In this document: piece after piece, positions 1 to 64,000 of the stretch
How positions within the stretch are numbered: the first letter of the stretch is position 1
Layout of the letters: every line of letters begins with the position of its first letter
From: Olegusella massiliensis
GTDB taxonomy: Bacteria > Actinomycetota > Coriobacteriia > Coriobacteriales > Atopobiaceae
Reading direction: 5' to 3'
Length of the DNA: 64,000 bases
Assembly: GCF_900078545.1 (NCBI RefSeq)
Contig: NZ_FLLS01000002.1
Location: forward strand, 310,001-374,000
The notes under the pieces: model-generated
What the model was told of the DNA's origin: nothing
Seen by the model: only the letters and a program-made list of their open reading frames with translations
Databases searched by the model: none
Made by a program: the position numbers and the translations under genes

Positions 1-53
1 TCCATAAGCGGTCCTTTCATCCGTATTCTCACATCCTTCATGGATGTAAATAG

Positions 54-698
54 CTATCCCAGAGCTATAGCCGATCCAAGCAAAGGTCCCAATATTGCCA
101 ATAACATGGCAGGCACAATGAGTGTTCCTAAAGGGATCAGCATTTTTACCGGCACTTTTTCAATTTGTTCTTCTACTTGAGAACGTTGCTCATCACGAAT
201 TGCCTGTGATTGCTGCTCAAGCACCGCTGCAAGTGGGGAACCAAAAGCAAGCGCTTGAGAAACTGCATCTGAAAAGCGTTTTAAAGCAGCAAGCTCCAAC
301 TCAGTCGCCAATTCACTCAACGCTTCATCACGAGTTGCGATACCCATACGCCATGAATCCATCGCATGACGAAAGGCAATTGAAAGCTCCGTTGTACTCC
401 GATTGCAATACAGTTCAAGAGAAGCATCAAACGAAAGTCCTGCAGAAAGCCCCAAAGTCAAAATATCCAGCATTTCAGGCAGGCTCCGCAAACCTTCTGA
501 GCGCCGCGCTGCCAAACGCGATTGGCGGCGCACTTCCATAATGAATGGCAAACGCCTTTCCACACTCTGGCTCAGCCGATTAAAAAAACGATGAGACGAC
601 AGTTCCCTTGCATCCTTTTGGGGTAAGCCCAATACCCATACTCCCGCAAAATTGCTTATGCCCGTTGCACCAATAAGCGCAAGTATTGTTATATCCAT
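54..698 (-). CDS. tadC: TadC-like type II secretion F-domain protein
   Basis: Inner-membrane platform protein of a Tad (Flp) pilus machine, 214 aa. The central part has the T2SSF pattern (LPEMLDILTLGLSAGLSFDASLE, given here only as its start LPEMLDIL..SAG), and the C-terminus is a hydrophobic hairpin around LIPLGTLIVPAMLLAILGP. A hydrophobic segment also lies at the N-terminus. The ATG has a GGGGTGA ribosome site and begins one base after the tadB stop, so the two are translated together. It is shorter than many TadC proteins but shows no frameshift. Downstream genes (probably pilin and pseudopilins) lie beyond the left edge. The family is clear; the TadC rather than TadB name rests on gene order. 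Confidence 0.8.
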   Translation of the reverse strand: MDITILALIGATGISNFAGVWVLGLPQKDARELSSHRFFNRLSQSVERRLPFIMEVRRQSRLAARRSEGLRSLPEMLDILTLGLSAGLSFDASLELYCNRSTTELSIAFRHAMDSWRMGIATRDEALSELATELELAALKRFSDAVSQALAFGSPLAAVLEQQSQAIRDEQRSQVEEQIEKVPVKMLIPLGTLIVPAMLLAILGPLLGSAIALG

Positions 699-699
699 A

Positions 700-1653
700 T
701 CAAATCACCCCTTTCATCAAGCGCCGTACAATAAAGAGCGCCAATCCGTCCATAAGCAATGCAACAATCACGCTTCCTGCTCCTGCTGGGGTGCTAAGTC
801 CTACTTGAAAATCTGGAGAGAGTAAAGAGAGCAAGGCCACCATAGTGAGTGGAAGGAGACAAACAATCCTCACTGAAAGTCGAACTTGTGCTGTTTTAAC
901 TGCCAAAAGACGTTCAAGTTCACCTTGCTTTTCTGCAAGCTCTGCAGAGGTTTGCAAAAGACTGCGCAAGGGACTGCCTGTGCGTTGGGATACGAGCAAA
1001 GCAGTAATCACGAGACCCATACGAGGAACTACGAGCTCGTCTTCTAGCAGGCAAAGTGCTTCTTGTACTGAATCACCACAGCGCAGACGCATGGCAACGC
1101 GCGAAAAAGCTTCGGCTGTGGGGCCTTGTCCATGAGAACCCACGTAATCAATTGCCTGCGAAAGCGTCTCGCCAGATGATAAGGCCAACGCGAGAGCTCG
1201 CAAGGCATCAGGCATTTCTTTAGCAAGTTGTATCTCACGCTTGCGTCTGCAGGCAGCATTCCAAATTGGTAGCGCTGCTGCTAGAGCAAATACCGGGACA
1301 CTCATACCAACAAGTGAGCGAGAAAAGAGCAGACATGTAAAAGCTGCAGCGCAATCTGCCAACAACAGTGCAGTGCAGGCTTGCTCTCTACTAAGTAAGG
1401 GCTTTAGCTGTGAGAGCCGGCATGCAAGCACATCAGAAACCGCTCGCCATGCTTGTAACTTTAGGAGTACAGGTACAAGTCCTGCTTGAGAACACATGTC
1501 ACAGACATGAACAAAGAGGCGCCAAACAACTCGCAAGCGAATGCTTGCAGGAGCAAGGAGCTGCGCATTGCCACGATCTATGAGTACAAAGCTAGCAGCC
1601 CAGGTAAGAATGCCGCAGCTTGCGCAAAGAGCTAAGCCAGCATATGCCGCCAT
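700..1653 (-). CDS. tadB: TadB-like type II secretion F-domain protein
   Basis: Second inner-membrane platform protein of the Tad pilus, 317 aa. Hydrophobic segments occur at the extreme N-terminus, around residues 100-135 and at the C-terminus, enclosing a cytoplasmic T2SSF domain (MPDALRALALALSSGETL, then VALCLLEDELVVPRMGL region). The start ATG has a strong GGAGG site and overlaps the tadA end by 22 bases, which argues for translational coupling. In characterised Tad systems TadB and TadC together form the platform that the TadA ATPase drives. Assignment as TadB is by order and length. Confidence 0.8.
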   Translation of the reverse strand: MAAYAGLALCASCGILTWAASFVLIDRGNAQLLAPASIRLRVVWRLFVHVCDMCSQAGLVPVLLKLQAWRAVSDVLACRLSQLKPLLSREQACTALLLADCAAAFTCLLFSRSLVGMSVPVFALAAALPIWNAACRRKREIQLAKEMPDALRALALALSSGETLSQAIDYVGSHGQGPTAEAFSRVAMRLRCGDSVQEALCLLEDELVVPRMGLVITALLVSQRTGSPLRSLLQTSAELAEKQGELERLLAVKTAQVRLSVRIVCLLPLTMVALLSLLSPDFQVGLSTPAGAGSVIVALLMDGLALFIVRRLMKGVI

Positions 1654-2975
1654 CGTGTTACCTCCTCTATGTCAATCACACCCTCTTCCATACCTTGTGC
1701 AATAAAGTCTGGCTCTCGCTTGAGAGTCCATGTATCAGATGCCACGTCATAGGAAACGCACTCATCCAACTGAACGCCTCCCGTAGAGCCGCGGCCAACT
1801 TCAGACATCGCCGTAATGCGGCGCTGACCTGAGGGCAAACGCCTGCCCATCACAATAAAATCGAGGGCACTGGTGATTTGTTCTTCAATGATGTCAGCAG
1901 GCAAATCCATGCCAAACCGTGCCATCAATACTAAGCGCAGTACTGCTTCCTCAGCTGTACCTGCGTGTAGCGTGGTGAGTGAACCGTCATGGCCAGTATT
2001 CATTGCCTGCAACATATCAATTGCTTCACCGCCACGGACCTCACCAACAACAATCCGATCTGGTCGCATACGCAAGGAGTTCTTGACTAAATCTCGAATG
2101 GTAATTGCACCAGAGCCTTCAATGGATGCATCACGTGCCTCCAGGCGCACTACATCTGGATGTGCCTCAAATCTCAGCTCGGCAGAGTCCTCAATAGTCA
2201 CAATTCGCTCACCAATACCAATTTCACAAGAAAGCGCATTGAGTAGCGTGGTCTTGCCCGAGCCGGTACCCCCTGCCACAGCGATATCTTGTCGCAGACG
2301 TACCGCCCAACTCAGCAACTCGGCATACCATTTGGGCAATGAGCCAAGACGCACCAACTCTGCCAAAGAAGTGATGCGATTAGAAAACTTTCTAATGGTC
2401 ATAGAGGGACCATCAATTGCAATAGGGGCAGCCACGGCATTAACACGATCACCATTGGCAAGTCGGGCATTAACTATGGGGCTCGCTCGATCGAGACGGC
2501 GACCTAAAGGCGCCAATATTCGATCAATTACCACCATGACCTGCTCTGCCGAATCAAAGGCCAGCTCAGATGGATAGATTTGCCCTTCTTTTTCAAAGAA
2601 AAGCGCTTTGGGGCCGTTAACCATTACTTCGGTGACGCGCTCATCATCAAGCAGACTTTGCAGGGGACCCAACCCGCAAATTTCATCAAGAACCTGCGTA
2701 ATGAGTAACTCGTGTTCCTCAGCAGAAAGTCCCAGATAAAACTGACCATGTAGAAGGCTTTGACAACATACGCGCAACTCGGATCGAGCCAAAACCATGT
2801 CAGTGCCACCCACAAGCTGAGACATAGTCTCAAGCCCTAAACGATTAACCATATCCCGTTTGAGTTGCCAACGCAGTTTGCCGAGGCGTTCTCGTCGTGC
2901 CTTGTCCTCTGCCGTTTCGCCTTGCTGACAACAGGTAAGTTTTTCTTGTTCCAAAACTCTCTCAAGGACACTCAT
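1632..2975 (-). CDS. tadA: Tad pilus secretion ATPase TadA/CpaF
   Basis: Hexameric secretion ATPase of the GspE/VirB11 superfamily that powers Flp pilin assembly, about 447 aa. Walker A (GGTGSGKT, about residue 235), an Asp box (TIEDSAEL) and Walker B (RIVVGEVRGGEA) are all intact, followed by the conserved MNTGHDGSLTTLHA. The N-terminal domain carries the CpaF signature GLGPLQSLLDD. I place the start at the ATG at 2975, not the GTG at 2981: GAAGG sits 7 bases ahead of the ATG, and this ATG overlaps the stop of the preceding tadZ-like gene as ATGA. It is the central gene of the operon and identifies the locus as Tad. Confidence 0.92.
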   Translation of the reverse strand: MSVLERVLEQEKLTCCQQGETAEDKARRERLGKLRWQLKRDMVNRLGLETMSQLVGGTDMVLARSELRVCCQSLLHGQFYLGLSAEEHELLITQVLDEICGLGPLQSLLDDERVTEVMVNGPKALFFEKEGQIYPSELAFDSAEQVMVVIDRILAPLGRRLDRASPIVNARLANGDRVNAVAAPIAIDGPSMTIRKFSNRITSLAELVRLGSLPKWYAELLSWAVRLRQDIAVAGGTGSGKTTLLNALSCEIGIGERIVTIEDSAELRFEAHPDVVRLEARDASIEGSGAITIRDLVKNSLRMRPDRIVVGEVRGGEAIDMLQAMNTGHDGSLTTLHAGTAEEAVLRLVLMARFGMDLPADIIEEQITSALDFIVMGRRLPSGQRRITAMSEVGRGSTGGVQLDECVSYDVASDTWTLKREPDFIAQGMEEGVIDIEEVTRWRHMLA

Positions 2976-4363
2976 GAACACGCCTTCTTTCGAAAGAGTC
3001 TGAAAGGTCGGCGAGAAGCTTGTGGATCAAAAACAGCCTCCTGAGCTGCAGGGGTATCGGGGATTTTGCCCACCTCACTCAGTATTTGGGCAAGCAGGTG
3101 AGCAGAAGAGCGCACAAAATCAGAGTCGAGCTTTACTAGCTCCTGGGCTTTTCCTGCAGCAAGTAGCTCTGATACTTCAGGGCCGCCCTCAAGTACTCGA
3201 ACAGCTCGTGCAGTTTCTAGTCCTACCTCAGCTCGGCCTGCCATTAGATCGAACTTTGTCCGGCGATCACCCCGATTGGCCACACGTACAATACGTGTGC
3301 GGGCAACGCCCAGCCGCACAGCCAATGCCGAAGTTCGTGCCAGCGAGCCAAAGCCGCCTGAATATTCATCGTGTACTAACAACAAGCGGTCACAGAGTTG
3401 GAATGCTTGAGCCACTGCATCCGTACAGGTAGATGATGTATCTACAAGTACCACGTCATAGGTAGAGGCGGCTGTTAGCAGCAATTTTTCAACCAGAGGA
3501 GAAATGCTCTCAGCCGATTCAGGGCGCGCACAAGGGCCCCAAAGGCGAATATTTTCTGTGACTTGAATGCTTGCCTCATCAAGCAAATCTCTATTACTCT
3601 TGGCGCCAATTTCAACTTCAGATTCACCACGAACATGACGACCCACACCAAACATACCTAACTTCAAGGTCTCCATAGCGGCCGCACGTGGCAAACCAAA
3701 AAAGGAAAAAAGGTTGCCACAGGCAAGATCAAGATCAAAAAGTGCAACTTTCATACCCCAAGAAGCGGCAATAAGCGCGCTCATTGCTGCAAGTGCAGTC
3801 TTTCCCACGCCCCCACGTCCAGAGCCAAATACAAAAATTGGCGCTACTTCAGCTGGATTCTCTAAGCGTTTTGCCTCCAAAGACCCCGTCTGCGATGCAA
3901 CGACACAGGACTGATCTTCCTCATGTGAGTTTGTATATTTTGCGGTTGTCGTCACACCGCATGACGGCATTTGAGTGGGAAAAATATCCCTGGATTCTGG
4001 CGGTATTTCTTCCTTTGATTGCTCCGCATATATGAGCTTCTCTAGATCAATAACTTTGTCTATCTTTGCTTGCTTGGCATGCAAAAGCAAAGTCTGCGAT
4101 GGATTCTTTGTCACTAAAACTACGCGCTGAGCATAGCCATCGTGTACCAATGCAGCTGCCAAATTAAGATCCGAAATCCCCTCATCACAGCCACCTACAA
4201 TTGCTGAGTACTTATGCGCTTGTTCCTCACCAAACAAAGACCTCAGCCGACATGCACTAGGAACAAAGACAAGCTTTGCGTCAGCATCAACAGATTGAGC
4301 TGCAAGCTTGAGTGCATCGCGAGCTTTGAGAGCACAGTACGCAAACCAGATATTTTCACTCAT
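2972..4363 (-). CDS. tadZ: TadZ/CpaE-like ATPase
   Basis: Localisation ATPase of the Tad pilus, about 463 aa. An N-terminal atypical receiver-like region (about 1-115) is followed by a low-complexity linker and a ParA/MinD-type P-loop ATPase with GRGGVGKTAL at about 180-189 and the switch motif FDLDLACGNL. Members of this family place the pilus machine at its site in the cell. The start chosen is the ATG at 4363 (MSENIWFAY), which has AAGGA 8 bases upstream and overlaps the cpaB-like gene by 8 bases; the longer open frame to 4441 has no ribosome site. The order cpaB-tadZ-tadA-tadB-tadC is the usual one. Confidence 0.82.
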   Translation of the reverse strand: MSENIWFAYCALKARDALKLAAQSVDADAKLVFVPSACRLRSLFGEEQAHKYSAIVGGCDEGISDLNLAAALVHDGYAQRVVLVTKNPSQTLLLHAKQAKIDKVIDLEKLIYAEQSKEEIPPESRDIFPTQMPSCGVTTTAKYTNSHEEDQSCVVASQTGSLEAKRLENPAEVAPIFVFGSGRGGVGKTALAAMSALIAASWGMKVALFDLDLACGNLFSFFGLPRAAAMETLKLGMFGVGRHVRGESEVEIGAKSNRDLLDEASIQVTENIRLWGPCARPESAESISPLVEKLLLTAASTYDVVLVDTSSTCTDAVAQAFQLCDRLLLVHDEYSGGFGSLARTSALAVRLGVARTRIVRVANRGDRRTKFDLMAGRAEVGLETARAVRVLEGGPEVSELLAAGKAQELVKLDSDFVRSSAHLLAQILSEVGKIPDTPAAQEAVFDPQASRRPFRLFRKKACS

Positions 4364-5138
4364 GGGTATCATCCTTTTGATTGGGAGAAGCGACACTTTC
4401 GTTGCCAGGAGCTTCCGTTGCTGACGTCGAATTCCCCGCATCCTCAGCTTTTCTTTCAGGTTTTTCTTGCTCGCTCAGCTCAGGAGCTGCTGACACACTC
4501 GCCTTGCCAGCAACATCAGCAGCCGGAATAACCAAACGCAGATCCCCTGCTGCACTTGCAGCAAGAACTGCCGATACCCCCTCGGGTGGCACTGCCAGCG
4601 TCACTTGTGCTCCACTCAAACTGGCATTTGCACTCGGCTGCGAGAGCACTTGCATACCTTTTGCGATGAGCGATGTCCCGTCTTTTGACACCTGATATGC
4701 CTCAAGGCTTGCACCTTGGCTCAGATTACGAGAGATGCCAAGTTTGTCCGTAATGGGAAGTGTCAGCGCTACATGACCCGCAGGCACATCTGCCATCACT
4801 TCATTTGTACGGAAGTTTAACTTTGTGAGAGGTGCACCTTTAGAAGCAGGGACGCTAATTTCCTTACCTAAGGTCTCATCCAAGCTTTGCAACGCGCCAT
4901 CGGGTGCCAAATCTGCCAACCAATCGCGCGTCGTAACGTTTGCCTGTGTCACGATATCGCCTGGCTCGAGATCTTCGCTTGTAACGACAAGCGTGACAAC
5001 TTCCCCTCCATAACGAGCAATGGCATCCGAGCGAACACGTTCTGCTTCGCCACGCACATGATCCGCATAAAGAGCGCAAAGCATCATGCTCAAAACAGAA
5101 CAGGCTAAAGCAAAAATAAGGCGAAAACGCTTTGACAT
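4356..5138 (-). CDS. cpaB: CpaB/RcpC-like SAF-domain pilus assembly protein
   Basis: Exported Tad assembly factor, about 260 aa, first gene of the visible operon. It has an N-terminal membrane segment (LIFALACSVLSMMLCALYA), then a SAF domain (VTSEDLEPGDIVTQANV) and a CpaB-type region (ISVPASKGAPLTKLNF, GHVALTLPI). The C-terminal about 55 residues are charged and low-complexity. The ATG at 5138 has GGAAGG at good spacing, whereas the ATG at 5144 abuts the ribosome site and the frame further upstream has none. In Gram-negative systems RcpC/CpaB acts with the secretin; in this Gram-positive-type cell its partner is unclear. Confidence 0.78.
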   Translation of the reverse strand: MSKRFRLIFALACSVLSMMLCALYADHVRGEAERVRSDAIARYGGEVVTLVVTSEDLEPGDIVTQANVTTRDWLADLAPDGALQSLDETLGKEISVPASKGAPLTKLNFRTNEVMADVPAGHVALTLPITDKLGISRNLSQGASLEAYQVSKDGTSLIAKGMQVLSQPSANASLSGAQVTLAVPPEGVSAVLAASAAGDLRLVIPAADVAGKASVSAAPELSEQEKPERKAEDAGNSTSATEAPGNESVASPNQKDDTHE

Positions 5139-5339
5139 TCTCATCCTTCCCAGTCCGCGCAAGTGCATCTGTTTTCCGTGCGTATCTATTTTTGACTGAG
5201 AAAGTAGCTGTTTAAGCTGGGTATTTCTATTTAGCTTGTCCAAAACTGCATAGCAGTTGACATTAAACTGATAAAGTTTTCTTCATCAGCAGCTTGATCA
5301 TTCAAAAAATGTATTTTTGAAAATAGCAGCCAAACCACC

Positions 5340-5933
5340 TTGGACCAACTTCAACCCACGGCAATACTTTTGCAAAAGATGTTTCGTTTCTTCAAGCTGC
5401 GGCTTTACGAAAAAACAAAACATCGCTGTACCATTGCCCCTTCACGAATCCTCCAAAAGGCAGCAATCGACAAGTCCATGGCAAGTTGTAATCTCAAAGT
5501 ACGCCGGCTACACAGAGCATCCGGTGGCTTTGGTGCAAGCAATGCAAAATTTAATGTTCGAATAAATATCAACTCGAATTGGCAATACATATTAAAGAAG
5601 CCATATCTCGTGGTAGATGCTTTATTTCATGTGCACAATACCCATACTCGAAAAAAGCGTCGAGACAGTGTCATCGAGTTCAACGGACTCTGCTGGCATG
5701 GAGGGCGCCCACAAATGAACGAAGACAATCTTCGTCGGCATGCTCTCGAGAATGCTGGATACGATGTGAGATTCATTACGGGTCGAGATTTTTACGATTT
5801 TCGTGCATGGAACATGATTGGGGAATCAATTTGTTGCGCAACTGGCATCGTTCTTCGTCCTGCTTCGCAAAAAATGATGCATAAGCGCCAACAAGTCCAT
5901 CGGGATTTTTGTAACGACGGCTGCTTAAGGTAA
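5340..5933 (+). pseudogene. Decayed DUF559/Vsr-like nuclease-fold gene
   Basis: The 3' part reads as a DUF559-type restriction-endonuclease-like domain: VIEFNGLCWHGGRPQMNEDN, then RRHALENAGYDVRFITGRDF, matching the family pattern of E-x-[DN]-G..H, a Q-x-x-x-D helix and a final vRfT-x-x-D strand. The 5' half shows no domain in the same frame, and family-like residues (RCFVSS, PLPLHESS) appear in the neighbouring + frame at 5317-5565, which points to at least one frameshift. No ribosome site precedes the apparent start. Full-length relatives in this lineage are often AbiEi-like or solitary proteins with an N-terminal winged helix. Treated as a remnant; the domain call is by eye. Confidence 0.45.
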
Positions 5934-5963
5934 GGGTCACATTGCCTCAGGCCCGCATTACTA

Positions 5964-6034
5964 AAACTTTTAGCCCCGTGGAAGCGTTTTTGGTAGGAAC
6001 GCGAACAAAAATGTCTCCTCGGGGCTAAAAGTTT
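5964..6034. repeat. 15-bp perfect inverted repeat with 41-nt spacer
   Basis: Left arm AAACTTTTAGCCCCG (5964-5978) is exactly complementary to the right arm at 6020-6034. The spacer holds a partial internal repeat (GCGTTTTTG and CGAACAAAAATG). It lies between the decayed nuclease gene and the convergent rsgA. There is no T-run after either arm, so a simple terminator is unlikely; a small palindromic mobile element or hairpin is possible. The sequence after the right arm (TTTGAACTATCT) resembles the right arm of the dispersed palindromes near 13.8 and 36.5 kb. Confidence 0.6.
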
Positions 6035-6052
6035 GAACTATCTGGGGGCGGA

Positions 6053-6153
6053 GGGGCTGTGTGGAATGACAGGCGTGTGGAGCGGAGGAGCATGCAGAAT
6101 GGAGGGCTGTGTGGAGTAGAGGGCTATATGGGATAGAAGGCTCTGTGGGATGA
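6053..6153. repeat. Degenerate purine-rich tandem repeat
   Basis: About four to five imperfect copies of a 17-18-base unit close to GGGCTGTGTGGAATAGA occur (for example at about 6054, 6101, 6120 and 6138), with one longer irregular interval (about 6070-6100). There is no open reading frame with a start that would explain it. It sits just downstream of the rsgA stop. Short degenerate arrays like this can be relics of slippage. Confidence 0.5.
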
Positions 6154-6191
6154 ACGTGTTTACAGACAAGGAGGCGTACGAAATAAAGAAA

Positions 6192-7409
6192 TTATAGGGT
6201 GACATCGGGATCTAGGGTAGAAAGGCTGATACGCATTTCAGCGGCGAGGGCGAGATAGGCCGACAAAGCCTCCTCGCTAAATTCCCCATCGGATAAAGCC
6301 TCTTGTACAGCACAGCCAGGCTCATGGGTATGCGTACAATCCCTAAAACGACAACCCATAGCTGCCTGCGCGATTGCGGGAAAGACCAGCGCAAGACCAC
6401 GTTCATGCCCCACCAAAGGCAAGGACCTCAAGCCTGGTTCGTCTACAATAACACCTCCATTAGGAAGCAAAACCATACGTCGCGCGACCGTCGTGTGGCG
6501 TCCCGCATCATCCCGCGACCGCACAGCACCCGTCTCAAGAGACTCACGCCCCAGCAAAGTATTAAGCAACGATGACTTACCGGCTCCAGATTCACCGAGC
6601 ACAATAGCCACCGTACCAGCAGGCACCAATGCCCTCACTGCATCAACGCCTCGACCAGCCTTTGAAGACGTCAAAGCCAAAGGAGCATCAGCGCCTAACA
6701 CTGCTTTTACCGTCTTCTCTGCCGCACTTAACTCATCTGCCTTTACACGATCAACTTTGGTGAGAATTACAGCAACCCGAGCCCCACAATCACGCGCCAC
6801 AACAGCAGGGCGAGCAACACGATCAGCAGTAATCGCTCGCTCCCCCATCGCAAGAGCAATCAGCACAATGTCCACGTTAGCGGCAAGAGTTTGCTTTTCT
6901 CCGCGAGATTTACCACGCCAGCGAGCAATATCGCTTTCACGAGGCAATACCGCCTCAATCACACCCATTTCGTGCTGCGCAGGCACACGCAAAACTACCC
7001 AATCGCCCACAGCAACGCGCGTTGAAGCAGAAAGCTCTGCTCCTACATGACCTGCAAGTTTTACCGTAGCAGGTTTGCGGCTCCCTGCCTTGGAAAGTCC
7101 CACGGCAAACTCGGCACGTATCAAACCGTCTTTCCAAGCAATCGCGGGAAACCCGCGATCCAAACGTACGACACAGCCTAAATACAACTCACGCGCATCA
7201 GCTTCATCCGTTTCGCTCATAGCGGCTATAGCAGCTGCAAAAGCCTCTTGCTGCGCTACGCTCGCATGTAATGCCTCAAAATCTGGTACGTCAGCGAGAG
7301 AGGAAAGCGCTGGCAGGGCCTCCTCAACCCCACCAGCGCTCATTTCTTTTGCACGACGCTGCAAGGCGCCGACACGAGACTGAGACTTTTTTGAAAGTCG
7401 ATACGTCAC
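6192..7409 (-). CDS. rsgA: Ribosome small subunit-dependent GTPase A
   Basis: Circularly permuted GTPase that checks 30S subunit maturation, about 405 aa. The permuted order is visible: G4 (LTKVDRV), then G1 (GESGAGKSSLLN), then G3 (DEPGL), preceded by an OB-fold region (VGDWVVLRV) and followed by the zinc site GCRFRDCTHTHEPGC. The start is GTG at 7409 with AGGAG about 5 bases upstream and two bases after the ATPase stop; the longer frame to 7526 lies inside the ATPase gene. The N-terminus has an unusual 130-residue stretch before the OB fold. Probably co-transcribed with the upstream P-type ATPase. Confidence 0.9.
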   Translation of the reverse strand: MTYRLSKKSQSRVGALQRRAKEMSAGGVEEALPALSSLADVPDFEALHASVAQQEAFAAAIAAMSETDEADARELYLGCVVRLDRGFPAIAWKDGLIRAEFAVGLSKAGSRKPATVKLAGHVGAELSASTRVAVGDWVVLRVPAQHEMGVIEAVLPRESDIARWRGKSRGEKQTLAANVDIVLIALAMGERAITADRVARPAVVARDCGARVAVILTKVDRVKADELSAAEKTVKAVLGADAPLALTSSKAGRGVDAVRALVPAGTVAIVLGESGAGKSSLLNTLLGRESLETGAVRSRDDAGRHTTVARRMVLLPNGGVIVDEPGLRSLPLVGHERGLALVFPAIAQAAMGCRFRDCTHTHEPGCAVQEALSDGEFSEEALSAYLALAAEMRISLSTLDPDVTL

Positions 7410-7410
7410 A

Positions 7411-10092
7411 TTACTCCTCGCTCTTGCCAAGCTTACGCATGACAAGCTTGTAAATCTCCACGATAGGAATGATAAGCAGAGCCAAGCCCAAAGACATGAG
7501 ATAGTGTGCCACATCGAGCTCAGCAAAGCCGAAGACCGCAGAAAGCGGAGTCTCGATGACCACCCACGTCAACAGCAGAGCAACAGCAAAAGCACCCCAT
7601 GCCCAAGTATTTTGCGTAGGCAAACCAAAGACAGAATTGCGACGACTGCGCATGTTGAAGGAGTGGAACATCTCGACCATCGAAAGCGTTAAAAACGCCA
7701 TGGTCATACCCATAACGCCATTTTTATCGCTAGCTACGGCATCAGCCAGAGGCACACCAGCGGCCTGAATACCAATGAAATATGCTGCCATGGTTAAGCA
7801 AGAAATTGCCACACCCTGGAAGATCGTATCGGCACCCATTCCATTAGCAAAGATACCATCTTGGCTTTTGCGGGGGCGACGACGCATAATATCTGGCTCA
7901 GCTGCCTCCATGCACATGGCAAGTGCAGGCAAGGAGTCAGTAATGAGGTTAATCCACAGCAGATGTGTTGGCTCAAGGATGGTAAAGCCAATCAGCGATG
8001 CAATAAAGACAACGATGACCTCAGCGAGATTAGAAGAAAGCAAAAATTGAATCGCCTTGCGGATGTTGTCATAGATACGGCGGCCTTCTTCAACAGCACC
8101 AATGATGGTGGCAAAGTTGTCATCAGCAAGTACCATATCGGCTACACCCTTAGTAACGTCAGTACCCGTGATACCCATACCAACGCCGATATCAGAACGC
8201 TTGATAGAGGGAGCATCGTTAACACCGTCGCCAGTCATGGCAACAACCATGCCCTTTTTCTTCCAGGTATCAACGATACGAGTTTTGTGTTCGGGCTGAA
8301 CACGCGCGTAGACACCAATATCCTCGATGCGCTTATCAAATTCCTCGTCAGACAGACGATCGAGTTCTACGCCTGTAATAGCCTCATCGCGCCCCCTTAC
8401 GATGCCGAGTTCTTTGGCAATAGCAACTGCAGTATCGATGTGGTCACCAGTAATCATCACCACGCGCATACCAGCGCCATGGGCTTCTTCAATTGCAGCT
8501 TTGACCTCAGGACGAACCGGATCAATCATGCCGCAAAGGCCAATAAAGGTCATATCGTGCTCAAGATCCGCTGCAACATAGCTCGCAGGCGCAGTCTTGC
8601 CATAATTGACACGCGCCGCCGCCATAACACGCAACGCGTCGTTGGCCATGAGCTTGTTCTGCTCCATGATGGTGGCACGCCACTCATCGGTCATCGGCAC
8701 AACGCCATCTTTGGTCTGCATCTTTGTGCAGCGTGCAAGCACAACGTCGGGGCCACCCTTGGTGTGCTGGATATAATCACCATCAGGCGAAAGATTGACT
8801 ACAGACATCATCTTACGGCCAGAGTCAAAGGGCGCCTCGCCCACACGGGGATTTGCATAGTCAAGGTCATCGGACAAAAATCCCAATTTGGCAGCATCTG
8901 CAACGAGGGCCGCTTCGGTGGGCTCACCAATAGCCTTTTCTGCAGCAGCATCCCATTTTGCATCCGAGGACAGCACCATGCAGCGCACAAGGCGATCAAT
9001 ATTTTCAGAGTAATGACGCACAACCGTCATCTTGTTTTGGGTCAGAGTGCCTGTCTTATCGGAGCAAATTACCTGCGTGCAGCCCAAGGTTTCAACAGCA
9101 TTCATCTTGCGAACGATGGCATGACGACGGCTCATCTTGGTCACGCCAATGGAAAGAGCAATGGTCACAACAGCGACGAGACCCTCAGGAATAGCGGCGA
9201 CTGCCAATGACACAGCAACCATAAAGGTATTCAAAACCTCAGGTACATTTGAGAAGAAGGCAAGGCCACCATGCTGGATAACACCCACCAAAAAGACCAC
9301 GGCACAAATACCCACAACAAGCTTGGTAAGAATACCCGAAAGCTCGTTAAGCTTGACCTGTAGGGGCGTGAGCTCATCTTTTGCCTGTGCAATAGCATCA
9401 GCAATTTTGCCCATTTCAGTCTGCATGCCAGTCGCGACAACTACAGCACGACCACGACCATATACCACGGTCGATCCCATGTAGCACATGTTTTTACGAT
9501 CGCCCAGAGGTACATCGTCGTTACCCGCAGGTAAACCGAGTACTTCAGCAATCTTGTTGGCTGGTACCGACTCACCCGTAAGAGCTGACTCTTCAATCTT
9601 GAGAGAAGCGCTCTCCAAAATACGACAGTCGGCAGGCACTGCATCGCCCGCCTCAAGCACCACAATATCGCCTGGGACCAAGTCGGCTGAGGCAACAACG
9701 ATTTGCTTACCATCACGAATTACCTTGGACTGAGCAGCACTCATCTCCTGCAAAGCTGCAAGGGCATTTTCGGCCTGGTATTCCTGCACCACACCCAATA
9801 TAGAATTAAGGATGACAACAAACATGATGATAAAGACATCAGCAAAGTCCGCTTCTCCCTGAGCCATGCTCGTAGCCGCGGAAATAAGAGCAGCAATAAT
9901 AAGCATGATGACCATGGGGTCAGCCATCATTGAGAAGAAACGCTTCCACAGCGGATCCTTCTCTGCTTCCTTTAGCTTGTTTTGACCAACTTTTTCAAGA
10001 CGGGCTGCAGCTTCAGTTGCGGCAAGGCCCAACTCTTCGGACGAAGCCTGCTTTTGCAGTACCTCGCGCGAACTCTCTAGATACTCTTTCAC
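7411..10092 (-). CDS. P-type calcium-transporting ATPase
   Basis: P-type (type II, Ca2+ or other cation) ATPase, about 893 aa, ten predicted membrane segments. The phosphorylation site CSDKTGTLTQNKMT, the actuator motif TGES, the nucleotide region KGGPD and the hinge TGDGVNDAPSIK are intact. The M4 segment AAIPEGLVAVVTIAL matches calcium pumps (PEGL). The M6 sequence LWINLITDSLPALA keeps the N..D pair used for calcium. The start is a GTG at 10092 with AGGAGG 5 bases upstream; the open frame to 10182 lacks any such site. It acts in the cytoplasmic membrane to export cations. Substrate inferred from motifs. Confidence 0.9.
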   Translation of the reverse strand: MKEYLESSREVLQKQASSEELGLAATEAAARLEKVGQNKLKEAEKDPLWKRFFSMMADPMVIMLIIAALISAATSMAQGEADFADVFIIMFVVILNSILGVVQEYQAENALAALQEMSAAQSKVIRDGKQIVVASADLVPGDIVVLEAGDAVPADCRILESASLKIEESALTGESVPANKIAEVLGLPAGNDDVPLGDRKNMCYMGSTVVYGRGRAVVVATGMQTEMGKIADAIAQAKDELTPLQVKLNELSGILTKLVVGICAVVFLVGVIQHGGLAFFSNVPEVLNTFMVAVSLAVAAIPEGLVAVVTIALSIGVTKMSRRHAIVRKMNAVETLGCTQVICSDKTGTLTQNKMTVVRHYSENIDRLVRCMVLSSDAKWDAAAEKAIGEPTEAALVADAAKLGFLSDDLDYANPRVGEAPFDSGRKMMSVVNLSPDGDYIQHTKGGPDVVLARCTKMQTKDGVVPMTDEWRATIMEQNKLMANDALRVMAAARVNYGKTAPASYVAADLEHDMTFIGLCGMIDPVRPEVKAAIEEAHGAGMRVVMITGDHIDTAVAIAKELGIVRGRDEAITGVELDRLSDEEFDKRIEDIGVYARVQPEHKTRIVDTWKKKGMVVAMTGDGVNDAPSIKRSDIGVGMGITGTDVTKGVADMVLADDNFATIIGAVEEGRRIYDNIRKAIQFLLSSNLAEVIVVFIASLIGFTILEPTHLLWINLITDSLPALAMCMEAAEPDIMRRRPRKSQDGIFANGMGADTIFQGVAISCLTMAAYFIGIQAAGVPLADAVASDKNGVMGMTMAFLTLSMVEMFHSFNMRSRRNSVFGLPTQNTWAWGAFAVALLLTWVVIETPLSAVFGFAELDVAHYLMSLGLALLIIPIVEIYKLVMRKLGKSEE

Positions 10093-10234
10093 GTGTCCCT
10101 CCTGGCTATCTTGGCTGCACAAAGCAGCCCCCTCTCCTCGCTTGGCGCAAGGTGCCCGATAATAATTCCCCAGGAGGGGCAAGGGCTCACCTACAATTAC
10201 GCCGAAGCGCTTATAACAACCTTAGTATTTTATT

Positions 10235-10717
10235 CTACTCATCCCAAAACTTATCGCCCAAGACCTTAAAGCAAATCTTTTTAACCGCTGCAGGTGTAGC
10301 GCCTGGTACGGTCAATGTTGGCATATGAGGTTCGCCTGCAACAAAGAGCGCAAAACGCCCATGAGCAAGCGTGCCATCAATCACATCGGCACCCTCCGCC
10401 GCATCTGCCAGCTGAAAATCGTCCTGTTCGTTAAACTCGGCTATTTGAATTACCGGACCAGGCGTGACTTTAAAGCACTCCTCGCCTTCCAAATCGACTT
10501 GCAAATCCATATAGCGACGGTGCCATTCATAGTGTGCATCCTGTGCATAACGCGTCGTTGCGCTCATCACGTTGGCAAATACACGTTTCCCATCAATTTC
10601 ATTAGTTCCTAGGGGCAGTTCGCGCATATCATGCGAGTCAAGCCAGTCAATCAGCACGTCAAGACCCTTGTACAAACCGCGATAACGATTAAGTTTGCTT
10701 AGTCCATCGTAAATCAT
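10235..10717 (-). CDS. YhcH/YjgK/YiaL family protein
   Basis: About 160 aa, single cupin-like domain of the YhcH/YjgK/YiaL (DUF386) family, whose members are often linked to sialic acid or other sugar catabolism. Conserved pieces are YEWHRRYMDLQVDLEG, the acidic EFNEQDDF and the end FALFVAGEPHMPTL. The ATG at 10717 has GAGGAG at good spacing; the ATG at 10729 does not. It is monocistronic, between the ATPase and the divergent dehydrogenase, so context does not show the substrate. Confidence 0.85.
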   Translation of the reverse strand: MIYDGLSKLNRYRGLYKGLDVLIDWLDSHDMRELPLGTNEIDGKRVFANVMSATTRYAQDAHYEWHRRYMDLQVDLEGEECFKVTPGPVIQIAEFNEQDDFQLADAAEGADVIDGTLAHGRFALFVAGEPHMPTLTVPGATPAAVKKICFKVLGDKFWDE

Positions 10718-10955
10718 GACTCTCCTCATCTCCGCATGCCGCCTACGCTACAAACAATTATAGGAAGATAGAAAGCTGTTGATTTTAATAGTTAACCAGA
10801 GATAGAAAGTGACACTAATTTGTCGTGCAATTCCTAGGATAGACCTCCCTTGGGTTGTTCATACGCTAGAATTAAAGCAAGTCCGAGCAGGTTGTGCCAA
10901 AGTCCAGGACCGACCTGGATATGCGCGCACGTCTTTTAAGAAAGGACGCTACACC

Positions 10956-11960
10956 ATGAGGATTCTTTTTTACGGTACTGCTAGCTACGACCAAGAGTCA
11001 TTCGAGAAGGAAATTGCTGATTTCCCCGATGTCAAGATTGACTACACCGAGACCAACTTGACACCCATGACCGCAGCTCTTGCCCGCGGTTATGATGCTG
11101 TTTGCGCTTTTGTCAACGCTGACATCTCAGCTATGACCCTTGAGATTCTCAAGGGCTTTGGTATTGGTTTGGTACTCATGCGTTGTGCAGGCTTTGACGC
11201 CGTCAACGTTCCTATGGCAACCGAGCTTGGCATCAAGGTTACTCGCGTTCCTGCTTACTCCCCCGAGGCCATTGCTGAGCACGCTATGGCACTAGGCCAG
11301 GCAGCCAACCGTCGTATCCACAAGGGTTATATCCGTGTCCGCGAAAACAACTTTGCCCTTAATGGTCTGGTTGGCGAGACTCTGTATGGCAAAACCGCAG
11401 GTATTGTCGGCACTGGTCGCATTGGTGCTGCTCTTTGCCGCATCTGCAAGGGCTATGGCATGACCGTTTTGGGTTCAGATCTCTATCCCAACCAAGCACT
11501 TGTTGACGAAGAGCACGTTGTTGATGAGTATGTCGACTACGATGAGCTATATCGTCGTTCTGACTTCATCAGTCTCCACGCCTTCCTTAACAAGGATAGC
11601 TACCATCTCATCGACGATGAGGCCATCGATAAGATGAAGCCTGGCGTCATCTTTGTGAATACTGGTCGTGGTGCATTGGTAGATACCCAGGCGCTCATCC
11701 GCGGCATCATCTCTGGCAAGATTGGCGCTGCTGGTCTGGACGTTTACGAAGAAGAAAACGCCAACGTCTATCAGAACCGCTCTGGCGAGATTGTCGATTC
11801 TGTTACTGCACGTCTTTGCTCTTTCCCCAACGTTGTTATGACCTCTCACCAGGCATTCTTCACTCACGAGGCGCTCTCTCAGATTGCTCGCGTCACCCTG
11901 GAGAATGCTCAGCACTACGCTCGCGAAGAGGAGTTCATCCCCCGCAGCGTTGTCTGCTAA
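10956..11960 (+). CDS. ldhA: D-lactate dehydrogenase family 2-hydroxyacid dehydrogenase
   Basis: NAD-dependent D-2-hydroxyacid dehydrogenase, about 334 aa, probably reducing pyruvate to D-lactate. The family marks are RCAGFDAVNV, VPAYSPEAIAEHAMAL, the Rossmann loop GTGRIGAALC, NTGRGALVDT, GLDVYEEE and the catalytic H in MTSHQAFFT. Length matches LdhA. The start at 10956 follows AAAGGA; the longer frame from 10809 lacks a ribosome site and a recognisable domain. Its neighbour downstream is pyruvate kinase, consistent with a lower-glycolysis/lactate branch, though each appears to have its own leader. Confidence 0.85.
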   Translation: MRILFYGTASYDQESFEKEIADFPDVKIDYTETNLTPMTAALARGYDAVCAFVNADISAMTLEILKGFGIGLVLMRCAGFDAVNVPMATELGIKVTRVPAYSPEAIAEHAMALGQAANRRIHKGYIRVRENNFALNGLVGETLYGKTAGIVGTGRIGAALCRICKGYGMTVLGSDLYPNQALVDEEHVVDEYVDYDELYRRSDFISLHAFLNKDSYHLIDDEAIDKMKPGVIFVNTGRGALVDTQALIRGIISGKIGAAGLDVYEEENANVYQNRSGEIVDSVTARLCSFPNVVMTSHQAFFTHEALSQIARVTLENAQHYAREEEFIPRSVVC

Positions 11961-11984
11961 ATAATGTATATGTGTAAGCCCTGT

Positions 11985-12026
11985 GCGGACGCGTGAAACA
12001 TGTATTCCTTTTGCGCGTCCGCGCTC
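11985..12026 (+). terminator. Probable terminator of the D-LDH gene
   Basis: GCGGACGCG (11985-11993) pairs with CGCGTCCGC (12014-12022) 25 bases after the D-LDH stop. The loop is 20 nt and the following run is only GCTCTT, so termination may be weak. Confidence 0.5.
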
Positions 12027-12122
12027 TTAGGCGGATATCATATGCCGTCGTCTTTGTGAATGAAGACAAGCGATGCTCACGTATTAAATCAGCATTGCAG
12101 TAGGTTTTATGATAGGAGTTCG

Positions 12123-13562
12123 ATGAATAAGCGTACTAAAATTGTTTGCACCATGGGTCCTGCTACTGAAAGCGACAATGTTCTTCGTCAGCTCATTGTC
12201 AACGGCATGAACGTTGCTCGCTTTAACTTCAGCCATGGTAGCCATGAATATCACCGTAAGAATATTGAGCGTGTTCGCAATATCTCCCGCGAGCTGGGTC
12301 TGCCTGTTGCCATCATGCTTGACACCAAAGGACCCGAGGTTCGTACAGGAGAACTCGAGGGCCATCAGAAGGTCATGCTCCAAACAGGCGGAAAAGTTAT
12401 CATCACTACCGACACCAGTGTTCCTGGCAATGCCGAGCGCTTTTCCCTTGACTATGAAGAACTTCCCAACGAGGTTACCAAGGGTTCTATCATTTTGGTC
12501 GATGATGGCTTAATCGGCCTTGAGGTTGACCACGTTGAAGGCAATGAAATCTTCTGCGACATCGTTAATGGCGGTGAGCTAGGCGAAAAGAAGGGCGTCA
12601 ACGTTCCTAATGTCGAGATTGGTTTGCCTTCGGTCACCGCGCAGGACCGTGCCGACATTATGTTTGGTTGCGAGTTAGGTATTGACGCAATCGCTGCATC
12701 CTTTATTCGTAATGCCGAAGCAGTACGCGAGATTCGCAAGATTTGTGCCGATGCAGGTAACTTTGGTGTTCTCATTCTTCCCAAAATTGAGAGCTCCGTA
12801 GGTGTTAAGAACTTTGACGAAATTTTGGCAGTATCTGACGGCATTATGGTTGCCCGTGGCGACTTAGGTGTTGAGGTGCCTTCCGAGCAGGTTCCCCACA
12901 TCCAAAAGCAGATCATCCATAAGTGCAATGCTGCCTACAAGCCTGTTATCACGGCCACTCAAATGCTTGACTCAATGATTCGTAACCCTCGCCCAACTCG
13001 CGCTGAGGTTACCGACGTTGCAAATGCAATTTACGACGGTACTGACTGCGTCATGCTCTCTGGTGAGACTGCAGCTGGTAAGTATCCGGTTCAGGCCGTC
13101 AAGACGATGGCAAATATTTGCGTTGAGACTGAGCGCTACTTACCTGAACGTCCCGACTTTAAGGAGCGCGAAGGTGTCCGTAATGTCAACTCTGCCATCG
13201 GCCACTCCTGTGTCCAAATTGCCGATCAGGTAGATGCCAAGTGCATCATCTGCCCAACTCACTCTGGTCGTACTGCTCTCCTCATTTCTACGTTCCGTCC
13301 CCACCTGCCCATCTACGCTATGTCTCCCATTGCACAGACAGCACGCCGTTGCTGCTTTATGTGGGGTGTAGAATCCTTCCGTACAACCGAGCAAGGGTCT
13401 TTATCTGCAACTCTGTACAATGCGTTGCAGGTTGCAAAGGCTCACGGCGCAGTTAATTCCGGCGATATTGTTGTTATTACCGCAGGCGATCCTCAGACTT
13501 CGCCTCGCCAAGGTGACTATACCACCTCAACCAACATGGCGATGGTGGCCCAGGTACAATAA
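12123..13562 (+). CDS. pyk: Pyruvate kinase
   Basis: Catalyses PEP + ADP to pyruvate + ATP, about 479 aa, a single PK barrel plus C-terminal allosteric domain. Visible are the N-terminal TKIVCTMGPAT, MLDTKGPEVRTG, the lysine/Mg region LPKIESSVGV, VARGDLGVEVP and the signature ITATQMLDSM. The C-terminal domain keeps TRSGRTA-like THSGRTALLIS. The ATG at 12123 has AGGAG 5 bases upstream; the frame from 12060 has no support. It follows the D-LDH gene and has a strong terminator after it. There is no extra PEP-utiliser domain of the kind found in some Firmicutes enzymes. Confidence 0.95.
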   Translation: MNKRTKIVCTMGPATESDNVLRQLIVNGMNVARFNFSHGSHEYHRKNIERVRNISRELGLPVAIMLDTKGPEVRTGELEGHQKVMLQTGGKVIITTDTSVPGNAERFSLDYEELPNEVTKGSIILVDDGLIGLEVDHVEGNEIFCDIVNGGELGEKKGVNVPNVEIGLPSVTAQDRADIMFGCELGIDAIAASFIRNAEAVREIRKICADAGNFGVLILPKIESSVGVKNFDEILAVSDGIMVARGDLGVEVPSEQVPHIQKQIIHKCNAAYKPVITATQMLDSMIRNPRPTRAEVTDVANAIYDGTDCVMLSGETAAGKYPVQAVKTMANICVETERYLPERPDFKEREGVRNVNSAIGHSCVQIADQVDAKCIICPTHSGRTALLISTFRPHLPIYAMSPIAQTARRCCFMWGVESFRTTEQGSLSATLYNALQVAKAHGAVNSGDIVVITAGDPQTSPRQGDYTTSTNMAMVAQVQ

Positions 13563-13607
13563 GCCAACATCCCCACGAAAAGGGATGCAGGGCATTTTGA
13601 CTTATAA

Positions 13608-13643
13608 GGGATAGACTTTACGGAAATAAAGTCTATCCCTTTG
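13608..13643 (+). terminator. Intrinsic terminator of pyk
   Basis: A perfect 13-bp stem, GGGATAGACTTTA (13608-13620) with its complement at 13627-13639, loop CGGAAA, followed by TTTG. It lies 45 bases after the pyk stop. Confidence 0.8.
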
Positions 13644-13659
13644 TCTTGAGTCCTCTCAT

Positions 13660-13851
13660 TCCCGTAGATGGTTCGTTTCCGTAGAGTCCGCTCATTTCCA
13701 AAGATGGTCCAGGATTTCCACCGCAACCCCTTCCCTTTCCAAAGATGGTTCGTTTCTCGACTTAGAGAAAAATCTGACCTGCGGTTTTATAGTCGTTGCA
13801 TCCGAAGCTTGAACCATCTTTTGGCAAGCAGCTCGAAGTTTGAACCATCTT
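13660..13851. repeat. Cluster of palindromic arms related to the 36.4-kb repeat
   Basis: AAGATGGTTC (13742-13751) is complementary to GAACCATCTT (13811-13820), forming an element of about 80 bp. The core AAAATCTGACCTGCGGTTTTA recurs at 36472-36492 (quoted in part: CTGACCTGCGG). Extra left arms occur at 13667 (GATGGTTCGTTTCC) and 13700 (AAAGATGGTCC), and an extra right arm at 13842, so the site looks like nested or repeated insertions. No coding potential. Confidence 0.7.
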
Positions 13852-13876
13852 CTTGCATGCTTTTTTGCTTAAAGAA

Positions 13877-13924
13877 AGCACTCTCGGCTACCCCTATCAC
13901 AAGGCAGGAGTAATCGAGAGTGCT
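13877..13924 (-). terminator. Terminator of the GH13 gene
   Basis: AGCACTCTCG (13877-13886) pairs with CGAGAGTGCT (13915-13924). Read on the minus strand it is followed by TTTCTTT and lies about 50 bases after the amylase stop. The loop is long (28 nt). Confidence 0.6.
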
Positions 13925-13971
13925 CAAAATGTTCTAAAAAACTACTACCCAAAAAAGCTGTCAAGCAAAAA

Positions 13972-15348
13972 CTAGCGCTCGCAAAGCCAATAGTGACACG
14001 AGAAGGCCTCAACTTCACTACCGCCACCAAAATCGTGTTCCTCACCTGTAATGAGATCGGTCGCAAGCCCACAGCCCGCATCAAAATGCAAAGTTACGGG
14101 CGCATCAGAAGCGTTAATCGCCACAATGACTCTCTTGCCCTCTGCTACACGCTGGAAAACTAACTGCTGAGGCTGACAAAGCAGCTCGTGATAGTCACCC
14201 ATAGTCAAAGCTACACTGCCCTCAAACTTGGTACGAGCCGCAATAAGAGAAGCAATCCAGTCAGTAAGTTCATTCCACTCAGGATGCGCATAAGCAGGGC
14301 GCAGCTCATGGTCTCCAGGCAACTGATCTGCATCATCACCCCACTCACTTGCATAATAGAGGTTGGGTACACCACACATGCCATAGAGCAGTCCATAAAT
14401 TGGGCGCAGCTGGCGTTTGTCGGTAAGCTTGGCAGCGATACGAGGTACGTCGTGGTTGTCCACAAAGGTCAGTAAATGCTTACCTGTATACAAATCCCAA
14501 GGCTTGTCACCGCTCTGGCGCTCAAGAGTATAAGCAATCTCATGCATATTGGCAGAGTTAAAGCTCGACCACAGGCCCTTATAGGCCTCATAGTTATAAA
14601 CAGAGTCGCAAGCACGATCATTCATCCAGCAGTTGTAGTCACCAAACATGACCTCACCAATTAGCAGGAATTTCTTGCCGCGCTTTTCGCTCAGTTCATC
14701 AGAAACTTGACGCAAATATCCCAAGAAACCCGCATCGAGACAATAGGCTACATCAAGACGTATGCCATCTATATCAAACTCACTTTCCCAACCGCGCATC
14801 ACATTGGCAATATATTCGTTGAGCTCAAAATTGATATGGTTGAGTTTTACTAGGTAATTGACGCCGTTCCAGTCCTCGTAAGAAAACCCATCGTCATAGA
14901 TGTTATTGCCCTGCCAATTGATGCAAAACCAATCGGCATAAGGACTATTCTGCTTGTTTTTAAGGACATCTTGGAACGCCCAAAAACCACGGCCAACATG
15001 ATTGAACACGCCATCAAAAATAACCGAAATCCCTGCCTCATGAAAAGCAGCAACAATCTTTTTGAGATCAGCGTTTGTACCTAAACGCGCATCGACTTTG
15101 GTGTAATCGCGCGTATCATAGCCGTGCGCATCGCTCTCAAAGAGCGGATTGAGCATTACAGAATCACAGCCCAAACGCTGAATGTGCTCAATCCAACCAT
15201 CATCAATAATATTGAGCAGCCGATGACCATCGGTGGCATGTGTACCCACCTCTACCTGACCTTCGGAGCTGCCGTCATTGCGCCAAGGAGCACCGCAAAG
15301 ACCTAGCGGGTAAATCTGGTACATAGCAGATGTCTCGTACCAATTCAT
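13972..15348 (-). CDS. Alpha-amylase family glycoside hydrolase (GH13)
   Basis: Cytoplasmic GH13 enzyme, about 458 aa, no signal peptide. All four conserved regions are present: DGVFNHVG, GIRLDVA (nucleophile Asp), LIGEV (acid Glu) and FVDNHD (transition-state Asp). A short B-domain (YADWFCINWQGNN...) and a small beta-sandwich C-domain follow. Length and the LNHINFELNEYI region suggest a neopullulanase or maltodextrin-degrading type. The ATG at 15348 has GGAG upstream; the GTG at 15360 is part of that site. It directly follows the GntR gene, which probably controls it. Confidence 0.85.
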   Translation of the reverse strand: MNWYETSAMYQIYPLGLCGAPWRNDGSSEGQVEVGTHATDGHRLLNIIDDGWIEHIQRLGCDSVMLNPLFESDAHGYDTRDYTKVDARLGTNADLKKIVAAFHEAGISVIFDGVFNHVGRGFWAFQDVLKNKQNSPYADWFCINWQGNNIYDDGFSYEDWNGVNYLVKLNHINFELNEYIANVMRGWESEFDIDGIRLDVAYCLDAGFLGYLRQVSDELSEKRGKKFLLIGEVMFGDYNCWMNDRACDSVYNYEAYKGLWSSFNSANMHEIAYTLERQSGDKPWDLYTGKHLLTFVDNHDVPRIAAKLTDKRQLRPIYGLLYGMCGVPNLYYASEWGDDADQLPGDHELRPAYAHPEWNELTDWIASLIAARTKFEGSVALTMGDYHELLCQPQQLVFQRVAEGKRVIVAINASDAPVTLHFDAGCGLATDLITGEEHDFGGGSEVEAFSCHYWLCER

Positions 15349-15388
15349 TGTTCTCTCCACTTCTTATCACAAGCGAGGATTGCGAAAT

Positions 15389-16144
15389 TTACTCGCCTAC
15401 TACACCGCGCACACGTCGTGTTTCGTTAGAAATGACACAACGATTAGCAGGCAACCATACACTTCCCCATTCGAAGGGTGTTTCATCTTCTAAAAAGACC
15501 AGCTGATCTAGATCAAGCACAGGCGCATGCTCATCACAATCCAGCCATCCGCCACGCGTCTTGCCAGCCGTACGGGCGCTGTAAACCATCTCGGACCTAC
15601 CAACACTTTTGCCGCTTAGACGTTCTACCACGGCAAATAGTGGTTCCTTACCCAAATCGACTTTGTCGAGACCGGGACACGCAGAAAGTGACAGGTGGCT
15701 CTCAATCAACATCACTGCGCGTTTGCGTACATAGCGCACGCGTACTAGATAGAGATATTCCTCACCTGCTTCCAACTGTAAGTGCTCCGCACATGCTGCG
15801 TTTGGCTTCTCAACGCGCCGCAACACAACCTTCGTCTCGTAATCAATGCCCTGAGCACTCATTGACTCGCCAAAAGAAAGGAGACGATTAGAAGAAGGAC
15901 ACGCCATAATAGGCTGGGTCACAAAAGTACCTCGACCCTGCTGTTGCACCAGTAGCCCCTCATCTACCAGCTGCCGAATACCTTTTTGGACAGTCCCACG
16001 AGAAAGTTGCAGCATACTCATAAGCTCATGCTCAGAAGGAATGGGCTTATTAACGCCCCACTCCTTAGAATAAATGCGTTCGCGTATGTAGTCGGAAACT
16101 TGCACATACAAGAGCTTGCCGTCCGACCGGTCAAACTTCGGCAT
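15389..16144 (-). CDS. GntR/HutC-family transcriptional regulator
   Basis: Sugar-responsive repressor, 251 aa. The N-terminal winged helix (residues 10-77) shows IPSEHELMSMLQLSRGTVQKGIRQLVDEGLL with the family glycine GRGTFV, and the rest is a UTRA effector domain (EYLYLVRVRYV, SHLSLSACPGLDKVDL). It is 40 bases upstream of the GH13 gene on the same strand and divergent from the PurF-like gene, so it likely regulates the amylase and itself through the 16145-16350 intergenic region. TreR-like specificity is possible but not shown. Confidence 0.85.
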   Translation of the reverse strand: MPKFDRSDGKLLYVQVSDYIRERIYSKEWGVNKPIPSEHELMSMLQLSRGTVQKGIRQLVDEGLLVQQQGRGTFVTQPIMACPSSNRLLSFGESMSAQGIDYETKVVLRRVEKPNAACAEHLQLEAGEEYLYLVRVRYVRKRAVMLIESHLSLSACPGLDKVDLGKEPLFAVVERLSGKSVGRSEMVYSARTAGKTRGGWLDCDEHAPVLDLDQLVFLEDETPFEWGSVWLPANRCVISNETRRVRGVVGE

Positions 16145-16290
16145 GCCGTTCTCGCCTCACTCAACTCTAGTTATTGCAACGCTTTACATCATATCGTGAG
16201 CAGCCCTCGCTTACTTCCACAGCTTGCTATGTTTTTATTAACTTTTGCTGTAAGAGCGTATGTAACTGAAAATTACCCATGCAACGCTCC

Positions 16291-16320
16291 TATAATTGAC
16301 ACACGTGTCATGTGCACACA
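16291..16320. promoter_or_regulatory. TATAAT box with ACACGTGT palindrome before the PurF-like gene
   Basis: TATAAT (16291-16296) is followed at once by TGACACACGTGTCA, which contains the palindrome ACACGTGT; a second ACACACGT follows. No good -35 box is visible at 17 bases (TGAAAA at 18). The palindrome would overlap the transcription start and is a candidate operator, perhaps for the divergent GntR protein. Confidence 0.4.
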
Positions 16321-16350
16321 CGTATTCATAAGGTTAACGAAAGGACCTCT

Positions 16351-17772
16351 ATGGGTGGCTTTTTTGGAGCGGTTTCGCACAAGGACGTTGCGCTCGACGT
16401 TTATTTTGGTGTCGATTACCACTCCCACCTTGGTACCAGGCGCGCCGGCATGGTACTGCATGACCCTAGCACGGGTTTTCAACGCAAGATGCACTCTATC
16501 GAGAACAGTCCCTTCCGCACAAAGTTCGAACGCGACTTGCAATCTCTGCAAGGTCCCTCAGGGATTGGTTGTATCTCGGACAACGACCCCCAACCGCTCA
16601 TTGTTCGTTCAAGGCTAGGGACGTATGCCCTCACCACCGTAGGCTGCATCAACAATACAGATGAGCTGGTAGATGCCTATATTACACAAGGTGCTCAGCT
16701 TGCTGTCCAGAGCCCTGGTCGCGTCAATAGCACCGAACTTATTGCGGCTCTCATCAATCAAAAAGAGGATTTTGTTGAAGGTATTAAGTATGCCCAGAGC
16801 AAGATTGATGGCTCGCTTACCTTGCTAATCATGACCGAGGATGGCGCTATTATTGCCGCACGCGATAATATGGGCCGCTTACCTGTACTCATTGGCACCA
16901 ACGAAGAAGGTTATGCTGTATCCTTTGAGTCTTTTGCTTACGAAAAACTGGGTTATACCAACGAGCATGAGCTGGGACCCGGTGAGATTGTCCGCGTGAC
17001 TGCCGAAGGCTGGGAGACTCTCGCAGAGCCTGGAGATGAGATGCGCATTTGCGCCTTCCTCTGGGTTTACTATGGTTATCCCAACTCAAATTACGAAGGT
17101 GTCAATGTTGAGACCATGCGCTATCGCAACGGTCATATCATGGCTAAGCGCGAGAAGGAAAGCGATGGCATCCCCGATGTTGACTTTGTTGCAGGTGTGC
17201 CCGACTCAGGCCTGCCTCATGGCATCGGCTATGCAAATGAGAGCGGCAAACCTCTCGCTCGCCCCTTTGTCAAATACACGCCTACCTGGCCTCGCTCTTT
17301 TATGCCAGCAAACCAAAACGTACGCAACCGCGTAGCAAAGATGAAGCAAATTCCTGTCCAGGAGCTTATTGAGGGCAAAAAGCTTTTGCTGGTTGACGAC
17401 TCCATCGTACGCGGCACCCAATTGCGTGAGACCGTTGATTTTCTCTACAACACTGGCGCCGCCGAAGTACATATGCGTTCTGCTTGCCCGCCCATTATGT
17501 ATGGCTGCAAGTATCTGTCCTTCTCTCGCTCCAACACTGACCAAGAGCTTATTGCGCGTCGCACTATTCGCAAACTCGAAGGTGATGAGGCCGACCAGCA
17601 CATCGCTGAGTATGCTGACCCCACCACAAAGCGTGGTAAATGTCTACTGCGCACCATCTGTGAGGAACTGGGCTTTGATTCGCTTGGTTTTCAGACTCTT
17701 GATGGCATGCTCGAAGCTATCGGCATCGATCGCAAGCTTGTCTGCACCTACTGCTGGGATGGTCGCGAATAA
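16351..17772 (+). CDS. PurF-like protein lacking the glutaminase cysteine
   Basis: About 473 aa, aligned throughout with glutamine PRPP amidotransferase. The PRPP-binding loop LLLVDDSIVRGTQL and GVPDSGLPHGIGYA are intact. The four Fe-S-type cysteines seem kept (CAFLWVYYGYPNSN, PPIMYGC, CTYC). The N-terminus is MGGFFGAV where a true PurF has Cys-Gly-[VI]-x-Gly, so the nucleophile is glycine, and HRGQESAG is replaced by HLGTRRAGM. It therefore probably cannot use glutamine. I recall a widespread PurF-like group with this start, usually annotated amidophosphoribosyltransferase. No purine genes are adjacent. The ATG at 16351 follows AAAGGA; no upstream frame supplies a cysteine. Confidence 0.85.
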   Translation: MGGFFGAVSHKDVALDVYFGVDYHSHLGTRRAGMVLHDPSTGFQRKMHSIENSPFRTKFERDLQSLQGPSGIGCISDNDPQPLIVRSRLGTYALTTVGCINNTDELVDAYITQGAQLAVQSPGRVNSTELIAALINQKEDFVEGIKYAQSKIDGSLTLLIMTEDGAIIAARDNMGRLPVLIGTNEEGYAVSFESFAYEKLGYTNEHELGPGEIVRVTAEGWETLAEPGDEMRICAFLWVYYGYPNSNYEGVNVETMRYRNGHIMAKREKESDGIPDVDFVAGVPDSGLPHGIGYANESGKPLARPFVKYTPTWPRSFMPANQNVRNRVAKMKQIPVQELIEGKKLLLVDDSIVRGTQLRETVDFLYNTGAAEVHMRSACPPIMYGCKYLSFSRSNTDQELIARRTIRKLEGDEADQHIAEYADPTTKRGKCLLRTICEELGFDSLGFQTLDGMLEAIGIDRKLVCTYCWDGRE

Positions 17773-17781
17773 CACCACAGC

Positions 17782-17828
17782 TGCGCGGATTTGCAATCGG
17801 CACCCTCTGCTGACCTGTAGTCCGCGCA
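17782..17828 (+). terminator. Possible terminator after the PurF-like gene
   Basis: TGCGCGGA (17782-17789) pairs with TCCGCGCA (17821-17828) just after the stop. The loop is 31 nt and there is only a weak T-run (TAACTTT), so this is tentative. Confidence 0.3.
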
Positions 17829-17895
17829 TAACTTTACGCTAGATACAGAAAGCTACATTCTACTTCATGCTGGATGCCAAATACCACGTAAACAG

Positions 17896-18573
17896 CTATA
17901 AAAGGCCTTCGGCATAGGCAAGCAGACCCGCAGAAATTGTCGCATTAACCTCGTCGAATACGCGCGCAAAAAAAGCAGCGTCAAGTAGGGAGTAGCGTGG
18001 AGTACTGCCGATATGATGTGCCTGCGTTATCTCCACCCTCTCACGAGCCACCTCAACCGCCGCACGCACATCAACTTCAGCCACCTCGTATTGGGGAAAC
18101 GCTCTGCATTGCTCAATAAGCTCAGGCGTCACACGAGGCGTCATAGAGATGGAAAGAGTCCTGCCAAAGTGCTCAAAGTCACTCTGCTTTCGGATACGCA
18201 GTGGATCACCGTATTCAAGGCCCTGCTTGACGATGAGCTCGTTGACATGGTGGTTATACAGATGATCTGCCACCAAATGCGCCCAAGCACCAAGCACTAC
18301 ATCGGATATACGGCCCTCCCCGTCTCGGTTAGACTCGGCATAACTCTGCCAAAACTCCTGATAATCGGGTTCGGGCATATGATACGGATCAGCAAAATGA
18401 GTCGTACGATAATCAATAATTTTGCTCACACGGGGCACCATGTAGCCCACGTACACATCAGGAAGGAAGTTACCAAAAAGAAAGCAATTCACATCGCAAA
18501 TTCCCAGCTCAGAGGGTATATGTTCCTCAAGTAGCTGTTCGACTTGCGCAGTATGAATATTCCAGCTTGGCAT
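17896..18573 (-). CDS. Zinc-dependent phospholipase C-like protein
   Basis: 225 aa, no signal peptide. It carries the histidine/aspartate pattern of the bacterial zinc-dependent phospholipase C-like family: an N-terminal HTAQVEQLLEEH, then LFGNFLPDVYVGY, TTHFADP and GAWAHLVADHLYNH. These residues would hold metal ions. Members are common in Firmicutes and Coriobacteriia and few have a proven substrate. A strong GGGGAGG site precedes the ATG. It begins 59 bases after pheT and may be co-transcribed with pheST. Confidence 0.6.
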   Translation of the reverse strand: MPSWNIHTAQVEQLLEEHIPSELGICDVNCFLFGNFLPDVYVGYMVPRVSKIIDYRTTHFADPYHMPEPDYQEFWQSYAESNRDGEGRISDVVLGAWAHLVADHLYNHHVNELIVKQGLEYGDPLRIRKQSDFEHFGRTLSISMTPRVTPELIEQCRAFPQYEVAEVDVRAAVEVARERVEITQAHHIGSTPRYSLLDAAFFARVFDEVNATISAGLLAYAEGLL

Positions 18574-18632
18574 CTTCCTCCCCTCTTGAACTTTACGCGC
18601 GAGATAGCCTTTATGTGCGAGGCAGCTCGTAC

Positions 18633-21092
18633 TTAAGAACGAACTTCGCCACCCGTAGATTTTGTTACCTTGGTCACAAGCTTACTATGTGCTTTTTCTA
18701 CCTCATCTGAGGTCAACGTATGGTCATCAGCACGATAGGTCAGCGAGAACGCCATCGACTTTTTGCCTGCACCAACACGCACAGTATCGCGATAGACATC
18801 AAAGAGCTGAACTTCACGCAAAAGTTTGCCACCAGCTGAACGCAGACGTTGCATAACCTGCTCACAGGTCACAGACTCGTCAACTACCAAGGCAAGATCC
18901 ACTGCAACACCAGGTAGGGTGGGCACATCTTGGTAAGGAAGTTCACGCTTGGCAAGGCGCAAGAGCGCTGCCAGTGAAAGTTCAAAAGCAACCACCGGCT
19001 CATCAATACCAAAGCGACGCAAAGCCAGCGGGTGGATATTTCCAACCCAACCCAGTAGCTCGCCACCAGCAAGAATCTCAGCAGCACGGCCAGGCTGTAG
19101 CCAACAGTACTTCTCGGGCTCTGCCACCTTATAGCGGACCTTGGTCAGACGGAGCGCCGAGGTCAACTGTTCAATGACTCCCTTGGCATCAAAGAAGTCA
19201 AGTTGAGCATATTTCGTATCCCACTCATCAAGGTTCCAACGACCGCAAAGTACGCCCGCCACCATCGATGGCTCATCGGGTGAGCTCTTCTTGGGATGAC
19301 CATAAAAAACGCGACCAATTTCATATAGATGAACGTTGGGCGTGCCATGATCGAGGTTATACGCTACCGAACGCAACAGTCCTGGAATAATGCTGCGGCG
19401 CATCTCGGCCTGATCGGCCACCAGCGGATTCATGATACGTACGGGAATGCCGCGACCTTCCTCAGACATGCCCAGCTTTGCCAAATCATCCATCTCGGCA
19501 AAGCAATACGTACTCGTCTCGGATAGGCCACAACTACGCAAAGTAGCACCAATGCGACGAATACGCTGTTGATCAACGGACAGACCACCAGCATGATTGC
19601 GTGCTGCAGGCAAAGTTGGCTCAATGTCACCCTCACCCCACAGGCGGCACACCTCTTCGATAAGATCGACTTCACGGGTCAAGTCAGGACGATTGGTGGG
19701 AACGGTTACCTTGAAAGAAGCAGGGTCGCTGGTATCCACCTTGCAGCCAAGTCTCATCAGGCGAGTAATCATAAATTTATCATCCACAGGAGCGCCGCAA
19801 AGCAGGCGCACACGAGCAGGACGTAGCTCAACTACAGGCGCTACTGTAGGCACAGGATACGCATCGACTATGCCAGCGCAAACCTCAGCACCACAGCACT
19901 GCTCAAATAAGGCCGCTGCGATATCAGACACCTCAGCACAGCGAGCGGCATCCACCTGACGCTCATAACGAATAGAAGCCTCACTCATCAAATCAAGCCT
20001 GCGGCTGGTGCGTGATATATGACCATGGTCAAAGCAGGCAGACTCCAGTAGAACATCGGTTGTATTCTCATCAATTTCGGAGTTCTCACCACCCATGACA
20101 CCAGCAAGACAAATAGGCGTCGTACCATCATCGGTAATAAGAGGCATATCGCTATCGAGCACACGATCTTGACCATCAAGAGTCACCAGCTGCTCACCAT
20201 CGCCAGCAGCACGTACAACAATGTGCCGTTTACCATCACGTTCTGAGAGTTTGTTCAAATCAAAGGCATGCAAGGGCTGGCCCGTCAAAAACATCACGTA
20301 GTTAGTTACATCTACTACATTGTTGATGGGACGAGCGCCTGCAGCAGTCACGCGACGAGCAAGCCACTCAGGACTAGGGCCTATTTTGACATGACGAAGC
20401 ACGCGTGCGGTATAACGCGAGCAAAGTGTGGGATCATCAATCTGCACATCAACTAAATCAGATGTCTGCTCCTCTGTCTCATGAGCGATGCGAGGCAGCT
20501 CGATGTGTGTATCTTCATCAAGAATTGCCGAAGTCTCTTGCGCAACGCCTGTCATCGACAAACAGTCTGGGCGATTAGGTGTCATCTCACAGTCGATAAC
20601 GGTATCGGACAGGCCATACCAATCAGCAAAATCGAGACCAACCGGCGTATCCTCGGGCAAAATCCAAATGCCCGAGTGATCAGAGCCAAATCCCAACTCA
20701 CGCTGAGAACAATTCATACCATGAGAGTCTATACCACGAAGTTTGCTCTTCTTAATTTTGAAGCCACCAGGCAACTCGGCACCAACCATAGCAACAACAA
20801 TATGGTCGCCCTCTTCAAAATTCTGTGCACCGCAGACAATCTGCAACGGCTCGGGATTACCTTCTTTATCAACGTTTTTCTTGCCAACGGACACCTGACA
20901 GAGCCACATATGGTCTGAGTCGGGATGGGGCTGCTTTGAAATCACTTGACCTGTGACCACATCATGCAGGTCAGCACCCATTTTTTCGACAGCTTCGACT
21001 TCAGTACCAGTACGAACAAACTCAGCTACCAAATCTTTGGGATCGGCAGGCACATCGATCATCGACTTGAGCCACTCATATGAAACGCGCAT
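18633..21092 (-). CDS. pheT: Phenylalanyl-tRNA synthetase beta subunit
   Basis: 819 aa, partner of PheS in the alpha2-beta2 enzyme. Domains in order: tRNA-binding OB fold (about 40-155, VVTGQVISKQPHPDSDHM), B3/B4 editing domain (about 210-385, MTPNRPDCLSMTGVA before it), B5 (about 405-475, VTVPTNRPDLTREVDLIEEV), the class II-like core and a C-terminal FDX-ACB anticodon-recognition domain (last 95 residues, PYQDVPTLPGVAVDLAL). Length is normal. It follows pheS by 31 bases and is under the same T-box. Confidence 0.96.
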   Translation of the reverse strand: MRVSYEWLKSMIDVPADPKDLVAEFVRTGTEVEAVEKMGADLHDVVTGQVISKQPHPDSDHMWLCQVSVGKKNVDKEGNPEPLQIVCGAQNFEEGDHIVVAMVGAELPGGFKIKKSKLRGIDSHGMNCSQRELGFGSDHSGIWILPEDTPVGLDFADWYGLSDTVIDCEMTPNRPDCLSMTGVAQETSAILDEDTHIELPRIAHETEEQTSDLVDVQIDDPTLCSRYTARVLRHVKIGPSPEWLARRVTAAGARPINNVVDVTNYVMFLTGQPLHAFDLNKLSERDGKRHIVVRAAGDGEQLVTLDGQDRVLDSDMPLITDDGTTPICLAGVMGGENSEIDENTTDVLLESACFDHGHISRTSRRLDLMSEASIRYERQVDAARCAEVSDIAAALFEQCCGAEVCAGIVDAYPVPTVAPVVELRPARVRLLCGAPVDDKFMITRLMRLGCKVDTSDPASFKVTVPTNRPDLTREVDLIEEVCRLWGEGDIEPTLPAARNHAGGLSVDQQRIRRIGATLRSCGLSETSTYCFAEMDDLAKLGMSEEGRGIPVRIMNPLVADQAEMRRSIIPGLLRSVAYNLDHGTPNVHLYEIGRVFYGHPKKSSPDEPSMVAGVLCGRWNLDEWDTKYAQLDFFDAKGVIEQLTSALRLTKVRYKVAEPEKYCWLQPGRAAEILAGGELLGWVGNIHPLALRRFGIDEPVVAFELSLAALLRLAKRELPYQDVPTLPGVAVDLALVVDESVTCEQVMQRLRSAGGKLLREVQLFDVYRDTVRVGAGKKSMAFSLTYRADDHTLTSDEVEKAHSKLVTKVTKSTGGEVRS

Positions 21093-21123
21093 TAGTATTG
21101 TCCCTTCTTGGTCGCGCGGGGTA

Positions 21124-22191
21124 TTAGAACTGCTTGAGGAAGCGCTCGTCGCCAGTCATCAACATGCGTAGGTCAGGCAGGTCATAACGCAGGGCAGCAA
21201 CGCGCTCAACACCGATACCAAAGGCAAAGCCGGTGTATTTTTCGGGATCAATGTCTACATAACGCAAAACGTTGGGATCGACCATGCCGCAGCCCAAAAT
21301 CTCAAGCCAACCAGTATTTTTGCAAAAACGGCAGCCTTTACCATGGCATACGCCACAAGAGACATCAACCTCACAACTCGGCTCGGTAAAAGGGAAGAAG
21401 TGCGGACGGTAGCGTGTCGCACGATCTTTACCAAAGATTTCACGACAGAAGTAATCAAGGGTTCCTTTAAGGTCGCCAAAAGTAATACCTTCGTCAACCA
21501 CCAAACCTTCCACCTGCGTAAACTGAGGTAAGTGATTGGCGTCTGCGGTATCGGGACGAAATACGGTACCTGGACAAATCATATAGATAGGCGGTTTGCG
21601 CTGCTCCATAACGTGTACTTGTACGCCCGAGGTCTGAGTACGCAGCAGCAAATCCGAGCTTGAAAGTCCCAAGTCACCCTTACCCTCAGGAGCGTTATCA
21701 ACCACATAGAAGGTATCGTTTGCCGAGCGACTGGGGTGATCAACAGGAGCATTAAGCGCGGTAAAGTTGTGATAAACATCCTCGATATAAGGACCATCCT
21801 CAACGGTATAGCCCAATCCACAAAAAACGTCTTCAATCTCCTCACGAATTTGTGAGATGAGATGCTGGGTGCCAATACGAGAAGAGCGACCAGGTAGAGT
21901 CACATCCACTGCCTCAGCAGAAATTTGCTTGTCAAGAGCAGCCTGATCGAGTTCACCCCTACGTGCAGCAATCATAGCTTCGATATTAGAGCGAACCGTA
22001 TTTGCCAGTTTGCCCATTGCGGGGCGCTCCTCAGGAGCGACTTTTCCCATCATACGCATGATGGCCGTGAGGCGACCCTTTTTGCCGGTTGCCGCAACGC
22101 GGACCTGCTCGAGTTCCTCGACCGTCTGAGCCTTATCAAGACCCTCCCTCACCTGTGCTTTAATGGCAGCAAGTTCGTCGGTCATTGCCAT
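21124..22191 (-). CDS. pheS: Phenylalanyl-tRNA synthetase alpha subunit
   Basis: Catalytic subunit, about 355 aa. An N-terminal coiled coil (1-90) precedes the class II core with motif 2 (GTVFRPDTADANHLPQF), FFPFTEPSCEVDV and motif 3 (GFAFGIGVERVAAL). GWLEILGCGMVDP marks the Phe site; a CGVCHGKGCRFC cysteine cluster lies just before it, as in many relatives. The ATG at 22191 has GGAGG 7 bases upstream; the frame to 22236 runs back into the T-box terminator and is not coding. Confidence 0.96.
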   Translation of the reverse strand: MAMTDELAAIKAQVREGLDKAQTVEELEQVRVAATGKKGRLTAIMRMMGKVAPEERPAMGKLANTVRSNIEAMIAARRGELDQAALDKQISAEAVDVTLPGRSSRIGTQHLISQIREEIEDVFCGLGYTVEDGPYIEDVYHNFTALNAPVDHPSRSANDTFYVVDNAPEGKGDLGLSSSDLLLRTQTSGVQVHVMEQRKPPIYMICPGTVFRPDTADANHLPQFTQVEGLVVDEGITFGDLKGTLDYFCREIFGKDRATRYRPHFFPFTEPSCEVDVSCGVCHGKGCRFCKNTGWLEILGCGMVDPNVLRYVDIDPEKYTGFAFGIGVERVAALRYDLPDLRMLMTGDERFLKQF

Positions 22192-22213
22192 GTACTTTCC
22201 TCCTTCACGCAAT

Positions 22214-22490
22214 AAAAAACCGTCCTTGACGCGCAACAGCGCAATCCAAGGACGGATGTCTCCGCGGTACCACCTCAGTTGAGCGGCGGATGTCTGCCCA
22301 CCGTCTCCTCTTTTGTTCTGTGTCGTAGAACTTACGGCTCACTTAATGATATGCGCAATGAAACGCATATGTTCGGATTGCAGCTGTTAGAGTGAACTCT
22401 GTTTGTCAACCTCAGAGGCACCTCTCAACCGCTGAGTGCCCTCTCTGTCTGAAGCCATACGACAAGCAAACCTCTCCGTCATCGCCTGCG
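22214..22490 (-). promoter_or_regulatory. tRNA-Phe T-box riboswitch before pheST
   Basis: Reading the minus strand, the leader has the conserved T-box AGGTGGTACCGCGG (complement of 22262-22275) and then a terminator whose arms CCGTCCTTG (22247-22255) and CAAGGACGG (22220-22228) are followed by a T6 run. A stem I-like region lies at about 22370-22490, with a UUC (Phe) triplet in GAGTTCACTC (22389-22398) as the likely specifier. Uncharged tRNA-Phe would favour the antiterminator and raise pheST expression. The far 5' boundary is approximate. Confidence 0.9.
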
Positions 22491-22524
22491 GGCAAGTCTA
22501 GCACACCTTGCTGCCAAAACCTCC

Positions 22525-23343
22525 CTAGTCTTGCGCTTCCCACCGTCCCGCCACGATAGCCTCTATTGTGGCAGCCACCGCGTCGTCTTCGCAGCGTCCA
22601 ATATGGTAGCGTGCTGCTGCCAAAGCCTCAGGGGCCGCCCCTTGCACTGCTACAGAATACGGCACATGCTCAAGCATAGTTACATCGTTACCACCATCAC
22701 CAAAGACTGCCACTGCATCAAGGCTGCAACCAATAGCTTGGCAAAGTAAATCGATACCCGTTGCCTTTGACCAACCACGCGGTGTAACGTTAATCCACGC
22801 AGGCTGTGGTACATCAAAACTCAAATCGTCAAATTGTTCATTGAGCAAGGCTGAAAAGCTGCGCGTATTATCAAGATCGCCCACTTGAAAAGCATTGCAT
22901 TTGACCGTAGGTGTACTTGGCAGCTCATGCAATATACGGCAACTTTCAACATACTTAGGAAAACACTGCTCCATGTCCTTTATGCTTCCCGCCACCAGCT
23001 GCGGTACCCCACCATCAAAACATACCAAGCCAGCATGTGGGAGTTGTTCCAAAAACTCAGCCATACGACCAATTTGCTTATTGCTGATCTGCTCTTCGTG
23101 CAGCAGTTCGCCGTCCAAAAACACTTGCATGCCATTGGTGGCCAGCATCGTATCAGCAAGGCGTTGCTTGTTGCGCAGCATAGGAATTGCCCATTCGCGT
23201 GCGCGACCCGTAGCCACACCTACGCGAATACCTGCATCGAGCGCTGCCTCAAGAGCGGCAGTCGTACGCTCACTGACCTGATGATGGCCTGCAGGCAAAA
23301 TTGTCCCGTCAATGTCGGCCAAAATGAGTTTGAACTCACTCAC
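22525..23343 (-). CDS. HAD-IIB (Cof-type) hydrolase
   Basis: 272 aa cytosolic phosphatase. HAD motif I is LADIDGTIL, motif II lies in GVATGR, and motifs III/IV are the lysine region WSKATGIDLL and VFGDGGNDVTML. A C2-type cap fills about 85-190. These enzymes dephosphorylate sugar phosphates or flavin/PLP precursors; the substrate is unknown. The start is GTG at 23343 with AAGGAG 7 bases upstream, because the nearer ATG is followed by an early stop. It ends just before the pheS T-box leader. Confidence 0.87.
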   Translation of the reverse strand: MSEFKLILADIDGTILPAGHHQVSERTTAALEAALDAGIRVGVATGRAREWAIPMLRNKQRLADTMLATNGMQVFLDGELLHEEQISNKQIGRMAEFLEQLPHAGLVCFDGGVPQLVAGSIKDMEQCFPKYVESCRILHELPSTPTVKCNAFQVGDLDNTRSFSALLNEQFDDLSFDVPQPAWINVTPRGWSKATGIDLLCQAIGCSLDAVAVFGDGGNDVTMLEHVPYSVAVQGAAPEALAAARYHIGRCEDDAVAATIEAIVAGRWEAQD

Positions 23344-23385
23344 GCATGCTCTCCTTTTGCTGGCTCTCTTTGCAACTTATGGCAG

Positions 23386-24708
23386 CTACCGTTGTTGCAG
23401 AAACTCCGCCGCAAATCCCGCAACATAGCCTAGTAGCGTCGGCAGCACCCAAGCCATACCCATAGCCGCCAAAGGAAGTAAATCAAAGGGCAGCCACGTC
23501 TTAGGCATAAATCCATCACGGAAGGCAATGATTACGCTCACAACCGTACATACTGCCACAGCCACTTTCCAGGCCATGGAATGCTCAGCTGATGTGGGCA
23601 AAAGTCCCATCAACACCAGTACAATTGCCACAGGATATAGTGCCGAAAGCACGGGCACCGAATAGCCCAAAATTGTTGCCAAGCCAAAGTTTGCAAAGAC
23701 GGCTGACACCGCCGCTATAAGCAGGGCCCACTGCTTATAGCTCATCTTCCCATAGGTCTGGAAAAAGTATGCACCAATCGAGCAAATAAGGCCGATACAT
23801 ACATTCAAGCAAGCCAGAGCAAAAATTGCAGCAACAATAGCCGTACCCGCAACACCAAAATGCAGATTTGCAGCCTCGCTAATCACATCTGCACCGTTAG
23901 AGGTGCCACCCAACACGGGACCCACCATCATGCCAACTATGCCAAAACCAAGGTAGATAACACCCATCAACGCACCTGCAACCACACCAGAACGCATGAC
24001 CTGCTTGGCAACAAACTTTGGCTCATTTAGACCCAATTCACGAATGTTCATCGAGATAACAAGGCCAAAAGCAAGACCTGCCAGCATATCCATAGTCTGG
24101 TAGCCTGTCTTAAATCCAGCCAGTACAGGAGCCACATCATAAGGTGCAGTCGCAGCCGTTGGAGTCGATGCAGGTGGGTCAATCAGGGTAATGCCCACCA
24201 CAACCACAATCAATGCAATGAGTGCGGGACCAGAAATTTTACCCATGAGTTCGGTCAAGCGGTTGGGATGCATGGCCAAAAGGTATGCCACCAAGAAAAA
24301 AACCAGCGCAAACCCTAACTGTGCCCAAAATAAAGCAGTGGAGTCTAGCTTTGGCATCAGCGGATCAAACATTGCAAATGAGGTTGATGCGGTACGTGGA
24401 ATTGCCAGACAAGGTCCAATAGCAAGGTAAACCAAAGCCATAAAAATCTCGGCAAACTTGGGATGAATACGTCCTCCCAAATCACGCGCAGTTCCTGCCA
24501 GAGCAACAGCGGCAATCGTCAAAACTGGTAGGCCTACTGCAGAAACAAGAAAGCCTAAGAGGGCAAACGGAGTATCAGTGCCCGCCTGTACACCCAGACG
24601 AGGAGCAAGAATCAAATTACCCGCCCCAAAGAACATGGAAAAAAGCGTAACGCCGACGATGAGGCCATCACGCAAACCGAGTCTGTCGCTTCCTTGTTTT
24701 GCTTCCAT
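23386..24708 (-). CDS. brnQ: Branched-chain amino acid carrier BrnQ/LIV-II
   Basis: Cation-coupled Leu/Ile/Val importer, about 440 aa, about twelve membrane segments. The N-terminal signature FSMFFGAGNLILAPRLG is typical, as are PRTASTSFAM and the GFKTGYQTMDMLAGLAFG stretch. The ATG at 24708 follows GGGGG at 7 bases; the frame to 24783 has no support. The HAD gene follows after 42 bases and may share its transcript. In the wider window it could feed the same branched-chain pool as ilvE. Confidence 0.92.
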   Translation of the reverse strand: MEAKQGSDRLGLRDGLIVGVTLFSMFFGAGNLILAPRLGVQAGTDTPFALLGFLVSAVGLPVLTIAAVALAGTARDLGGRIHPKFAEIFMALVYLAIGPCLAIPRTASTSFAMFDPLMPKLDSTALFWAQLGFALVFFLVAYLLAMHPNRLTELMGKISGPALIALIVVVVGITLIDPPASTPTAATAPYDVAPVLAGFKTGYQTMDMLAGLAFGLVISMNIRELGLNEPKFVAKQVMRSGVVAGALMGVIYLGFGIVGMMVGPVLGGTSNGADVISEAANLHFGVAGTAIVAAIFALACLNVCIGLICSIGAYFFQTYGKMSYKQWALLIAAVSAVFANFGLATILGYSVPVLSALYPVAIVLVLMGLLPTSAEHSMAWKVAVAVCTVVSVIIAFRDGFMPKTWLPFDLLPLAAMGMAWVLPTLLGYVAGFAAEFLQQR

Positions 24709-24822
24709 ATCTATCCCCCAAACAAAAAAATAGCGTTGAAACACCCTACCATCACCTGTGCAAAATGGGAATCTCAAAACCAACTATTCTTTCGCTTGTT
24801 AACTTTTCGCAATTTTTAATAC

Positions 24823-24857
24823 AAAAAAGCCCCTGACAATCAAATAAGTGTCAGGGA
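24823..24857 (-). terminator. Terminator of the PTS IIA gene
   Basis: On the minus strand CCCTGACA...TGTCAGGGG is followed by CTTTTTT; on the + strand the arms are 24830-24838 and 24849-24856. It lies 26 bases after the IIA stop and separates it from brnQ. Confidence 0.85.
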
Positions 24858-24882
24858 CTTGAGCTATGTAAGCTTATGTAGC

Positions 24883-25338
24883 TTAGTCATGCAAACGCTT
24901 GTTGATAGCTGCGGCGATGGTCTCTGCATCCGTAGCGTTTTCCATCTCGGTACGGAAGTTGGCGTGGGTCAGCACGCGAGCAATCTTGGAAAGCAGTTCC
25001 AGATGGACGCTTGCGCCTTCCTCGGCAGGAACAAGCAAAGCAATAGCGTAGACAACAGGAGCCTCGTCCATGGTCTTCCAGGCAGTATCACCTGAAAGCT
25101 TAAGGACAATAACAGCGGTCTCCTTAACCTCAGGAGCCATTGCGTGTGGAATGGCATAACCATCGGTCATGCCAGTAGAACCCATATCTTCGCGGGAACG
25201 TAGAGCCTTAAAGATTGCATCAGCATCTGTACCAATTCCCAGCTCAACAGCGTGGTCTGCAATCGCATGCAGGGCTTCATTCACATCCCTTGCAGGACAG
25301 TCAAGAAAAACGTGAGAGGCTTGGACGAGGTCAACCAT
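24883..25338 (-). CDS. PTS fructose/nitrogen-type IIA protein
   Basis: Single-domain EIIA of the fructose/mannitol/PtsN class, about 151 aa. The phosphorylated histidine sits in YAIPHAM, preceded by ALRSREDMGSTGM, and LLVPAEEGASVHLELLSKIARVL (shown in part) is the typical fold. There is no IIB or IIC nearby, so it may be regulatory or serve a transporter elsewhere. The ATG at 25338 has AAGGAG; the frame to 25386 lacks it. It follows the ROK kinase gene by 139 bases. Confidence 0.85.
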   Translation of the reverse strand: MVDLVQASHVFLDCPARDVNEALHAIADHAVELGIGTDADAIFKALRSREDMGSTGMTDGYAIPHAMAPEVKETAVIVLKLSGDTAWKTMDEAPVVYAIALLVPAEEGASVHLELLSKIARVLTHANFRTEMENATDAETIAAAINKRLHD

Positions 25339-25477
25339 GGATTTCTCCTTACTCGCGACCATACAGGACGAAGCGTCACCCGACACTTCGCTTATATCTG
25401 TCTTAGGATACCACGTACGAGCAAAAAGCTAACGCACATGAGGGCATTACTACGTGCTTATCGCAAGTTTTCACCTG

Positions 25478-26419
25478 CTAGGCACGTGTTTGCAAGGCAC
25501 AATAAGCAGCTCCGTACATTCCCGCCTCATTGCCCAATGTCGCAGCGCTAATACGCATCGCCGCACAGGCAGGGAAGCACCGTTCACGGAATGCAGCGGT
25601 AATTTTGGGGCCAATAACGTTCCAAGCGCCTGCCACACCACCACCTATCAACACTAACTCAGGGTCCACAATAGCCGCAATCTGAGACAAGGCACGACCT
25701 AAGTAGGCACACATCGTATCAATTGCCTGCGCAGCGCAAACATCCCCTGCTGCAAAAGCGGTAAAAATCGAGATGGTATCAGTAGCATGCTCAATAGAAA
25801 CAGGTGTTTGACCTGTAGCTTTGCAGGCTTTGAGATAGAGCTTAACCAGGCCTTTCGCCGAGGCATATTGCTCAAGGCAGCCCTTGTTACCACAGCCGCA
25901 ACTCTCGATCTCATGGGGCTCCATATTGATGTGACCAATTTCTCCACCCGCACCAAAGGCGCCCGCAACCAGCTTGCCATCAATGATGACACCGCCACCC
26001 ACGCCCGTGCCCAAGGTAACCATAACGCAACTCTTGATGCCTTTAGCGCCACCCTGCCACATCTCACCGAGAGCTGCCGCGTTAGCATCGTTAGCAAAGG
26101 CAAGTGCTGCTCCCGCAAAATGAGCTTTGAGCGCTGCCTCTAAGCCCTCAACATCAAGCGTGATATTGGGAAGCACGCCCACATGTCCTTGCGCATCAAC
26201 AGGACCAGGTACATCGAGGCCTAGCGCCACAATGTCAGCAGGCGTCAGCTGGGAGGCTGCCAGCAACTTATCAAGGCCCGCCGTCACAATATGGAAGGCC
26301 TCCTCGTTCACCAATTCAGTCGTCTTGATTTTGGCGATATCAAGAAGCTGTCCTTCCTCATCAAAAAGGCCTGCCTTGATAGAGGTGCCGCCCACATCGA
26401 TACCAAGTACATAAGCCAT
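25478..26419 (-). CDS. glk: ROK-family glucokinase
   Basis: Phosphorylates glucose or a related hexose with ATP, about 313 aa. The P-loop-like GIDVGGTSIKAG, VALGLDVPGPVD, FANDANAAALGE, VTLGTGVGGGVIIDG and the ROK zinc site CGCGNKGCLEQYAS are all present. No DNA-binding helix-turn-helix precedes the kinase, so it is an enzyme and not a repressor. The ATG at 26419 has AAGGAG 6 bases upstream; the longer frame to 26527 overlaps the divergent leader. Substrate is inferred from family. Confidence 0.9.
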   Translation of the reverse strand: MAYVLGIDVGGTSIKAGLFDEEGQLLDIAKIKTTELVNEEAFHIVTAGLDKLLAASQLTPADIVALGLDVPGPVDAQGHVGVLPNITLDVEGLEAALKAHFAGAALAFANDANAAALGEMWQGGAKGIKSCVMVTLGTGVGGGVIIDGKLVAGAFGAGGEIGHINMEPHEIESCGCGNKGCLEQYASAKGLVKLYLKACKATGQTPVSIEHATDTISIFTAFAAGDVCAAQAIDTMCAYLGRALSQIAAIVDPELVLIGGGVAGAWNVIGPKITAAFRERCFPACAAMRISAATLGNEAGMYGAAYCALQTRA

Positions 26420-26682
26420 AGCTTGCTCCTTTTGTCTGTCAACGGATGGCTTTAAGTATCCCTCAAAGCAAGCCTTGCTGCAGGTCATTTTTTTGCTTGA
26501 GTTGTATTGGCACCTTGCCAAAGACAAACCGCAGAGAGCTTGTAGCCATTAGGCGAAAGGAATATGCAGGCGGTCTATACACAGGCAAGCATGCGCTACA
26601 CTGTGCCTCGTATATCGTTTCTGGGTCCCGGGAAACGTTACTTCCATACGGCCCCAAACGCCACGACGCAACAGGGGGAACT

Positions 26683-28446
26683 ATGAGCAATAAGCTTCCA
26701 TCCTTTATGAAACAATCTCACGACGAGCAAAAAAATGCTCAGCACACGGATGAAGAAAAGCTTCAGCAGACTGCAGAGGTGCCGTCTGCTTCTCAGCAAA
26801 GCCTTGATTTAGACGAGCCAGATAGCATGGCTTGTGCTGCGGAAGAAAAACCACATCGTGAAGTACCTGCAGGAAGCATCCCCACACTTCCTGGGATACC
26901 TGGTATCCCTCCCCTCGCAGCAGATGCCGCAGTGCCCAATCCCCGCGCTGACCTTGAGGCTTTAGACAAGCTCGAGCGCCATCTTTACGCACATCGCTAT
27001 GCTACAACGGGCATGAGCTGCTATGGCATGTCAATTGATCCTGAGGATGCAACTGCGGACCGTGGCGAGGCGCTCGCAATTCTTCAGGAAGAAGCTCAGG
27101 AGTTGCTTTGCTCACCTGCAACAGGCGCTTTGCTGGACCGTCTCTCAACTGCAACAGCACTCGAACTTGAAAACGATACTCAACGCGCACAAGTACGTAT
27201 TCTCAAGCGAGATCGTGCGCAATTAGTTGATGTGCCTGCCGATGAGCAGGCAGCCTTCACACGACTTGTGACCGAGTCTGACGATGTATGGCACAAGGCC
27301 AAGGCAGCCAATGACTGGGGCTCGTTTGCTCCTTATCTTGACCGTATCACCGAGTCAATGCGCAGACTTGCAAACTACAAAAAACCTGGCGTTAATGCTT
27401 ACGATGTTTGGCTTGACGAATTTGAGCAGGGTAGCAGCACTGCTTTTTATGACCGCCTCTTTGATCAGGTCAAAGAGATTGTCGTCCCCATGCTAGCAGA
27501 GGTATCAGCAGCTCGCCGCAAACCCAGTCATCGTCTCGTAGAAGGACATTTTGACGAACGTCGTCAGTGGGAAGTTGCCACTGACCTTGCGCGTATTGAG
27601 GGGCTTTCTTTTCAATCGCTTTTCTTGACCAAGACCGAGCATCCTTTCTCTGATGCATTGACCACCAACTACGCAATCATTGCTGCACATGTTTACGAAG
27701 ATGATGTCTTTTCCAACGTGTTTACCATGCTGCACGAGGGAGGTCATGCCCTCTACGAGCAGGGCGTCAATCCCGAGTACAACTACACCTCACTCAAGGG
27801 TGGCACCTCCAGCGGCATGCACGAAGCTCAATCGCGCTTCTTCGAAAACTATGTTGGACGTTCTGAGGCTTTTTCGGGACCACTACTTGAGATTTTACGT
27901 CGCCATTTCCCCGGCCACTTCAATCGTGTGAGTGCACGTCAGCTCTATTTGGCGGCAAATGTCGTCATGCCTCAGCCCATCCGCGTTGAAGCAGATGAGC
28001 TTACCTATCCTCTGCACATATTGGTGCGCTACGAACTCGAGCAGTTGCTTATGTCAGGTGAGGCAAAGGCTGCCGATATTCCCGACCTTTGGGCTCAAAA
28101 ATACCGCGAGTACCTTGGTGTTCGTGTGCCCGATGCAACTCATGGTGCGCTACAAGATACCCACTGGGCTGATGGTCTGATTGGCTACTTCCCCACTTAT
28201 GCATTGGGCGGTGCCTATGGTGCTCAATTCCGTGCTGCTATGATTTCTGAAGGCATGGACTGGGAAGGCGTGATCGCCTCGGGCAATTTGGCTCCTATTC
28301 GTGAATGGTTGCGCAGCCGCATATGGCACTATGGCAGATCTCGTGACCCCAAAGACATTATCTTGGCTGCAACAGGTGAGCCATTTGTCACGCGTCACTA
28401 TACCGACTATCTCACGCAAAAATTCTCCTCGATCTACGGTCTTTAG
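26683..28446 (+). CDS. M32 carboxypeptidase (Taq type) with N-terminal extension
   Basis: Zinc metallocarboxypeptidase, about 587 aa. The zinc site is HEGGHALYEQG, with SGMHEAQSRFFENYVGRS and the family GTSSGMHEAQSR region downstream; the C-terminus YTDYLTQKFSSIYGL is typical. The family is near 500 aa; here about 80 residues of acidic, Gln- and Pro-rich sequence (SLDLDEPDS, PTLPGIPGIPP) precede the enzyme. The ATG at 26683 has GGGGG 4-5 bases upstream; the frame from 26446 has no ribosome site. dtd follows after 8 bases. Confidence 0.88.
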   Translation: MSNKLPSFMKQSHDEQKNAQHTDEEKLQQTAEVPSASQQSLDLDEPDSMACAAEEKPHREVPAGSIPTLPGIPGIPPLAADAAVPNPRADLEALDKLERHLYAHRYATTGMSCYGMSIDPEDATADRGEALAILQEEAQELLCSPATGALLDRLSTATALELENDTQRAQVRILKRDRAQLVDVPADEQAAFTRLVTESDDVWHKAKAANDWGSFAPYLDRITESMRRLANYKKPGVNAYDVWLDEFEQGSSTAFYDRLFDQVKEIVVPMLAEVSAARRKPSHRLVEGHFDERRQWEVATDLARIEGLSFQSLFLTKTEHPFSDALTTNYAIIAAHVYEDDVFSNVFTMLHEGGHALYEQGVNPEYNYTSLKGGTSSGMHEAQSRFFENYVGRSEAFSGPLLEILRRHFPGHFNRVSARQLYLAANVVMPQPIRVEADELTYPLHILVRYELEQLLMSGEAKAADIPDLWAQKYREYLGVRVPDATHGALQDTHWADGLIGYFPTYALGGAYGAQFRAAMISEGMDWEGVIASGNLAPIREWLRSRIWHYGRSRDPKDIILAATGEPFVTRHYTDYLTQKFSSIYGL

Positions 28447-28454
28447 GTGAGTAT

Positions 28455-28922
28455 ATGCGAGCATTGCTACAACGGGTAAGCCAGGCAGAGTGCAGGGTGG
28501 ACGGCACGCCTACTGGCAGCTGCGGCGTAGGCTATCTCATTTTATTGGGAGTGGGTCCCGCCGATGATGAGGCGACAGCAAAACTACTCTGGGAAAAGAT
28601 TCGTAAGCTACGCGTCTTTGACGATGCTGCAGGCAAGATGAACTTATCACTTGAAGATGTTGGTGGCAGCGTATTGGTGGTAAGTCAGTTCACCCTTTAT
28701 GCCAACTGTCGCCGTGGTAATCGCCCTTCTTTTGCCGAAGCAGCACCTCCTCCTTTGGCAGACGAGCTCTACCAATATTTTTGTCAGCTTGCAGAAGGTG
28801 ATTTGGGTACTGAGCGCGTGGGCAGAGGTATTTTTGCTGCGGATATGAAGGTAACACTCACCAATGATGGGCCTGTCACTATTTGGCTAGAAACTGAGAC
28901 ACTCACAAAACCTCGACGGTAG
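28455..28922 (+). CDS. dtd: D-aminoacyl-tRNA deacylase
   Basis: Removes D-amino acids mischarged on tRNA, 155 aa. The active-site motifs SQFTLYANCRRGNRPSF and the cross-subunit NDGPVT (usually NxGPVT) are intact. Length is typical. It starts 8 bases after the carboxypeptidase stop, so the two are almost certainly co-transcribed. Confidence 0.95.
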   Translation: MRALLQRVSQAECRVDGTPTGSCGVGYLILLGVGPADDEATAKLLWEKIRKLRVFDDAAGKMNLSLEDVGGSVLVVSQFTLYANCRRGNRPSFAEAAPPPLADELYQYFCQLAEGDLGTERVGRGIFAADMKVTLTNDGPVTIWLETETLTKPRR

Positions 28923-28940
28923 CTATCATAAAGAGCCGCT

Positions 28941-28965
28941 AAAAACCTTGGAGAGGAAGGTTTTT
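28941..28965 (+). promoter_or_regulatory. Hairpin holding the mscL ribosome site
   Basis: AAAAACCTT (28941-28949) pairs perfectly with AAGGTTTTT (28957-28965). The loop GGAGAGG and the adjoining AAGG form the mscL Shine-Dalgarno region, and the ATG is only 4 bases after the stem. The T5 tail also allows reading it as a terminator for dtd. Confidence 0.6.
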
Positions 28966-28969
28966 CTCT

Positions 28970-29389
28970 ATGAAAAAGTTTGTAAAGGAATTCAAAGAGT
29001 TCATCTCCCGCGGCAATGTGATGGATCTTGCCGTTGGCGTTATTATCGGTGGTGCTTTTACTGCCATTGTCACCTCGCTGACTGATAACATCATCAATCC
29101 GCTCATCTCTATGATTGGTGGCAATGCCGACGTTAAAGGCCTGACCTTTACGTTTAATGGTGCAACAATCGATTTTGGTGCATTTATTTCCTCTATCATC
29201 AACTTCTTGATTATTGCTTTTGTGGTCTTCTGTCTTGTCAAGAGCCTCAACAAAATGCAAGCTTTGGCAGATAAGCACTCAGGCAAGATCAAGGAAGAAG
29301 CAGCTCCTGCGCCTATTTGCCCCTATTGTCTAGAAGAGATTAAGCAAGGCGCAACGAGGTGTCCGCACTGCGGCGCTGACCTGCACTAA
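28970..29389 (+). CDS. mscL: Large-conductance mechanosensitive channel with C-terminal zinc ribbon
   Basis: Pentameric membrane channel that opens on hypo-osmotic shock, 139 aa. The N-terminal amphipathic helix and TM1 read FKEFISRGNVMDLAVGVIIGGAF, with TM2 at about 68-92 (FISSIINFLIIAFVVF). In place of the usual plain C-terminal helix bundle the protein ends in a zinc-ribbon-like CPYC-x12-CPHCGADL. Most MscL proteins lack this; I have seen similar tails in Actinobacteria and Firmicutes. It follows dtd by 47 bases with a hairpin over its ribosome site. Confidence 0.93.
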   Translation: MKKFVKEFKEFISRGNVMDLAVGVIIGGAFTAIVTSLTDNIINPLISMIGGNADVKGLTFTFNGATIDFGAFISSIINFLIIAFVVFCLVKSLNKMQALADKHSGKIKEEAAPAPICPYCLEEIKQGATRCPHCGADLH

Positions 29390-29412
29390 TCCTCATAGCG
29401 AAAGGCGCTTGA

Positions 29413-30300
29413 GTGTCTTTCTTTACGTTTATACAAGCGCGTTTTTCAAGTCTGCGCTCACATTTACTCACTCTTTTAGAAAAGAAAATGTTGAGAGGTA
29501 GGCTCGAATTTTCTGGTATGACCCTCGGTGGCACCACTCAAATACGTACCATAGATTTTTCTTGCGGCAGACAGATGCGACTGCTATTAGTTGAAGACAT
29601 GCAGCAGTCCGCACTGTGGATGGATGATCCCTCTGGCGATCCCCCGTTTCCCTATCTACAGCGCTTTGACCTTGCTTTTTATGAAACTAGAGCACCAGAA
29701 AAGAGCAATGCGCCAAGACAGAACAATGCCGCGAAACACCTATTGCTTATCGGAGGGGGAGGTTTTGCTTGGCCACACCATATACTTGCAAATTACCCCA
29801 GCGCAAGCCTCGATGTAGTAGAGCTGGACGAGCAAATAGTTATCCTTGCACGCAAATGGTTTTATGTAGATGAGCTCGAGAGAAAGTTTGGTCTCTCAGG
29901 CGAAAATCGTTTCCATATCTATACCGTCGAGGGGCGCTCCTACCTTGAAAGCCTACCGCCGGACAAGCGCTATGACGTAATACTTAATGACTGCTTTATC
30001 GCTCACAAGCCAGCTGGGTCACTCATGGATGCAGCTGCTGCTGAGCTTATACATGCACACCTACATACCGGCGGGATGTATATCAGCAATATCGTCTCTG
30101 CCCTTATGGGACCTCAAGCAACCATTCTCAACACTGTCATATCTGTGCTCTGCACTTACTTTGCCTTTGTTGATGTGATTCCCTGTTCGCTCGAAGAGCC
30201 TACAGAGCCAAGCAATATTGTGGTCATCGCTAGCGACCAACAAAGAAGTTTCCCCGGTACATGGATGAGTTGCACCGGGGAAACTACAAATGAGCATTGA
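29413..30300 (+). CDS. Spermidine synthase-like methyltransferase-fold protein
   Basis: 295 aa, Rossmann-fold protein of the spermidine synthase superfamily: LLIGGGGFAWPHHIL (SAM/dcSAM loop), LDVVELDEQIVILARKWF (acidic ribose ligand), YDVILNDCF and the end SNIVSALMG. The N-terminal third is a poorly conserved beta region. Many such stand-alone proteins are not proven polyamine enzymes. The start is GTG at 29413 with AAAGG about 7 bases ahead and 23 bases after mscL. Its last codons contain the hisS terminator hairpin. Confidence 0.7.
   Translation: MSFFTFIQARFSSLRSHLLTLLEKKMLRGRLEFSGMTLGGTTQIRTIDFSCGRQMRLLLVEDMQQSALWMDDPSGDPPFPYLQRFDLAFYETRAPEKSNAPRQNNAAKHLLLIGGGGFAWPHHILANYPSASLDVVELDEQIVILARKWFYVDELERKFGLSGENRFHIYTVEGRSYLESLPPDKRYDVILNDCFIAHKPAGSLMDAAAAELIHAHLHTGGMYISNIVSALMGPQATILNTVISVLCTYFAFVDVIPCSLEEPTEPSNIVVIASDQQRSFPGTWMSCTGETTNEH
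30248..30284 (-). terminator. hisS terminator inside the convergent gene
   Basis: GTTTCCCCGGT (30248-30258) pairs with ACCGGGGAAAC (30274-30284). On the minus strand it is followed by TTCTTTG and lies about 30 bases past the hisS stop, inside the last codons of the + strand gene. The + strand side has no T-run. Confidence 0.7.
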
Positions 30301-30315
30301 AGAAACTAGTTCGGC

Positions 30316-31629
30316 CTACATCAACTTGCCCACGTACTCAACCAAATTATCGAGCTCAACTTGGGTCTGCTCATGAGTAGTCATATCGCGCACGCTTGCT
30401 TTGCCCTCTGCGAGCTCATCGGGACCCAATACAACACAAACCTTGGCATGAAAGCGATCTGCTTGTTTGAACTGACTCTTGAGTGAGCGTCCCTGATAAT
30501 CCGCCTCACAACGCAGCCCTACTCCTCTTAGCGCAAGCGTTACCTTAAAGGCTTCATCGCGCAACTCGGGCTGGGTGTTTGCCACATATACACAGCTAGG
30601 ATCAGCACCTGCTAAGTCTGCGCCTGCATTTTCAAGCGCCAACATAATGCGTTCAAAGCCGACAGCCCAACCAATGCCAGGGCAGGGCTTGCCGCCCTCG
30701 AGCTCAGCCAAACCATCATAGCGACCGCCGCCGCCAATAGCACCAATCGCAGCATCGCCTACATACTCAACCTCAAAGACCGTACGCGTGTAATAATCGA
30801 GACCACGAACGAGTGTTGGATCTTCAACATACACCACACCAGCCTCATCGAGGTACTTCTTAACTTGGACATAGTGTTCAGCACAGTCATCGCACAGGTG
30901 ATCGCTTACTAACGGCGCATCTTTCATAAGCTCGCGACAACGGTCGTTTTTGCAATCAAAACTACGCAGCGGATTAATCTCAGCACGTTCCAGGCAATCC
31001 TCGCACATCTCATCTTTATGATTCAAGATGAAGTCACGTACCTTATTGCGATAGGCAGGACGGCATGCGGCATCACCCATGGAGTTAATAGTTAGCTTGA
31101 GGCACGAAGCGTCCAGTCCTAGACGCTTATAAAATTCCATCAGCATAATGATGACTTCGGCATCCGCTGCAGGGTCAGATGCACCCATCCACTCAATGCC
31201 TATCTGGTGGAATTGACGCAGGCGACCTTTTTGAGGACGCTCACCGCGAAACATAGGCTCGGCATACCACACCTTTGCGGGCGCTCCACCTTGAGGAACA
31301 AAATTATGTTCAACAGCCGCGCGCACTACACCTGCTGTACCCTCGGGACGCATAGCCATACGTTGTTTTGCCTTGAGCTTGCTCTCATCACCTTGCGCCA
31401 ATAGTCCTTCAAGTAGCGCTCCCGAAAACACGCGGAACATCTCTTTGCGTACGACATCGGTTGACTCACCAATACCATGGGTAAAGGTTGCCACCTGCTC
31501 GAGTGCAGGTGTCTCGATTGCATCAAAGCCATATGCGTCAAAAAGCTCGCGCGCACAATCTTGCATGTGCTGCCAGCTACGCATATAAGCACCAAAAAGA
31601 TCTTCTGTACCTTGGATACGTTGCGCCAT
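30316..31629 (-). CDS. hisS: Histidyl-tRNA synthetase
   Basis: Class II synthetase, about 437 aa. Motif 2 (RYAEPMFRGERPQKGR in part), the His-A loop LVRGLDYYTRTVFE and GGGRYDGLAE are intact, followed by a C-terminal anticodon domain (FKVTLALRGVGLRCEADYQGRSLKSQFKQAD in outline). Cysteine pairs in CEDCLERAEINPLRSFDC and HLCDDC within the insertion suggest a metal site. The ATG at 31629 has GGAGGG upstream; the frame to 31641 includes that site. Single gene with its own terminator. Confidence 0.95.
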   Translation of the reverse strand: MAQRIQGTEDLFGAYMRSWQHMQDCARELFDAYGFDAIETPALEQVATFTHGIGESTDVVRKEMFRVFSGALLEGLLAQGDESKLKAKQRMAMRPEGTAGVVRAAVEHNFVPQGGAPAKVWYAEPMFRGERPQKGRLRQFHQIGIEWMGASDPAADAEVIIMLMEFYKRLGLDASCLKLTINSMGDAACRPAYRNKVRDFILNHKDEMCEDCLERAEINPLRSFDCKNDRCRELMKDAPLVSDHLCDDCAEHYVQVKKYLDEAGVVYVEDPTLVRGLDYYTRTVFEVEYVGDAAIGAIGGGGRYDGLAELEGGKPCPGIGWAVGFERIMLALENAGADLAGADPSCVYVANTQPELRDEAFKVTLALRGVGLRCEADYQGRSLKSQFKQADRFHAKVCVVLGPDELAEGKASVRDMTTHEQTQVELDNLVEYVGKLM

Positions 31630-31781
31630 GTTGCCCTCCACAATTTGTCATACGCGAGCAAGTATACCCAAGATAGGGTATGTGGGAGTTACTCAACTAA
31701 AGTTGTTACCTCGCTGCGCTTATCCAGCCTCTGTTTGGCCATGTCTCTTTACGCGCTGCTTGCCTGCGTGCTGCTGAGGCG

Positions 31782-32402
31782 CTAGGCGCTCTTCAAAACG
31801 ACAGAACGCACAACAATGCACACGTGATCACAGCTATTAAGGACGTACTCCATGCGATCAAAGAGGCGCAGCCAAGAAGTGGCAACTTTGCCGCCCTCTT
31901 CCTCCTGAAAGAGACGACGAATAGCGTTGTGATATACACGGTCGCCTTCATCTTCAATGTGGCTGACAGCAATTGCTTTTTCCATCACCACAGCGTCGTT
32001 TTTGTAGTTGGGCAGATGATCGAACATTTCTTTCATCTCGCGTACAGCAGCAAGAGTGAGCTCACCCATCTGGGGGCCTTCCATGCGCATCTCAGTGGCA
32101 CCAAAGAGATCAAGGCGCAGCACAACACCATTCATCTCATCCATAACATCATCCAAAGACATCGCAAGCTCAGAGATATCCTCACGATCAATGGGCGTGA
32201 TGAACGAAGCATAGAGGTTATGCATGATCTTTTTGACTTTGTCATCACATTTATTCTCAAGCACTTTTAACTTAGGAATCTTGGCAAAGCTAGCAGGGTA
32301 GTTCTCTAAAATCTCGACGTAAATCTCGGCGGCTTCAACCAGCGTGACGGCGAAGTCCTTCAGCATCGTGTAAAAGATGTCTTCTTTTTTGAGCTTGGAC
32401 AT
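31782..32402 (-). CDS. DUF47/PhoU-like phosphate transport accessory protein
   Basis: 206 aa, all-helical DUF47 protein related to PhoU. Visible metal-type motifs are ENKCDDKVKKIMHNLYASFITPIDREDI (in outline E..CD....; ITPIDREDI) and SHIEDEGDRVYHNAI. Such proteins act with low-affinity Pit transporters. It starts 51 bases after the pit stop on the same strand, so the two form the expected pair. AAGGAG precedes the ATG. Confidence 0.9.
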   Translation of the reverse strand: MSKLKKEDIFYTMLKDFAVTLVEAAEIYVEILENYPASFAKIPKLKVLENKCDDKVKKIMHNLYASFITPIDREDISELAMSLDDVMDEMNGVVLRLDLFGATEMRMEGPQMGELTLAAVREMKEMFDHLPNYKNDAVVMEKAIAVSHIEDEGDRVYHNAIRRLFQEEEGGKVATSWLRLFDRMEYVLNSCDHVCIVVRSVVLKSA

Positions 32403-32453
32403 AACCTACTCCTTATTTGCAGTGAACGAAGCGAGCGTCTAAATTCCGTAAGA

Positions 32454-33506
32454 TTAAAACCAAATCAAAAAAAGACGAGCGAGCAAATAGCCAATGAGAC
32501 CGCAACCTGGGAAAGTAAAAATCCAGGTGTAGACCATTTCTTTAGCAACGCCCCAGTTGACAGAATGCACAGACTTTGCAGCACCTGCGCCAAGAATAGC
32601 AGCTGTTTTAGCATGCGTCGTAGAAACGGGCAGACCCGTCAAAGTTGCGACAAGCAATGCGATTGATGCTGAAAGCGATGCAGAAAAGCCTTGGTATTTT
32701 TCCATTTGCACCATCTCGGTACCGACCTTCTTGATGATGCGTCTACCACCAACACCTGTACCGATAGCCATAAATGCGGCGCAAAGCACCTGGATCCAAA
32801 GAGGGAATCCGGCCATATCAGCTGCGCCCTTGCCCATGGAAAGTGCCACAGCAAGCATGGCGGTAGACATAAATTTTTGACCGTCCTGAGCACCGTGCAT
32901 CAAAGCTACAAAAGCGGCACCTATCACCTGCAGCCGAGCAAACGTCTTGTCTGCAATTCGCCTATCCGCATCTTTACAAACAACACGAATAATCTTGGTA
33001 AAGAGCCATCCAGCACCGTAGCCCAAAAACGAGGAGAGAAGGAGGCCCCAAATGACCTTCATCCATTCGAGACCATTAACGCCACCAAGACCGCCAGAAA
33101 CAGCAATGGCGCCTCCGGTGAGACCCGCAATCAGAGCATGGCTTTCACTGGTAGGAATACCAAATATCCACGCTCCTGCACCCCAGGCGACAATACCTAC
33201 GGTAGCTGCAGCAAGGGCAATCAAGGCAGCATGCGTATCCCCACCAAAATCAACCATGCCACTGACCGTATCAGCAACAGCTGTAGAGATGAAGCACATC
33301 GCAACAAGGCCAATGAAATTGCAAATCACACTCATGAGGATTGCAGCGTTAATTCCAATTGACCGCGTACCCACTGCTTCTGCAATAGCATTCGCAGCAT
33401 CAGTCGCACCATTGACAAAAATCGTGCCCATTACGAGGACAATGACGATTGCCAAAAATGGGTTCGTGCCGAGCATTCCTAGGAATTGCCCAAAGTCGAC
33501 GTTCAT
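32454..33506 (-). CDS. pit: Inorganic phosphate transporter, Pit family
   Basis: 350 aa, about ten membrane segments. The duplicated Pit signatures GATDAANAIAEAVGTRS and, in the second half, VALMHGAQDGQKF are present, with GIPTSESHALIAGLTGG and TGLPVSTTHAKTAAILGAG flanking. It imports metal-phosphate with protons or sodium. The GAGGGG site precedes the ATG. DUF47 follows downstream, and ilvE upstream is cut off by a terminator. Confidence 0.93.
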   Translation of the reverse strand: MNVDFGQFLGMLGTNPFLAIVIVLVMGTIFVNGATDAANAIAEAVGTRSIGINAAILMSVICNFIGLVAMCFISTAVADTVSGMVDFGGDTHAALIALAAATVGIVAWGAGAWIFGIPTSESHALIAGLTGGAIAVSGGLGGVNGLEWMKVIWGLLLSSFLGYGAGWLFTKIIRVVCKDADRRIADKTFARLQVIGAAFVALMHGAQDGQKFMSTAMLAVALSMGKGAADMAGFPLWIQVLCAAFMAIGTGVGGRRIIKKVGTEMVQMEKYQGFSASLSASIALLVATLTGLPVSTTHAKTAAILGAGAAKSVHSVNWGVAKEMVYTWIFTFPGCGLIGYLLARLFLIWF

Positions 33507-33554
33507 ACTTTCCCCTCGACGGGTCTGATGTCAGAGTCACATTCTACCTATAAA

Positions 33555-33587
33555 CAAAAAAAGTGCAGCATTTATTTTATACTGCAC
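33555..33587 (-). terminator. Terminator of ilvE
   Basis: On the minus strand GTGCAG and CTGCAC (+ strand 33563-33568 and 33582-33587) enclose a 13-nt AT-rich loop and are followed by T7 (33562-33556 region). It lies about 48 bases after the ilvE stop. Confidence 0.8.
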
Positions 33588-33634
33588 GAATACTCTCTTT
33601 AATTATTCATCTCTAACAAGCTCTGAGCTGGGGT

Positions 33635-34669
33635 TTAGCAAATCTTATAAATCCAGCCTTCAGGTGGCTCAAGGTCACCTTGCTGAATATCTACCAAAGT
33701 TTGACGCAATTGTGCCATCACAGGCCCCACGGTTTCAAATCCATTTTTAAAAATGATCTTCTTATCCGCTGAATCGACCTCGCTCACCGGTGAAATGACC
33801 GCTGCGGTGCCGCACATACCACACTCAACAAACTGGTCGATTTCATCAAAACGCACAGGCCGCTGTTCAACCTTCATACCCAGCATATTTTCGGCAACAT
33901 AGACCAGCGAACGACGGGTAATTGAGGGCAAAATCGAGTCAGTAAAGCTCTGGGGCACCACCAACGTACCATCATGAGCAACAAAGATAATATTGGCGCC
34001 ACCCGATTCCTCCACATAACTGCGAGTTTCGGGATCAAGAAACATGTTGTCCGCATAGCCCTTACTATGTGCTTCGACACTGGGATAGAGACTCATTGCA
34101 TAGTTCAGGCCAGCCTTGATATTGCCCGTACCATGAGGAGCCGCACGGTCATACGAGGAAACCTGCAATTTAACAGGCTTAACACCACCTTTGTAGTAAG
34201 GACCCACAGGCGTCACAAGAATGCGGAACTGATACTGATCGGCGGGCTTAACACCAATAACGTCCCCTGTTGCAAACATAAAAGGACGCACATACAGAGT
34301 GGCACCCGACCCATAGGGCGGCACCCAAGCTGCATTTGCCTTTACCACCTGTTTGACCGCAGCTACAAAACGTTCAACAGGAAACTCTGGCATACAAATC
34401 CTACGTGCAGAGTCAGCCATACGCGAAGCATTGAGGTCAGGACGAAAACACACGATGTCACCATTGCTTTGGGTATATGCCTTGAGACCCTCAAAAACCT
34501 CCTGACAGTAGTGAAGAAGACCTGCACACTCCGATAGCTGCACCGTATGGTCGGGAGTAAGACTACCCTCATCCCACGCGCCATCAGCATAATTGCTGAC
34601 ATAGCTATAGTCAGTGTGTTGGTAAGCAAAACCCAAGCTACCCCAGTCGATGTTCTTCTTCTCTATCAT
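33635..34669 (-). CDS. ilvE: Branched-chain amino acid aminotransferase
   Basis: PLP fold-type IV transaminase, 344 aa, interconverting Leu/Ile/Val and their keto acids. HYCQEVFEGLKAYTQ, the PLP lysine region GTGNIKAGLNYAMSL (Lys in NIKAG) and EESGGANIIFV, then DSILPSITRRSL match the type 2 (long) bacterial enzyme. Length is typical. AGGGAG precedes the ATG. Monocistronic, divergent from the HD-domain gene across a 196-base spacer. Confidence 0.93.
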   Translation of the reverse strand: MIEKKNIDWGSLGFAYQHTDYSYVSNYADGAWDEGSLTPDHTVQLSECAGLLHYCQEVFEGLKAYTQSNGDIVCFRPDLNASRMADSARRICMPEFPVERFVAAVKQVVKANAAWVPPYGSGATLYVRPFMFATGDVIGVKPADQYQFRILVTPVGPYYKGGVKPVKLQVSSYDRAAPHGTGNIKAGLNYAMSLYPSVEAHSKGYADNMFLDPETRSYVEESGGANIIFVAHDGTLVVPQSFTDSILPSITRRSLVYVAENMLGMKVEQRPVRFDEIDQFVECGMCGTAAVISPVSEVDSADKKIIFKNGFETVGPVMAQLRQTLVDIQQGDLEPPEGWIYKIC

Positions 34670-34865
34670 AAGGCTCCCTTCTGCAGTATTTGCTGCTTTG
34701 CAGATGTGCAGCAGTGTACTCCCCCACTCCTAAGCTCGCTCTAAACGAAACAGTCTTGAAAATCTTTGAAGAAATGCAAGGGAAAGCAGGCATATGGCAC
34801 AATAACTCCCGCAGCACAAAAATAAAGTGAGCAAAAAGTGATCTCACGCAGCATAAGGAAGCGCC

Positions 34866-35366
34866 ATGGCAAAGCAAAACGTACAGGAAACTATGAATTT
34901 CTCTGTAAGAGAAGAAGCTCTATATGCTGAATTTTTGCTGCTCGCCCAGCCCATACTTACTTCCGCGCGAGTACCTCAGATGGCTCAGTTTATCCAGCAC
35001 GGCACAACAAATACCCTAGAACACGTGGAGGCTGTGGCATGGCAAGCCTTTAAACTGGCGCGCCGCTGGCATATTTCTTGCAACGAACTTGCATTAGTAC
35101 GTGGTGCCATTTTGCACGACTACTACCTCTACGATTGGCATGAACCTGGACATTCCAAACTACACGGATTTCGTCATCCAGGGCTTGCTCTTACCAATGC
35201 GCTGGAAGATTTTGAGCTAAGCGATATCGAAAAAGATTTGATTGCCCATCATATGTGGCCACTTACGCCTTGCCCGCCGCACCACCGCGAAGCATGGTTG
35301 GTATGTCTTGCTGACAAAATGGTTTCAACTCACGAGACCATCGCAGGACGCATACGACAATCATAA
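34866..35366 (+). CDS. HD-domain protein
   Basis: 166 aa single HD phosphohydrolase-like domain. The metal residues appear as TLEHVEAVAW (first H), ILHDYYLYDW (HD), FRHPGLALTNA and IAHHMWPLTPCPP with LADKMVST (last D). The extra HHMWPL motif is shared with a Firmicute/Coriobacteriia group I know only as HD-domain proteins. AAGGA precedes the ATG. Its stop is 5 bases from that of the convergent radical SAM gene. Confidence 0.85.
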   Translation: MAKQNVQETMNFSVREEALYAEFLLLAQPILTSARVPQMAQFIQHGTTNTLEHVEAVAWQAFKLARRWHISCNELALVRGAILHDYYLYDWHEPGHSKLHGFRHPGLALTNALEDFELSDIEKDLIAHHMWPLTPCPPHHREAWLVCLADKMVSTHETIAGRIRQS

Positions 35367-35371
35367 GCTTA

Positions 35372-36148
35372 CTAATAGCCAACTATGCAGGGAATTCCCA
35401 AGGCTTCTACCTGTGACTTTATCCTGTCAAGCACTTCAGGCCCTATATGGACGATACCTTCCACAGGCATATCACGGGATATAGCATAAATAGTAACCGC
35501 CTGAGGTTTGATATAACGAAGAGCATCAAGCCAAGGCTCTACATATTTGGGAGTTGTATTGTCCAGATCTTGTCCTTGATAGCTTCCCTTCATAAAGGCT
35601 GTCTGTACAATTACCTGCCCATGGAAAGCTGCCAGTGCTTCAATGACGCGCTGTACGTCATAACTGGCCGCAGGGCGATTGACTAGCCTAATGTAGGACA
35701 TATCTACTGTGTCAAGCTTCTGAATATTATCGTCTAGCTGCAATAAGGCATCGTGAATACGCGGAACATGTGCCAAGGTGCCATTACTCAATACGGCAAG
35801 ACGTGCCTTTGGAGCAAGTTGATTGCGAAGACTCACCGCAGCATCAACCACCTGGGGAAACTCTGGATTTGCTGTTGGCTCACCGTTTCCTGCTAGTGTA
35901 ATGACATCAGGCAGTAAATCTTCGACCGCCATCTCACGAAGCTTTTTTTCCAAAGCATCTGCCAACTCTGTCGCCTTGGGATAAGCAGCGCGTGTTTTGC
36001 GTTCGGCGTTCAGGCCATTTTCGCAGTATATACAGTCGAAATTGCAAATCTTGCCATCCCCTGGCATGAGATTAAGACCGAGGGAAATACCAAGCCTGCG
36101 GCTGTACACAGGACCAAATACCAGCGGTGGATTAAGATAGGTTGCCAA
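35372..36148 (-). CDS. Radical SAM protein (COG0731-like)
   Basis: About 258 aa. The cluster motif is CNFDCIYCENG, after GPVYSRRLGISLGLNL, which places it with the Fe-S oxidoreductases that resemble wybutosine enzymes; TLAGNGEPTANPEF is the GGE-type SAM motif. No accessory SPASM domain. I choose a TTG start at 36148 because GGAGG lies exactly 5 bases before it; the GTG at 36172 has no ribosome site. The reaction is unknown. Confidence 0.82.
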   Translation of the reverse strand: MATYLNPPLVFGPVYSRRLGISLGLNLMPGDGKICNFDCIYCENGLNAERKTRAAYPKATELADALEKKLREMAVEDLLPDVITLAGNGEPTANPEFPQVVDAAVSLRNQLAPKARLAVLSNGTLAHVPRIHDALLQLDDNIQKLDTVDMSYIRLVNRPAASYDVQRVIEALAAFHGQVIVQTAFMKGSYQGQDLDNTTPKYVEPWLDALRYIKPQAVTIYAISRDMPVEGIVHIGPEVLDRIKSQVEALGIPCIVGY

Positions 36149-36212
36149 AATGTCCTCCAATGCAATCTGCACAAGACTAGCTCATATCCGCAAAATTAGC
36201 ATGTATTAGCTC

Positions 36213-36241
36213 TTGCACCAAAACACTTTGCTCCGTATAGT
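36213..36241 (+). promoter_or_regulatory. Promoter of tRNA-Thr
   Basis: TTGCAC (36213-36218) and TATAGT (36236-36241) are spaced by exactly 17 bases and point at the tRNA 35 bases on. A small TTGACG/CGTCAA hairpin (36252-36267) lies in the leader. Confidence 0.75.
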
Positions 36242-36276
36242 AGGTAGCTGCTTGACGAATGCGTCAATACGAATGC

Positions 36277-36352
36277 GCCGGCATAGCTCAGTTGGTAGAG
36301 CACCGCTCTCGTAAAGCGGGGGTCATCAGTTCAAGTCTGATTGCCGGCTCCA
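36277..36352 (+). tRNA. tRNA-Thr (anticodon CGT)
   Basis: 76 nt. Acceptor GCCGGCA pairs with TGCCGGC, with T as discriminator and an encoded CCA. The D arm is GCTCAGTTGGTAGAGC, the anticodon stem CCGCT/AGCGG encloses CTCGTAA, giving anticodon CGT (codon ACG), and the T arm is ATCAG-TTCAAGT-CTGAT. Confidence 0.95.
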
Positions 36353-36361
36353 GAATTTTCT

Positions 36362-36387
36362 AATCAGCAATCTCCGCTGATTTTTTA
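36362..36387 (+). terminator. Terminator of tRNA-Thr
   Basis: AATCAGC (36362-36368) pairs with GCTGATT (36376-36382) and runs into T6, ten bases after the tRNA CCA. Confidence 0.85.
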
Positions 36388-36442
36388 TTTGCACTCAACA
36401 TTTCCTTACATGCCCAACATGTCCTTACGCATCCAACATTTC

Positions 36443-36522
36443 AAAAGATGGTTCGTTTCTCGAGCTAAAGGAAAATCTGACCTGCGGTTTTACGATCACC
36501 TGCCTCGACACTTGAACCATCT
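36443..36522. repeat. Palindromic repeat, second copy
   Basis: AAAGATGGTTCGTTTCTCGA at 36444-36463 matches 13741-13760 exactly. The core (AAAATCTGACCTGCGGTTTTA with one or two changes nearby) and the right arm GAACCATCT (36514-36522) also match the 13.7-kb copy. The ends form a hairpin. It lies between tRNA-Thr and the YolD-like gene and has no reading frame of note. Confidence 0.75.
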
Positions 36523-36565
36523 ATGGTTTGCATCCCTAAAACAGCTCATCTCGTAGCCCAGCACT

Positions 36566-36772
36566 TTATGATGAAAAATCATCGTTGGATGTTGGAGTGT
36601 GATTGTTCTCATAGAAAAAGTCTTCGGGTTCAAGCTCCACAGCACGTAAGGCCGCACTAAAGCCATCAAGCGGATCAAAAGGCATAAAAATTTTGGCTCG
36701 TCGCTCCACAGACATACGCAAGCGACCACAAGGAGGATTAGGACGGAAAGACTGACTCTTATAATCCGGCAC
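36566..36772 (-). CDS. YolD-like small protein
   Basis: 68 aa, starting GTG with GGGGG 5 bases upstream and overlapping the polymerase end by 14 bases, so translation is coupled. The core MSVERRAKIFMPFDPLDGFSAAL resembles the R-A-x-x-F-x-P-F-x-x-L-x-G-[FY] pattern of the YolD-like proteins that accompany Y-family polymerases in Clostridia. Their role is unknown, perhaps polymerase regulation. The assignment is from motif memory plus context. Confidence 0.6.
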   Translation of the reverse strand: MPDYKSQSFRPNPPCGRLRMSVERRAKIFMPFDPLDGFSAALRAVELEPEDFFYENNHTPTSNDDFSS

Positions 36773-38093
36773 GATGACCCCCTATCTGCATATTACGTTC
36801 GCGAGCATTAGCCTCGGGAAGCAAATCCATCGCCTTGAGCATGGCATTTTTACCATATTTTTGTTTGATGGAATTTATAGTCTTTTGCCTACAACGTTCA
36901 CGCTCCTCGACAGCCCTATTAGTAAACAGAGAAAGCTGTTGTCCTGTGCTCTGCGCAGGCTCAACACCACCGAGCTCAACCCCGATACGTTTGATACGAC
37001 GCTTAGCAATTGCAATCTGAGGCCAAACTTCTACTAAAGCATCGACGATGTTTCTACGTGAATCGGTAGGCGTAACAAAAGTTTTTCCCGCATGGGCCCC
37101 ATACCCAATAACTGCGCCACGAGAAGTAACATGTCTCACTGCACGTCGCTCCTCATCGTTCAACTCAAAACCCACCCATACCAAAAAAGAGTGGGCAACT
37201 TCTTGGCATTCAACCAAGTCGAGTGTAAGGCGTTCGGTCATCTCCTTGGCAAGAATCAAACCTGTGCGGCCATCAACACCCTCGGCAAGTACCTGTCCAT
37301 TAGACAGAGAATGCCCCTGGGGACGGTATGCTTTTATCTGAGGCATCCCCACAGTCTCAATCCCCCACGCATGATCAACCAAAATCTCAGCATCAATGCC
37401 AAACTCCTGATAAAGCGCCTCATGTTGATTTGGATCTTGGGATGCAAGGGCCAGCTCTCCCATACAGGTGATACCCATTTTTGCTAAGCGATGCGAAATA
37501 CCAGACCCGATTCGCCAAAAATCAGTCAATGGGCGGTGATTCCAAAGTTCTATCTTGTAACTTTGCTCATCAAGCTCACCAAAAAAATCGGCACGATGCT
37601 TTGCCATGATATCAAGAGCAATTTTCGCCAGATAAAGATTAGTTCCCAAACCACAAGACGCAGGAATTCCCGTTTGCCTCACCACGCTTTTTCGTATGCG
37701 TTCACCAAGCTCACGTGGTGTGCACTGATACAAGCTCAGGTAGCCTGTAATATCAATAAATACCTCGTCAATGGAGTAGACATGAATGTCTTCCTTAGCC
37801 ACCCACTGTAGGTAAATACCGTAAATCTGAGCAGACACATCGATATAACGCTGCATGCGAGGAGCTGCCGTGATGTAGGTCATACCTGCGGGAATCTCAA
37901 ATATGCGGCAGCGATTACGCACACCCAAAGCCTTCATCGCAGGTGACACAGCAAGGCAGATTGTCTTATCTGTACGCGTGAGATCTGCCACAACAAGCTT
38001 GGTGGTCATAGGATCTAAGCCCCGATCTACACACTCAACCGAGGCATAAAACGACTTCAAATCAATTACGAGATAGTGGCGTTGCGCTGCCAT
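36759..38093 (-). CDS. Y-family DNA polymerase (UmuC/DinB-like)
   Basis: Translesion polymerase, 444 aa. The catalytic metal residues are in VIDLKSFYASVE and YSIDEVFIDITG, the fingers carry the AVSPAMKALGVRNRCR stretch, and a helix-hairpin-helix (FWRIGSGISHRLAKMGI) and little-finger domain follow. It belongs to the Firmicute UmuC-like branch (YqjW/UvrX-like). The DJ-1 gene ends 15 bases upstream, so it may share that transcript. I did not find a clear LexA box. Confidence 0.92.
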   Translation of the reverse strand: MAAQRHYLVIDLKSFYASVECVDRGLDPMTTKLVVADLTRTDKTICLAVSPAMKALGVRNRCRIFEIPAGMTYITAAPRMQRYIDVSAQIYGIYLQWVAKEDIHVYSIDEVFIDITGYLSLYQCTPRELGERIRKSVVRQTGIPASCGLGTNLYLAKIALDIMAKHRADFFGELDEQSYKIELWNHRPLTDFWRIGSGISHRLAKMGITCMGELALASQDPNQHEALYQEFGIDAEILVDHAWGIETVGMPQIKAYRPQGHSLSNGQVLAEGVDGRTGLILAKEMTERLTLDLVECQEVAHSFLVWVGFELNDEERRAVRHVTSRGAVIGYGAHAGKTFVTPTDSRRNIVDALVEVWPQIAIAKRRIKRIGVELGGVEPAQSTGQQLSLFTNRAVEERERCRQKTINSIKQKYGKNAMLKAMDLLPEANARERNMQIGGHRAGL

Positions 38094-38108
38094 GAGCTGA
38101 TATAAGTT

Positions 38109-38723
38109 CTAATGCAATACAACAATTCCAGACTTCACACGCTCAGCAGCTTCCTTGCCGCAAAGACGACGCACCAACACCAAGCCCAAATCTACGGCCG
38201 TTCCCATACCCTGAGAAGTGATGATGTTATCGTCCTCAACAACAGGCTCATCAGCACATACTTGGGCAGCATGCTCGCTCAGTACATCCTGAAAACCAGG
38301 ATTTGCAGTAGCACGCTTACCCTCAAGCAAGCCAAGCTCAGCCAAAATAGAAGGAGCAGCACAAATAGCGGCTAGCTGCTTACCAGCACTACCCTCTCCA
38401 CGCCCTGCTTCGGCAAAACGGAGAAGTGCTGCGCGTAAAGGCTTGCAAGCCTTGAGCTTAAGTGTCCCTGGCATACCGCCAGGCAGGAAAAGCAAGTCAT
38501 ACTCATCAAAGTCAAAATCAGCATCAGTAATACTACGGTCGCAACGCACGTAAACATCGTGGCTCGATTGGACAAGCAAATCAGGACCAATCGCCACTAA
38601 ATCACAAGGAACGCCCGCACGAAAAAGAATGTCCGCAGGAGCTAGGGCCTCAACTTCCTCAAGACCTTCAGCAAAAAAGATGGCAATGCGACGGTTGCAG
38701 CTTTTCTTAAACTTTGACTCCAT
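38109..38723 (-). CDS. DJ-1/PfpI family protein
   Basis: 204 aa. The nucleophile elbow is AAICAAPSILAELGLL with Cys as the centre and FLPGGMPGTLKL as the oxyanion loop; AIFFAEGLEEVEALAP supplies the acidic residue. The family includes the stress protein DJ-1 and ThiJ-like glyoxalase or deglycase members; the activity is uncertain. AAGGAG precedes the ATG. Gene order with the polymerase hints at a stress-response transcript. Confidence 0.9.
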   Translation of the reverse strand: MESKFKKSCNRRIAIFFAEGLEEVEALAPADILFRAGVPCDLVAIGPDLLVQSSHDVYVRCDRSITDADFDFDEYDLLFLPGGMPGTLKLKACKPLRAALLRFAEAGRGEGSAGKQLAAICAAPSILAELGLLEGKRATANPGFQDVLSEHAAQVCADEPVVEDDNIITSQGMGTAVDLGLVLVRRLCGKEAAERVKSGIVVLH

Positions 38724-38787
38724 GGCTCTCTCCTTTTTTTAAGCCCAACATCCCCCAAAAGTCAGCTCGTAAAATGAGCTGTATGCC

Positions 38788-39408
38788 CTACGTATCCAAG
38801 TCATAACTATGTTTGCCAGACTCCTTTATGGCTCCAAGCTCACTAAAATCAGGTACACGCCCAAGATATTCTTTTGCACGCGCAACAGCATTGTTTACTT
38901 CGTCATTTGAGCCTCGGCTTAGTTTATCAACGGTCTTTTTTGCCTTTTCAATCTCTGCATCAAGCTGGACATAAGCCTCAGTGAGGCGAAACACATCACC
39001 AGATTTAGCCTGCTGAGCAACAGGGCCAATGCCCTTCTCGGAAATATCAGAGAGTGCATCTACAAGCGTACGAACATTTTTGACATCTTCACCGATAAGA
39101 GGTAGCTGAGAGGCAATCTGCCAAAGAGGCCCGTCCACTGTTGAACGCGCCTGAGCCGCTTGTTTTTCAATTTTCGCAGCGCTTGTAGCTACACCCTCAA
39201 AATCCCCTGTTGTCATCTGCCTGCTCAGGGTCTTCATGCTAGTCAAGATATCTGCTGACTGAGATTTGACTGCATGACCTTCGCGATACAGCTCAAATCC
39301 TCCTGCACCGCAAGCCAAAATCAAAACAAGCAACACCATAAGAAGGCCTCGATGAGCCTTACCTGCACTGTTGCGCTGCGACCACATATGCGTAGTTCCA
39401 AAACCCAT
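38788..39408 (-). CDS. Stand-alone DUF4012-like N-terminal membrane protein
   Basis: 206 aa, one N-terminal membrane helix (LLMVLLVLILACGAGGFELY) and an external helical region. PLWQIASQLPLIGEDVKNVRTLVDAL matches the start of DUF4012 proteins of Actinobacteria, where this helical stalk normally precedes a large C-terminal domain; here the protein stops after it (in outline: LPLIGEDVKNV). I see no frameshift restoring a longer frame. GGAG precedes the ATG. Function unknown; DUF4012 proteins are often near surface polysaccharide genes. Confidence 0.55.
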   Translation of the reverse strand: MGFGTTHMWSQRNSAGKAHRGLLMVLLVLILACGAGGFELYREGHAVKSQSADILTSMKTLSRQMTTGDFEGVATSAAKIEKQAAQARSTVDGPLWQIASQLPLIGEDVKNVRTLVDALSDISEKGIGPVAQQAKSGDVFRLTEAYVQLDAEIEKAKKTVDKLSRGSNDEVNNAVARAKEYLGRVPDFSELGAIKESGKHSYDLDT

Positions 39409-39576
39409 ATATAACTCCTCACAAGCTTCCTTGTGCGGCTAAAGTATGCGTAACTGCCACTAAAGCACTCCGGGATGACTTAGCTATAAGTCTATCTCTT
39501 AGACAGGACATGACTTCCTCAATACAAATTTCCAACTCTCTTCATGAGTCTGCCTATAATCAAAGTACCTGTTAAC

Positions 39577-39605
39577 TGTGTGTCTCGCATTTTTATAGAC
39601 ACACA
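39577..39605. promoter_or_regulatory. Inverted repeat in the lactate permease leader
   Basis: TGTGTGTCT (39577-39585) is perfectly complementary to AGACACACA (39597-39605), 11-nt spacer, ending 18 bases before the permease ATG. A TATAAT box at 39555-39560 lies just upstream. No T-run follows, so an operator or a leader hairpin fits better than a terminator. Confidence 0.5.
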
Positions 39606-39623
39606 AAAAACGAATGGAGCCTT

Positions 39624-41165
39624 ATGGATCTCCTCATCCCCTTCTTACTTGGACTGGCCCCTATCCTTTGGCTTGTAATCGCACTCGTAGGTATCAAAAT
39701 GCCTGCTCACCTTGCGGCAGCGGGTGCACTTTTGGTGGCTGCAATACTTTCGGTTGTGTGGTGGCACATGCCGCTCATCAATATGACAACTGCTGCCCTT
39801 GAAGGTATCGCGATGGCAATCTGGCCGATTGTCATTGTCATTATTGCTGCAGTTTTTACCTACAACGTTACTGTTCATACAGGTGCTATTGAGACCATTA
39901 AGGTCATGCTCACTTCGGTCAGCTCTCATCAGCGCGTACTAGCTGTACTTATCGCTTGGTGCTTTGGCGGCTTCCTTGAGGGTATGGCTGGCTTTGGCAC
40001 TGCCGTTGCCATTCCTAGCTCAATGATGATTGCCTTGGGCTTTGATCCTCTCAAAGCCGTGCTGGTATGCCTTGTTGCAAACGGTACGCCAACAATGTTT
40101 GGCTCCATCGGTATCCCCACCACAACCCTTGCGGCCATTACAGGACTTGACGGCACTGCCCTTGCTCTTACTCAGGCCCTACAGGTGGCTCCTTTTGTCA
40201 TTGCAACACCCTTCATCATAGTCATGATTATCGGAGACGGACCTCGTGCGCTGCGCGGACTCCTTCCCGTTACCCTCACTGCAGGTCTTTCTATGGCTAT
40301 TCCCGAAATTGCAACAGCAGCTGTTATCGGTGGAGACTTGCCCATGGTTGTGGCTTCGGTTATCTCGCTCATTGCAACGTTTTTTGTCGCCCGTGCAACC
40401 AACGACAAGATTGATGTACTCTACCCGCCCCTTAAACCCAAAGAACATATCAACGTGTGGTGGGATCAAGCATTGCGTGCTTGGTGTCCTTTTATTCTTG
40501 TGTTTATCGTCCTTGTTTTTACCAGCAAGCTTGTTCCCGTAATCAACGGTCCTCTTTCTGCAATCAAGACCACCGTTAATATCTACCAAGGCGATCCCAC
40601 AGCCACGCTAAGCTTCTCGTGGATTAATACGCCTGGTGTGCTCATTCTCATTTGTGGCATTCTTGGCGCCTTTGCCCAAGGCTGCGAGCCACATGAAATT
40701 TGGGGAGTACTCATTGCAACGTGCAAGCAGATGAGCAAAACCATCTTGACTATGCTTTCAGTCCTCGCCTGCGCAAAAATTATGGGTTACTCAGGCATGA
40801 TTGCCAGCATCGCTGCATTCTTTGTAGGAACACTTGGTGGCTTCTATCCCCTCGTTGCACCTTTGCTCGGCGCTATGGGGACCTTTGTAACTGGCTCTGG
40901 AACTTCCAGCGAAGTACTTTTTGGCAATGTGCAAGTACAAGCGGCACATTCCATCAACGCCAATCCTATTTGGCTTGCTGCCTCTAACTCTGTTGGTGTG
41001 TCCGCAGGTAAGATGCTTAGTCCGCAAAACATTGCCATTGGGTGTGCTACGCCTGAACTTGCTGGTCGTGACGGAGAAGTACTCAGTCGCGTAGCGCCCT
41101 ATGCCTTTGGCTATGCTGCACTGATGTCGATTCTCACCTTTGTGGGCGTGATGCTTGGCTGGTAA
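39624..41165 (+). CDS. lctP: L-lactate permease (LctP family)
   Basis: Proton-coupled lactate/glycolate carrier, 513 aa, about 12-14 membrane segments. Family sequences include AWCFGGFLEGMAGFGTAVAIPSSMM (GFLEGMAGFGTAVAIP), NGTPTMFGSIGIP, GTFVTGSGTSSEVLFGN and MLSPQNIAIGCA. Length is a little short of E. coli LldP but complete. GGAG precedes the ATG. It could export or import lactate made by the D-LDH seen earlier; direction is not shown by the sequence. Confidence 0.92.
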   Translation: MDLLIPFLLGLAPILWLVIALVGIKMPAHLAAAGALLVAAILSVVWWHMPLINMTTAALEGIAMAIWPIVIVIIAAVFTYNVTVHTGAIETIKVMLTSVSSHQRVLAVLIAWCFGGFLEGMAGFGTAVAIPSSMMIALGFDPLKAVLVCLVANGTPTMFGSIGIPTTTLAAITGLDGTALALTQALQVAPFVIATPFIIVMIIGDGPRALRGLLPVTLTAGLSMAIPEIATAAVIGGDLPMVVASVISLIATFFVARATNDKIDVLYPPLKPKEHINVWWDQALRAWCPFILVFIVLVFTSKLVPVINGPLSAIKTTVNIYQGDPTATLSFSWINTPGVLILICGILGAFAQGCEPHEIWGVLIATCKQMSKTILTMLSVLACAKIMGYSGMIASIAAFFVGTLGGFYPLVAPLLGAMGTFVTGSGTSSEVLFGNVQVQAAHSINANPIWLAASNSVGVSAGKMLSPQNIAIGCATPELAGRDGEVLSRVAPYAFGYAALMSILTFVGVMLGW

Positions 41166-41197
41166 AGCAGTTCTTACAATTGCATGGCACATATAAG

Positions 41198-41234
41198 CCC
41201 GACACGAGAATCCAATCTCGTGTCGGGACTTTTT
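41198..41234 (+). terminator. Strong terminator after lctP
   Basis: A perfect 12-bp stem, CCCGACACGAGA (41198-41209) with its complement at 41216-41227, six-base loop, then ACTTTTTCT. It lies between convergent lctP and the giant surface protein gene and may serve both. Confidence 0.9.
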
Positions 41235-41252
41235 CTCACCAGAAAAACAGCG

Positions 41253-44200
41253 CTAAGGTAACACCACGTGAGGAGTTTCTCCAGCAGGACATATATCGCT
41301 TATACCATCGCCGTCTGCATCTACAACCTCAAGTTCTGTCAGAGGTCGCTTTCCTGCTGCTGTAGCGTGATATTGCACAAAACCCTTCCAACTATCAACC
41401 GTATAAACTTCCCCCATAAGACGTAGCGTGTCTTGTGCAGAACCATGTACTGCCCCATCAGCTTGAGCTTCAAAACTAAGGCCTTTACCTGTAGCGATAT
41501 CACTTTTTACTGCAATATGCTCTTTTGCTCCTCCCACAGAAAGCATATCTTTTGGCGTATCGGCACTCAGCAAAACATTGTGAGCACTACCCAGCCAGCC
41601 AGCCACTTTGATGGGCAGCTCGTTATATGTCATCACTTTACCCAAACGCTGATTGGTATAGCTTAAAGCTGTGGGAATAGAGACCTTCCATACTGCAGGA
41701 ACCCATTTAGCATGTACCGTTTGATCATGCCCAAGGGTCTGCCCAAATTCAAATACCTCATCAAAACTATCCGAACGATACCAGCCGCCAAATTGCCAAC
41801 CACTTGCTTGAGGAGCAGGAGGCTCTTGAGTTTTATCCTCAAATCCCAGCGTCTGGACCCCAACCTGCTTGCCATGCCCATTCATATCAAAATTCAACTG
41901 CGCTGTCTTGCGCACCCAAACTGCATGTAGGTACAAATCGCTGTCTGGCATGTACACATCGCTACCTGCCTTGAGCAGAGCGGTTTTATTCAGACTGCCA
42001 TTCTTTCCAAAAGCCTGTTCAAATTCCGCTTCAGAGAAGGCTTCATCTTTGGTTTTCGATTCTTCCCAAAGCTGTGCAAAAGGACTGGCAGAACTTTCCA
42101 TGCGATACCAACCCCTGAAGCTATAACCTCTTCTCTGCGCCATAGGAAGCACTACCACATCATCTTTATGGAGATCAGCTCGCTCAAAATTTCCTGCTTC
42201 ATTAGGATCGCCAAAATTTTCAATCACCCCTTGATGTGGCAGATAAGTCAGCTTATGCACACCAGGCGTACGACTAGACTCATAGAGACTATTAGTAGAA
42301 AACGACGTCCAGCCCGTCTGCGCACCTAAATATGACTCACTAAACGCAAAGGCTCCATCCTGCCAAATACTCACCGCACGATTGGCAAAGAAAGGATTGG
42401 CACCTTCAGGATTAATCGTATCCGTATCAGCTCCTACCTTTGCTTTATCGGGAAATCCTTGGGTGGGATAGCAGTGGATGGTGCCATTATCTAAAACCTG
42501 AATATTCATCGCATTGCCATGCGAAACCGCTTGCCCTACAGCTCTTGACCAGTCGCGATCTACCAGTTCAATCGCTTTGAGTTTGCTTGTAATCCCCTCA
42601 GCAAGTACACGAGTGCTGAAGACCCATTTAGACTCTGAAAACTCCCCTGCATTGGTATCACCTACCGCAAGTCTTGGGTAGTTGAGAGACTCTAAGGTAA
42701 GGTACGAGTTGGTAATAGGGATTGTTTCTCCGAGCACTCCGTTATCATTCCAATCTGCTGTAGGCAAGTAGTTCTGCAGCTGCTTTTTTTGGAAATACGC
42801 ATCACAAGTAGCACGTATCTGCTCGTCCGTCACTTCGTGAATCACAATTGACACATCTATATCGCCGAGATTTATCGCTAAAAAACCACCACGCAACAAG
42901 TCGGCCACATCAATTAAGGGTTGACCATTGTTAAAGTTTCCAGCCTTACCGCGGGATGCATATTCATCGAGACGAGCTGCGCCTGAAATTGTCAGGGTTG
43001 CCCCTACGGGAATAAGTTTGCCATCTTTACGCGTGTAAGTACCCACAATGGGAAAATCAAAAGCCGCAGTCATGCGCTGGCCCTCACGCATATCCGCAGC
43101 CTCCAGCAGCAGACCTGACTGGCAAACATACTGATTTGCCATGTGATGAGGAACATAATTGTGGATGGTGTCATTTAAGGCATTGACCATCACTTCTTCA
43201 GTACGAGAATGTTTGTCTTGACGATAGCTTGTATAGTGAGGAGCGCCTGTTACCGACAGCAGCTGTGGACGCAAAGCACCAGGGCCTACGAGTCCATCAT
43301 TTGCCAAAGCATCGGCAAGTTCAAAACTATGTGTTAGCTCTAAAGCAGTACTATCTGCCGCTCCCAAAGATCCATCGGCATAAAGATGCGCCCTATGTAC
43401 CTCTCCCGAGTCAAGGTCAACGGTTCTCAGTTCAAAGCTATTACCATCTATCTGCAGTTTTGAGTCTTTTGAGATAACTTTGTCGGAGCGTTTGGGTGCA
43501 AGCATAAACTCTTTTGGAGCAGCACCTGTTGCACCAACGCGTCCTTCACCAAGCGCAAATACACGTAGTCGATACGTAAAACCAGAGCCAAGACCCGAAA
43601 CTTTACAATGCGTATCACGAACCGTAGTCAGTGCAAACCAATTCGAATTATCAGCAAAAGTATCTTCCCCAGAGCTTTGCGCCCATACCTGATATTCCTT
43701 GGCATAAGGCACCGTGTCCCAACTAAGAGTTGCGATTCCCTCAGTTGTAATATCTGTCTTGACTTGATTGCTTGGAAGCTGAGAAGGCACGCGATAAAGA
43801 TGCCATTTCTGAGCCACAGAGCTATTTGGCTTATAAAGCTGGATGTTCGAACCATTTGCGGCTTTACCACCCTTGAGGTCAAGCACTTTTTCTCCATCAT
43901 CGGAAGTCAGCGTGCTCAAGTTCTTTGCATCGGTAGTGATAGCCCACTGAATAGGTGTGGAGGCTAGCTGAACATTTGAATCCTTTACCTTTGCAGTACC
44001 CAAAGCCTTTCCACTCAGCAAACCAACAATTTTGTAACTTTTAGTCTTTGCATCATAGTTAATCTTCCAGCATTGATTTTCACTGGATAGGGGCCACTTG
44101 CGGTCGGTGCGATGGTAAAGCTGTACATTAGTACCCACCGTCGTGTGTCCTCCAGCAGCATCCAGAACAAAAGCATCATCAGCGGCACTCGCAATGACAT

Positions 44201-44384
44201 ACACGCCATCTTGGATGCGCTGAGCAGCTTTAAGCTCGGGAGCCCAAGCAGCAAAACCCGCAAGCAACACAAAGGTGAGCATAAGCACTAGCAAAGCGCG
44301 ACCAAGTCTGTACGCAAAAGCTCGTTCGTGCCTATAGAAATCTTGTACATATACACGTACGGAAGTACCTGATTCACAGGTCAT
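41253..44384 (-). CDS. Giant secreted lectin/Fn3/InlB-repeat protein of the sortase operon
   Basis: About 1043 aa surface protein. After a membrane/signal segment (ALLVLMLTFVLLAGFAAWA) comes one ricin-type trefoil (about 60-200, LDLKGGKAANGSNIQLY), a fibronectin III-like domain (about 205-295), a large middle region, and InlB-type repeats (GYSFRGWYR, GWQFGGWYRS). The C-terminal module begins SIPTALSYTNQRLGKV and is shared with the 305-aa protein two genes upstream. It ends VDADGDGISDI...HVVLP with no sorting signal. The ATG at 44384 has GAGG 8 bases ahead and lies five bases past the preceding stop. Probable adhesin or pilus-like tip. Confidence 0.75.
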   Translation of the reverse strand: MTCESGTSVRVYVQDFYRHERAFAYRLGRALLVLMLTFVLLAGFAAWAPELKAAQRIQDGVYVIASAADDAFVLDAAGGHTTVGTNVQLYHRTDRKWPLSSENQCWKINYDAKTKSYKIVGLLSGKALGTAKVKDSNVQLASTPIQWAITTDAKNLSTLTSDDGEKVLDLKGGKAANGSNIQLYKPNSSVAQKWHLYRVPSQLPSNQVKTDITTEGIATLSWDTVPYAKEYQVWAQSSGEDTFADNSNWFALTTVRDTHCKVSGLGSGFTYRLRVFALGEGRVGATGAAPKEFMLAPKRSDKVISKDSKLQIDGNSFELRTVDLDSGEVHRAHLYADGSLGAADSTALELTHSFELADALANDGLVGPGALRPQLLSVTGAPHYTSYRQDKHSRTEEVMVNALNDTIHNYVPHHMANQYVCQSGLLLEAADMREGQRMTAAFDFPIVGTYTRKDGKLIPVGATLTISGAARLDEYASRGKAGNFNNGQPLIDVADLLRGGFLAINLGDIDVSIVIHEVTDEQIRATCDAYFQKKQLQNYLPTADWNDNGVLGETIPITNSYLTLESLNYPRLAVGDTNAGEFSESKWVFSTRVLAEGITSKLKAIELVDRDWSRAVGQAVSHGNAMNIQVLDNGTIHCYPTQGFPDKAKVGADTDTINPEGANPFFANRAVSIWQDGAFAFSESYLGAQTGWTSFSTNSLYESSRTPGVHKLTYLPHQGVIENFGDPNEAGNFERADLHKDDVVVLPMAQRRGYSFRGWYRMESSASPFAQLWEESKTKDEAFSEAEFEQAFGKNGSLNKTALLKAGSDVYMPDSDLYLHAVWVRKTAQLNFDMNGHGKQVGVQTLGFEDKTQEPPAPQASGWQFGGWYRSDSFDEVFEFGQTLGHDQTVHAKWVPAVWKVSIPTALSYTNQRLGKVMTYNELPIKVAGWLGSAHNVLLSADTPKDMLSVGGAKEHIAVKSDIATGKGLSFEAQADGAVHGSAQDTLRLMGEVYTVDSWKGFVQYHATAAGKRPLTELEVVDADGDGISDICPAGETPHVVLP

Positions 44385-44389
44385 TTTAC

Positions 44390-44806
44390 TCACCTCTCTC
44401 GATTCCTCTGTGTTGTAGTTTTGCCTGCAAGTAAAGCAGCCCCACCAGCAAGGGCAAAGCCCGCAGCCGCAAGGACATATCCCATAAGATCAATGCCTGT
44501 TTTGCCATAGCTCGTCGTTTCTTCTGCAGGCTGAGAGGGCGGGTCATCCTCTACCGAAAGTGATAGATCAATTGCTCCCTTGTTAGCGCTACCCGATTCT
44601 TTAGAACCACTCCATTGGTCGCTTTGCGAGTCGTATATCTGGTCACCTATCAGCTGTCCGCTTTCTGCAGATAGAACCCCAGCACCTTGGGCAAAACATA
44701 TCTCAGGACTTATAGAAAACATCAAAGCAAGGGTCAAAACCACAGCAGTAAACAGGCTTATCGCAGGAGGGCTTGGCACACTCCCTGCTTTTCTTCTTGC
44801 AATCAT
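44390..44806 (-). CDS. Small secreted protein with sortase-like C-terminal anchor
   Basis: 138 aa. A signal peptide (LTALVL-type TAVVLTLALMFSISPEICFA) precedes a motif YDSQSDQWSGSKESGSANKG that is shared with the next protein, an acidic Pro/Ser linker, and a C-terminal tripartite tail: SYGKTG, a hydrophobic stretch (LMGYVLAAAGFALAGGAALLAG) and KTTTQRNRER. This has the layout of a sorting signal, but with YGKTG in place of LPxTG. It is the only anchored candidate in an operon that begins with a sortase. No match known to me. Confidence 0.7.
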   Translation of the reverse strand: MIARRKAGSVPSPPAISLFTAVVLTLALMFSISPEICFAQGAGVLSAESGQLIGDQIYDSQSDQWSGSKESGSANKGAIDLSLSVEDDPPSQPAEETTSYGKTGIDLMGYVLAAAGFALAGGAALLAGKTTTQRNRER

Positions 44807-44822
44807 GCGTATCAGCCCCTAC

Positions 44823-45740
44823 CTACTGCGTCACAATATCCTTGAATTCACTGGCGACCTTTGCAGACTGGCCAGCTTCAGCATCCTTGTTTTCGTTCCA
44901 AGCCTCACGCGCAGAGACGATACGGTAGCTGCTCTCGGGAGCCTCATCACCTTTCAGAATCGCAGCATACTCACCTGCTGCCAGAGTTTGCTCACCTACC
45001 CCATTGGGAGACTTCATCGAAGTGGTCTCTTTGATTTCAGAACCACCATCGCGAGGACCCTGCAAAATTTTGCCTGTCTCTGCCCAGACTTTTACTGCCT
45101 TACCCGCAGGTAAAGCACCCTGAACATTAATGATGTAGTCATCAGAGGTATCAACTGTACCAACACGCATACCGCTGTACTTGATGGCAGTAGGTATCGT
45201 TAAGAGATATGTACCGTTCGCATGTTCAACGCCTCCACCGTCAGGCTTATCATCGCCATCTACACTGGCACCGTCTACCCAAGCAGCATCTTTGGTGGAA
45301 TACAGCAAATCAACTTTGCCGTCATTAGCACGACCTTTGTCCTTAGCAGCACTCCAGGTTTTGGTCTGAGAGTCATAAACCTGATACCCTTCAAGGGCAA
45401 AGTCTGAATCGGGTCTTATCTCACTCCCTGGTCCACTCGTACCTGGAGTCTGTCCGCCCTCATGAGGCGCTTTAGTTGCGTCATCTACCAGAGCAGAGCG
45501 ATACCGCACCGTTGCAGTCCAGTCACCTGCTACATAGATATGACCATTCATCTGAATGTTATCTGTAAAGTCACAGCCATAAGTCACCGGAGCAGTCGCA
45601 GCTTTATGCACGGGCGACTCAGCATTTGCTTGCTCAGCCATTGCCACAGCTGGTGTCGAAGATAAAGCACAAGCAATACCTGCACTTATGACGGCAGTTA
45701 CGCGAGCAGAGTGAAGCAAATGAGCAATATTTATTTGCAT
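44823..45740 (-). CDS. Secreted protein with IPTA-type domain
   Basis: 305 aa with a signal peptide cut after AVAMA-EQ. The middle has YDSQTKTWSAAKDKGRANDG, matching the small protein downstream, and the C-terminal half starts TIPTAIKYSGMRVGTVDTS, matching the last module of the giant protein. It ends without an anchor. AAGGA precedes the ATG. The shared pieces suggest the three proteins form one structure or compete for one partner. I recognise no named family. Confidence 0.65.
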   Translation of the reverse strand: MQINIAHLLHSARVTAVISAGIACALSSTPAVAMAEQANAESPVHKAATAPVTYGCDFTDNIQMNGHIYVAGDWTATVRYRSALVDDATKAPHEGGQTPGTSGPGSEIRPDSDFALEGYQVYDSQTKTWSAAKDKGRANDGKVDLLYSTKDAAWVDGASVDGDDKPDGGGVEHANGTYLLTIPTAIKYSGMRVGTVDTSDDYIINVQGALPAGKAVKVWAETGKILQGPRDGGSEIKETTSMKSPNGVGEQTLAAGEYAAILKGDEAPESSYRIVSAREAWNENKDAEAGQSAKVASEFKDIVTQ

Positions 45741-45836
45741 GTGGGATATCCTTTCTCAACATTTATGTCTTTGGGAACAGCGCAACAGGCTACGGTGAGC
45801 GAGCTCGCGAACAATATCGACAACTTTTTGGCATAA

Positions 45837-46373
45837 CTAGCCCACCTTCACACGAAAGTCCATGGTCATGCCATTTGCCTGTTGTTGTGTCTTGATATGA
45901 AATGCCGAAAAAACCACCTGGCCACGGTGTTCCCCTGTAGGAACTTCACGTTCAAGATCTATCTCATCAAGATGAGTTCCTGGAGCTAGGCTCTGAGGGT
46001 TTTTATCTATATGCTTGGCATTCCATACAATTTCATTGTCAGAGAATTTGCCATCATCATCGCAATCCACGTAGACCATAGGAACCATATCAACAGGATT
46101 ACCCTGGGGATTTGCAAGCAACAACCCCACTCGACTTGCACCAGATTCCCAAAACACATCGGGCACACTCTGAAAGCTGGTGTATTCCTCAATCACAGCA
46201 TGCGCGTCCACATTTGACTTGCGCAGGCCCGTCCTATCACCCACATAATCCACTGCATTAACAAGGTAGTTTTGCCCTGTAAGGACAAAGGCAACTCCTA
46301 CTGCTACAAGACCAATACCGCATACTCCAAGCGCAAGCTGCCAGAGAGATACTCTCTTTTTGATATGTTTCAC
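45837..46373 (-). CDS. Membrane-anchored exported protein after the sortase
   Basis: 178 aa with an N-terminal helix (LALGVCGIGLVAVGVAFVL) and an external domain: VPMVYVDCDDDGKFSDNEI, SLAPGTHLDEIDLEREVPTG and VVFSAFHIKTQQ. The pattern of a PG-x-x-[LI]-x-x-I-x-L turn followed by G-x-x-x-a-x-v-x-F is common in exported partner proteins beside Firmicute sortases. Start is GTG with AAGGAG 7 bases ahead, overlapping the sortase stop as GTGA. Role probably structural; not known. Confidence 0.7.
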   Translation of the reverse strand: MKHIKKRVSLWQLALGVCGIGLVAVGVAFVLTGQNYLVNAVDYVGDRTGLRKSNVDAHAVIEEYTSFQSVPDVFWESGASRVGLLLANPQGNPVDMVPMVYVDCDDDGKFSDNEIVWNAKHIDKNPQSLAPGTHLDEIDLEREVPTGEHRGQVVFSAFHIKTQQQANGMTMDFRVKVG

Positions 46374-47137
46374 CTAGCGTCTCCTTCGATGCAATAAATG
46401 ACTGCTCTTTCGTTTGACCAGCTTGTATAACTGCAGGTAACAAGGCGTACTACATGATTTGGAGAGGACGCATTATCAAGCGTGATGTCAGCTTTTAAAA
46501 GCTCTTTTTGATACCACGCAACAAAATCTTGCTCATCTGAAAATTTAAGCTTGGGGCCCTCTGCGGCAGCGTTAACTACCCTCAGAAAAGCTGGTCGTAA
46601 ACACAGTTTTCTTGTAGGGGTCTGTAGCAAAATCTGGCTATGTACTTTTGCCCATGAGGCATCAAGATACTTACTCAAGGGAGCAAACATTGCACCGTCT
46701 GGTGAATGATGTCCATATATCACTGCATTCGGCGCTAATACATTGCCCTTGCAAGCTGCATCAAGATAGGCACATCCATAAATATTTTTTCTACCTTCTA
46801 AATCATGCGTAAGATAAAAAAGTGGTTTATCCACATCAGCGGCAACAATAGGTAATGAGACTGGTGTATCAGGCACGCTGAGCCAGGCAATAACCTCTGG
46901 ATGCTCGCGGTGCAGACTCTCCCAGTCCACTACAGGAAATATTGGCTCATCGGGCACATTGACCGACTGCTCTGCACTTATTTGCGACCCCGCTACGAGA
47001 TAGCGCTGAGCATCATTTGCTGCAAAACGCATAAGTACAAAAGAGACAACTATGCCTACAGAAAGCCCCAGAGAGCAGATTCCTGTCGAAAGCAAAACAG
47101 TCTTATACCACAGTCGTCTTGTAGAGCGCCGCAACAT
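46370..47137 (-). CDS. srtB: Class B sortase
   Basis: Cysteine transpeptidase, about 255 aa, N-terminal membrane anchor (LLSTGICSLGLSVGIVVSFVLM). The catalytic His is in NAVIYGHHSPDGAMF, the Cys in LVTCSYTS and the Arg in NERAVIYC. It has the SrtB-type long insertion before the Cys (KLKFSDEQDFVAWYQ). The ATG at 47137 has GGGGG upstream. First gene of the operon, so its substrates are probably the four proteins behind it; only the 138-aa one has an anchor-like tail. Confidence 0.9.
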   Translation of the reverse strand: MLRRSTRRLWYKTVLLSTGICSLGLSVGIVVSFVLMRFAANDAQRYLVAGSQISAEQSVNVPDEPIFPVVDWESLHREHPEVIAWLSVPDTPVSLPIVAADVDKPLFYLTHDLEGRKNIYGCAYLDAACKGNVLAPNAVIYGHHSPDGAMFAPLSKYLDASWAKVHSQILLQTPTRKLCLRPAFLRVVNAAAEGPKLKFSDEQDFVAWYQKELLKADITLDNASSPNHVVRLVTCSYTSWSNERAVIYCIEGDAR

Positions 47138-47372
47138 AATCACCCCCATCAGCTCTGATAAAAGGCACTGTAGAGGGGACAGCTTGGATTTAACTTGTTG
47201 GTTTACTGACCGACAGCCGCAGGCAGTCTCGCAACGGCAGCTTGGATGAGCTGGTAAAGTAAAAGTCGCAACAACGCTTTAAAAAAGCAAAAGTGAAAAA
47301 GTCATAAAGAAAGGGTTGTGGATATCCACAGTCCTTTCACAAGAATGCAACCCTATAGTACTGACGCTTTGT

Positions 47373-47693
47373 TTACTGCCAGTTTTGCGTGTACTCAATG
47401 AGCGTATCTCTTAGGGTCACTAAACTCTCATTACTCATAAATACACGAGAGGACAGCACCCCAGAAGCAGTCCCATCCGCTGCGGGAGGCGTATCTACCA
47501 ATACAAAGTCAATCATCGATTGCCCACCATTGGTACGAATCATTGCAATATCAGCATGTACGCCTCTGCGTACATCAGGCGTTGCTTCTACAGCAATGGC
47601 ATTGCCCTCAAGGGATCCTTGAGCGGGATCGGGCAAGCTATCAGCAGAAATACGTGGGAGTTGATTGGTGTTATTTGCTTCGTGCTTTGCCAT
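47373..47693 (-). CDS. DUF3467-like protein, copy A
   Basis: 106 aa from the ATG at 47693, which has AAGGAG 6 bases ahead and starts 30 bases after the NlpC fragment. The core DIAMIRTNGGQSMIDFVLVD, a loop, then SSRVFMSNESLVTLRDTLIEY resembles DUF3467 (x-N-x-A-x-V...F-x-x-DF, SRI-x-[ML]-[ST]P). No signal peptide. Identical in protein sequence to copy B. Function unknown; DUF3467 proteins are small and widely distributed. Confidence 0.65.
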   Translation of the reverse strand: MAKHEANNTNQLPRISADSLPDPAQGSLEGNAIAVEATPDVRRGVHADIAMIRTNGGQSMIDFVLVDTPPAADGTASGVLSSRVFMSNESLVTLRDTLIEYTQNWQ

Positions 47694-47723
47694 GCGGGAC
47701 TCCTTCTCAAATACCTTATCCAA

Positions 47724-48239
47724 CTAGTTGAACAAACGAATAATGCCACGAGGAGAATGTTTATAACGCCATATATTGCTAGTGATGACACCTTCACCAG
47801 GGGCAGCCTCAATCATGCGATCGTTACCCAAGTAAATAGCAATATGACCTTTCCAAGAGATAAGATCGCCACGCTTGCGACTACTCAACGATACGTGCTT
47901 TAGGTCTCCCCTCGTCCAAAAGGCGTTAGCGTATGCCGCATGGTATCCACCATTCAGACCTTTGTAATAGTGGTTATAGGGATTCATCGAACCAAAGTTC
48001 ATGCCACATGCATAAGCGCACTGCAAGACTAGGCCTGCGCAGTCAACACCCACACCAGGCGCGCAGGCATAATCCCAAATATAGGTTGTTCCTAAATAAT
48101 CCTTCGCACGCTTAATAAAGGTTTCGATGCAATCACTGCGTGAAGCGGTTCGCGAAATTCTTGAGGGGCTTGCATAGTTGAAAGGCCAGCTTTTATTACG
48201 CCAAGCACCCCACACGGTGTTTGGACTGAGCTGAACCAT
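47724..48239 (-). pseudogene. NlpC/P60 catalytic fragment, truncated copy
   Basis: 171 codons nearly identical to the C-terminus of the 871-aa autolysin (50929-53544); I see two residue changes (Ser/Asn and Asp/Asn). The catalytic Cys motif VDCAGLVLQCA and the His motif GHIAIYLG are intact, but the signal peptide and all lectin repeats are missing and the reading frame is closed by a TGA (about 48325) beyond the breakpoint at 48266. No ribosome site fits the internal ATG, so it is probably not exported and likely silent. Confidence 0.8.
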
Positions 48240-48362
48240 CCATGAGGGGTTTTGATAGCCAAGTTTTCCGTGGGAAGCAGTAATCGTCTTTCCCCACGTC
48301 TTACTGCTAACCCTACTTGCTTTTCATCTTGAAGCAAAACATTGAAACAGCAGCTTTATTCA

Positions 48363-50156
48363 TCAAACGCTTTTCTTCTCATGAATTAAAAACTCTGGCC
48401 TCAGAATAAGAACAAAACTTATGGGAAGAGTGCAAAATGCAGCATAACTATAGCGGAACTCCGCATAAACAGGTGTAGCAACCAGCAGCGAAAGTAGTAT
48501 CATTACATTTGGAATTGTCAGCATAACGCCAACTTTATCCCTGCGAATAATTGCAATATACAAACCAACAAAGAGCAGCCAATTGAAAAAACCTATACAT
48601 AAGAATATCTGTAGCGTGGGTTGCTCTGAAAACTGAGTAAGATACCAATCGAGAGCAGCACAGGTATTTTTAGAATAAACCGTACGCTCTATTCCAAGAT
48701 CATTGTTCTCAACCTTGTCAAACCATCGCCAGTAAGAGTACCCTGCATTCCAATATCCTCTTGTTTGATCAATCCATCCGCGCAAATACGTTAGTGGGTG
48801 TTTTATACCAAGAGAAAAATATAATTGGATATAATCTGTAGCATTTGACTGGATATAACTCTGGTTTCCCTTATCTCTTATAAGCTGCTTTATGGGGTCT
48901 GAAAGGATAGGACTATATCTTTTTGGGATTTGATTAATATCGACAACCTGTGATAGAAGTGTTTTTTGTTTATTTGTAAGATCGTTATGATCAACTATGT
49001 CTCTAGCAATTTGCTGTGTTGGAATAGAAAGAGATTCTAATAAGTCTGGTTGCGTGACACCGATTATCTTCAAAACTGGATGCTTGAGGATAAAGCTACA
49101 AACAAGCACAGCTGCCATAATAAAAATAATTCTTTTCTTTTGAAACCTCCACAGAGATAGAAAGCATAACGTAGTAAGAATAAACACAACGTAACCGTTA
49201 CTTCTAAGAAGACAGATGCCAAAAGCCGATACTATTAGACCGCAGTAATTAAAAGTTCGTAGCTTCATCTGCGTTATACAACGATAGAAAAAAACTATAT
49301 ACAAAAGCGCCGATGCACCAAAAAAAATATCTTTCCACATCGTCATGCTGTACATAATGTGATATGGCATCAACGCAAAGAATAACTGTAAGAGAATTAT
49401 TATCCGTTTCGGGATACGAAGTTCAGCAACTGTATAGATTGCAAAAGAAAATGAGGCGGCTATGAAAAGAATCGAAAATGCAGAATAAAATGCCACTGCT
49501 GCATTTATCTCGTGAAAAAGCTGAAATCCGATAGAGATAAGTATCTTTATGATTAGGGTATGGTAAAAAGGATGGTGATTAGTATAAACACCTGTAATAA
49601 GCTGATTCATCTGGTCTATGCTGTCCACGCTGAGATTGCCAGGATATTTGCATAAAAAAAGAATCGAAAGATTTAAGCAGGAAATAAATAAAAAAGTAAT
49701 GAAGAAAGTCCTTAGTGGATTTACAGTTTCTACTGCTTTCCAGGTAATTCGTTGTATATTATTCGTTAACCAAAAAAGAATATTTTTAAAAGCAAAAAAT
49801 GACCCCAAGAAAACAACAGCGAAAACAAGAGGGCTTGCATAACTCCTAAATAGCCAAAGTTCGTAGTTGGCCAATGTGATCATACTTGCAAAAAGGAACG
49901 AGAGCACCCCTGTTAAGCGTCTATCAAATCGTGGAGAGCAGCAAAAATCTTCCTGTAGTAATAATTCTTTGGCATTCCATCCCAAGCTTAGAAATCCCAT
50001 AATAACTGTCACAAGATATGGAACGTAATAACTATCAGCCTGCAGAAGTTGCGAAAAGCCAACTGCCATAAGGACAGACTGGTAGACAATTAAAGTTTTC
50101 ACTTTTTTCTTTGCTACCTTTAAAGCTTTTGTTATAGCTCCAGTCTGATGGTTCAA
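48363..50156 (-). CDS. DUF6020-like polytopic membrane protein
   Basis: About 597 aa, some twelve hydrophobic segments. LCKYPGNLSVDSIDQMNQLITGVYTNHHPFYHTL (key residues YPG, D, Q, HHPFYHT) and YHIMYSMTMWKDIFFG fit DUF6020, a group resembling GT-C glycosyltransferases in lipid-linked glycan synthesis. I choose the TTG at 50156, which has AAGAAGGA 7-8 bases ahead and a TTGACA box 57 bases upstream; the TTG at 50261 has neither. The gene is AT-rich beside its neighbours and lies between the two duplicated segments, suggesting transfer. Confidence 0.65.
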   Translation of the reverse strand: MNHQTGAITKALKVAKKKVKTLIVYQSVLMAVGFSQLLQADSYYVPYLVTVIMGFLSLGWNAKELLLQEDFCCSPRFDRRLTGVLSFLFASMITLANYELWLFRSYASPLVFAVVFLGSFFAFKNILFWLTNNIQRITWKAVETVNPLRTFFITFLFISCLNLSILFLCKYPGNLSVDSIDQMNQLITGVYTNHHPFYHTLIIKILISIGFQLFHEINAAVAFYSAFSILFIAASFSFAIYTVAELRIPKRIIILLQLFFALMPYHIMYSMTMWKDIFFGASALLYIVFFYRCITQMKLRTFNYCGLIVSAFGICLLRSNGYVVFILTTLCFLSLWRFQKKRIIFIMAAVLVCSFILKHPVLKIIGVTQPDLLESLSIPTQQIARDIVDHNDLTNKQKTLLSQVVDINQIPKRYSPILSDPIKQLIRDKGNQSYIQSNATDYIQLYFSLGIKHPLTYLRGWIDQTRGYWNAGYSYWRWFDKVENNDLGIERTVYSKNTCAALDWYLTQFSEQPTLQIFLCIGFFNWLLFVGLYIAIIRRDKVGVMLTIPNVMILLSLLVATPVYAEFRYSYAAFCTLPISFVLILRPEFLIHEKKSV

Positions 50157-50189
50157 TTTATTATCCTTCTTTATTCGTATATAGACTAA

Positions 50190-50218
50190 CATGTAGTAAG
50201 CGCTGAGAAAAATGTCAA
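50190..50218 (-). promoter_or_regulatory. Possible promoter of the DUF6020 gene
   Basis: On the minus strand TTGACA (complement of 50213-50218) is followed after 17 bases by TACATG (complement of 50190-50195), a weak -10. It supports the start at 50156. Confidence 0.35.
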
Positions 50219-50437
50219 TCTTAAGCCTCGGTGTAATACAGTAGGCATAACGATACTTCAATCTAAATAATATAGGTAGGCAAGATTAAAAAGTGTATTT
50301 TTAAGCATTCTTTTTGAGGGACAGCTAGAACATAAGAGATACAGACGCTGAACTTTGATACTACGAGTTAGCTTTTCTAGCCGACCCCATAACAGACTTA
50401 AGCTTTTCTTGATAAATAGAGTCTCTGTCAGCAAATC

Positions 50438-50492
50438 AAATCCACCCGCATAGCGGGTGGATTTCTTGTCTCGCGCATAAACCGCGCGAGAC
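50438..50492. repeat. Two adjacent hairpins, possible insertion remnant
   Basis: AAATCCACCCGC (50438-50449) pairs with its complement at 50453-50464 around ATA, and about four bases on GTCTCGCGC pairs with GCGCGAGAC (about 50468-50492). The first resembles the subterminal hairpin of IS200/IS605-type elements, but there is no transposase gene. The 50157-50577 spacer otherwise holds the promoter above and the palindrome of copy B. Confidence 0.5.
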
Positions 50493-50514
50493 CGGGTTGA
50501 TGGCCCACATAAAG

Positions 50515-50542
50515 AAAGGACTGTGGATATCCACAGTCCTTT
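50515..50542 (-). terminator. 28-bp perfect palindrome, probable terminator
   Basis: AAAGGACTGTGGAT is followed directly by its complement, centred on GATATC, so there is no real loop. On the minus strand TTTCTTTA follows, 36 bases after the DUF3467 stop. Copy A (47310-47337) has two changes and is imperfect. Confidence 0.6.
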
Positions 50543-50577
50543 CACAAGAATGCAAGCCTACAGTACTGACGCTTTGT

Positions 50578-50898
50578 TTACTGCCAGTTTTGCGTGTACT
50601 CAATGAGCGTATCTCTTAGGGTCACTAAACTCTCATTACTCATAAATACACGAGAGGACAGCACCCCAGAAGCAGTCCCATCCGCTGCGGGAGGCGTATC
50701 TACCAATACAAAGTCAATCATCGATTGCCCACCATTGGTACGAATCATTGCAATATCAGCATGTACGCCTCTGCGTACATCAGGCGTTGCTTCTACAGCA
50801 ATGGCATTGCCCTCAAGGGATCCTTGAGCGGGATCGGGCAAGCTATCAGCAGAAATACGTGGGAGTTGATTGGTGTTATTTGCTTCGTGCTTTGCCAT
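50578..50898 (-). CDS. DUF3467-like protein, copy B
   Basis: 106 aa, identical to copy A. It lies 30 bases behind the stop of the full-length NlpC autolysin with its own AAGGAG site, so in the parental arrangement it is the last gene of an autolysin operon. Same DUF3467-type core (MIDFVLVD, SSRVFMSNE). No export signal, so it acts in the cytoplasm if made. The identity of the copies argues for recent duplication or gene conversion. Confidence 0.65.
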   Translation of the reverse strand: MAKHEANNTNQLPRISADSLPDPAQGSLEGNAIAVEATPDVRRGVHADIAMIRTNGGQSMIDFVLVDTPPAADGTASGVLSSRVFMSNESLVTLRDTLIEYTQNWQ

Positions 50899-50928
50899 GC
50901 GGGACTCCTTCTCAAATACCTTATCCAA

Positions 50929-53544
50929 CTAGTTGAACAAACGAATAATGCCACGAGGAGAATGTTTATAACGCCATATATTGCTAGTGATGACACCTTC
51001 ACCAGGGGCAGCCTCAATCATGCGATCGTTACCCAAGTAAATAGCAATATGACCTTTCCAAGAGATAAGATCGCCACGCTTGCGACTACTCAACGATACG
51101 TGCTTTAGGTCTCCCCTCGTCCAAAAGGCGTTAGCGTATGCCGCATGGTATCCACCATTCAGACCTTTGTAATAGTGGTTATAGGGATTCATCGAACCAA
51201 AGTTCATGCCACATGCATAAGCGCACTGCAAGACTAGGCCTGCGCAGTCAACACCCACACCGGGTGCGCAAGCATAGTTCCAAATATAGGTTGTTCCTAA
51301 ATAATCCTTCGCACGCTTAATAAAGGTTTCGATGCAGTCATTGCGCGAAGCAGTTCGCGAAATTCTTGAGGGGCTTGCATAGTTGAAAGGCCAGCTTTTA
51401 TTACGCCAAGCACCCCACACGGTGTTTGGACTGAGCTGAACCATCCATGAGGGGTTTTGGTAGCCAAGTTTATTGGGTACCGAAGTCTTCTGAAAACGCC
51501 AGCCCTGAGCAGCACTATCATTTGAATTATAGGCATCAACATTCGTACCACTAGCTGTTTTTCCACCAGCCACATCTAGAACTGTTCCCAGCGCAGAGAC
51601 AATCCGTAGACCGTACTCACCCATTTTAAAACGCCACTTCTGAGCAGCAGAGTTATTGCTGGTATATTGCTGCACGTTTGCACCAGAAGTAGAAGAACCA
51701 CCCTTAATATCGAGCACTTTGAGACTATTGCAATTGACCAGGCTATACCAACCATTACCAACTGACTTGAGCCACCACATTTGGCACGCTTGATTGTTAT
51801 CCGCAGCCATAACAACATTTGCAGCATTAGCACTGGAAGCACCATTTACCGCAAGTCGTAGCGTCGAAGAGACCGTAGAAGCTATTTCGTAAAAACCCTC
51901 ATGAGGAGCAAAGCTCGTCTTGGTAAGCATCCAACCTTGTGCAGCAGTTAAATTACGACGGTATATTTGAATATTCGAACAATTGGCAACTTTACCACCA
52001 CTTAGATCAAGTACCTTATCATCAATAGCAGAGCGGAATTCAAAGCCATACCCTAGCGTTGCACCAACAATCCATTCGCGTAGTGCACCAGTTTGATAAC
52101 CCTGCTGGGCATTGTTTTGTTGCACCACAACATACTCGCCAGAATTAACATTCTGCAAAGTTACGTTACCATTAGCAAGCGTGCGAATATACCACTTTTG
52201 AGCTGCTGTTTTATTAGAACGATACAACTGAACATTGGCACCTATATTCCAAGAACCGCTTGCCACGTCGAGTACATAGCCAGAATTTTTTGCCGTAGAA
52301 ATAATATAGGAGCCTTCAGCTATCCTTGGATGATATGTATCAATGCTAAAGATATTTGCATTCGGCGTACGTTGACTCACAAGCTTACCGTTCACGAAGG
52401 CGAGTGCCAAGTCATCACGTATGGCAGAAACTAACTTCCATCCTCCCTCAGCAGCCACCAGAGCCCACTGCTGAGAAAAATTACCACTAGCTTGCTGCTG
52501 ACACACAGCACCACCAGGTAAAATATCATCTTGATTTAACTGCACTGCTTTGGCCGAGCCAGCATTAAGCAGTTGATAGTAGCCTGTTTTTGCATCGCGC
52601 TTCAGATAAAATGCCTGAGCAACAGTGTTATTACTCTGGTACGCCTGCAATTGTCTACCGTTGTCTTTGCTTGCACCAGGCACATCTATATTCTTATTAT
52701 TCGACTTTAAAGTATAAAAATCTTCATCAATTTTTTCGTTTGCACTAGGCGCAGATCCCGCCAAGCAAGTAAAGCTAAAGCGCTGAGCTGAGGTTCCATT
52801 TGAGTCGTACAATTGCAAGTTTGTTTTTGGTGCCGTCTTGCCACCACTCAAATCTGCAACAAAGTCAGCATCCAAAGCAGAGCGAAGTAAAAAGGTGTTG
52901 TCTTCATTTTGGATAATTGCCCACAGCTGTGCCAAACTCCCGTCATAACTCTTCTGATAAATATTTACTGTATTTGCTGCTTTATTACCATCAACTGTCA
53001 AGGCTTTATTGCTACCAATATTTGTCAGCGTGCGCCACTGCTGCCCGTCGCGTTCTACCGTTGCTACACGCCAAGACTGCGCTGCTGTGTGATTGTAATC
53101 CCAAAGTCTGACGTTAGCCTTATCCGTTTTTGACCCACCTTCGACATCCAAGACGCCGCGGATACGCGAAGAAGAAATTACGTAGTCACCGTCAGCTAAA
53201 CCCCGCGAAGGCTCATCGGCTCTAGTTTCAACTTCCTTAGCAGGAATGTCCACGTCCGCATCTGTCGTAGGCGCATTCATGTTCTGAACAGATTCCACGG
53301 GGACAACCGCAGTCTCTTTTTCATCGGGAAGAGTTGTGTCAACCTGTTTTTCAGTTACTGTTTCTTCATTATTACCAGCGAGCGACTGAGAGCTAACAGC
53401 AGCTGACTGCTCAAGTGAGCTTGACTGTTCTGAAACAAGCGCATCATCCGCAAGCGCCAGTTGCGGCGCAAGTATACCCAACGAAAGACTTAAAATTGTG
53501 CCTGTGACCGCAAGAATTAAATGATTTATATGCTTAAGTTGCAT
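50929..53544 (-). CDS. Secreted ricin-repeat autolysin with NlpC/P60 domain
   Basis: 871 aa. Signal peptide cut near ALA-DD, a Ser/Glu-rich linker, then four ricin-type beta-trefoils (about 12 subrepeats of the LDVxGG...GxNVQxYxxNxxxAQxW kind, residues about 120-680), then an NlpC/P60 peptidase (about 715-871) with Cys in VDCAGLVLQCAYACG, His in KGHIAIYLGN and the end NIWRYKHSPRGIIR. It would cleave wall peptides after binding glycans. No anchor or SH3b domain, so the lectin part is the likely targeting device. GGAGG precedes the ATG. Confidence 0.9.
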   Translation of the reverse strand: MQLKHINHLILAVTGTILSLSLGILAPQLALADDALVSEQSSSLEQSAAVSSQSLAGNNEETVTEKQVDTTLPDEKETAVVPVESVQNMNAPTTDADVDIPAKEVETRADEPSRGLADGDYVISSSRIRGVLDVEGGSKTDKANVRLWDYNHTAAQSWRVATVERDGQQWRTLTNIGSNKALTVDGNKAANTVNIYQKSYDGSLAQLWAIIQNEDNTFLLRSALDADFVADLSGGKTAPKTNLQLYDSNGTSAQRFSFTCLAGSAPSANEKIDEDFYTLKSNNKNIDVPGASKDNGRQLQAYQSNNTVAQAFYLKRDAKTGYYQLLNAGSAKAVQLNQDDILPGGAVCQQQASGNFSQQWALVAAEGGWKLVSAIRDDLALAFVNGKLVSQRTPNANIFSIDTYHPRIAEGSYIISTAKNSGYVLDVASGSWNIGANVQLYRSNKTAAQKWYIRTLANGNVTLQNVNSGEYVVVQQNNAQQGYQTGALREWIVGATLGYGFEFRSAIDDKVLDLSGGKVANCSNIQIYRRNLTAAQGWMLTKTSFAPHEGFYEIASTVSSTLRLAVNGASSANAANVVMAADNNQACQMWWLKSVGNGWYSLVNCNSLKVLDIKGGSSTSGANVQQYTSNNSAAQKWRFKMGEYGLRIVSALGTVLDVAGGKTASGTNVDAYNSNDSAAQGWRFQKTSVPNKLGYQNPSWMVQLSPNTVWGAWRNKSWPFNYASPSRISRTASRNDCIETFIKRAKDYLGTTYIWNYACAPGVGVDCAGLVLQCAYACGMNFGSMNPYNHYYKGLNGGYHAAYANAFWTRGDLKHVSLSSRKRGDLISWKGHIAIYLGNDRMIEAAPGEGVITSNIWRYKHSPRGIIRLFN

Positions 53545-53578
53545 GTCTCATCCTCCAAACAAAGACATAAGCATAAAT

Positions 53579-56167
53579 TTACACACGTGCTGATTGAGAT
53601 GTCGGCCTAAGTACAACATCCCACCACTGATCTTTCCATCCACCCATTGAACGGTAATATGCCAAGGGACGGGTACAAATCTCATAACCAGTCTGATCGC
53701 CAGGTTTACCACCTGTAATACCACCCCACTCATTTTGATGAGCAGCAACTTCGGTGGTATTCGAAACAATTCCTGCTGTGTGATTCAAATCCGAAAGCAG
53801 AATATCTCCTACTTGAAGATTTCGCACATCACTAATGTAGAGTACTTGCCAGCCGCGACTCTTTAGATTAGAACGCATGTCTCCTGTCCAAGACGCACTA
53901 CCTGTTTTGAAGCCAGCAGCTCTCAAGCTAGCAATCACCAAAGATGAGCAATCATAATCACCACGCTCACCCCAACGATAAACTTGGTCATAGCCATGTT
54001 TATTATTATTGGCAATAGCAACCATTCGCTGGGAGAACTTGTCAATAGAGGCTCCTATGCCCTTTGCGCTCGACTTACGTAAAAGCCAGCCTTGGGCTAT
54101 TGTGCCATTATTTTGATACTGTTGGACATTGGTCCCTGATGACAGCTGGCCCGCTGTAATGTCCAGCACCTTACCCGAACCATTCACAAAGGTAAAACCA
54201 GCATCACCAAAAACAATCTGCCATTTTTGTCCCAGCTCATTATTTGTTGTGTATTGAGCAACGTTAGCTCCATTAGACTGAGATGAGTCCTTAACGCCGA
54301 GAGCTTTGTTTGAGCTTGCAGATACGATGCGATACTGATTGCCACCTAAAGAGCTAACACGCCATGTCTGTGCTGCACTACTATTGGCTTTATATATTTG
54401 AACATTTGCACCATCATTTCCCGAGCCACTCCTCACGTCTAAAGCTAAATCACCATTACCCGCTGTACGAATTTCGTACCAACCCTCACCATCAAAAACT
54501 TGGGTGTCTTCAAACGTCCAGAGCTGTGCATCAGATCCATTCTGCTGTTTCAAATCTATATTTGCTGAATTTTTAGCAACACCACCCGCAATATTGAGAA
54601 CAGTACCCAAAGAACTTTGGAGACGAAACCCACCATGCGAGCCCAAATGGCCCAAACTAAAAGCAATCGACCAGTAGCTTGCTTTATCCGCTGTGGTCTG
54701 TATTACGTTGTTACCTTCATGTGAAAGATATAAACCAGAGCCAATATTTCTGAGCAGCCAACCAGCTGAACTTTGCTTGAGCTGCCACCGTTGCCCATAT
54801 CCCCCATTCCAAGAATAAGATTGGACATTGGCACCAACTCTCGTGCTCCCACCGCATACATCAAGCACCTGAGAAGTATGATTTACGCTACTGACGCGAT
54901 AAAAACCTTGGGTGATACTGGGACTCCACTTAGATAAATCCCAAAGCTGGGCAGGAGAGTTAGCGGCAACATCTGCGGTCTGTAGTACACAATCTATATC
55001 TGCAAGAGCGTGACGGGTCTTTGCATTAATAAAGTAATAGCTACCAGCACCATCAGATACTAACTCCCACAGCTGATAAAGATTATTTTTTTGATTTGTC
55101 TGCTGTGTTAACACAGTACCTGCAACAATGTCTGATGCAGAAGTACTAAGCGAAAGCCCCGATTTATCATTACGAATACGCCAGTACTTACCTTCACGAG
55201 AAAGATAAAAGCCCTGAGCCATCGTATTGTTCTTGCGATACAGTTGAACTTTTGCACCAGCCTTGTCAGACGCGCCAGTTACATCAACTGTAAGAGCACT
55301 TGAGCGAGCAGTAAATGTATATGACCCCGCTTCAGGCTGTACGTCGGCGTTTTCTACAGGATATAAAGACTCTGTTGGGTCACTCACACCAGCAAAACCT
55401 GCAAAAACATCTATCAAATTCCAAATTTGTGCATCTGTCCCATTAGATTTATAAATCTGAAGATTAGTACCGTTTGTACTATGAGAACATCTGACATCAA
55501 GTACAAAGTTACCCGCTAAAGCAGAACGTAAACGTGCTTGGCCTTTTTGTTTATTCACCCAGTCAACATACCAGCGCTGTGCTGCAGTGCCGTTTTGTAC
55601 ATACTGCTGGACATTGGTACCGTTCGCTGTCTTTGCGCCAGCGACATCTAACACCAAACCACTCTTCTTATTTTTAATAATATATCCGTCTTTGTCTGTA
55701 TGAAAACTCCATTCCTGAGCGCCTGTACCATTTGCTTCATAAAGCTGCACATTAGCACCGTTTTTCTTGGAGCCACCCTTTACATCAACAGAGCCACGTC
55801 CAGGCACAGCAGATTCAATGACAAACGAGTGACCCTGTATGGCCATCTCATCAGGCGACCTAGTATCTACAGATCTCTCAGATACAGACTCTTGTATCTG
55901 ATTTTCGTTTGCCGTAGTCGCAACTTCCTGATTGGGTGGAATCACTTCAGTAACATCATTAGATTGGAGTGAGACCAGATCTGAAGTACCGTGAGAGCCT
56001 GCGTCACCCTGCAAGCCTGCAGAAATTGCTGCCTGTGATAAAGAGGGCGATGCTGCATCATTGCTTGCATCCTCAGCAAAAGCAAGCGTTGGCGCACTGA
56101 GAGCAAGCATAGAGCCCAGTGCAAGCGTCGACAAAATCTGCTTTATCTGTAGACTATGGGTGCACAT
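53579..56167 (-). CDS. Secreted ricin-repeat autolysin with Amidase_5-type domain
   Basis: About 862 aa. Signal peptide cut near AFA-ED, a linker, four ricin-type trefoils (about 105-690; GANVQLYEANGTGAQEW and similar) and a C-terminal hydrolase: IANNNKHGYDQVYRWGERGDYDCSSLVIASLRAAGF, in outline YDCSS as nucleophile and NHTAGIVSN for the His. This is the phage-endolysin-type Amidase_5/NlpC-like fold. Start ATG at 56167 follows GAGGAG; the TTG before it is too close. The downstream NlpC gene begins 34 bases after its stop, so the two may form an operon. Confidence 0.88.
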   Translation of the reverse strand: MCTHSLQIKQILSTLALGSMLALSAPTLAFAEDASNDAASPSLSQAAISAGLQGDAGSHGTSDLVSLQSNDVTEVIPPNQEVATTANENQIQESVSERSVDTRSPDEMAIQGHSFVIESAVPGRGSVDVKGGSKKNGANVQLYEANGTGAQEWSFHTDKDGYIIKNKKSGLVLDVAGAKTANGTNVQQYVQNGTAAQRWYVDWVNKQKGQARLRSALAGNFVLDVRCSHSTNGTNLQIYKSNGTDAQIWNLIDVFAGFAGVSDPTESLYPVENADVQPEAGSYTFTARSSALTVDVTGASDKAGAKVQLYRKNNTMAQGFYLSREGKYWRIRNDKSGLSLSTSASDIVAGTVLTQQTNQKNNLYQLWELVSDGAGSYYFINAKTRHALADIDCVLQTADVAANSPAQLWDLSKWSPSITQGFYRVSSVNHTSQVLDVCGGSTRVGANVQSYSWNGGYGQRWQLKQSSAGWLLRNIGSGLYLSHEGNNVIQTTADKASYWSIAFSLGHLGSHGGFRLQSSLGTVLNIAGGVAKNSANIDLKQQNGSDAQLWTFEDTQVFDGEGWYEIRTAGNGDLALDVRSGSGNDGANVQIYKANSSAAQTWRVSSLGGNQYRIVSASSNKALGVKDSSQSNGANVAQYTTNNELGQKWQIVFGDAGFTFVNGSGKVLDITAGQLSSGTNVQQYQNNGTIAQGWLLRKSSAKGIGASIDKFSQRMVAIANNNKHGYDQVYRWGERGDYDCSSLVIASLRAAGFKTGSASWTGDMRSNLKSRGWQVLYISDVRNLQVGDILLSDLNHTAGIVSNTTEVAAHQNEWGGITGGKPGDQTGYEICTRPLAYYRSMGGWKDQWWDVVLRPTSQSARV

Positions 56168-56211
56168 CAATTCTCCTCTGCCAGTTTTGCTAGATCATGA
56201 TTACTCCGTAT

Positions 56212-56275
56212 GATATATCCTAGCTTGTATTTATCCGCAAAACTCATGTATTAGTTACATGAGCCCGTTTTGACA
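56212..56275. promoter_or_regulatory. Divergent promoter region with operator-like inverted repeat
   Basis: CTCATGTA (56243-56250) is complementary to TACATGAG (56256-56263), loop TTAGT. On one side lies TTGCGG-17-TATATC for the minus-strand amidase (complements at 56235-56240 and 56212-56217), on the other TTGACA (56270-56275) toward the GH25 gene, though its -10 is unclear. The repeat sits midway and could bind a shared regulator. Confidence 0.45.
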
Positions 56276-56341
56276 AGTTATTAATACGTGCTTTGTCTAG
56301 CAAATATTTTTCTCTATCTTTACGGGAAAGGAATGCAGTCC

Positions 56342-59300
56342 ATGGTTAATAATTCCAAGTCAAATATCAAAAACTATCTATTCCGTAAGCGTCATACCAT
56401 TGCAGCTATGGCTATCGCACTTCCCCTGTTAGCTACTCCAGGCATTGCATTTGCTGTGGATGAGACACCAAGCGGCGAAGTTATTCCTACGGCAATCACC
56501 GAAGCTTCAGTGACCTCCACCTCCGATCAGACCCCCAGTCTGATGGTTGCTGCTCCCACTTCTGAAATAAACAACATCGATGCTGCCGATGTAACTCCCT
56601 CTACACAAGCTCAGACAACCGAGATCAAGCAGGACGAGGCTGCCGGTACAACCAATGGAGAGCCTGCCGTCTCGACCTCCCCAAATACCACTGCGACCTC
56701 TATAAAACCAATCACTTCTACAAATACTGTGCCAGAACATGCACCACAAAATCGAGAGGTTCATGCAATACTCTCCGATGGACTTTATGAAATAGCCACT
56801 TTTAGTAATTCTCATAAGGTTATCGATGTAACTGGTGGTTCTCGAAACAACGGCACTGCCATACAAACATATCGCTCTAATGGCTCTGGTGCTCAGATTT
56901 GGCGTGTTAAACATCTTGGTGATGGCATTTACACCTTACAAAACCTGAGGTCAGACAAATATCTTGATGTTCCATCTGCCAAAGCAGTAAAGGGCGCAAA
57001 AATACAGCAATACTCAGGAAACTCAACGCGCGCGCAACAATGGGAAATCGTCCCCGATGAAAAACGAGCAGGCTACTTTACCCTGCGTACACATCTCGAA
57101 AACAGCCTTGCCCTCGATACAGAAATGAACAATATCACACTTAAGCTTGCAGAAGGTAAAGATTCACAAGCGTTTACCTTTGAGAAGATTACCGCTGCCA
57201 TAAGCAATGGTATCTATGAGATATACAACGTCAATTCTCACAAGCCCATTGAGATACCTGGTGGTAACCAAAAAGAAGACACACCCATTTCAATTTATAT
57301 GCCCAACGATTCAGCAAGTCAGCGCTGGCGCATCACACTTGCCGGGAAAGATTGCTACACCATTCAAAATGTAAAAACAGGCAAATATCTTTCTGCAAAC
57401 ACCACCAGAGGGAAACTGAATTCTGTTATTTCACAGCGTGCTGCTAGCTATGCAAATAATCAAATGTGGAAACTCAATCCCCTTGAAGATAGTGGCATGT
57501 TTACGGTGACATCAATACTTGATAGCACCAAGGCTCTTGATGTCACTGGTGCAAAAACCGCAAATGGAACTAAGTTGCAACTTTATAAAAGTAATAACAC
57601 ACTTGCACAGTATTTTTCACTTTCAAAAATTGAACAATGCCTTGCTGATGGAGTCTATGAGCTCAACAATCTCAACTCTCATCTTGCAATTGGAGTAAAG
57701 TCAGGAAGCATTGCACATGGAAGCAATATTCAACAGGTAAGCGCTCAGCCAGATTCGTCTCACTATTTTTATACCCACTACAACCATGAGGACGGATACT
57801 ACACCTTCACTAATGTTAAAAGCGGTAAACGTCTTGAAGTCCAAAACGGATCTAACGCAAAAGGCGGCAATATCCAGCAAGGTGAAGTAAGCAATGCGTT
57901 TGCCCAGCGCTGGTCTATTCGAACAGATAATAATACCCCTGGCCTGTATGGAATCTATTCTTCTATAGGCGGGCTTGCACTTGATGTACGTGGAGGGTCA
58001 ATTACCAACGACGCAAATATACAAGTGTGGACCTCAAATAACTCGAGTGCACAACGCTGGACATTTAAGCATATTAATCAGTGGCTCAACGATGGTGCCT
58101 ATACGATTGTTGCCGCAAATAACAACAATAACGTTTTGGCTGTGACAGATGGGGACCGTAACGATTCGTCAGCCATAACTACACAGTCCAGAAAGACTGG
58201 TAATACCTACCAAAAATGGTATCTAAACTGGGAAGGCAATCTTATCAAGATCGTTAATATATCCACTGGTAAAGCACTTGATATTCGTGGCGGCAAAACG
58301 ACCAATGGTACTATTATCCAACAATATCAAAGCAACAACAGCAAGGCTCAGCGCTGGTTGCCTATTATGACGGACTCTGGCATTATGCTGCAATCTGCTC
58401 TTGATGCGCGAGTAGTTATAGATATCTCTGGCGGAAGTAAATCTTCTGGAGCAAAAATACAGACGTATTTCAGCAATAACTCCTTGGCGCAGAGATTCTT
58501 ATTTGTAAGTTCTCACTTGTTTGATAGTGAGGTAATTTACACTATTTATGGTGCTGCTGAAAACCCTTCTGACAAACCCAATCAAGTCATAGATATTCAA
58601 GGCGGTTCCACTAAGAGTGGCGCACGTGTACAAATGTATGCTGCCAATGACTCCCCTGCTCAAAGGTTTAAGCTTATCCCAGTTGGTGAGGATAATTATC
58701 GCCTGCAAAATATAAAATCTGGGCTTTTCATCACTGCAAATCCCTCTGGGATACTCACGCAGACAGCTACAGATAACTCCAGCACAATATGGCTACCTCG
58801 TTGGGATTTTGATACCAACTCCATCGTCTTGATGTCATCTAGCCAGCTACAAGTAATGACAGCAGCCAACGGTCAACTAACCCTCACGCCCTTAGCGGCA
58901 AATAATCCAGCCCAAGGGTTCCTCTTTACCAATACCTCTCAACAAAAGCGTCTCCATGGTATAGATATTTCAGACTGGAATGCAGACATAAACATAGCAC
59001 GTATACCAGCAGACTTTGTCATTGTGAAGGCAACACAGGGTACCACCTATAAAAACCCCTATTTTCGCAAGCATGCAGCAGAAACACTTGCTGCAGGTAA
59101 ACTACTTGGTCTATATCATTTCGTAGACACAACAAAAGGTGCGATTAACGAAGCTCGACATTTTGTGAATATTATTAGAGGTAAAGCAGGAGAGACCAAC
59201 TACATCGGTAAAGCAGCGCTGTTTCTTGATTGGGAAAACAACGATATTTCGCATCAAAACAATATCAACAAAGGACCAAATTATGCAAAGGCATTCCTTG

Positions 59301-59638
59301 ATGAAGTAAAGCGCTTAACTGGAGGCGTAAAACCTCTTATTTATATGAGCAAAAGTGTAACTGGCAATAGCTATAACTGGCAGAGCGTTGCTGACGCTGG
59401 TTATGGTCTTTGGATGGCTCAGTACCTCTATAAATATTATGATAACGGCGTAAAAGGTCACGTAGATAACCCCACTCTCATTTACAACGATGCTGAAGAT
59501 GGTCAACGCGAGTGGAGCAAACCTACCCTCTATCAATACACTTCAAAAGGACAACTACCTAACTATGATAAGTATCTCGATATGAATGTGTTCTATGGTA
59601 GTGTTTCAGACTGGAATGATTTAGCGGCATGGCATTAA
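56342..59638 (+). CDS. Secreted ricin-repeat GH25 muramidase
   Basis: About 1098 aa. Signal peptide cut near AFA-VD, a Thr/Pro-rich linker (about 40-140), five ricin-type trefoils (about 145-870, fifteen subrepeats of widely varying fit) and a C-terminal GH25 lysozyme with GIDISDWN, FVIVKATQGT, LYHFVDT and the catalytic D-x-E in FLDWENND. It would cut the MurNAc-GlcNAc bond. The ATG at 56342 has AAAGGA 9 bases ahead; the one at 56333 abuts it. It is divergent from the amidase gene and has its own terminator. Confidence 0.92.
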   Translation: MVNNSKSNIKNYLFRKRHTIAAMAIALPLLATPGIAFAVDETPSGEVIPTAITEASVTSTSDQTPSLMVAAPTSEINNIDAADVTPSTQAQTTEIKQDEAAGTTNGEPAVSTSPNTTATSIKPITSTNTVPEHAPQNREVHAILSDGLYEIATFSNSHKVIDVTGGSRNNGTAIQTYRSNGSGAQIWRVKHLGDGIYTLQNLRSDKYLDVPSAKAVKGAKIQQYSGNSTRAQQWEIVPDEKRAGYFTLRTHLENSLALDTEMNNITLKLAEGKDSQAFTFEKITAAISNGIYEIYNVNSHKPIEIPGGNQKEDTPISIYMPNDSASQRWRITLAGKDCYTIQNVKTGKYLSANTTRGKLNSVISQRAASYANNQMWKLNPLEDSGMFTVTSILDSTKALDVTGAKTANGTKLQLYKSNNTLAQYFSLSKIEQCLADGVYELNNLNSHLAIGVKSGSIAHGSNIQQVSAQPDSSHYFYTHYNHEDGYYTFTNVKSGKRLEVQNGSNAKGGNIQQGEVSNAFAQRWSIRTDNNTPGLYGIYSSIGGLALDVRGGSITNDANIQVWTSNNSSAQRWTFKHINQWLNDGAYTIVAANNNNNVLAVTDGDRNDSSAITTQSRKTGNTYQKWYLNWEGNLIKIVNISTGKALDIRGGKTTNGTIIQQYQSNNSKAQRWLPIMTDSGIMLQSALDARVVIDISGGSKSSGAKIQTYFSNNSLAQRFLFVSSHLFDSEVIYTIYGAAENPSDKPNQVIDIQGGSTKSGARVQMYAANDSPAQRFKLIPVGEDNYRLQNIKSGLFITANPSGILTQTATDNSSTIWLPRWDFDTNSIVLMSSSQLQVMTAANGQLTLTPLAANNPAQGFLFTNTSQQKRLHGIDISDWNADINIARIPADFVIVKATQGTTYKNPYFRKHAAETLAAGKLLGLYHFVDTTKGAINEARHFVNIIRGKAGETNYIGKAALFLDWENNDISHQNNINKGPNYAKAFLDEVKRLTGGVKPLIYMSKSVTGNSYNWQSVADAGYGLWMAQYLYKYYDNGVKGHVDNPTLIYNDAEDGQREWSKPTLYQYTSKGQLPNYDKYLDMNVFYGSVSDWNDLAAWH

Positions 59639-59668
59639 TAACGCTACACGCCAATATTCTGTGAGATA

Positions 59669-59699
59669 AAAAGAACCTCCCCGTGGAGGTTCTTTTTTT
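59669..59699. terminator. Bidirectional terminator after the GH25 gene
   Basis: AAGAACCTCC (59671-59680) pairs with GGAGGTTCTT (59685-59694) and is followed by T7; an A-run precedes the left arm, so it can also serve the convergent glycosyltransferase gene. Confidence 0.9.
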
Positions 59700-59724
59700 C
59701 TAGTACATCCTTCTCATTTAAAAA

Positions 59725-60705
59725 CTAGCTCAATGGATAGCTACGTTCACGCTCATACTCTGCAGTTACCTGTAGTTCCCACGCACGACGATTGCTCTTA
59801 ACAACCGTGTCTAAAATCAGACCGCAACAAAACAATAAAGCTCCTAAGCCACAAAATGCCACAGCGAGAATCGCAGTAGGGAATCGCTGAACAAGATGTG
59901 TTGCCTGGAATTCCCAAATAACAGGAACGCCTAAAAACAAACCGATGATAATAACAAGAGCTGCCAAGATTGAAAAGAACGGTAAGGGCTTATAGTCTTT
60001 AAAAAGACCAGCTATCATACCTATTACCTTGGCGCCATCTGAAAAAGTATTGAGTTTTGAGAAAGAGCCTTCTGGGCGATCTCGATAGGTAATCGGCACC
60101 TGAACAATTCGCCAACGTTTATCCACTGCATGGATGGAAAGCTCGGTTTCAATCTCAAAACCTGGTGAGATTACTGGCAAAGTTTTTGCAAAGGCACGAG
60201 AAAATGCACGATATCCCGTCATGATATCAGCATAGCGAAAACCATACAGACGATTAATTGCCCAGCGCACCATATTGTTGCCCAAACCATGAAAAGCGCG
60301 CTTGTTTTCTGTGCCATACGTACCATTACTTAGGCGGTCACCAACCACGTGATCTGCGCTTCCATCAAGAATGGGAGCGATTACCTCTCGCACTTGCTCA
60401 ATTGGATAGGTGTCATCGCCGTCAACCATAACGTAACAGTCTGCATCAATATCACGAAGCATTTGCCGCACAACATTACCCTTGCCTTGTCTTGCTTCAA
60501 AGCGAACTACCGCCCCATGCTCACGCGCAATTTCCGCTGTGTGGTCTGTCGAGTTGTTGTCGTAAACATAGATAGTTGCTTCGGGCAGATATTTATGAAA
60601 ATCATCTACCACTTTAGCAATCGTTAGCTCCTCGTTATAACAAGGAATTAAAGCTGCAATTACTGGATTGACAGGTATATGAGTATGCGCCCATGGCTCA
60701 GACAT
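59725..60705 (-). CDS. Family 2 glycosyltransferase with C-terminal membrane anchor
   Basis: 326 aa, GT-A fold. ALIPCYNEELTIAKVV and DNNSTDHTAEIAREHGA start the domain, with the metal DxD-type VDGDDTYP and the GYRAFSR acceptor loop. Two membrane helices lie at about 245-310. It resembles dolichyl-phosphate mannose synthase-like and undecaprenyl-phosphate sugar transferases. AAGGAG precedes the ATG. It is divergent from the next glycosyltransferase gene. Confidence 0.9.
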   Translation of the reverse strand: MSEPWAHTHIPVNPVIAALIPCYNEELTIAKVVDDFHKYLPEATIYVYDNNSTDHTAEIAREHGAVVRFEARQGKGNVVRQMLRDIDADCYVMVDGDDTYPIEQVREVIAPILDGSADHVVGDRLSNGTYGTENKRAFHGLGNNMVRWAINRLYGFRYADIMTGYRAFSRAFAKTLPVISPGFEIETELSIHAVDKRWRIVQVPITYRDRPEGSFSKLNTFSDGAKVIGMIAGLFKDYKPLPFFSILAALVIIIGLFLGVPVIWEFQATHLVQRFPTAILAVAFCGLGALLFCCGLILDTVVKSNRRAWELQVTAEYERERSYPLS

Positions 60706-60850
60706 AAATCTCCTTCTGTTGTTGCAATTATAGAAACCTTAACATGCAATAGATATTGATGGGAATGATATTAGCATGTATCATTCATTCGCAAACTAAG
60801 ATACGGTATTCTTCTATTAGTAATGAGCTGCAAATAATAGGGCGTAGCCA

Positions 60851-61531
60851 ATGAAGATACTTGCAATAATTCCAGCATATAATGAAGAGGAATGCCTCGA
60901 GGATACCGTTAAGGAATTCGTGGCAGCTTGCCCTGAGATTGACTATTTGGTAGTCAACGATGGATCGAAAGATCACACCCCTAACATTTGTGATGAACTT
61001 AAGCTCAATCATATTGATTTGCCCATCAACACAGGCCTTGCTTCGGGATTTAGAGCAGGCATGAAATATGCTCTACGCCATCATTATGATGCTGTTGTAC
61101 AGTTTGATTCTGATGGACAGCATATCCCTAGCTATATACCCATTATGGCTCAAAAACTTGAAGCTACAAATTGTGACATTGTTTTAGGCTCTCGTTATCT
61201 TGCCGGAGAAAAAGCGGTTGGGCTTCGAAATATTGGATCACGGATTATCTCTCAGATGATTCAAATGGCAACTCACAGCACTATTACAGATCCCACCTGC
61301 GGGCTACGCTTATATGGTAAGAGCATGATTCCTCTCTTTGCAAATGGGTTTGATCTTGAACCCGAACCAGATACCTTAGCTTTGCTCCTTCGAAATGGCG
61401 CAACTATTTCCGAAGTCCCCATTTCCATTCGCCAGCGTCAAGGAGGAGTCAGCTATCTTAATCCTTTTCGCGCATTAAGATATATGCTTAGGACTTGGGC
61501 ATCACTTGTTTTGTTTTTATGGTTCAGGTAG
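60851..61531 (+). CDS. Family 2 glycosyltransferase
   Basis: 226 aa, GT-A fold without membrane anchor. IIPAYNEEECLEDTVKEF, NDGSKDHTPNI and the metal motif FDSDGQHIPSYIP are intact; CGLRLYGKSMIPLF and RQRQGGVSYLNPFRALRY end the domain. It resembles polyprenyl-phosphate sugar transferases that pair with a DUF2304 protein, which is indeed the next gene. First gene of a three-gene transcript. Confidence 0.9.
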   Translation: MKILAIIPAYNEEECLEDTVKEFVAACPEIDYLVVNDGSKDHTPNICDELKLNHIDLPINTGLASGFRAGMKYALRHHYDAVVQFDSDGQHIPSYIPIMAQKLEATNCDIVLGSRYLAGEKAVGLRNIGSRIISQMIQMATHSTITDPTCGLRLYGKSMIPLFANGFDLEPEPDTLALLLRNGATISEVPISIRQRQGGVSYLNPFRALRYMLRTWASLVLFLWFR

Positions 61532-61544
61532 GAGTCAAGAAAAA

Positions 61545-61889
61545 ATGCCAGCATTCCAACAGTTTCTTCTTTTGACAGGCGCGATTTTTATTTTAAGCAT
61601 CGTTATTCATTCCGTACACAAAAAAAAGATTCTGATAGATGATTCACTCTTTTGGATAGCCCTTGCTCTTTTTCTTGTAATTTTGGGTGTCTTCCCACAA
61701 ATTGTGTACTTCTTTGCAGGGCTTTTTGGCTTTCAATCTCCAGCAAATCTCGTTTTTGCAGCTGTCACTGCTTTATTGTTGACAAAGGAATTTCGAACTT
61801 CAGCAAAAGTGTCCATATTGAAAGATCGCGTAAATCAACTAGCCCAAGAAATTGCCTTACAAAATTCGGATGACAAGGACAAGTATTAA
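61545..61889 (+). CDS. DUF2304 membrane protein
   Basis: 114 aa. Three hydrophobic segments (LLLTGAIFILSIVIHSV, LFWIALALFLVILGVFP, and NLVFAAVTALLLTK) followed by a charged helix ILKDRVNQLAQEIAL. DUF2304 proteins usually sit beside polyprenyl-phosphate GT2 genes. AGGAG is 10 bases before the ATG, slightly far. It overlaps the next start by one base (TAATG). Confidence 0.85.
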   Translation: MPAFQQFLLLTGAIFILSIVIHSVHKKKILIDDSLFWIALALFLVILGVFPQIVYFFAGLFGFQSPANLVFAAVTALLLTKEFRTSAKVSILKDRVNQLAQEIALQNSDDKDKY

Positions 61890-62932
61890 TGAACTCCAAA
61901 CGCGTTAGTATTATTGTCCCTTGCTACAAAGTAGAAAAGTATCTTCCTAGGTGCTTAGATTCTCTTGTACATCAGACACTTGATGGTGTTGAGGTTGTTT
62001 GCATTAACGATGGATCTCCCGACCATTGCATCGATATACTGCGTGACTACAAGAATCACTATCCAGAGCACATTGTTATCATCGACAAACAAAACGAGGG
62101 TGTATGGCGTGGACGGTGGGACGGCATTCAAAAGGCCCGCGGAGAATATATTGGCTTCCTTGACAGTGATGACTATGCTGAACCTGATTTCGCTGAAAAA
62201 CTTTATAACGCAGCCAAATCAGTTGATGCTGACCTTGCAGTCTGTGGGTTTAGCCGTATAGATATAGAGACTGGCAAAAAAATCACTCATGAAATGTGTA
62301 AAGTTCGTCCCTCTTTCACAATCACTGATGATCCTGGCAGATTAATTGAAATGAATGGAGCACCCTGGAACAAGCTTTGGCGCGCATCGATACTACGCTC
62401 TATACATGATCTCCAAGCTCCTCCAAAAGTACTTGACGACATGCTTTTTCAGATGCTAGCTTTTCTAAAAATGCATGGGACAGTCGTATTTACTCCTCAT
62501 AGCCTTGTTAATTACATAATCCGTTTAGACTCCATTATCAATACAATCTCTTTGGAAAAACTGCAAACAGGCTACGATGCATTTGTGGAGGTGCGAGGAC
62601 TTTATGAGGCAAATAACGCCAGTGAAAAACTGCTATATGCGTTTGACGCAGTGGCATTCGAACATTTAGGTATCTCAATGATGTTCCGTTTATCATGTGA
62701 TAAGAACATCAATCTCTCCGATCAAATTAAAATCTGCACCAACTTCTTGAATCAGCATTTTCCCACGTGGAATCACAATCCATACATTAGCTTAGCTTAT
62801 GCTCACAAACATGGCGGGGCATTTAAGCGTCTATGGATAGCCCAAAAAATTTATAAAACCCATTTACTTGGACCATTTCTTGCACTCTATCGCTTTGCCA
62901 TCGATAAACTACATTTTGATGTGAAGTGGTAG
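61889..62932 (+). CDS. Family 2 glycosyltransferase (surface polysaccharide)
   Basis: 347 aa. The GT-A core reads SIIVPCYKVEKYLPRCLDSL, CINDGSPDHCIDIL and FLDSDDYAEPDFAEKLY; the C-terminal 120 residues are less conserved. It resembles the WcaA/EpsE-type enzymes that add a sugar to capsule or wall glycan repeats. Coupled to the DUF2304 gene by TAATG. The gene is convergent with the next, and only 16 bases separate their stops. Confidence 0.9.
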   Translation: MNSKRVSIIVPCYKVEKYLPRCLDSLVHQTLDGVEVVCINDGSPDHCIDILRDYKNHYPEHIVIIDKQNEGVWRGRWDGIQKARGEYIGFLDSDDYAEPDFAEKLYNAAKSVDADLAVCGFSRIDIETGKKITHEMCKVRPSFTITDDPGRLIEMNGAPWNKLWRASILRSIHDLQAPPKVLDDMLFQMLAFLKMHGTVVFTPHSLVNYIIRLDSIINTISLEKLQTGYDAFVEVRGLYEANNASEKLLYAFDAVAFEHLGISMMFRLSCDKNINLSDQIKICTNFLNQHFPTWNHNPYISLAYAHKHGGAFKRLWIAQKIYKTHLLGPFLALYRFAIDKLHFDVKW

Positions 62933-62948
62933 CGAGCATCTCGTTCAA

Positions 62949-64000
62949 TTACATAAGCCCTAATAAGAAGAGCAAGCGGACTGCCAGCTCTTCGCTGGGC
63001 TTTTGGCGCAAACGTTTTGCAAAGAAGGCTTTGCTGAGTCGTTTGCCGTCAAGCATACCATCAATGAGTGCGAGGTCATTCGAACTAAGCCTGCATGTAT
63101 AGCGTTCTCTAAAATGTCTGAGCTGATTTTTAATGTCGTCTAGTTGCCCTTTAGCAAAAAAAGTTCTTACACGAAACATCAGCAAAGATAAACCACTGCT
63201 ACCTGTAGGGCTAACGCTGGAGCTTAAACGACGATAGTCAAGCGAAGCAAAATTATCAAAACTAATTTCGCCTAAACCAGCAGCTACTAGTGCCATCCAC
63301 CAGTCATGCGTATATACTCCCTCACTACCATTTGCCAACAATTCTTGGACGAGAGTTCGATTCATGAGAGAGGTATTGCCCGAGCACACGCTTTCTACCA
63401 ACAAAGTTGGAAGTGCTACTCCAATTCGATTGAGCTGAGAGCGCTCAATGAAGTTCATCTCCTCATCGCAAAAATTGTACTCACTACAATACAGCTGAGG
63501 AATGGACTGGTTCCGACCTGCAATCACCCGCAGTGCACGACTAATTCTATCTGCATGCCATATATCATCTTGATCACAGAAGGCAACGAAGTCATAGCTA
63601 TCCCCGGGCATGGCAAGCGCATCAAGAAACGAACCTACCACACCTTTATTCTCCCCTGCCTTATAGCTCAAAAGTCCTTTTGTGGCATATTCTTTCAACA
63701 GCTTAAGCGTGTTATCTTTCGATCCATCATCACGCACAAAAAGATCTACCTTTTTATCCTGAGCAAGTACAGAATCAATTTGTTCAGACAGATATTTTTC
63801 TCCGTTATAGCTAGACATCACCACGGCTACACGAGCGCTGCTTACCAAAGGATCATCAAAACTGAGCACATCTACAGGATGCGAATCACGAGTCGACTTG
63901 GCTATATCGGCCTTGCGCCCCGCCTCATATAGTGCGAGTTCCCAATCCATGCCTATACGCATCGCAGGTGTTGCATTGAGCACATCATGAGCATGACACC
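62949..64000 (-). CDS. Family 2 (rhamnosyltransferase-like) glycosyltransferase, 5' end beyond window
   Basis: At least 344 residues. The GT-A domain begins VAVVMSSYNGEKYLSEQIDSVLAQ, then VRDDGSKDNTLKLL and AFCDQDDIWHADRI, the layout of RfbF/RfbN-type rhamnosyltransferases. About 50 residues precede it (MRIGMDWELALYEAG and on). No candidate start in the window has a ribosome site and the frame stays open to the edge, so the gene is probably cut by the window and the N-terminal part may be the end of another module. Likely part of the wall-polysaccharide cluster. Confidence 0.8.
   Translation of the reverse strand, partial: CHAHDVLNATPAMRIGMDWELALYEAGRKADIAKSTRDSHPVDVLSFDDPLVSSARVAVVMSSYNGEKYLSEQIDSVLAQDKKVDLFVRDDGSKDNTLKLLKEYATKGLLSYKAGENKGVVGSFLDALAMPGDSYDFVAFCDQDDIWHADRISRALRVIAGRNQSIPQLYCSEYNFCDEEMNFIERSQLNRIGVALPTLLVESVCSGNTSLMNRTLVQELLANGSEGVYTHDWWMALVAAGLGEISFDNFASLDYRRLSSSVSPTGSSGLSLLMFRVRTFFAKGQLDDIKNQLRHFRERYTCRLSSNDLALIDGMLDGKRLSKAFFAKRLRQKPSEELAVRLLFLLGLM

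Follow-up and report, generated by a model that had tools for sequence, protein, structure and literature searches.

Five neighbouring minus-strand genes of Olegusella massiliensis (positions 41253-47149 of the window, the 64,000-nucleotide stretch analysed here) encode what we read, with a probability of roughly 45%, as a wall-rooted, membrane-assisted adhesin complex that would work in a WxL/csc-like manner and would probably be assembled by β-strand donation. The operon also contains a domain family that carries no Pfam or NCBIfam name and has undergone permutation.

Operon layout and the co-encoded sortase

The ORF list agrees with the original prediction of five minus-strand genes packed with overlaps or short gaps. 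Read 5′ to 3′ on the minus strand, the order is sortase, p178, p305, p138 and giant; overlaps of 4 bp join sortase to p178 and p138 to giant, and gaps of 96 bp and 16 bp separate p178 from p305 and p305 from p138. The host is an oral actinobacterium.

46370-47149, minus strand: class B sortase, 259 aa, with an N-terminal membrane segment (profile matches, motifs)
45837-46373, minus strand: p178, with an N-terminal transmembrane segment (residues 13-31) and one extracellular domain; core partner
44823-45740, minus strand: p305, secreted, with a signal peptide and a permuted module, without an anchor (ORF, profile search)
44390-44806, minus strand: p138, small protein with a signal peptide, an N-strand motif and a sorting signal; putative wall anchor
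44393-44509, minus strand: sorting-signal-like C-terminal region of p138 (YGKTGID, hydrophobic stretch, basic tail)
41253-44393, minus strand: giant, 1046 aa, with a ricin-type lectin, InlB-type repeats and a C-terminal module
41198-41227, strand unassigned: terminator-like hairpin with a 12-bp stem, directly past giant

The catalytic motifs of the sortase (GHH, TCSY and NER) are all intact, and GHH, TC and R, bearing the catalytic His, Cys and Arg, are conserved with the sortase of relative G459 and with the second sortase of the genome. Its assignment to class B (SrtB-type), as originally predicted, is borne out by profile and structure searches: the Pfam family Sortase (PF04203) scored 27.7 bits, above the cutoff of 26.6, TIGR03064 scored 76.8 bits, below the NCBIfam equivalog cutoff of 153.75, and the closest solved structures were sortase B throughout. 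Among the papers searched, none named a class B sortase together with Atopobium. The sortase gene adjoins the operon in three of seven relatives and is missing beside it in the other four: it is an optional addition. The constant core consists of the small module protein and p178, a single-pass membrane protein anchored N-terminally; these two are neighbours in 7/7 genomes.

Several sortase substrates had been proposed, but among p305, p138 and giant only p138 ends in a sorting-signal-like region (13.7 bits against TIGR01167, below the cutoff of 15.9); neither giant nor p305, in the window sequences, has a sorting signal or a C-terminal membrane segment. The 138-aa protein would on this account be the anchored base, and the 305-aa protein an unanchored connector. 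The original picture of a surface assembly, in which a sortase and a membrane partner accompany an anchored base and a large lectin tip, holds as a set, with the role of base falling to p138. Across the genome, the sorting signal of p138 is the only one to lack the xPxT[GS] pattern; all nine other matches read have that pattern nearby. In genomes with an adjacent sortase, the p138 signals read YGKTG, YGKTG and YARTG (the last from G459); where it is not, the signal is LPRTG (LPRTGD in EGG1_1). The class B sortase and p138 are candidates for an enzyme and its substrate, with a signal that is unusual in having no proline.

Two modules shared among the secreted proteins

43791-44216, minus strand: ricin-type β-trefoil region of giant (profile match)
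41706-41897, minus strand: top-scoring Listeria-Bacteroides (InlB) repeat of giant, residues 833-896 (profile match)
41349-41687, minus strand: C-terminal module of giant, residues 903-1015, normal strand order
45486-45590, minus strand: p305 residues 51-85, the terminal two strands of the module moved to the N-terminus (profile positions 113-147)
45288-45395, minus strand: p305 residues 116-151, N-strand motif common to p138, proposed donor strand
44976-45209, minus strand: p305 residues 178-255, initial portion of the module (TIPTAIKYSGMRVGTV...), inside the profile match at residues 143-255
44546-44653, minus strand: p138 residues 52-87, N-strand motif common to p305

Giant and p305 have one β-sandwich domain in common. 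This first module is seen as SIPTALSYTNQRLGKV in giant and TIPTAIKYSGMRVGTV in p305; pairwise BLASTP gave E 5e-5, and a profile of intact modules built without p305 found p305 with an i-Evalue of 6.5e-22. The sharing of a module starting [ST]IPTA[LI]xYxxxRxGxV had been recognised from the sequence, but its permutation had been missed: in p305 (residues 51-85) and three homologues, the last two strands sit N-terminally.

As for the second module, both p305 and p138 carry it as an N-terminal strand motif, which most giants lack. The predicted common pattern, YDSQ[ST]xxWSxxKxxGxANxGxxDL, corresponds to 18/36 identical residues between the two proteins (E 2e-9), a score reached by 0 of 1000 shuffles. 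Each copy contains an amphipathic strand with an alternating hydrophobic pattern, GAIDLSLSV in p138 and GKVDLLYST in p305. As anticipated, searches with p305, p138 and the giant modules returned no Pfam or NCBIfam family for either module. When the module profile was run against PDB sequences, it matched BURRH (E 5.5e-4); this was set aside, since no single stretch passes alone and BurrH is a helical repeat protein.

Conservation in relatives

A scan of 84,980 genomes with one degenerate pattern found four loci, a count of matches to that pattern and no measure of absence. Low-complexity matches in G028 and G029 were dismissed as chance after those in G028 had been read. All four sets that contain p138 have a permuted p305 (4/4), and the three other sets have no p138. 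The N-strand motif is also missing from the large SpaA-repeat proteins that neighbour the G294 and G252 sets. In G459 the giant, of a third family, carries module 1, the N-strand motif and module 2 in a single chain, which suggests from its sequence a natural fusion of the tip with the next link; the motif match there is weak (3-8/1000 shuffles to p305), and a contig break separates the fusion from the operon.

Distant relatives of p178 are numerous in Eggerthellaceae, where p178-like operons likewise place a giant with InlB repeats, a p178 relative and a secreted module protein in a row. Their modules differ in having no profile match to the module described here: homology of the first module to these other small modules was tested for and not found (0.1-0.8% probability). 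Neither p138 nor a sortase was seen in the stretches of these operons that were examined.

Comparison with donor-strand pilins and fibres

The AlphaFold model of p305, from three sequences, reached a pLDDT of only 27.8. For the intact module (pLDDT 61.5), the top five PDB matches were donor-strand pilins (CooA, CfaB, CS20), at E 0.014-0.08 and TM 0.31-0.42, values from a medium-confidence model that a generic Ig-like sandwich could match equally. That the modelled module resembles donor-strand pilins best is suggestive only. Like chaperone-usher pili (FimH/FimG, CFA/I), the operon has a proposed tip with an N-terminal lectin and a possibly pilin-like C-terminal domain, and a subunit combining an N-terminal strand with a sandwich, and these pili supply the best fold matches of the modelled module. 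Unlike them, it is Gram-positive, has no usher and has a wall-anchored strand as its proposed base; there is no sequence relation, and the fold match is not significant by E-value.

A Gram-positive precedent for donor-strand fibres is provided by TasA/TapA of Bacillus, in which β-sandwich subunits are linked through donor strands at their N-termini and a helper protein also donates a strand (PMC9674648, PMC10151520). Those fibres differ in having no lectin tip, and the abstracts on them mention no comparable sorting-signal protein (PMC9674648, PMC10151520). No family match was found between the operon proteins and TasA/TapA.

Comparison with WxL/csc clusters

By analogy, the layout is very close to that of the WxL/csc clusters of lactic acid bacteria, defined previously (PMC1534035, PMC9772566): the module is C-terminal in the large protein, the small protein is mostly module, and a tiny LPXTG-type protein is present. 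As in Lactobacillales and Listeria, a small module protein, a large adhesin, a single-pass membrane protein and a tiny LPXTG protein are clustered; the clusters of E. gilvus and E. innesii also contain a sortase gene. An N-terminal strand common to the small module protein and the tiny anchor is a further likeness. Such a strand is shared by the small WxL and small LPXTG-type proteins in 5/5 of the examined WxL clusters that have a small LPXTG-type protein, and is missing from the large WxL proteins. AlphaFold inserts a WxLIP strand into WxL, completing its sandwich (PMC10599100). The 2006 description proposed unknown interactions only and called the CscD alignment uninformative (PMC1534035).

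The operon differs in having no detected WxL domain or DUF916/DUF3324, a class B sortase rather than one of class A, a p178 of one domain anchored N-terminally, and a permuted module in p305. By the original prediction, a match of the modules to the WxL family would have made this a described system. The architecture comes very close to WxL/csc clusters, but the module sequences are not WxL: Pfam returned no WxL match for p305, p138 or the giant modules, and homology of the first module to WxL was not found by hhalign (<1% probability, against 99.4% for a positive control of small versus large WxL). p178 had no Pfam match, DUF916/DUF3324 included, and its profile reached 0.4% probability against these families; homology was not found, save for a weak DUF3324 hint from the wider Eggerthellaceae p178-like set (E 0.0017 in one comparison, 15% probability; reversed controls 0.16 and 0.5).

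Proposed assembly and alternative readings

Gene order, the shared modules, the sorting signal, the permutation and the conservation in relatives are observed; wall attachment of p138, strand insertion and the chaperone role, as well as the stoichiometry and the ligand, are parts of the model that we infer. The co-encoded class B sortase would cleave p138 after YGKT and attach it to the wall, leaving only the short strand GAIDLSLSV on display, as the base and as donor only. p305 would be the link, offering the donor-type strand GKVDLLYST together with an acceptor β-sandwich, and giant the tip, an acceptor module without the strand that carries the ricin-type lectin and InlB repeats. Anchored in the membrane through its N-terminal segment, p178 may serve as chaperone or platform. 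The permutation and the motif distribution are compatible, on sequence grounds, with a sandwich that lacks an edge strand and is completed in trans. The parts also appear distributed as strand donation requires, with the motif in p138 and p305 homologues and absent both from the giant of the window and from those of F0209 and EGG1_1.

The same roles could quite possibly be filled by ordinary domain-domain binding, with the motif as a docking tag and a single fixed complex without strand exchange; alternatively, the strand that p138 and p305 share might engage some other protein, p178 for instance. The operon, its co-occurrence and the anchor evidence fit this equally, and the N-strand region is of low confidence in the model. 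However, the division into donor only, donor plus acceptor and acceptor only fits strand donation better, and so does the motif's alternation of hydrophobic residues, along with the permutation of the edge strands and the resemblance of the best fold matches to pilins. The four components, the C-terminal module of the large protein, the transmembrane partner and the small LPXTG protein would also suit a true WxL/csc member diverged past recognition (PMC1534035, PMC9772566), with p305 as small WxL, giant as large WxL, p178 as WxLIP and p138 as CscD. The DUF3324 hint points the same way, yet the failed WxL and DUF916/DUF3324 comparisons, that of p178 itself included, and a membrane anchor that is N-terminal, not C-terminal, make this improbable.

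The usual setting of class B sortases is the Isd haem-uptake system. Nothing but the sortase favours such a locus here, and no NEAT domain was found in any of the five proteins, whose domains are lectin and InlB repeats; we rejected this reading as scarcely credible. Only slightly less remote is a sortase-polymerised, Spa-type pilus with p305 and giant as substrates: the class B sortase is dedicated and adjacent, and the class B-type Spy0129 is described as taking part in pilus assembly (PMC3019223). It too was rejected, given the substrates' missing sorting signals and C-terminal membrane segments; the sortase's absence beside the operon in most relatives also counts against it.

Strand donation, our preferred reading, leads to a bolder version that we hold doubtful: a Gram-positive, sortase-rooted donor-strand fibre, in which a wall-anchored mini-protein that does nothing but donate one β-strand seeds a chain of strand-linked subunits up to a lectin tip, the same logic governs WxL/csc, and a dedicated class B sortase uses the proline-less signal Y-x-[KR]-T-G. 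Strand donation would offer a simple, testable rule, in which the base is donor only, the link donor and acceptor, and the tip acceptor only. If true, this logic would also explain the WxL/csc clusters, and it bears on the cohesion of such WxL-type complexes on the surface of commensals of gut and mouth and on the role of their tiny LPXTG proteins.

Organization of the operon

The operon runs on the minus strand from its sortase gene to the gene for the 1046-aa giant, passing through those for the 178-, 305- and 138-aa proteins (p178, p305 and p138).

47149 down to 41253, minus: five-gene operon, in the order sortase, p178, p305, p138, giant
First gene of the five, minus: class B sortase, 259 aa
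41198–41227: terminator-like hairpin with a 12-bp stem, directly beyond giant

Sortase and p178, like p138 and giant, overlap by 4 bp, and the remaining gaps are 96 and 16 bp. Searches of Pfam and NCBIfam recognised the sortase and identified, within the giant, a ricin-type lectin and Listeria-Bacteroides (InlB) repeats. Neither database matched p305 or p138, and for p178 no match was credible. The two shared motifs of the original prediction were both found exactly as quoted, and the operon it described proved real, conserved and correctly spotted.

Nearby, a 964-bp unit is duplicated at 47303–48266 and 50508–51471 (copies 98.5% identical). It holds a DUF3467-like gene (116 aa) together with the NlpC/P60 terminus of an 871-aa lectin protein, and a 632-aa DUF6020 membrane protein is encoded between the copies. 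Only one copy is present in Atopobium sp. oral taxon 810 F0209, where the inserted stretch is missing from the alignment. Three large neighbouring proteins at 50929–59638, adjoining the lectin-bearing operon, each have 8–11 ricin-type repeat matches and C-terminal wall hydrolase-type domains (NlpC/P60, Amidase_5/ELLD-like, GH25).

A β-sandwich module is permuted in p305

Giant and p305 share a module (BLASTP E = 5e-5) with no convincing Pfam match among the seven members scanned. A profile of the intact module drew on small proteins from G294, G252 and G034, together with giants from the window, F0209, G294 and EGG1_1. On p305 it aligned as two pieces in reversed order, profile positions 113–147 matching residues 51–85 and 1–108 matching 143–255. 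The F0209 and EGG1_1 homologues show the same reversal, as does that of G459 from outside the profile-building set (106–146 at 47–89, 1–109 at 148–270). In an AlphaFold model of the intact module from a Denitrobacterium MAG (nine-sequence alignment; mean pLDDT 61.5, core about 70–80; pTM 0.59), strands 137–153 and 159–169, the final two, are the counterpart of the relocated piece. p305 therefore contains a circularly permuted or split form of the module. Packing of the relocated hairpin in cis rather than in trans is mildly favoured, because p138, which has no such hairpin, could not complete the last p305 under trans exchange.

When the model was compared with the PDB by Foldseek, the top five matches were the pilins CooA, CfaB (twice), CooA again and CS20, followed lower down by entries containing FimG, FimF and CsuE. 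These pilin matches are suggestive of a pilin-like fold but not significant (E = 0.014–0.08, TM 0.31–0.42).

The N-strand motif links p305 to p138

The second shared module, the N-strand motif, is identical in p138 and p305 at 18 of 36 positions (E = 2e-9; 0 of 1000 shuffles equally good). It precedes the module and reads Y-D-S-x-x-x-x-W, then G-[KA]-[VI]-x-[LV]-x-[YL], with every other position hydrophobic. Among 1144 ORFs, its profile matched p305 and p138 homologues, the G294 and G252 small proteins and, in part, G034, with no other convincing match; the giants of the window, F0209 and EGG1_1 gave none. The G459 giant carries module, weak N-strand motif and second module in a single chain. 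Its motif resembles that of p305 to a degree reached by 3–8 of 1000 shuffles, and we read the protein as a putative natural tip/first-link fusion. It lies on contig C160, whose end matches that of the operon contig C44, from which we infer its linkage to the operon.

p178 and the module proteins form the conserved core

The intact-module profile matched 6 of 398 Coriobacteriia genomes, and the p305 profile added G459, from a third family; a weak p305-profile match in G028 was a low-complexity protein. In a phylum sample, the window's own genome alone matched. The original prediction took loss of co-occurrence with the sortase in relatives as an argument against a single system. Such loss holds for the sortase (adjacent in three of seven: window, F0209, G459) but not for the other parts, p178 or a p178-like domain adjoining the small module protein in all seven genomes (in G034, within a 399-aa protein). 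The core of the system is therefore p178 plus the module proteins. p138 accompanies permuted p305 in four of four sets and was not observed in the remaining three. Just upstream of the p178–small module pair, G294 and G252 encode large adhesins with SpaA repeats, one of which also has a T-Q ester domain (L021 3–3476, L022 10377–14369).

p178 belongs to a wider family, matching p178-like proteins of Eggerthellaceae in profile comparison (98.8%, E = 6.7e-17); those scanned gave no credible Pfam family. At several Eggerthellaceae loci the p178-like gene is flanked by those for a giant with InlB repeats and for a secreted module protein, whose modules show no detectable relationship to the operon's. 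Up to seven p178-like genes occur per Eggerthellaceae genome (loci L057–L079), several of them in such operons.

A candidate dedicated sortase substrate

The best solved relatives of the operon's sortase are sortase B without exception, and its GHH, TCSY and NER motifs are intact. The only other sortase match in the genome is class B-like (L001 1102–2058; G000:C2 about 880.7–881.7 kb) and is encoded between genes that, from our own reading of the translations, we take to be purE and purM. Because no third sortase was found in the Olegusella massiliensis genome, this second enzyme probably handles the LPxTG proteins.

A C-terminal hydrophobic stretch is found in p138 but in neither p305 nor giant; YGKTGID lies before it and a basic tail after it. 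The sorting-signal search listed ten further matches, one without a recognisable signal; the C-termini of the other nine carry LPKTG, LPQTG, IPQTG, TPQTG, SPQTG, LPATG or LPQTS. p138 thus has the odd sorting signal of the genome, next to the odd sortase. Where a relative's sortase is adjacent, the signal reads YGKTG (F0209) or YARTG (G459); EGG1_1, without an adjacent sortase, has LPRTGD. Such sequence patterns, from few independent cases, are consistent with a dedicated enzyme/substrate pair.

Relation to WxL clusters and a proposed assembly

WxL/csc clusters combine a small WxL protein, a large C-terminal-WxL protein and a membrane protein with DUF916/DUF3324; a very small LPXTG protein is often encoded as well (PMC1534035, PMC9772566, PMC10599100). 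The operon has the same layout, but its module matched WxL at <1% in profile comparison despite 99.4% for the positive control, and it is therefore not a WxL cluster by sequence. The wider p178-like family gave only a weak hint of DUF3324 (15%, E = 0.0017 for one comparison, against 0.16 and 0.5 for reversed controls); p178 on its own gave no such hint. Five of the WxL clusters examined have a small LPXTG-type protein (L081, L084, L086, L088, L093), and in every one an N-terminal strand ([NE]G-x-[IV]-x-F-like) is common to this protein and a small WxL protein from the cluster (equalled by 0 to 15 of 1000 shuffles); by pattern, the strand is missing from all eight large WxL proteins checked. 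An incomplete literature search found no published report of this sharing. The LPXTG gene appears broken or frameshifted in L093 and L084, and two of the clusters examined include a gene for a class A sortase as well.

In published AlphaFold models the WxL sandwich is completed by an inserted WxLIP strand (PMC10599100), and in Bacillus, TasA fibres form through insertion of N-terminal strands, TapA serving as a strand donor (PMC9674648, PMC10151520). Given these precedents, the way donor and acceptor parts are distributed and the pilin-like fold matches, we propose a p138–p305–giant chain. The parts, their order, sharing, permutation and conservation, and the sorting-signal-like end can be read at sequence level. 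p138, donor only, would form the base, attached to the wall by the operon's sortase; p305, donor and acceptor, would be the link, its number per chain being inferred; and giant, acceptor only, the tip. Strand insertion would join the members, p178 would be a membrane-bound helper, perhaps a chaperone, and the complex may bind sugars. We place assembly by strand donation at slightly under even odds, and the general reading, a p138-anchored, module-linked lectin adhesin complex, at a probability of about 0.8. The operon is an unnamed-domain variant of a known surface-cluster type, with a testable assembly rule.
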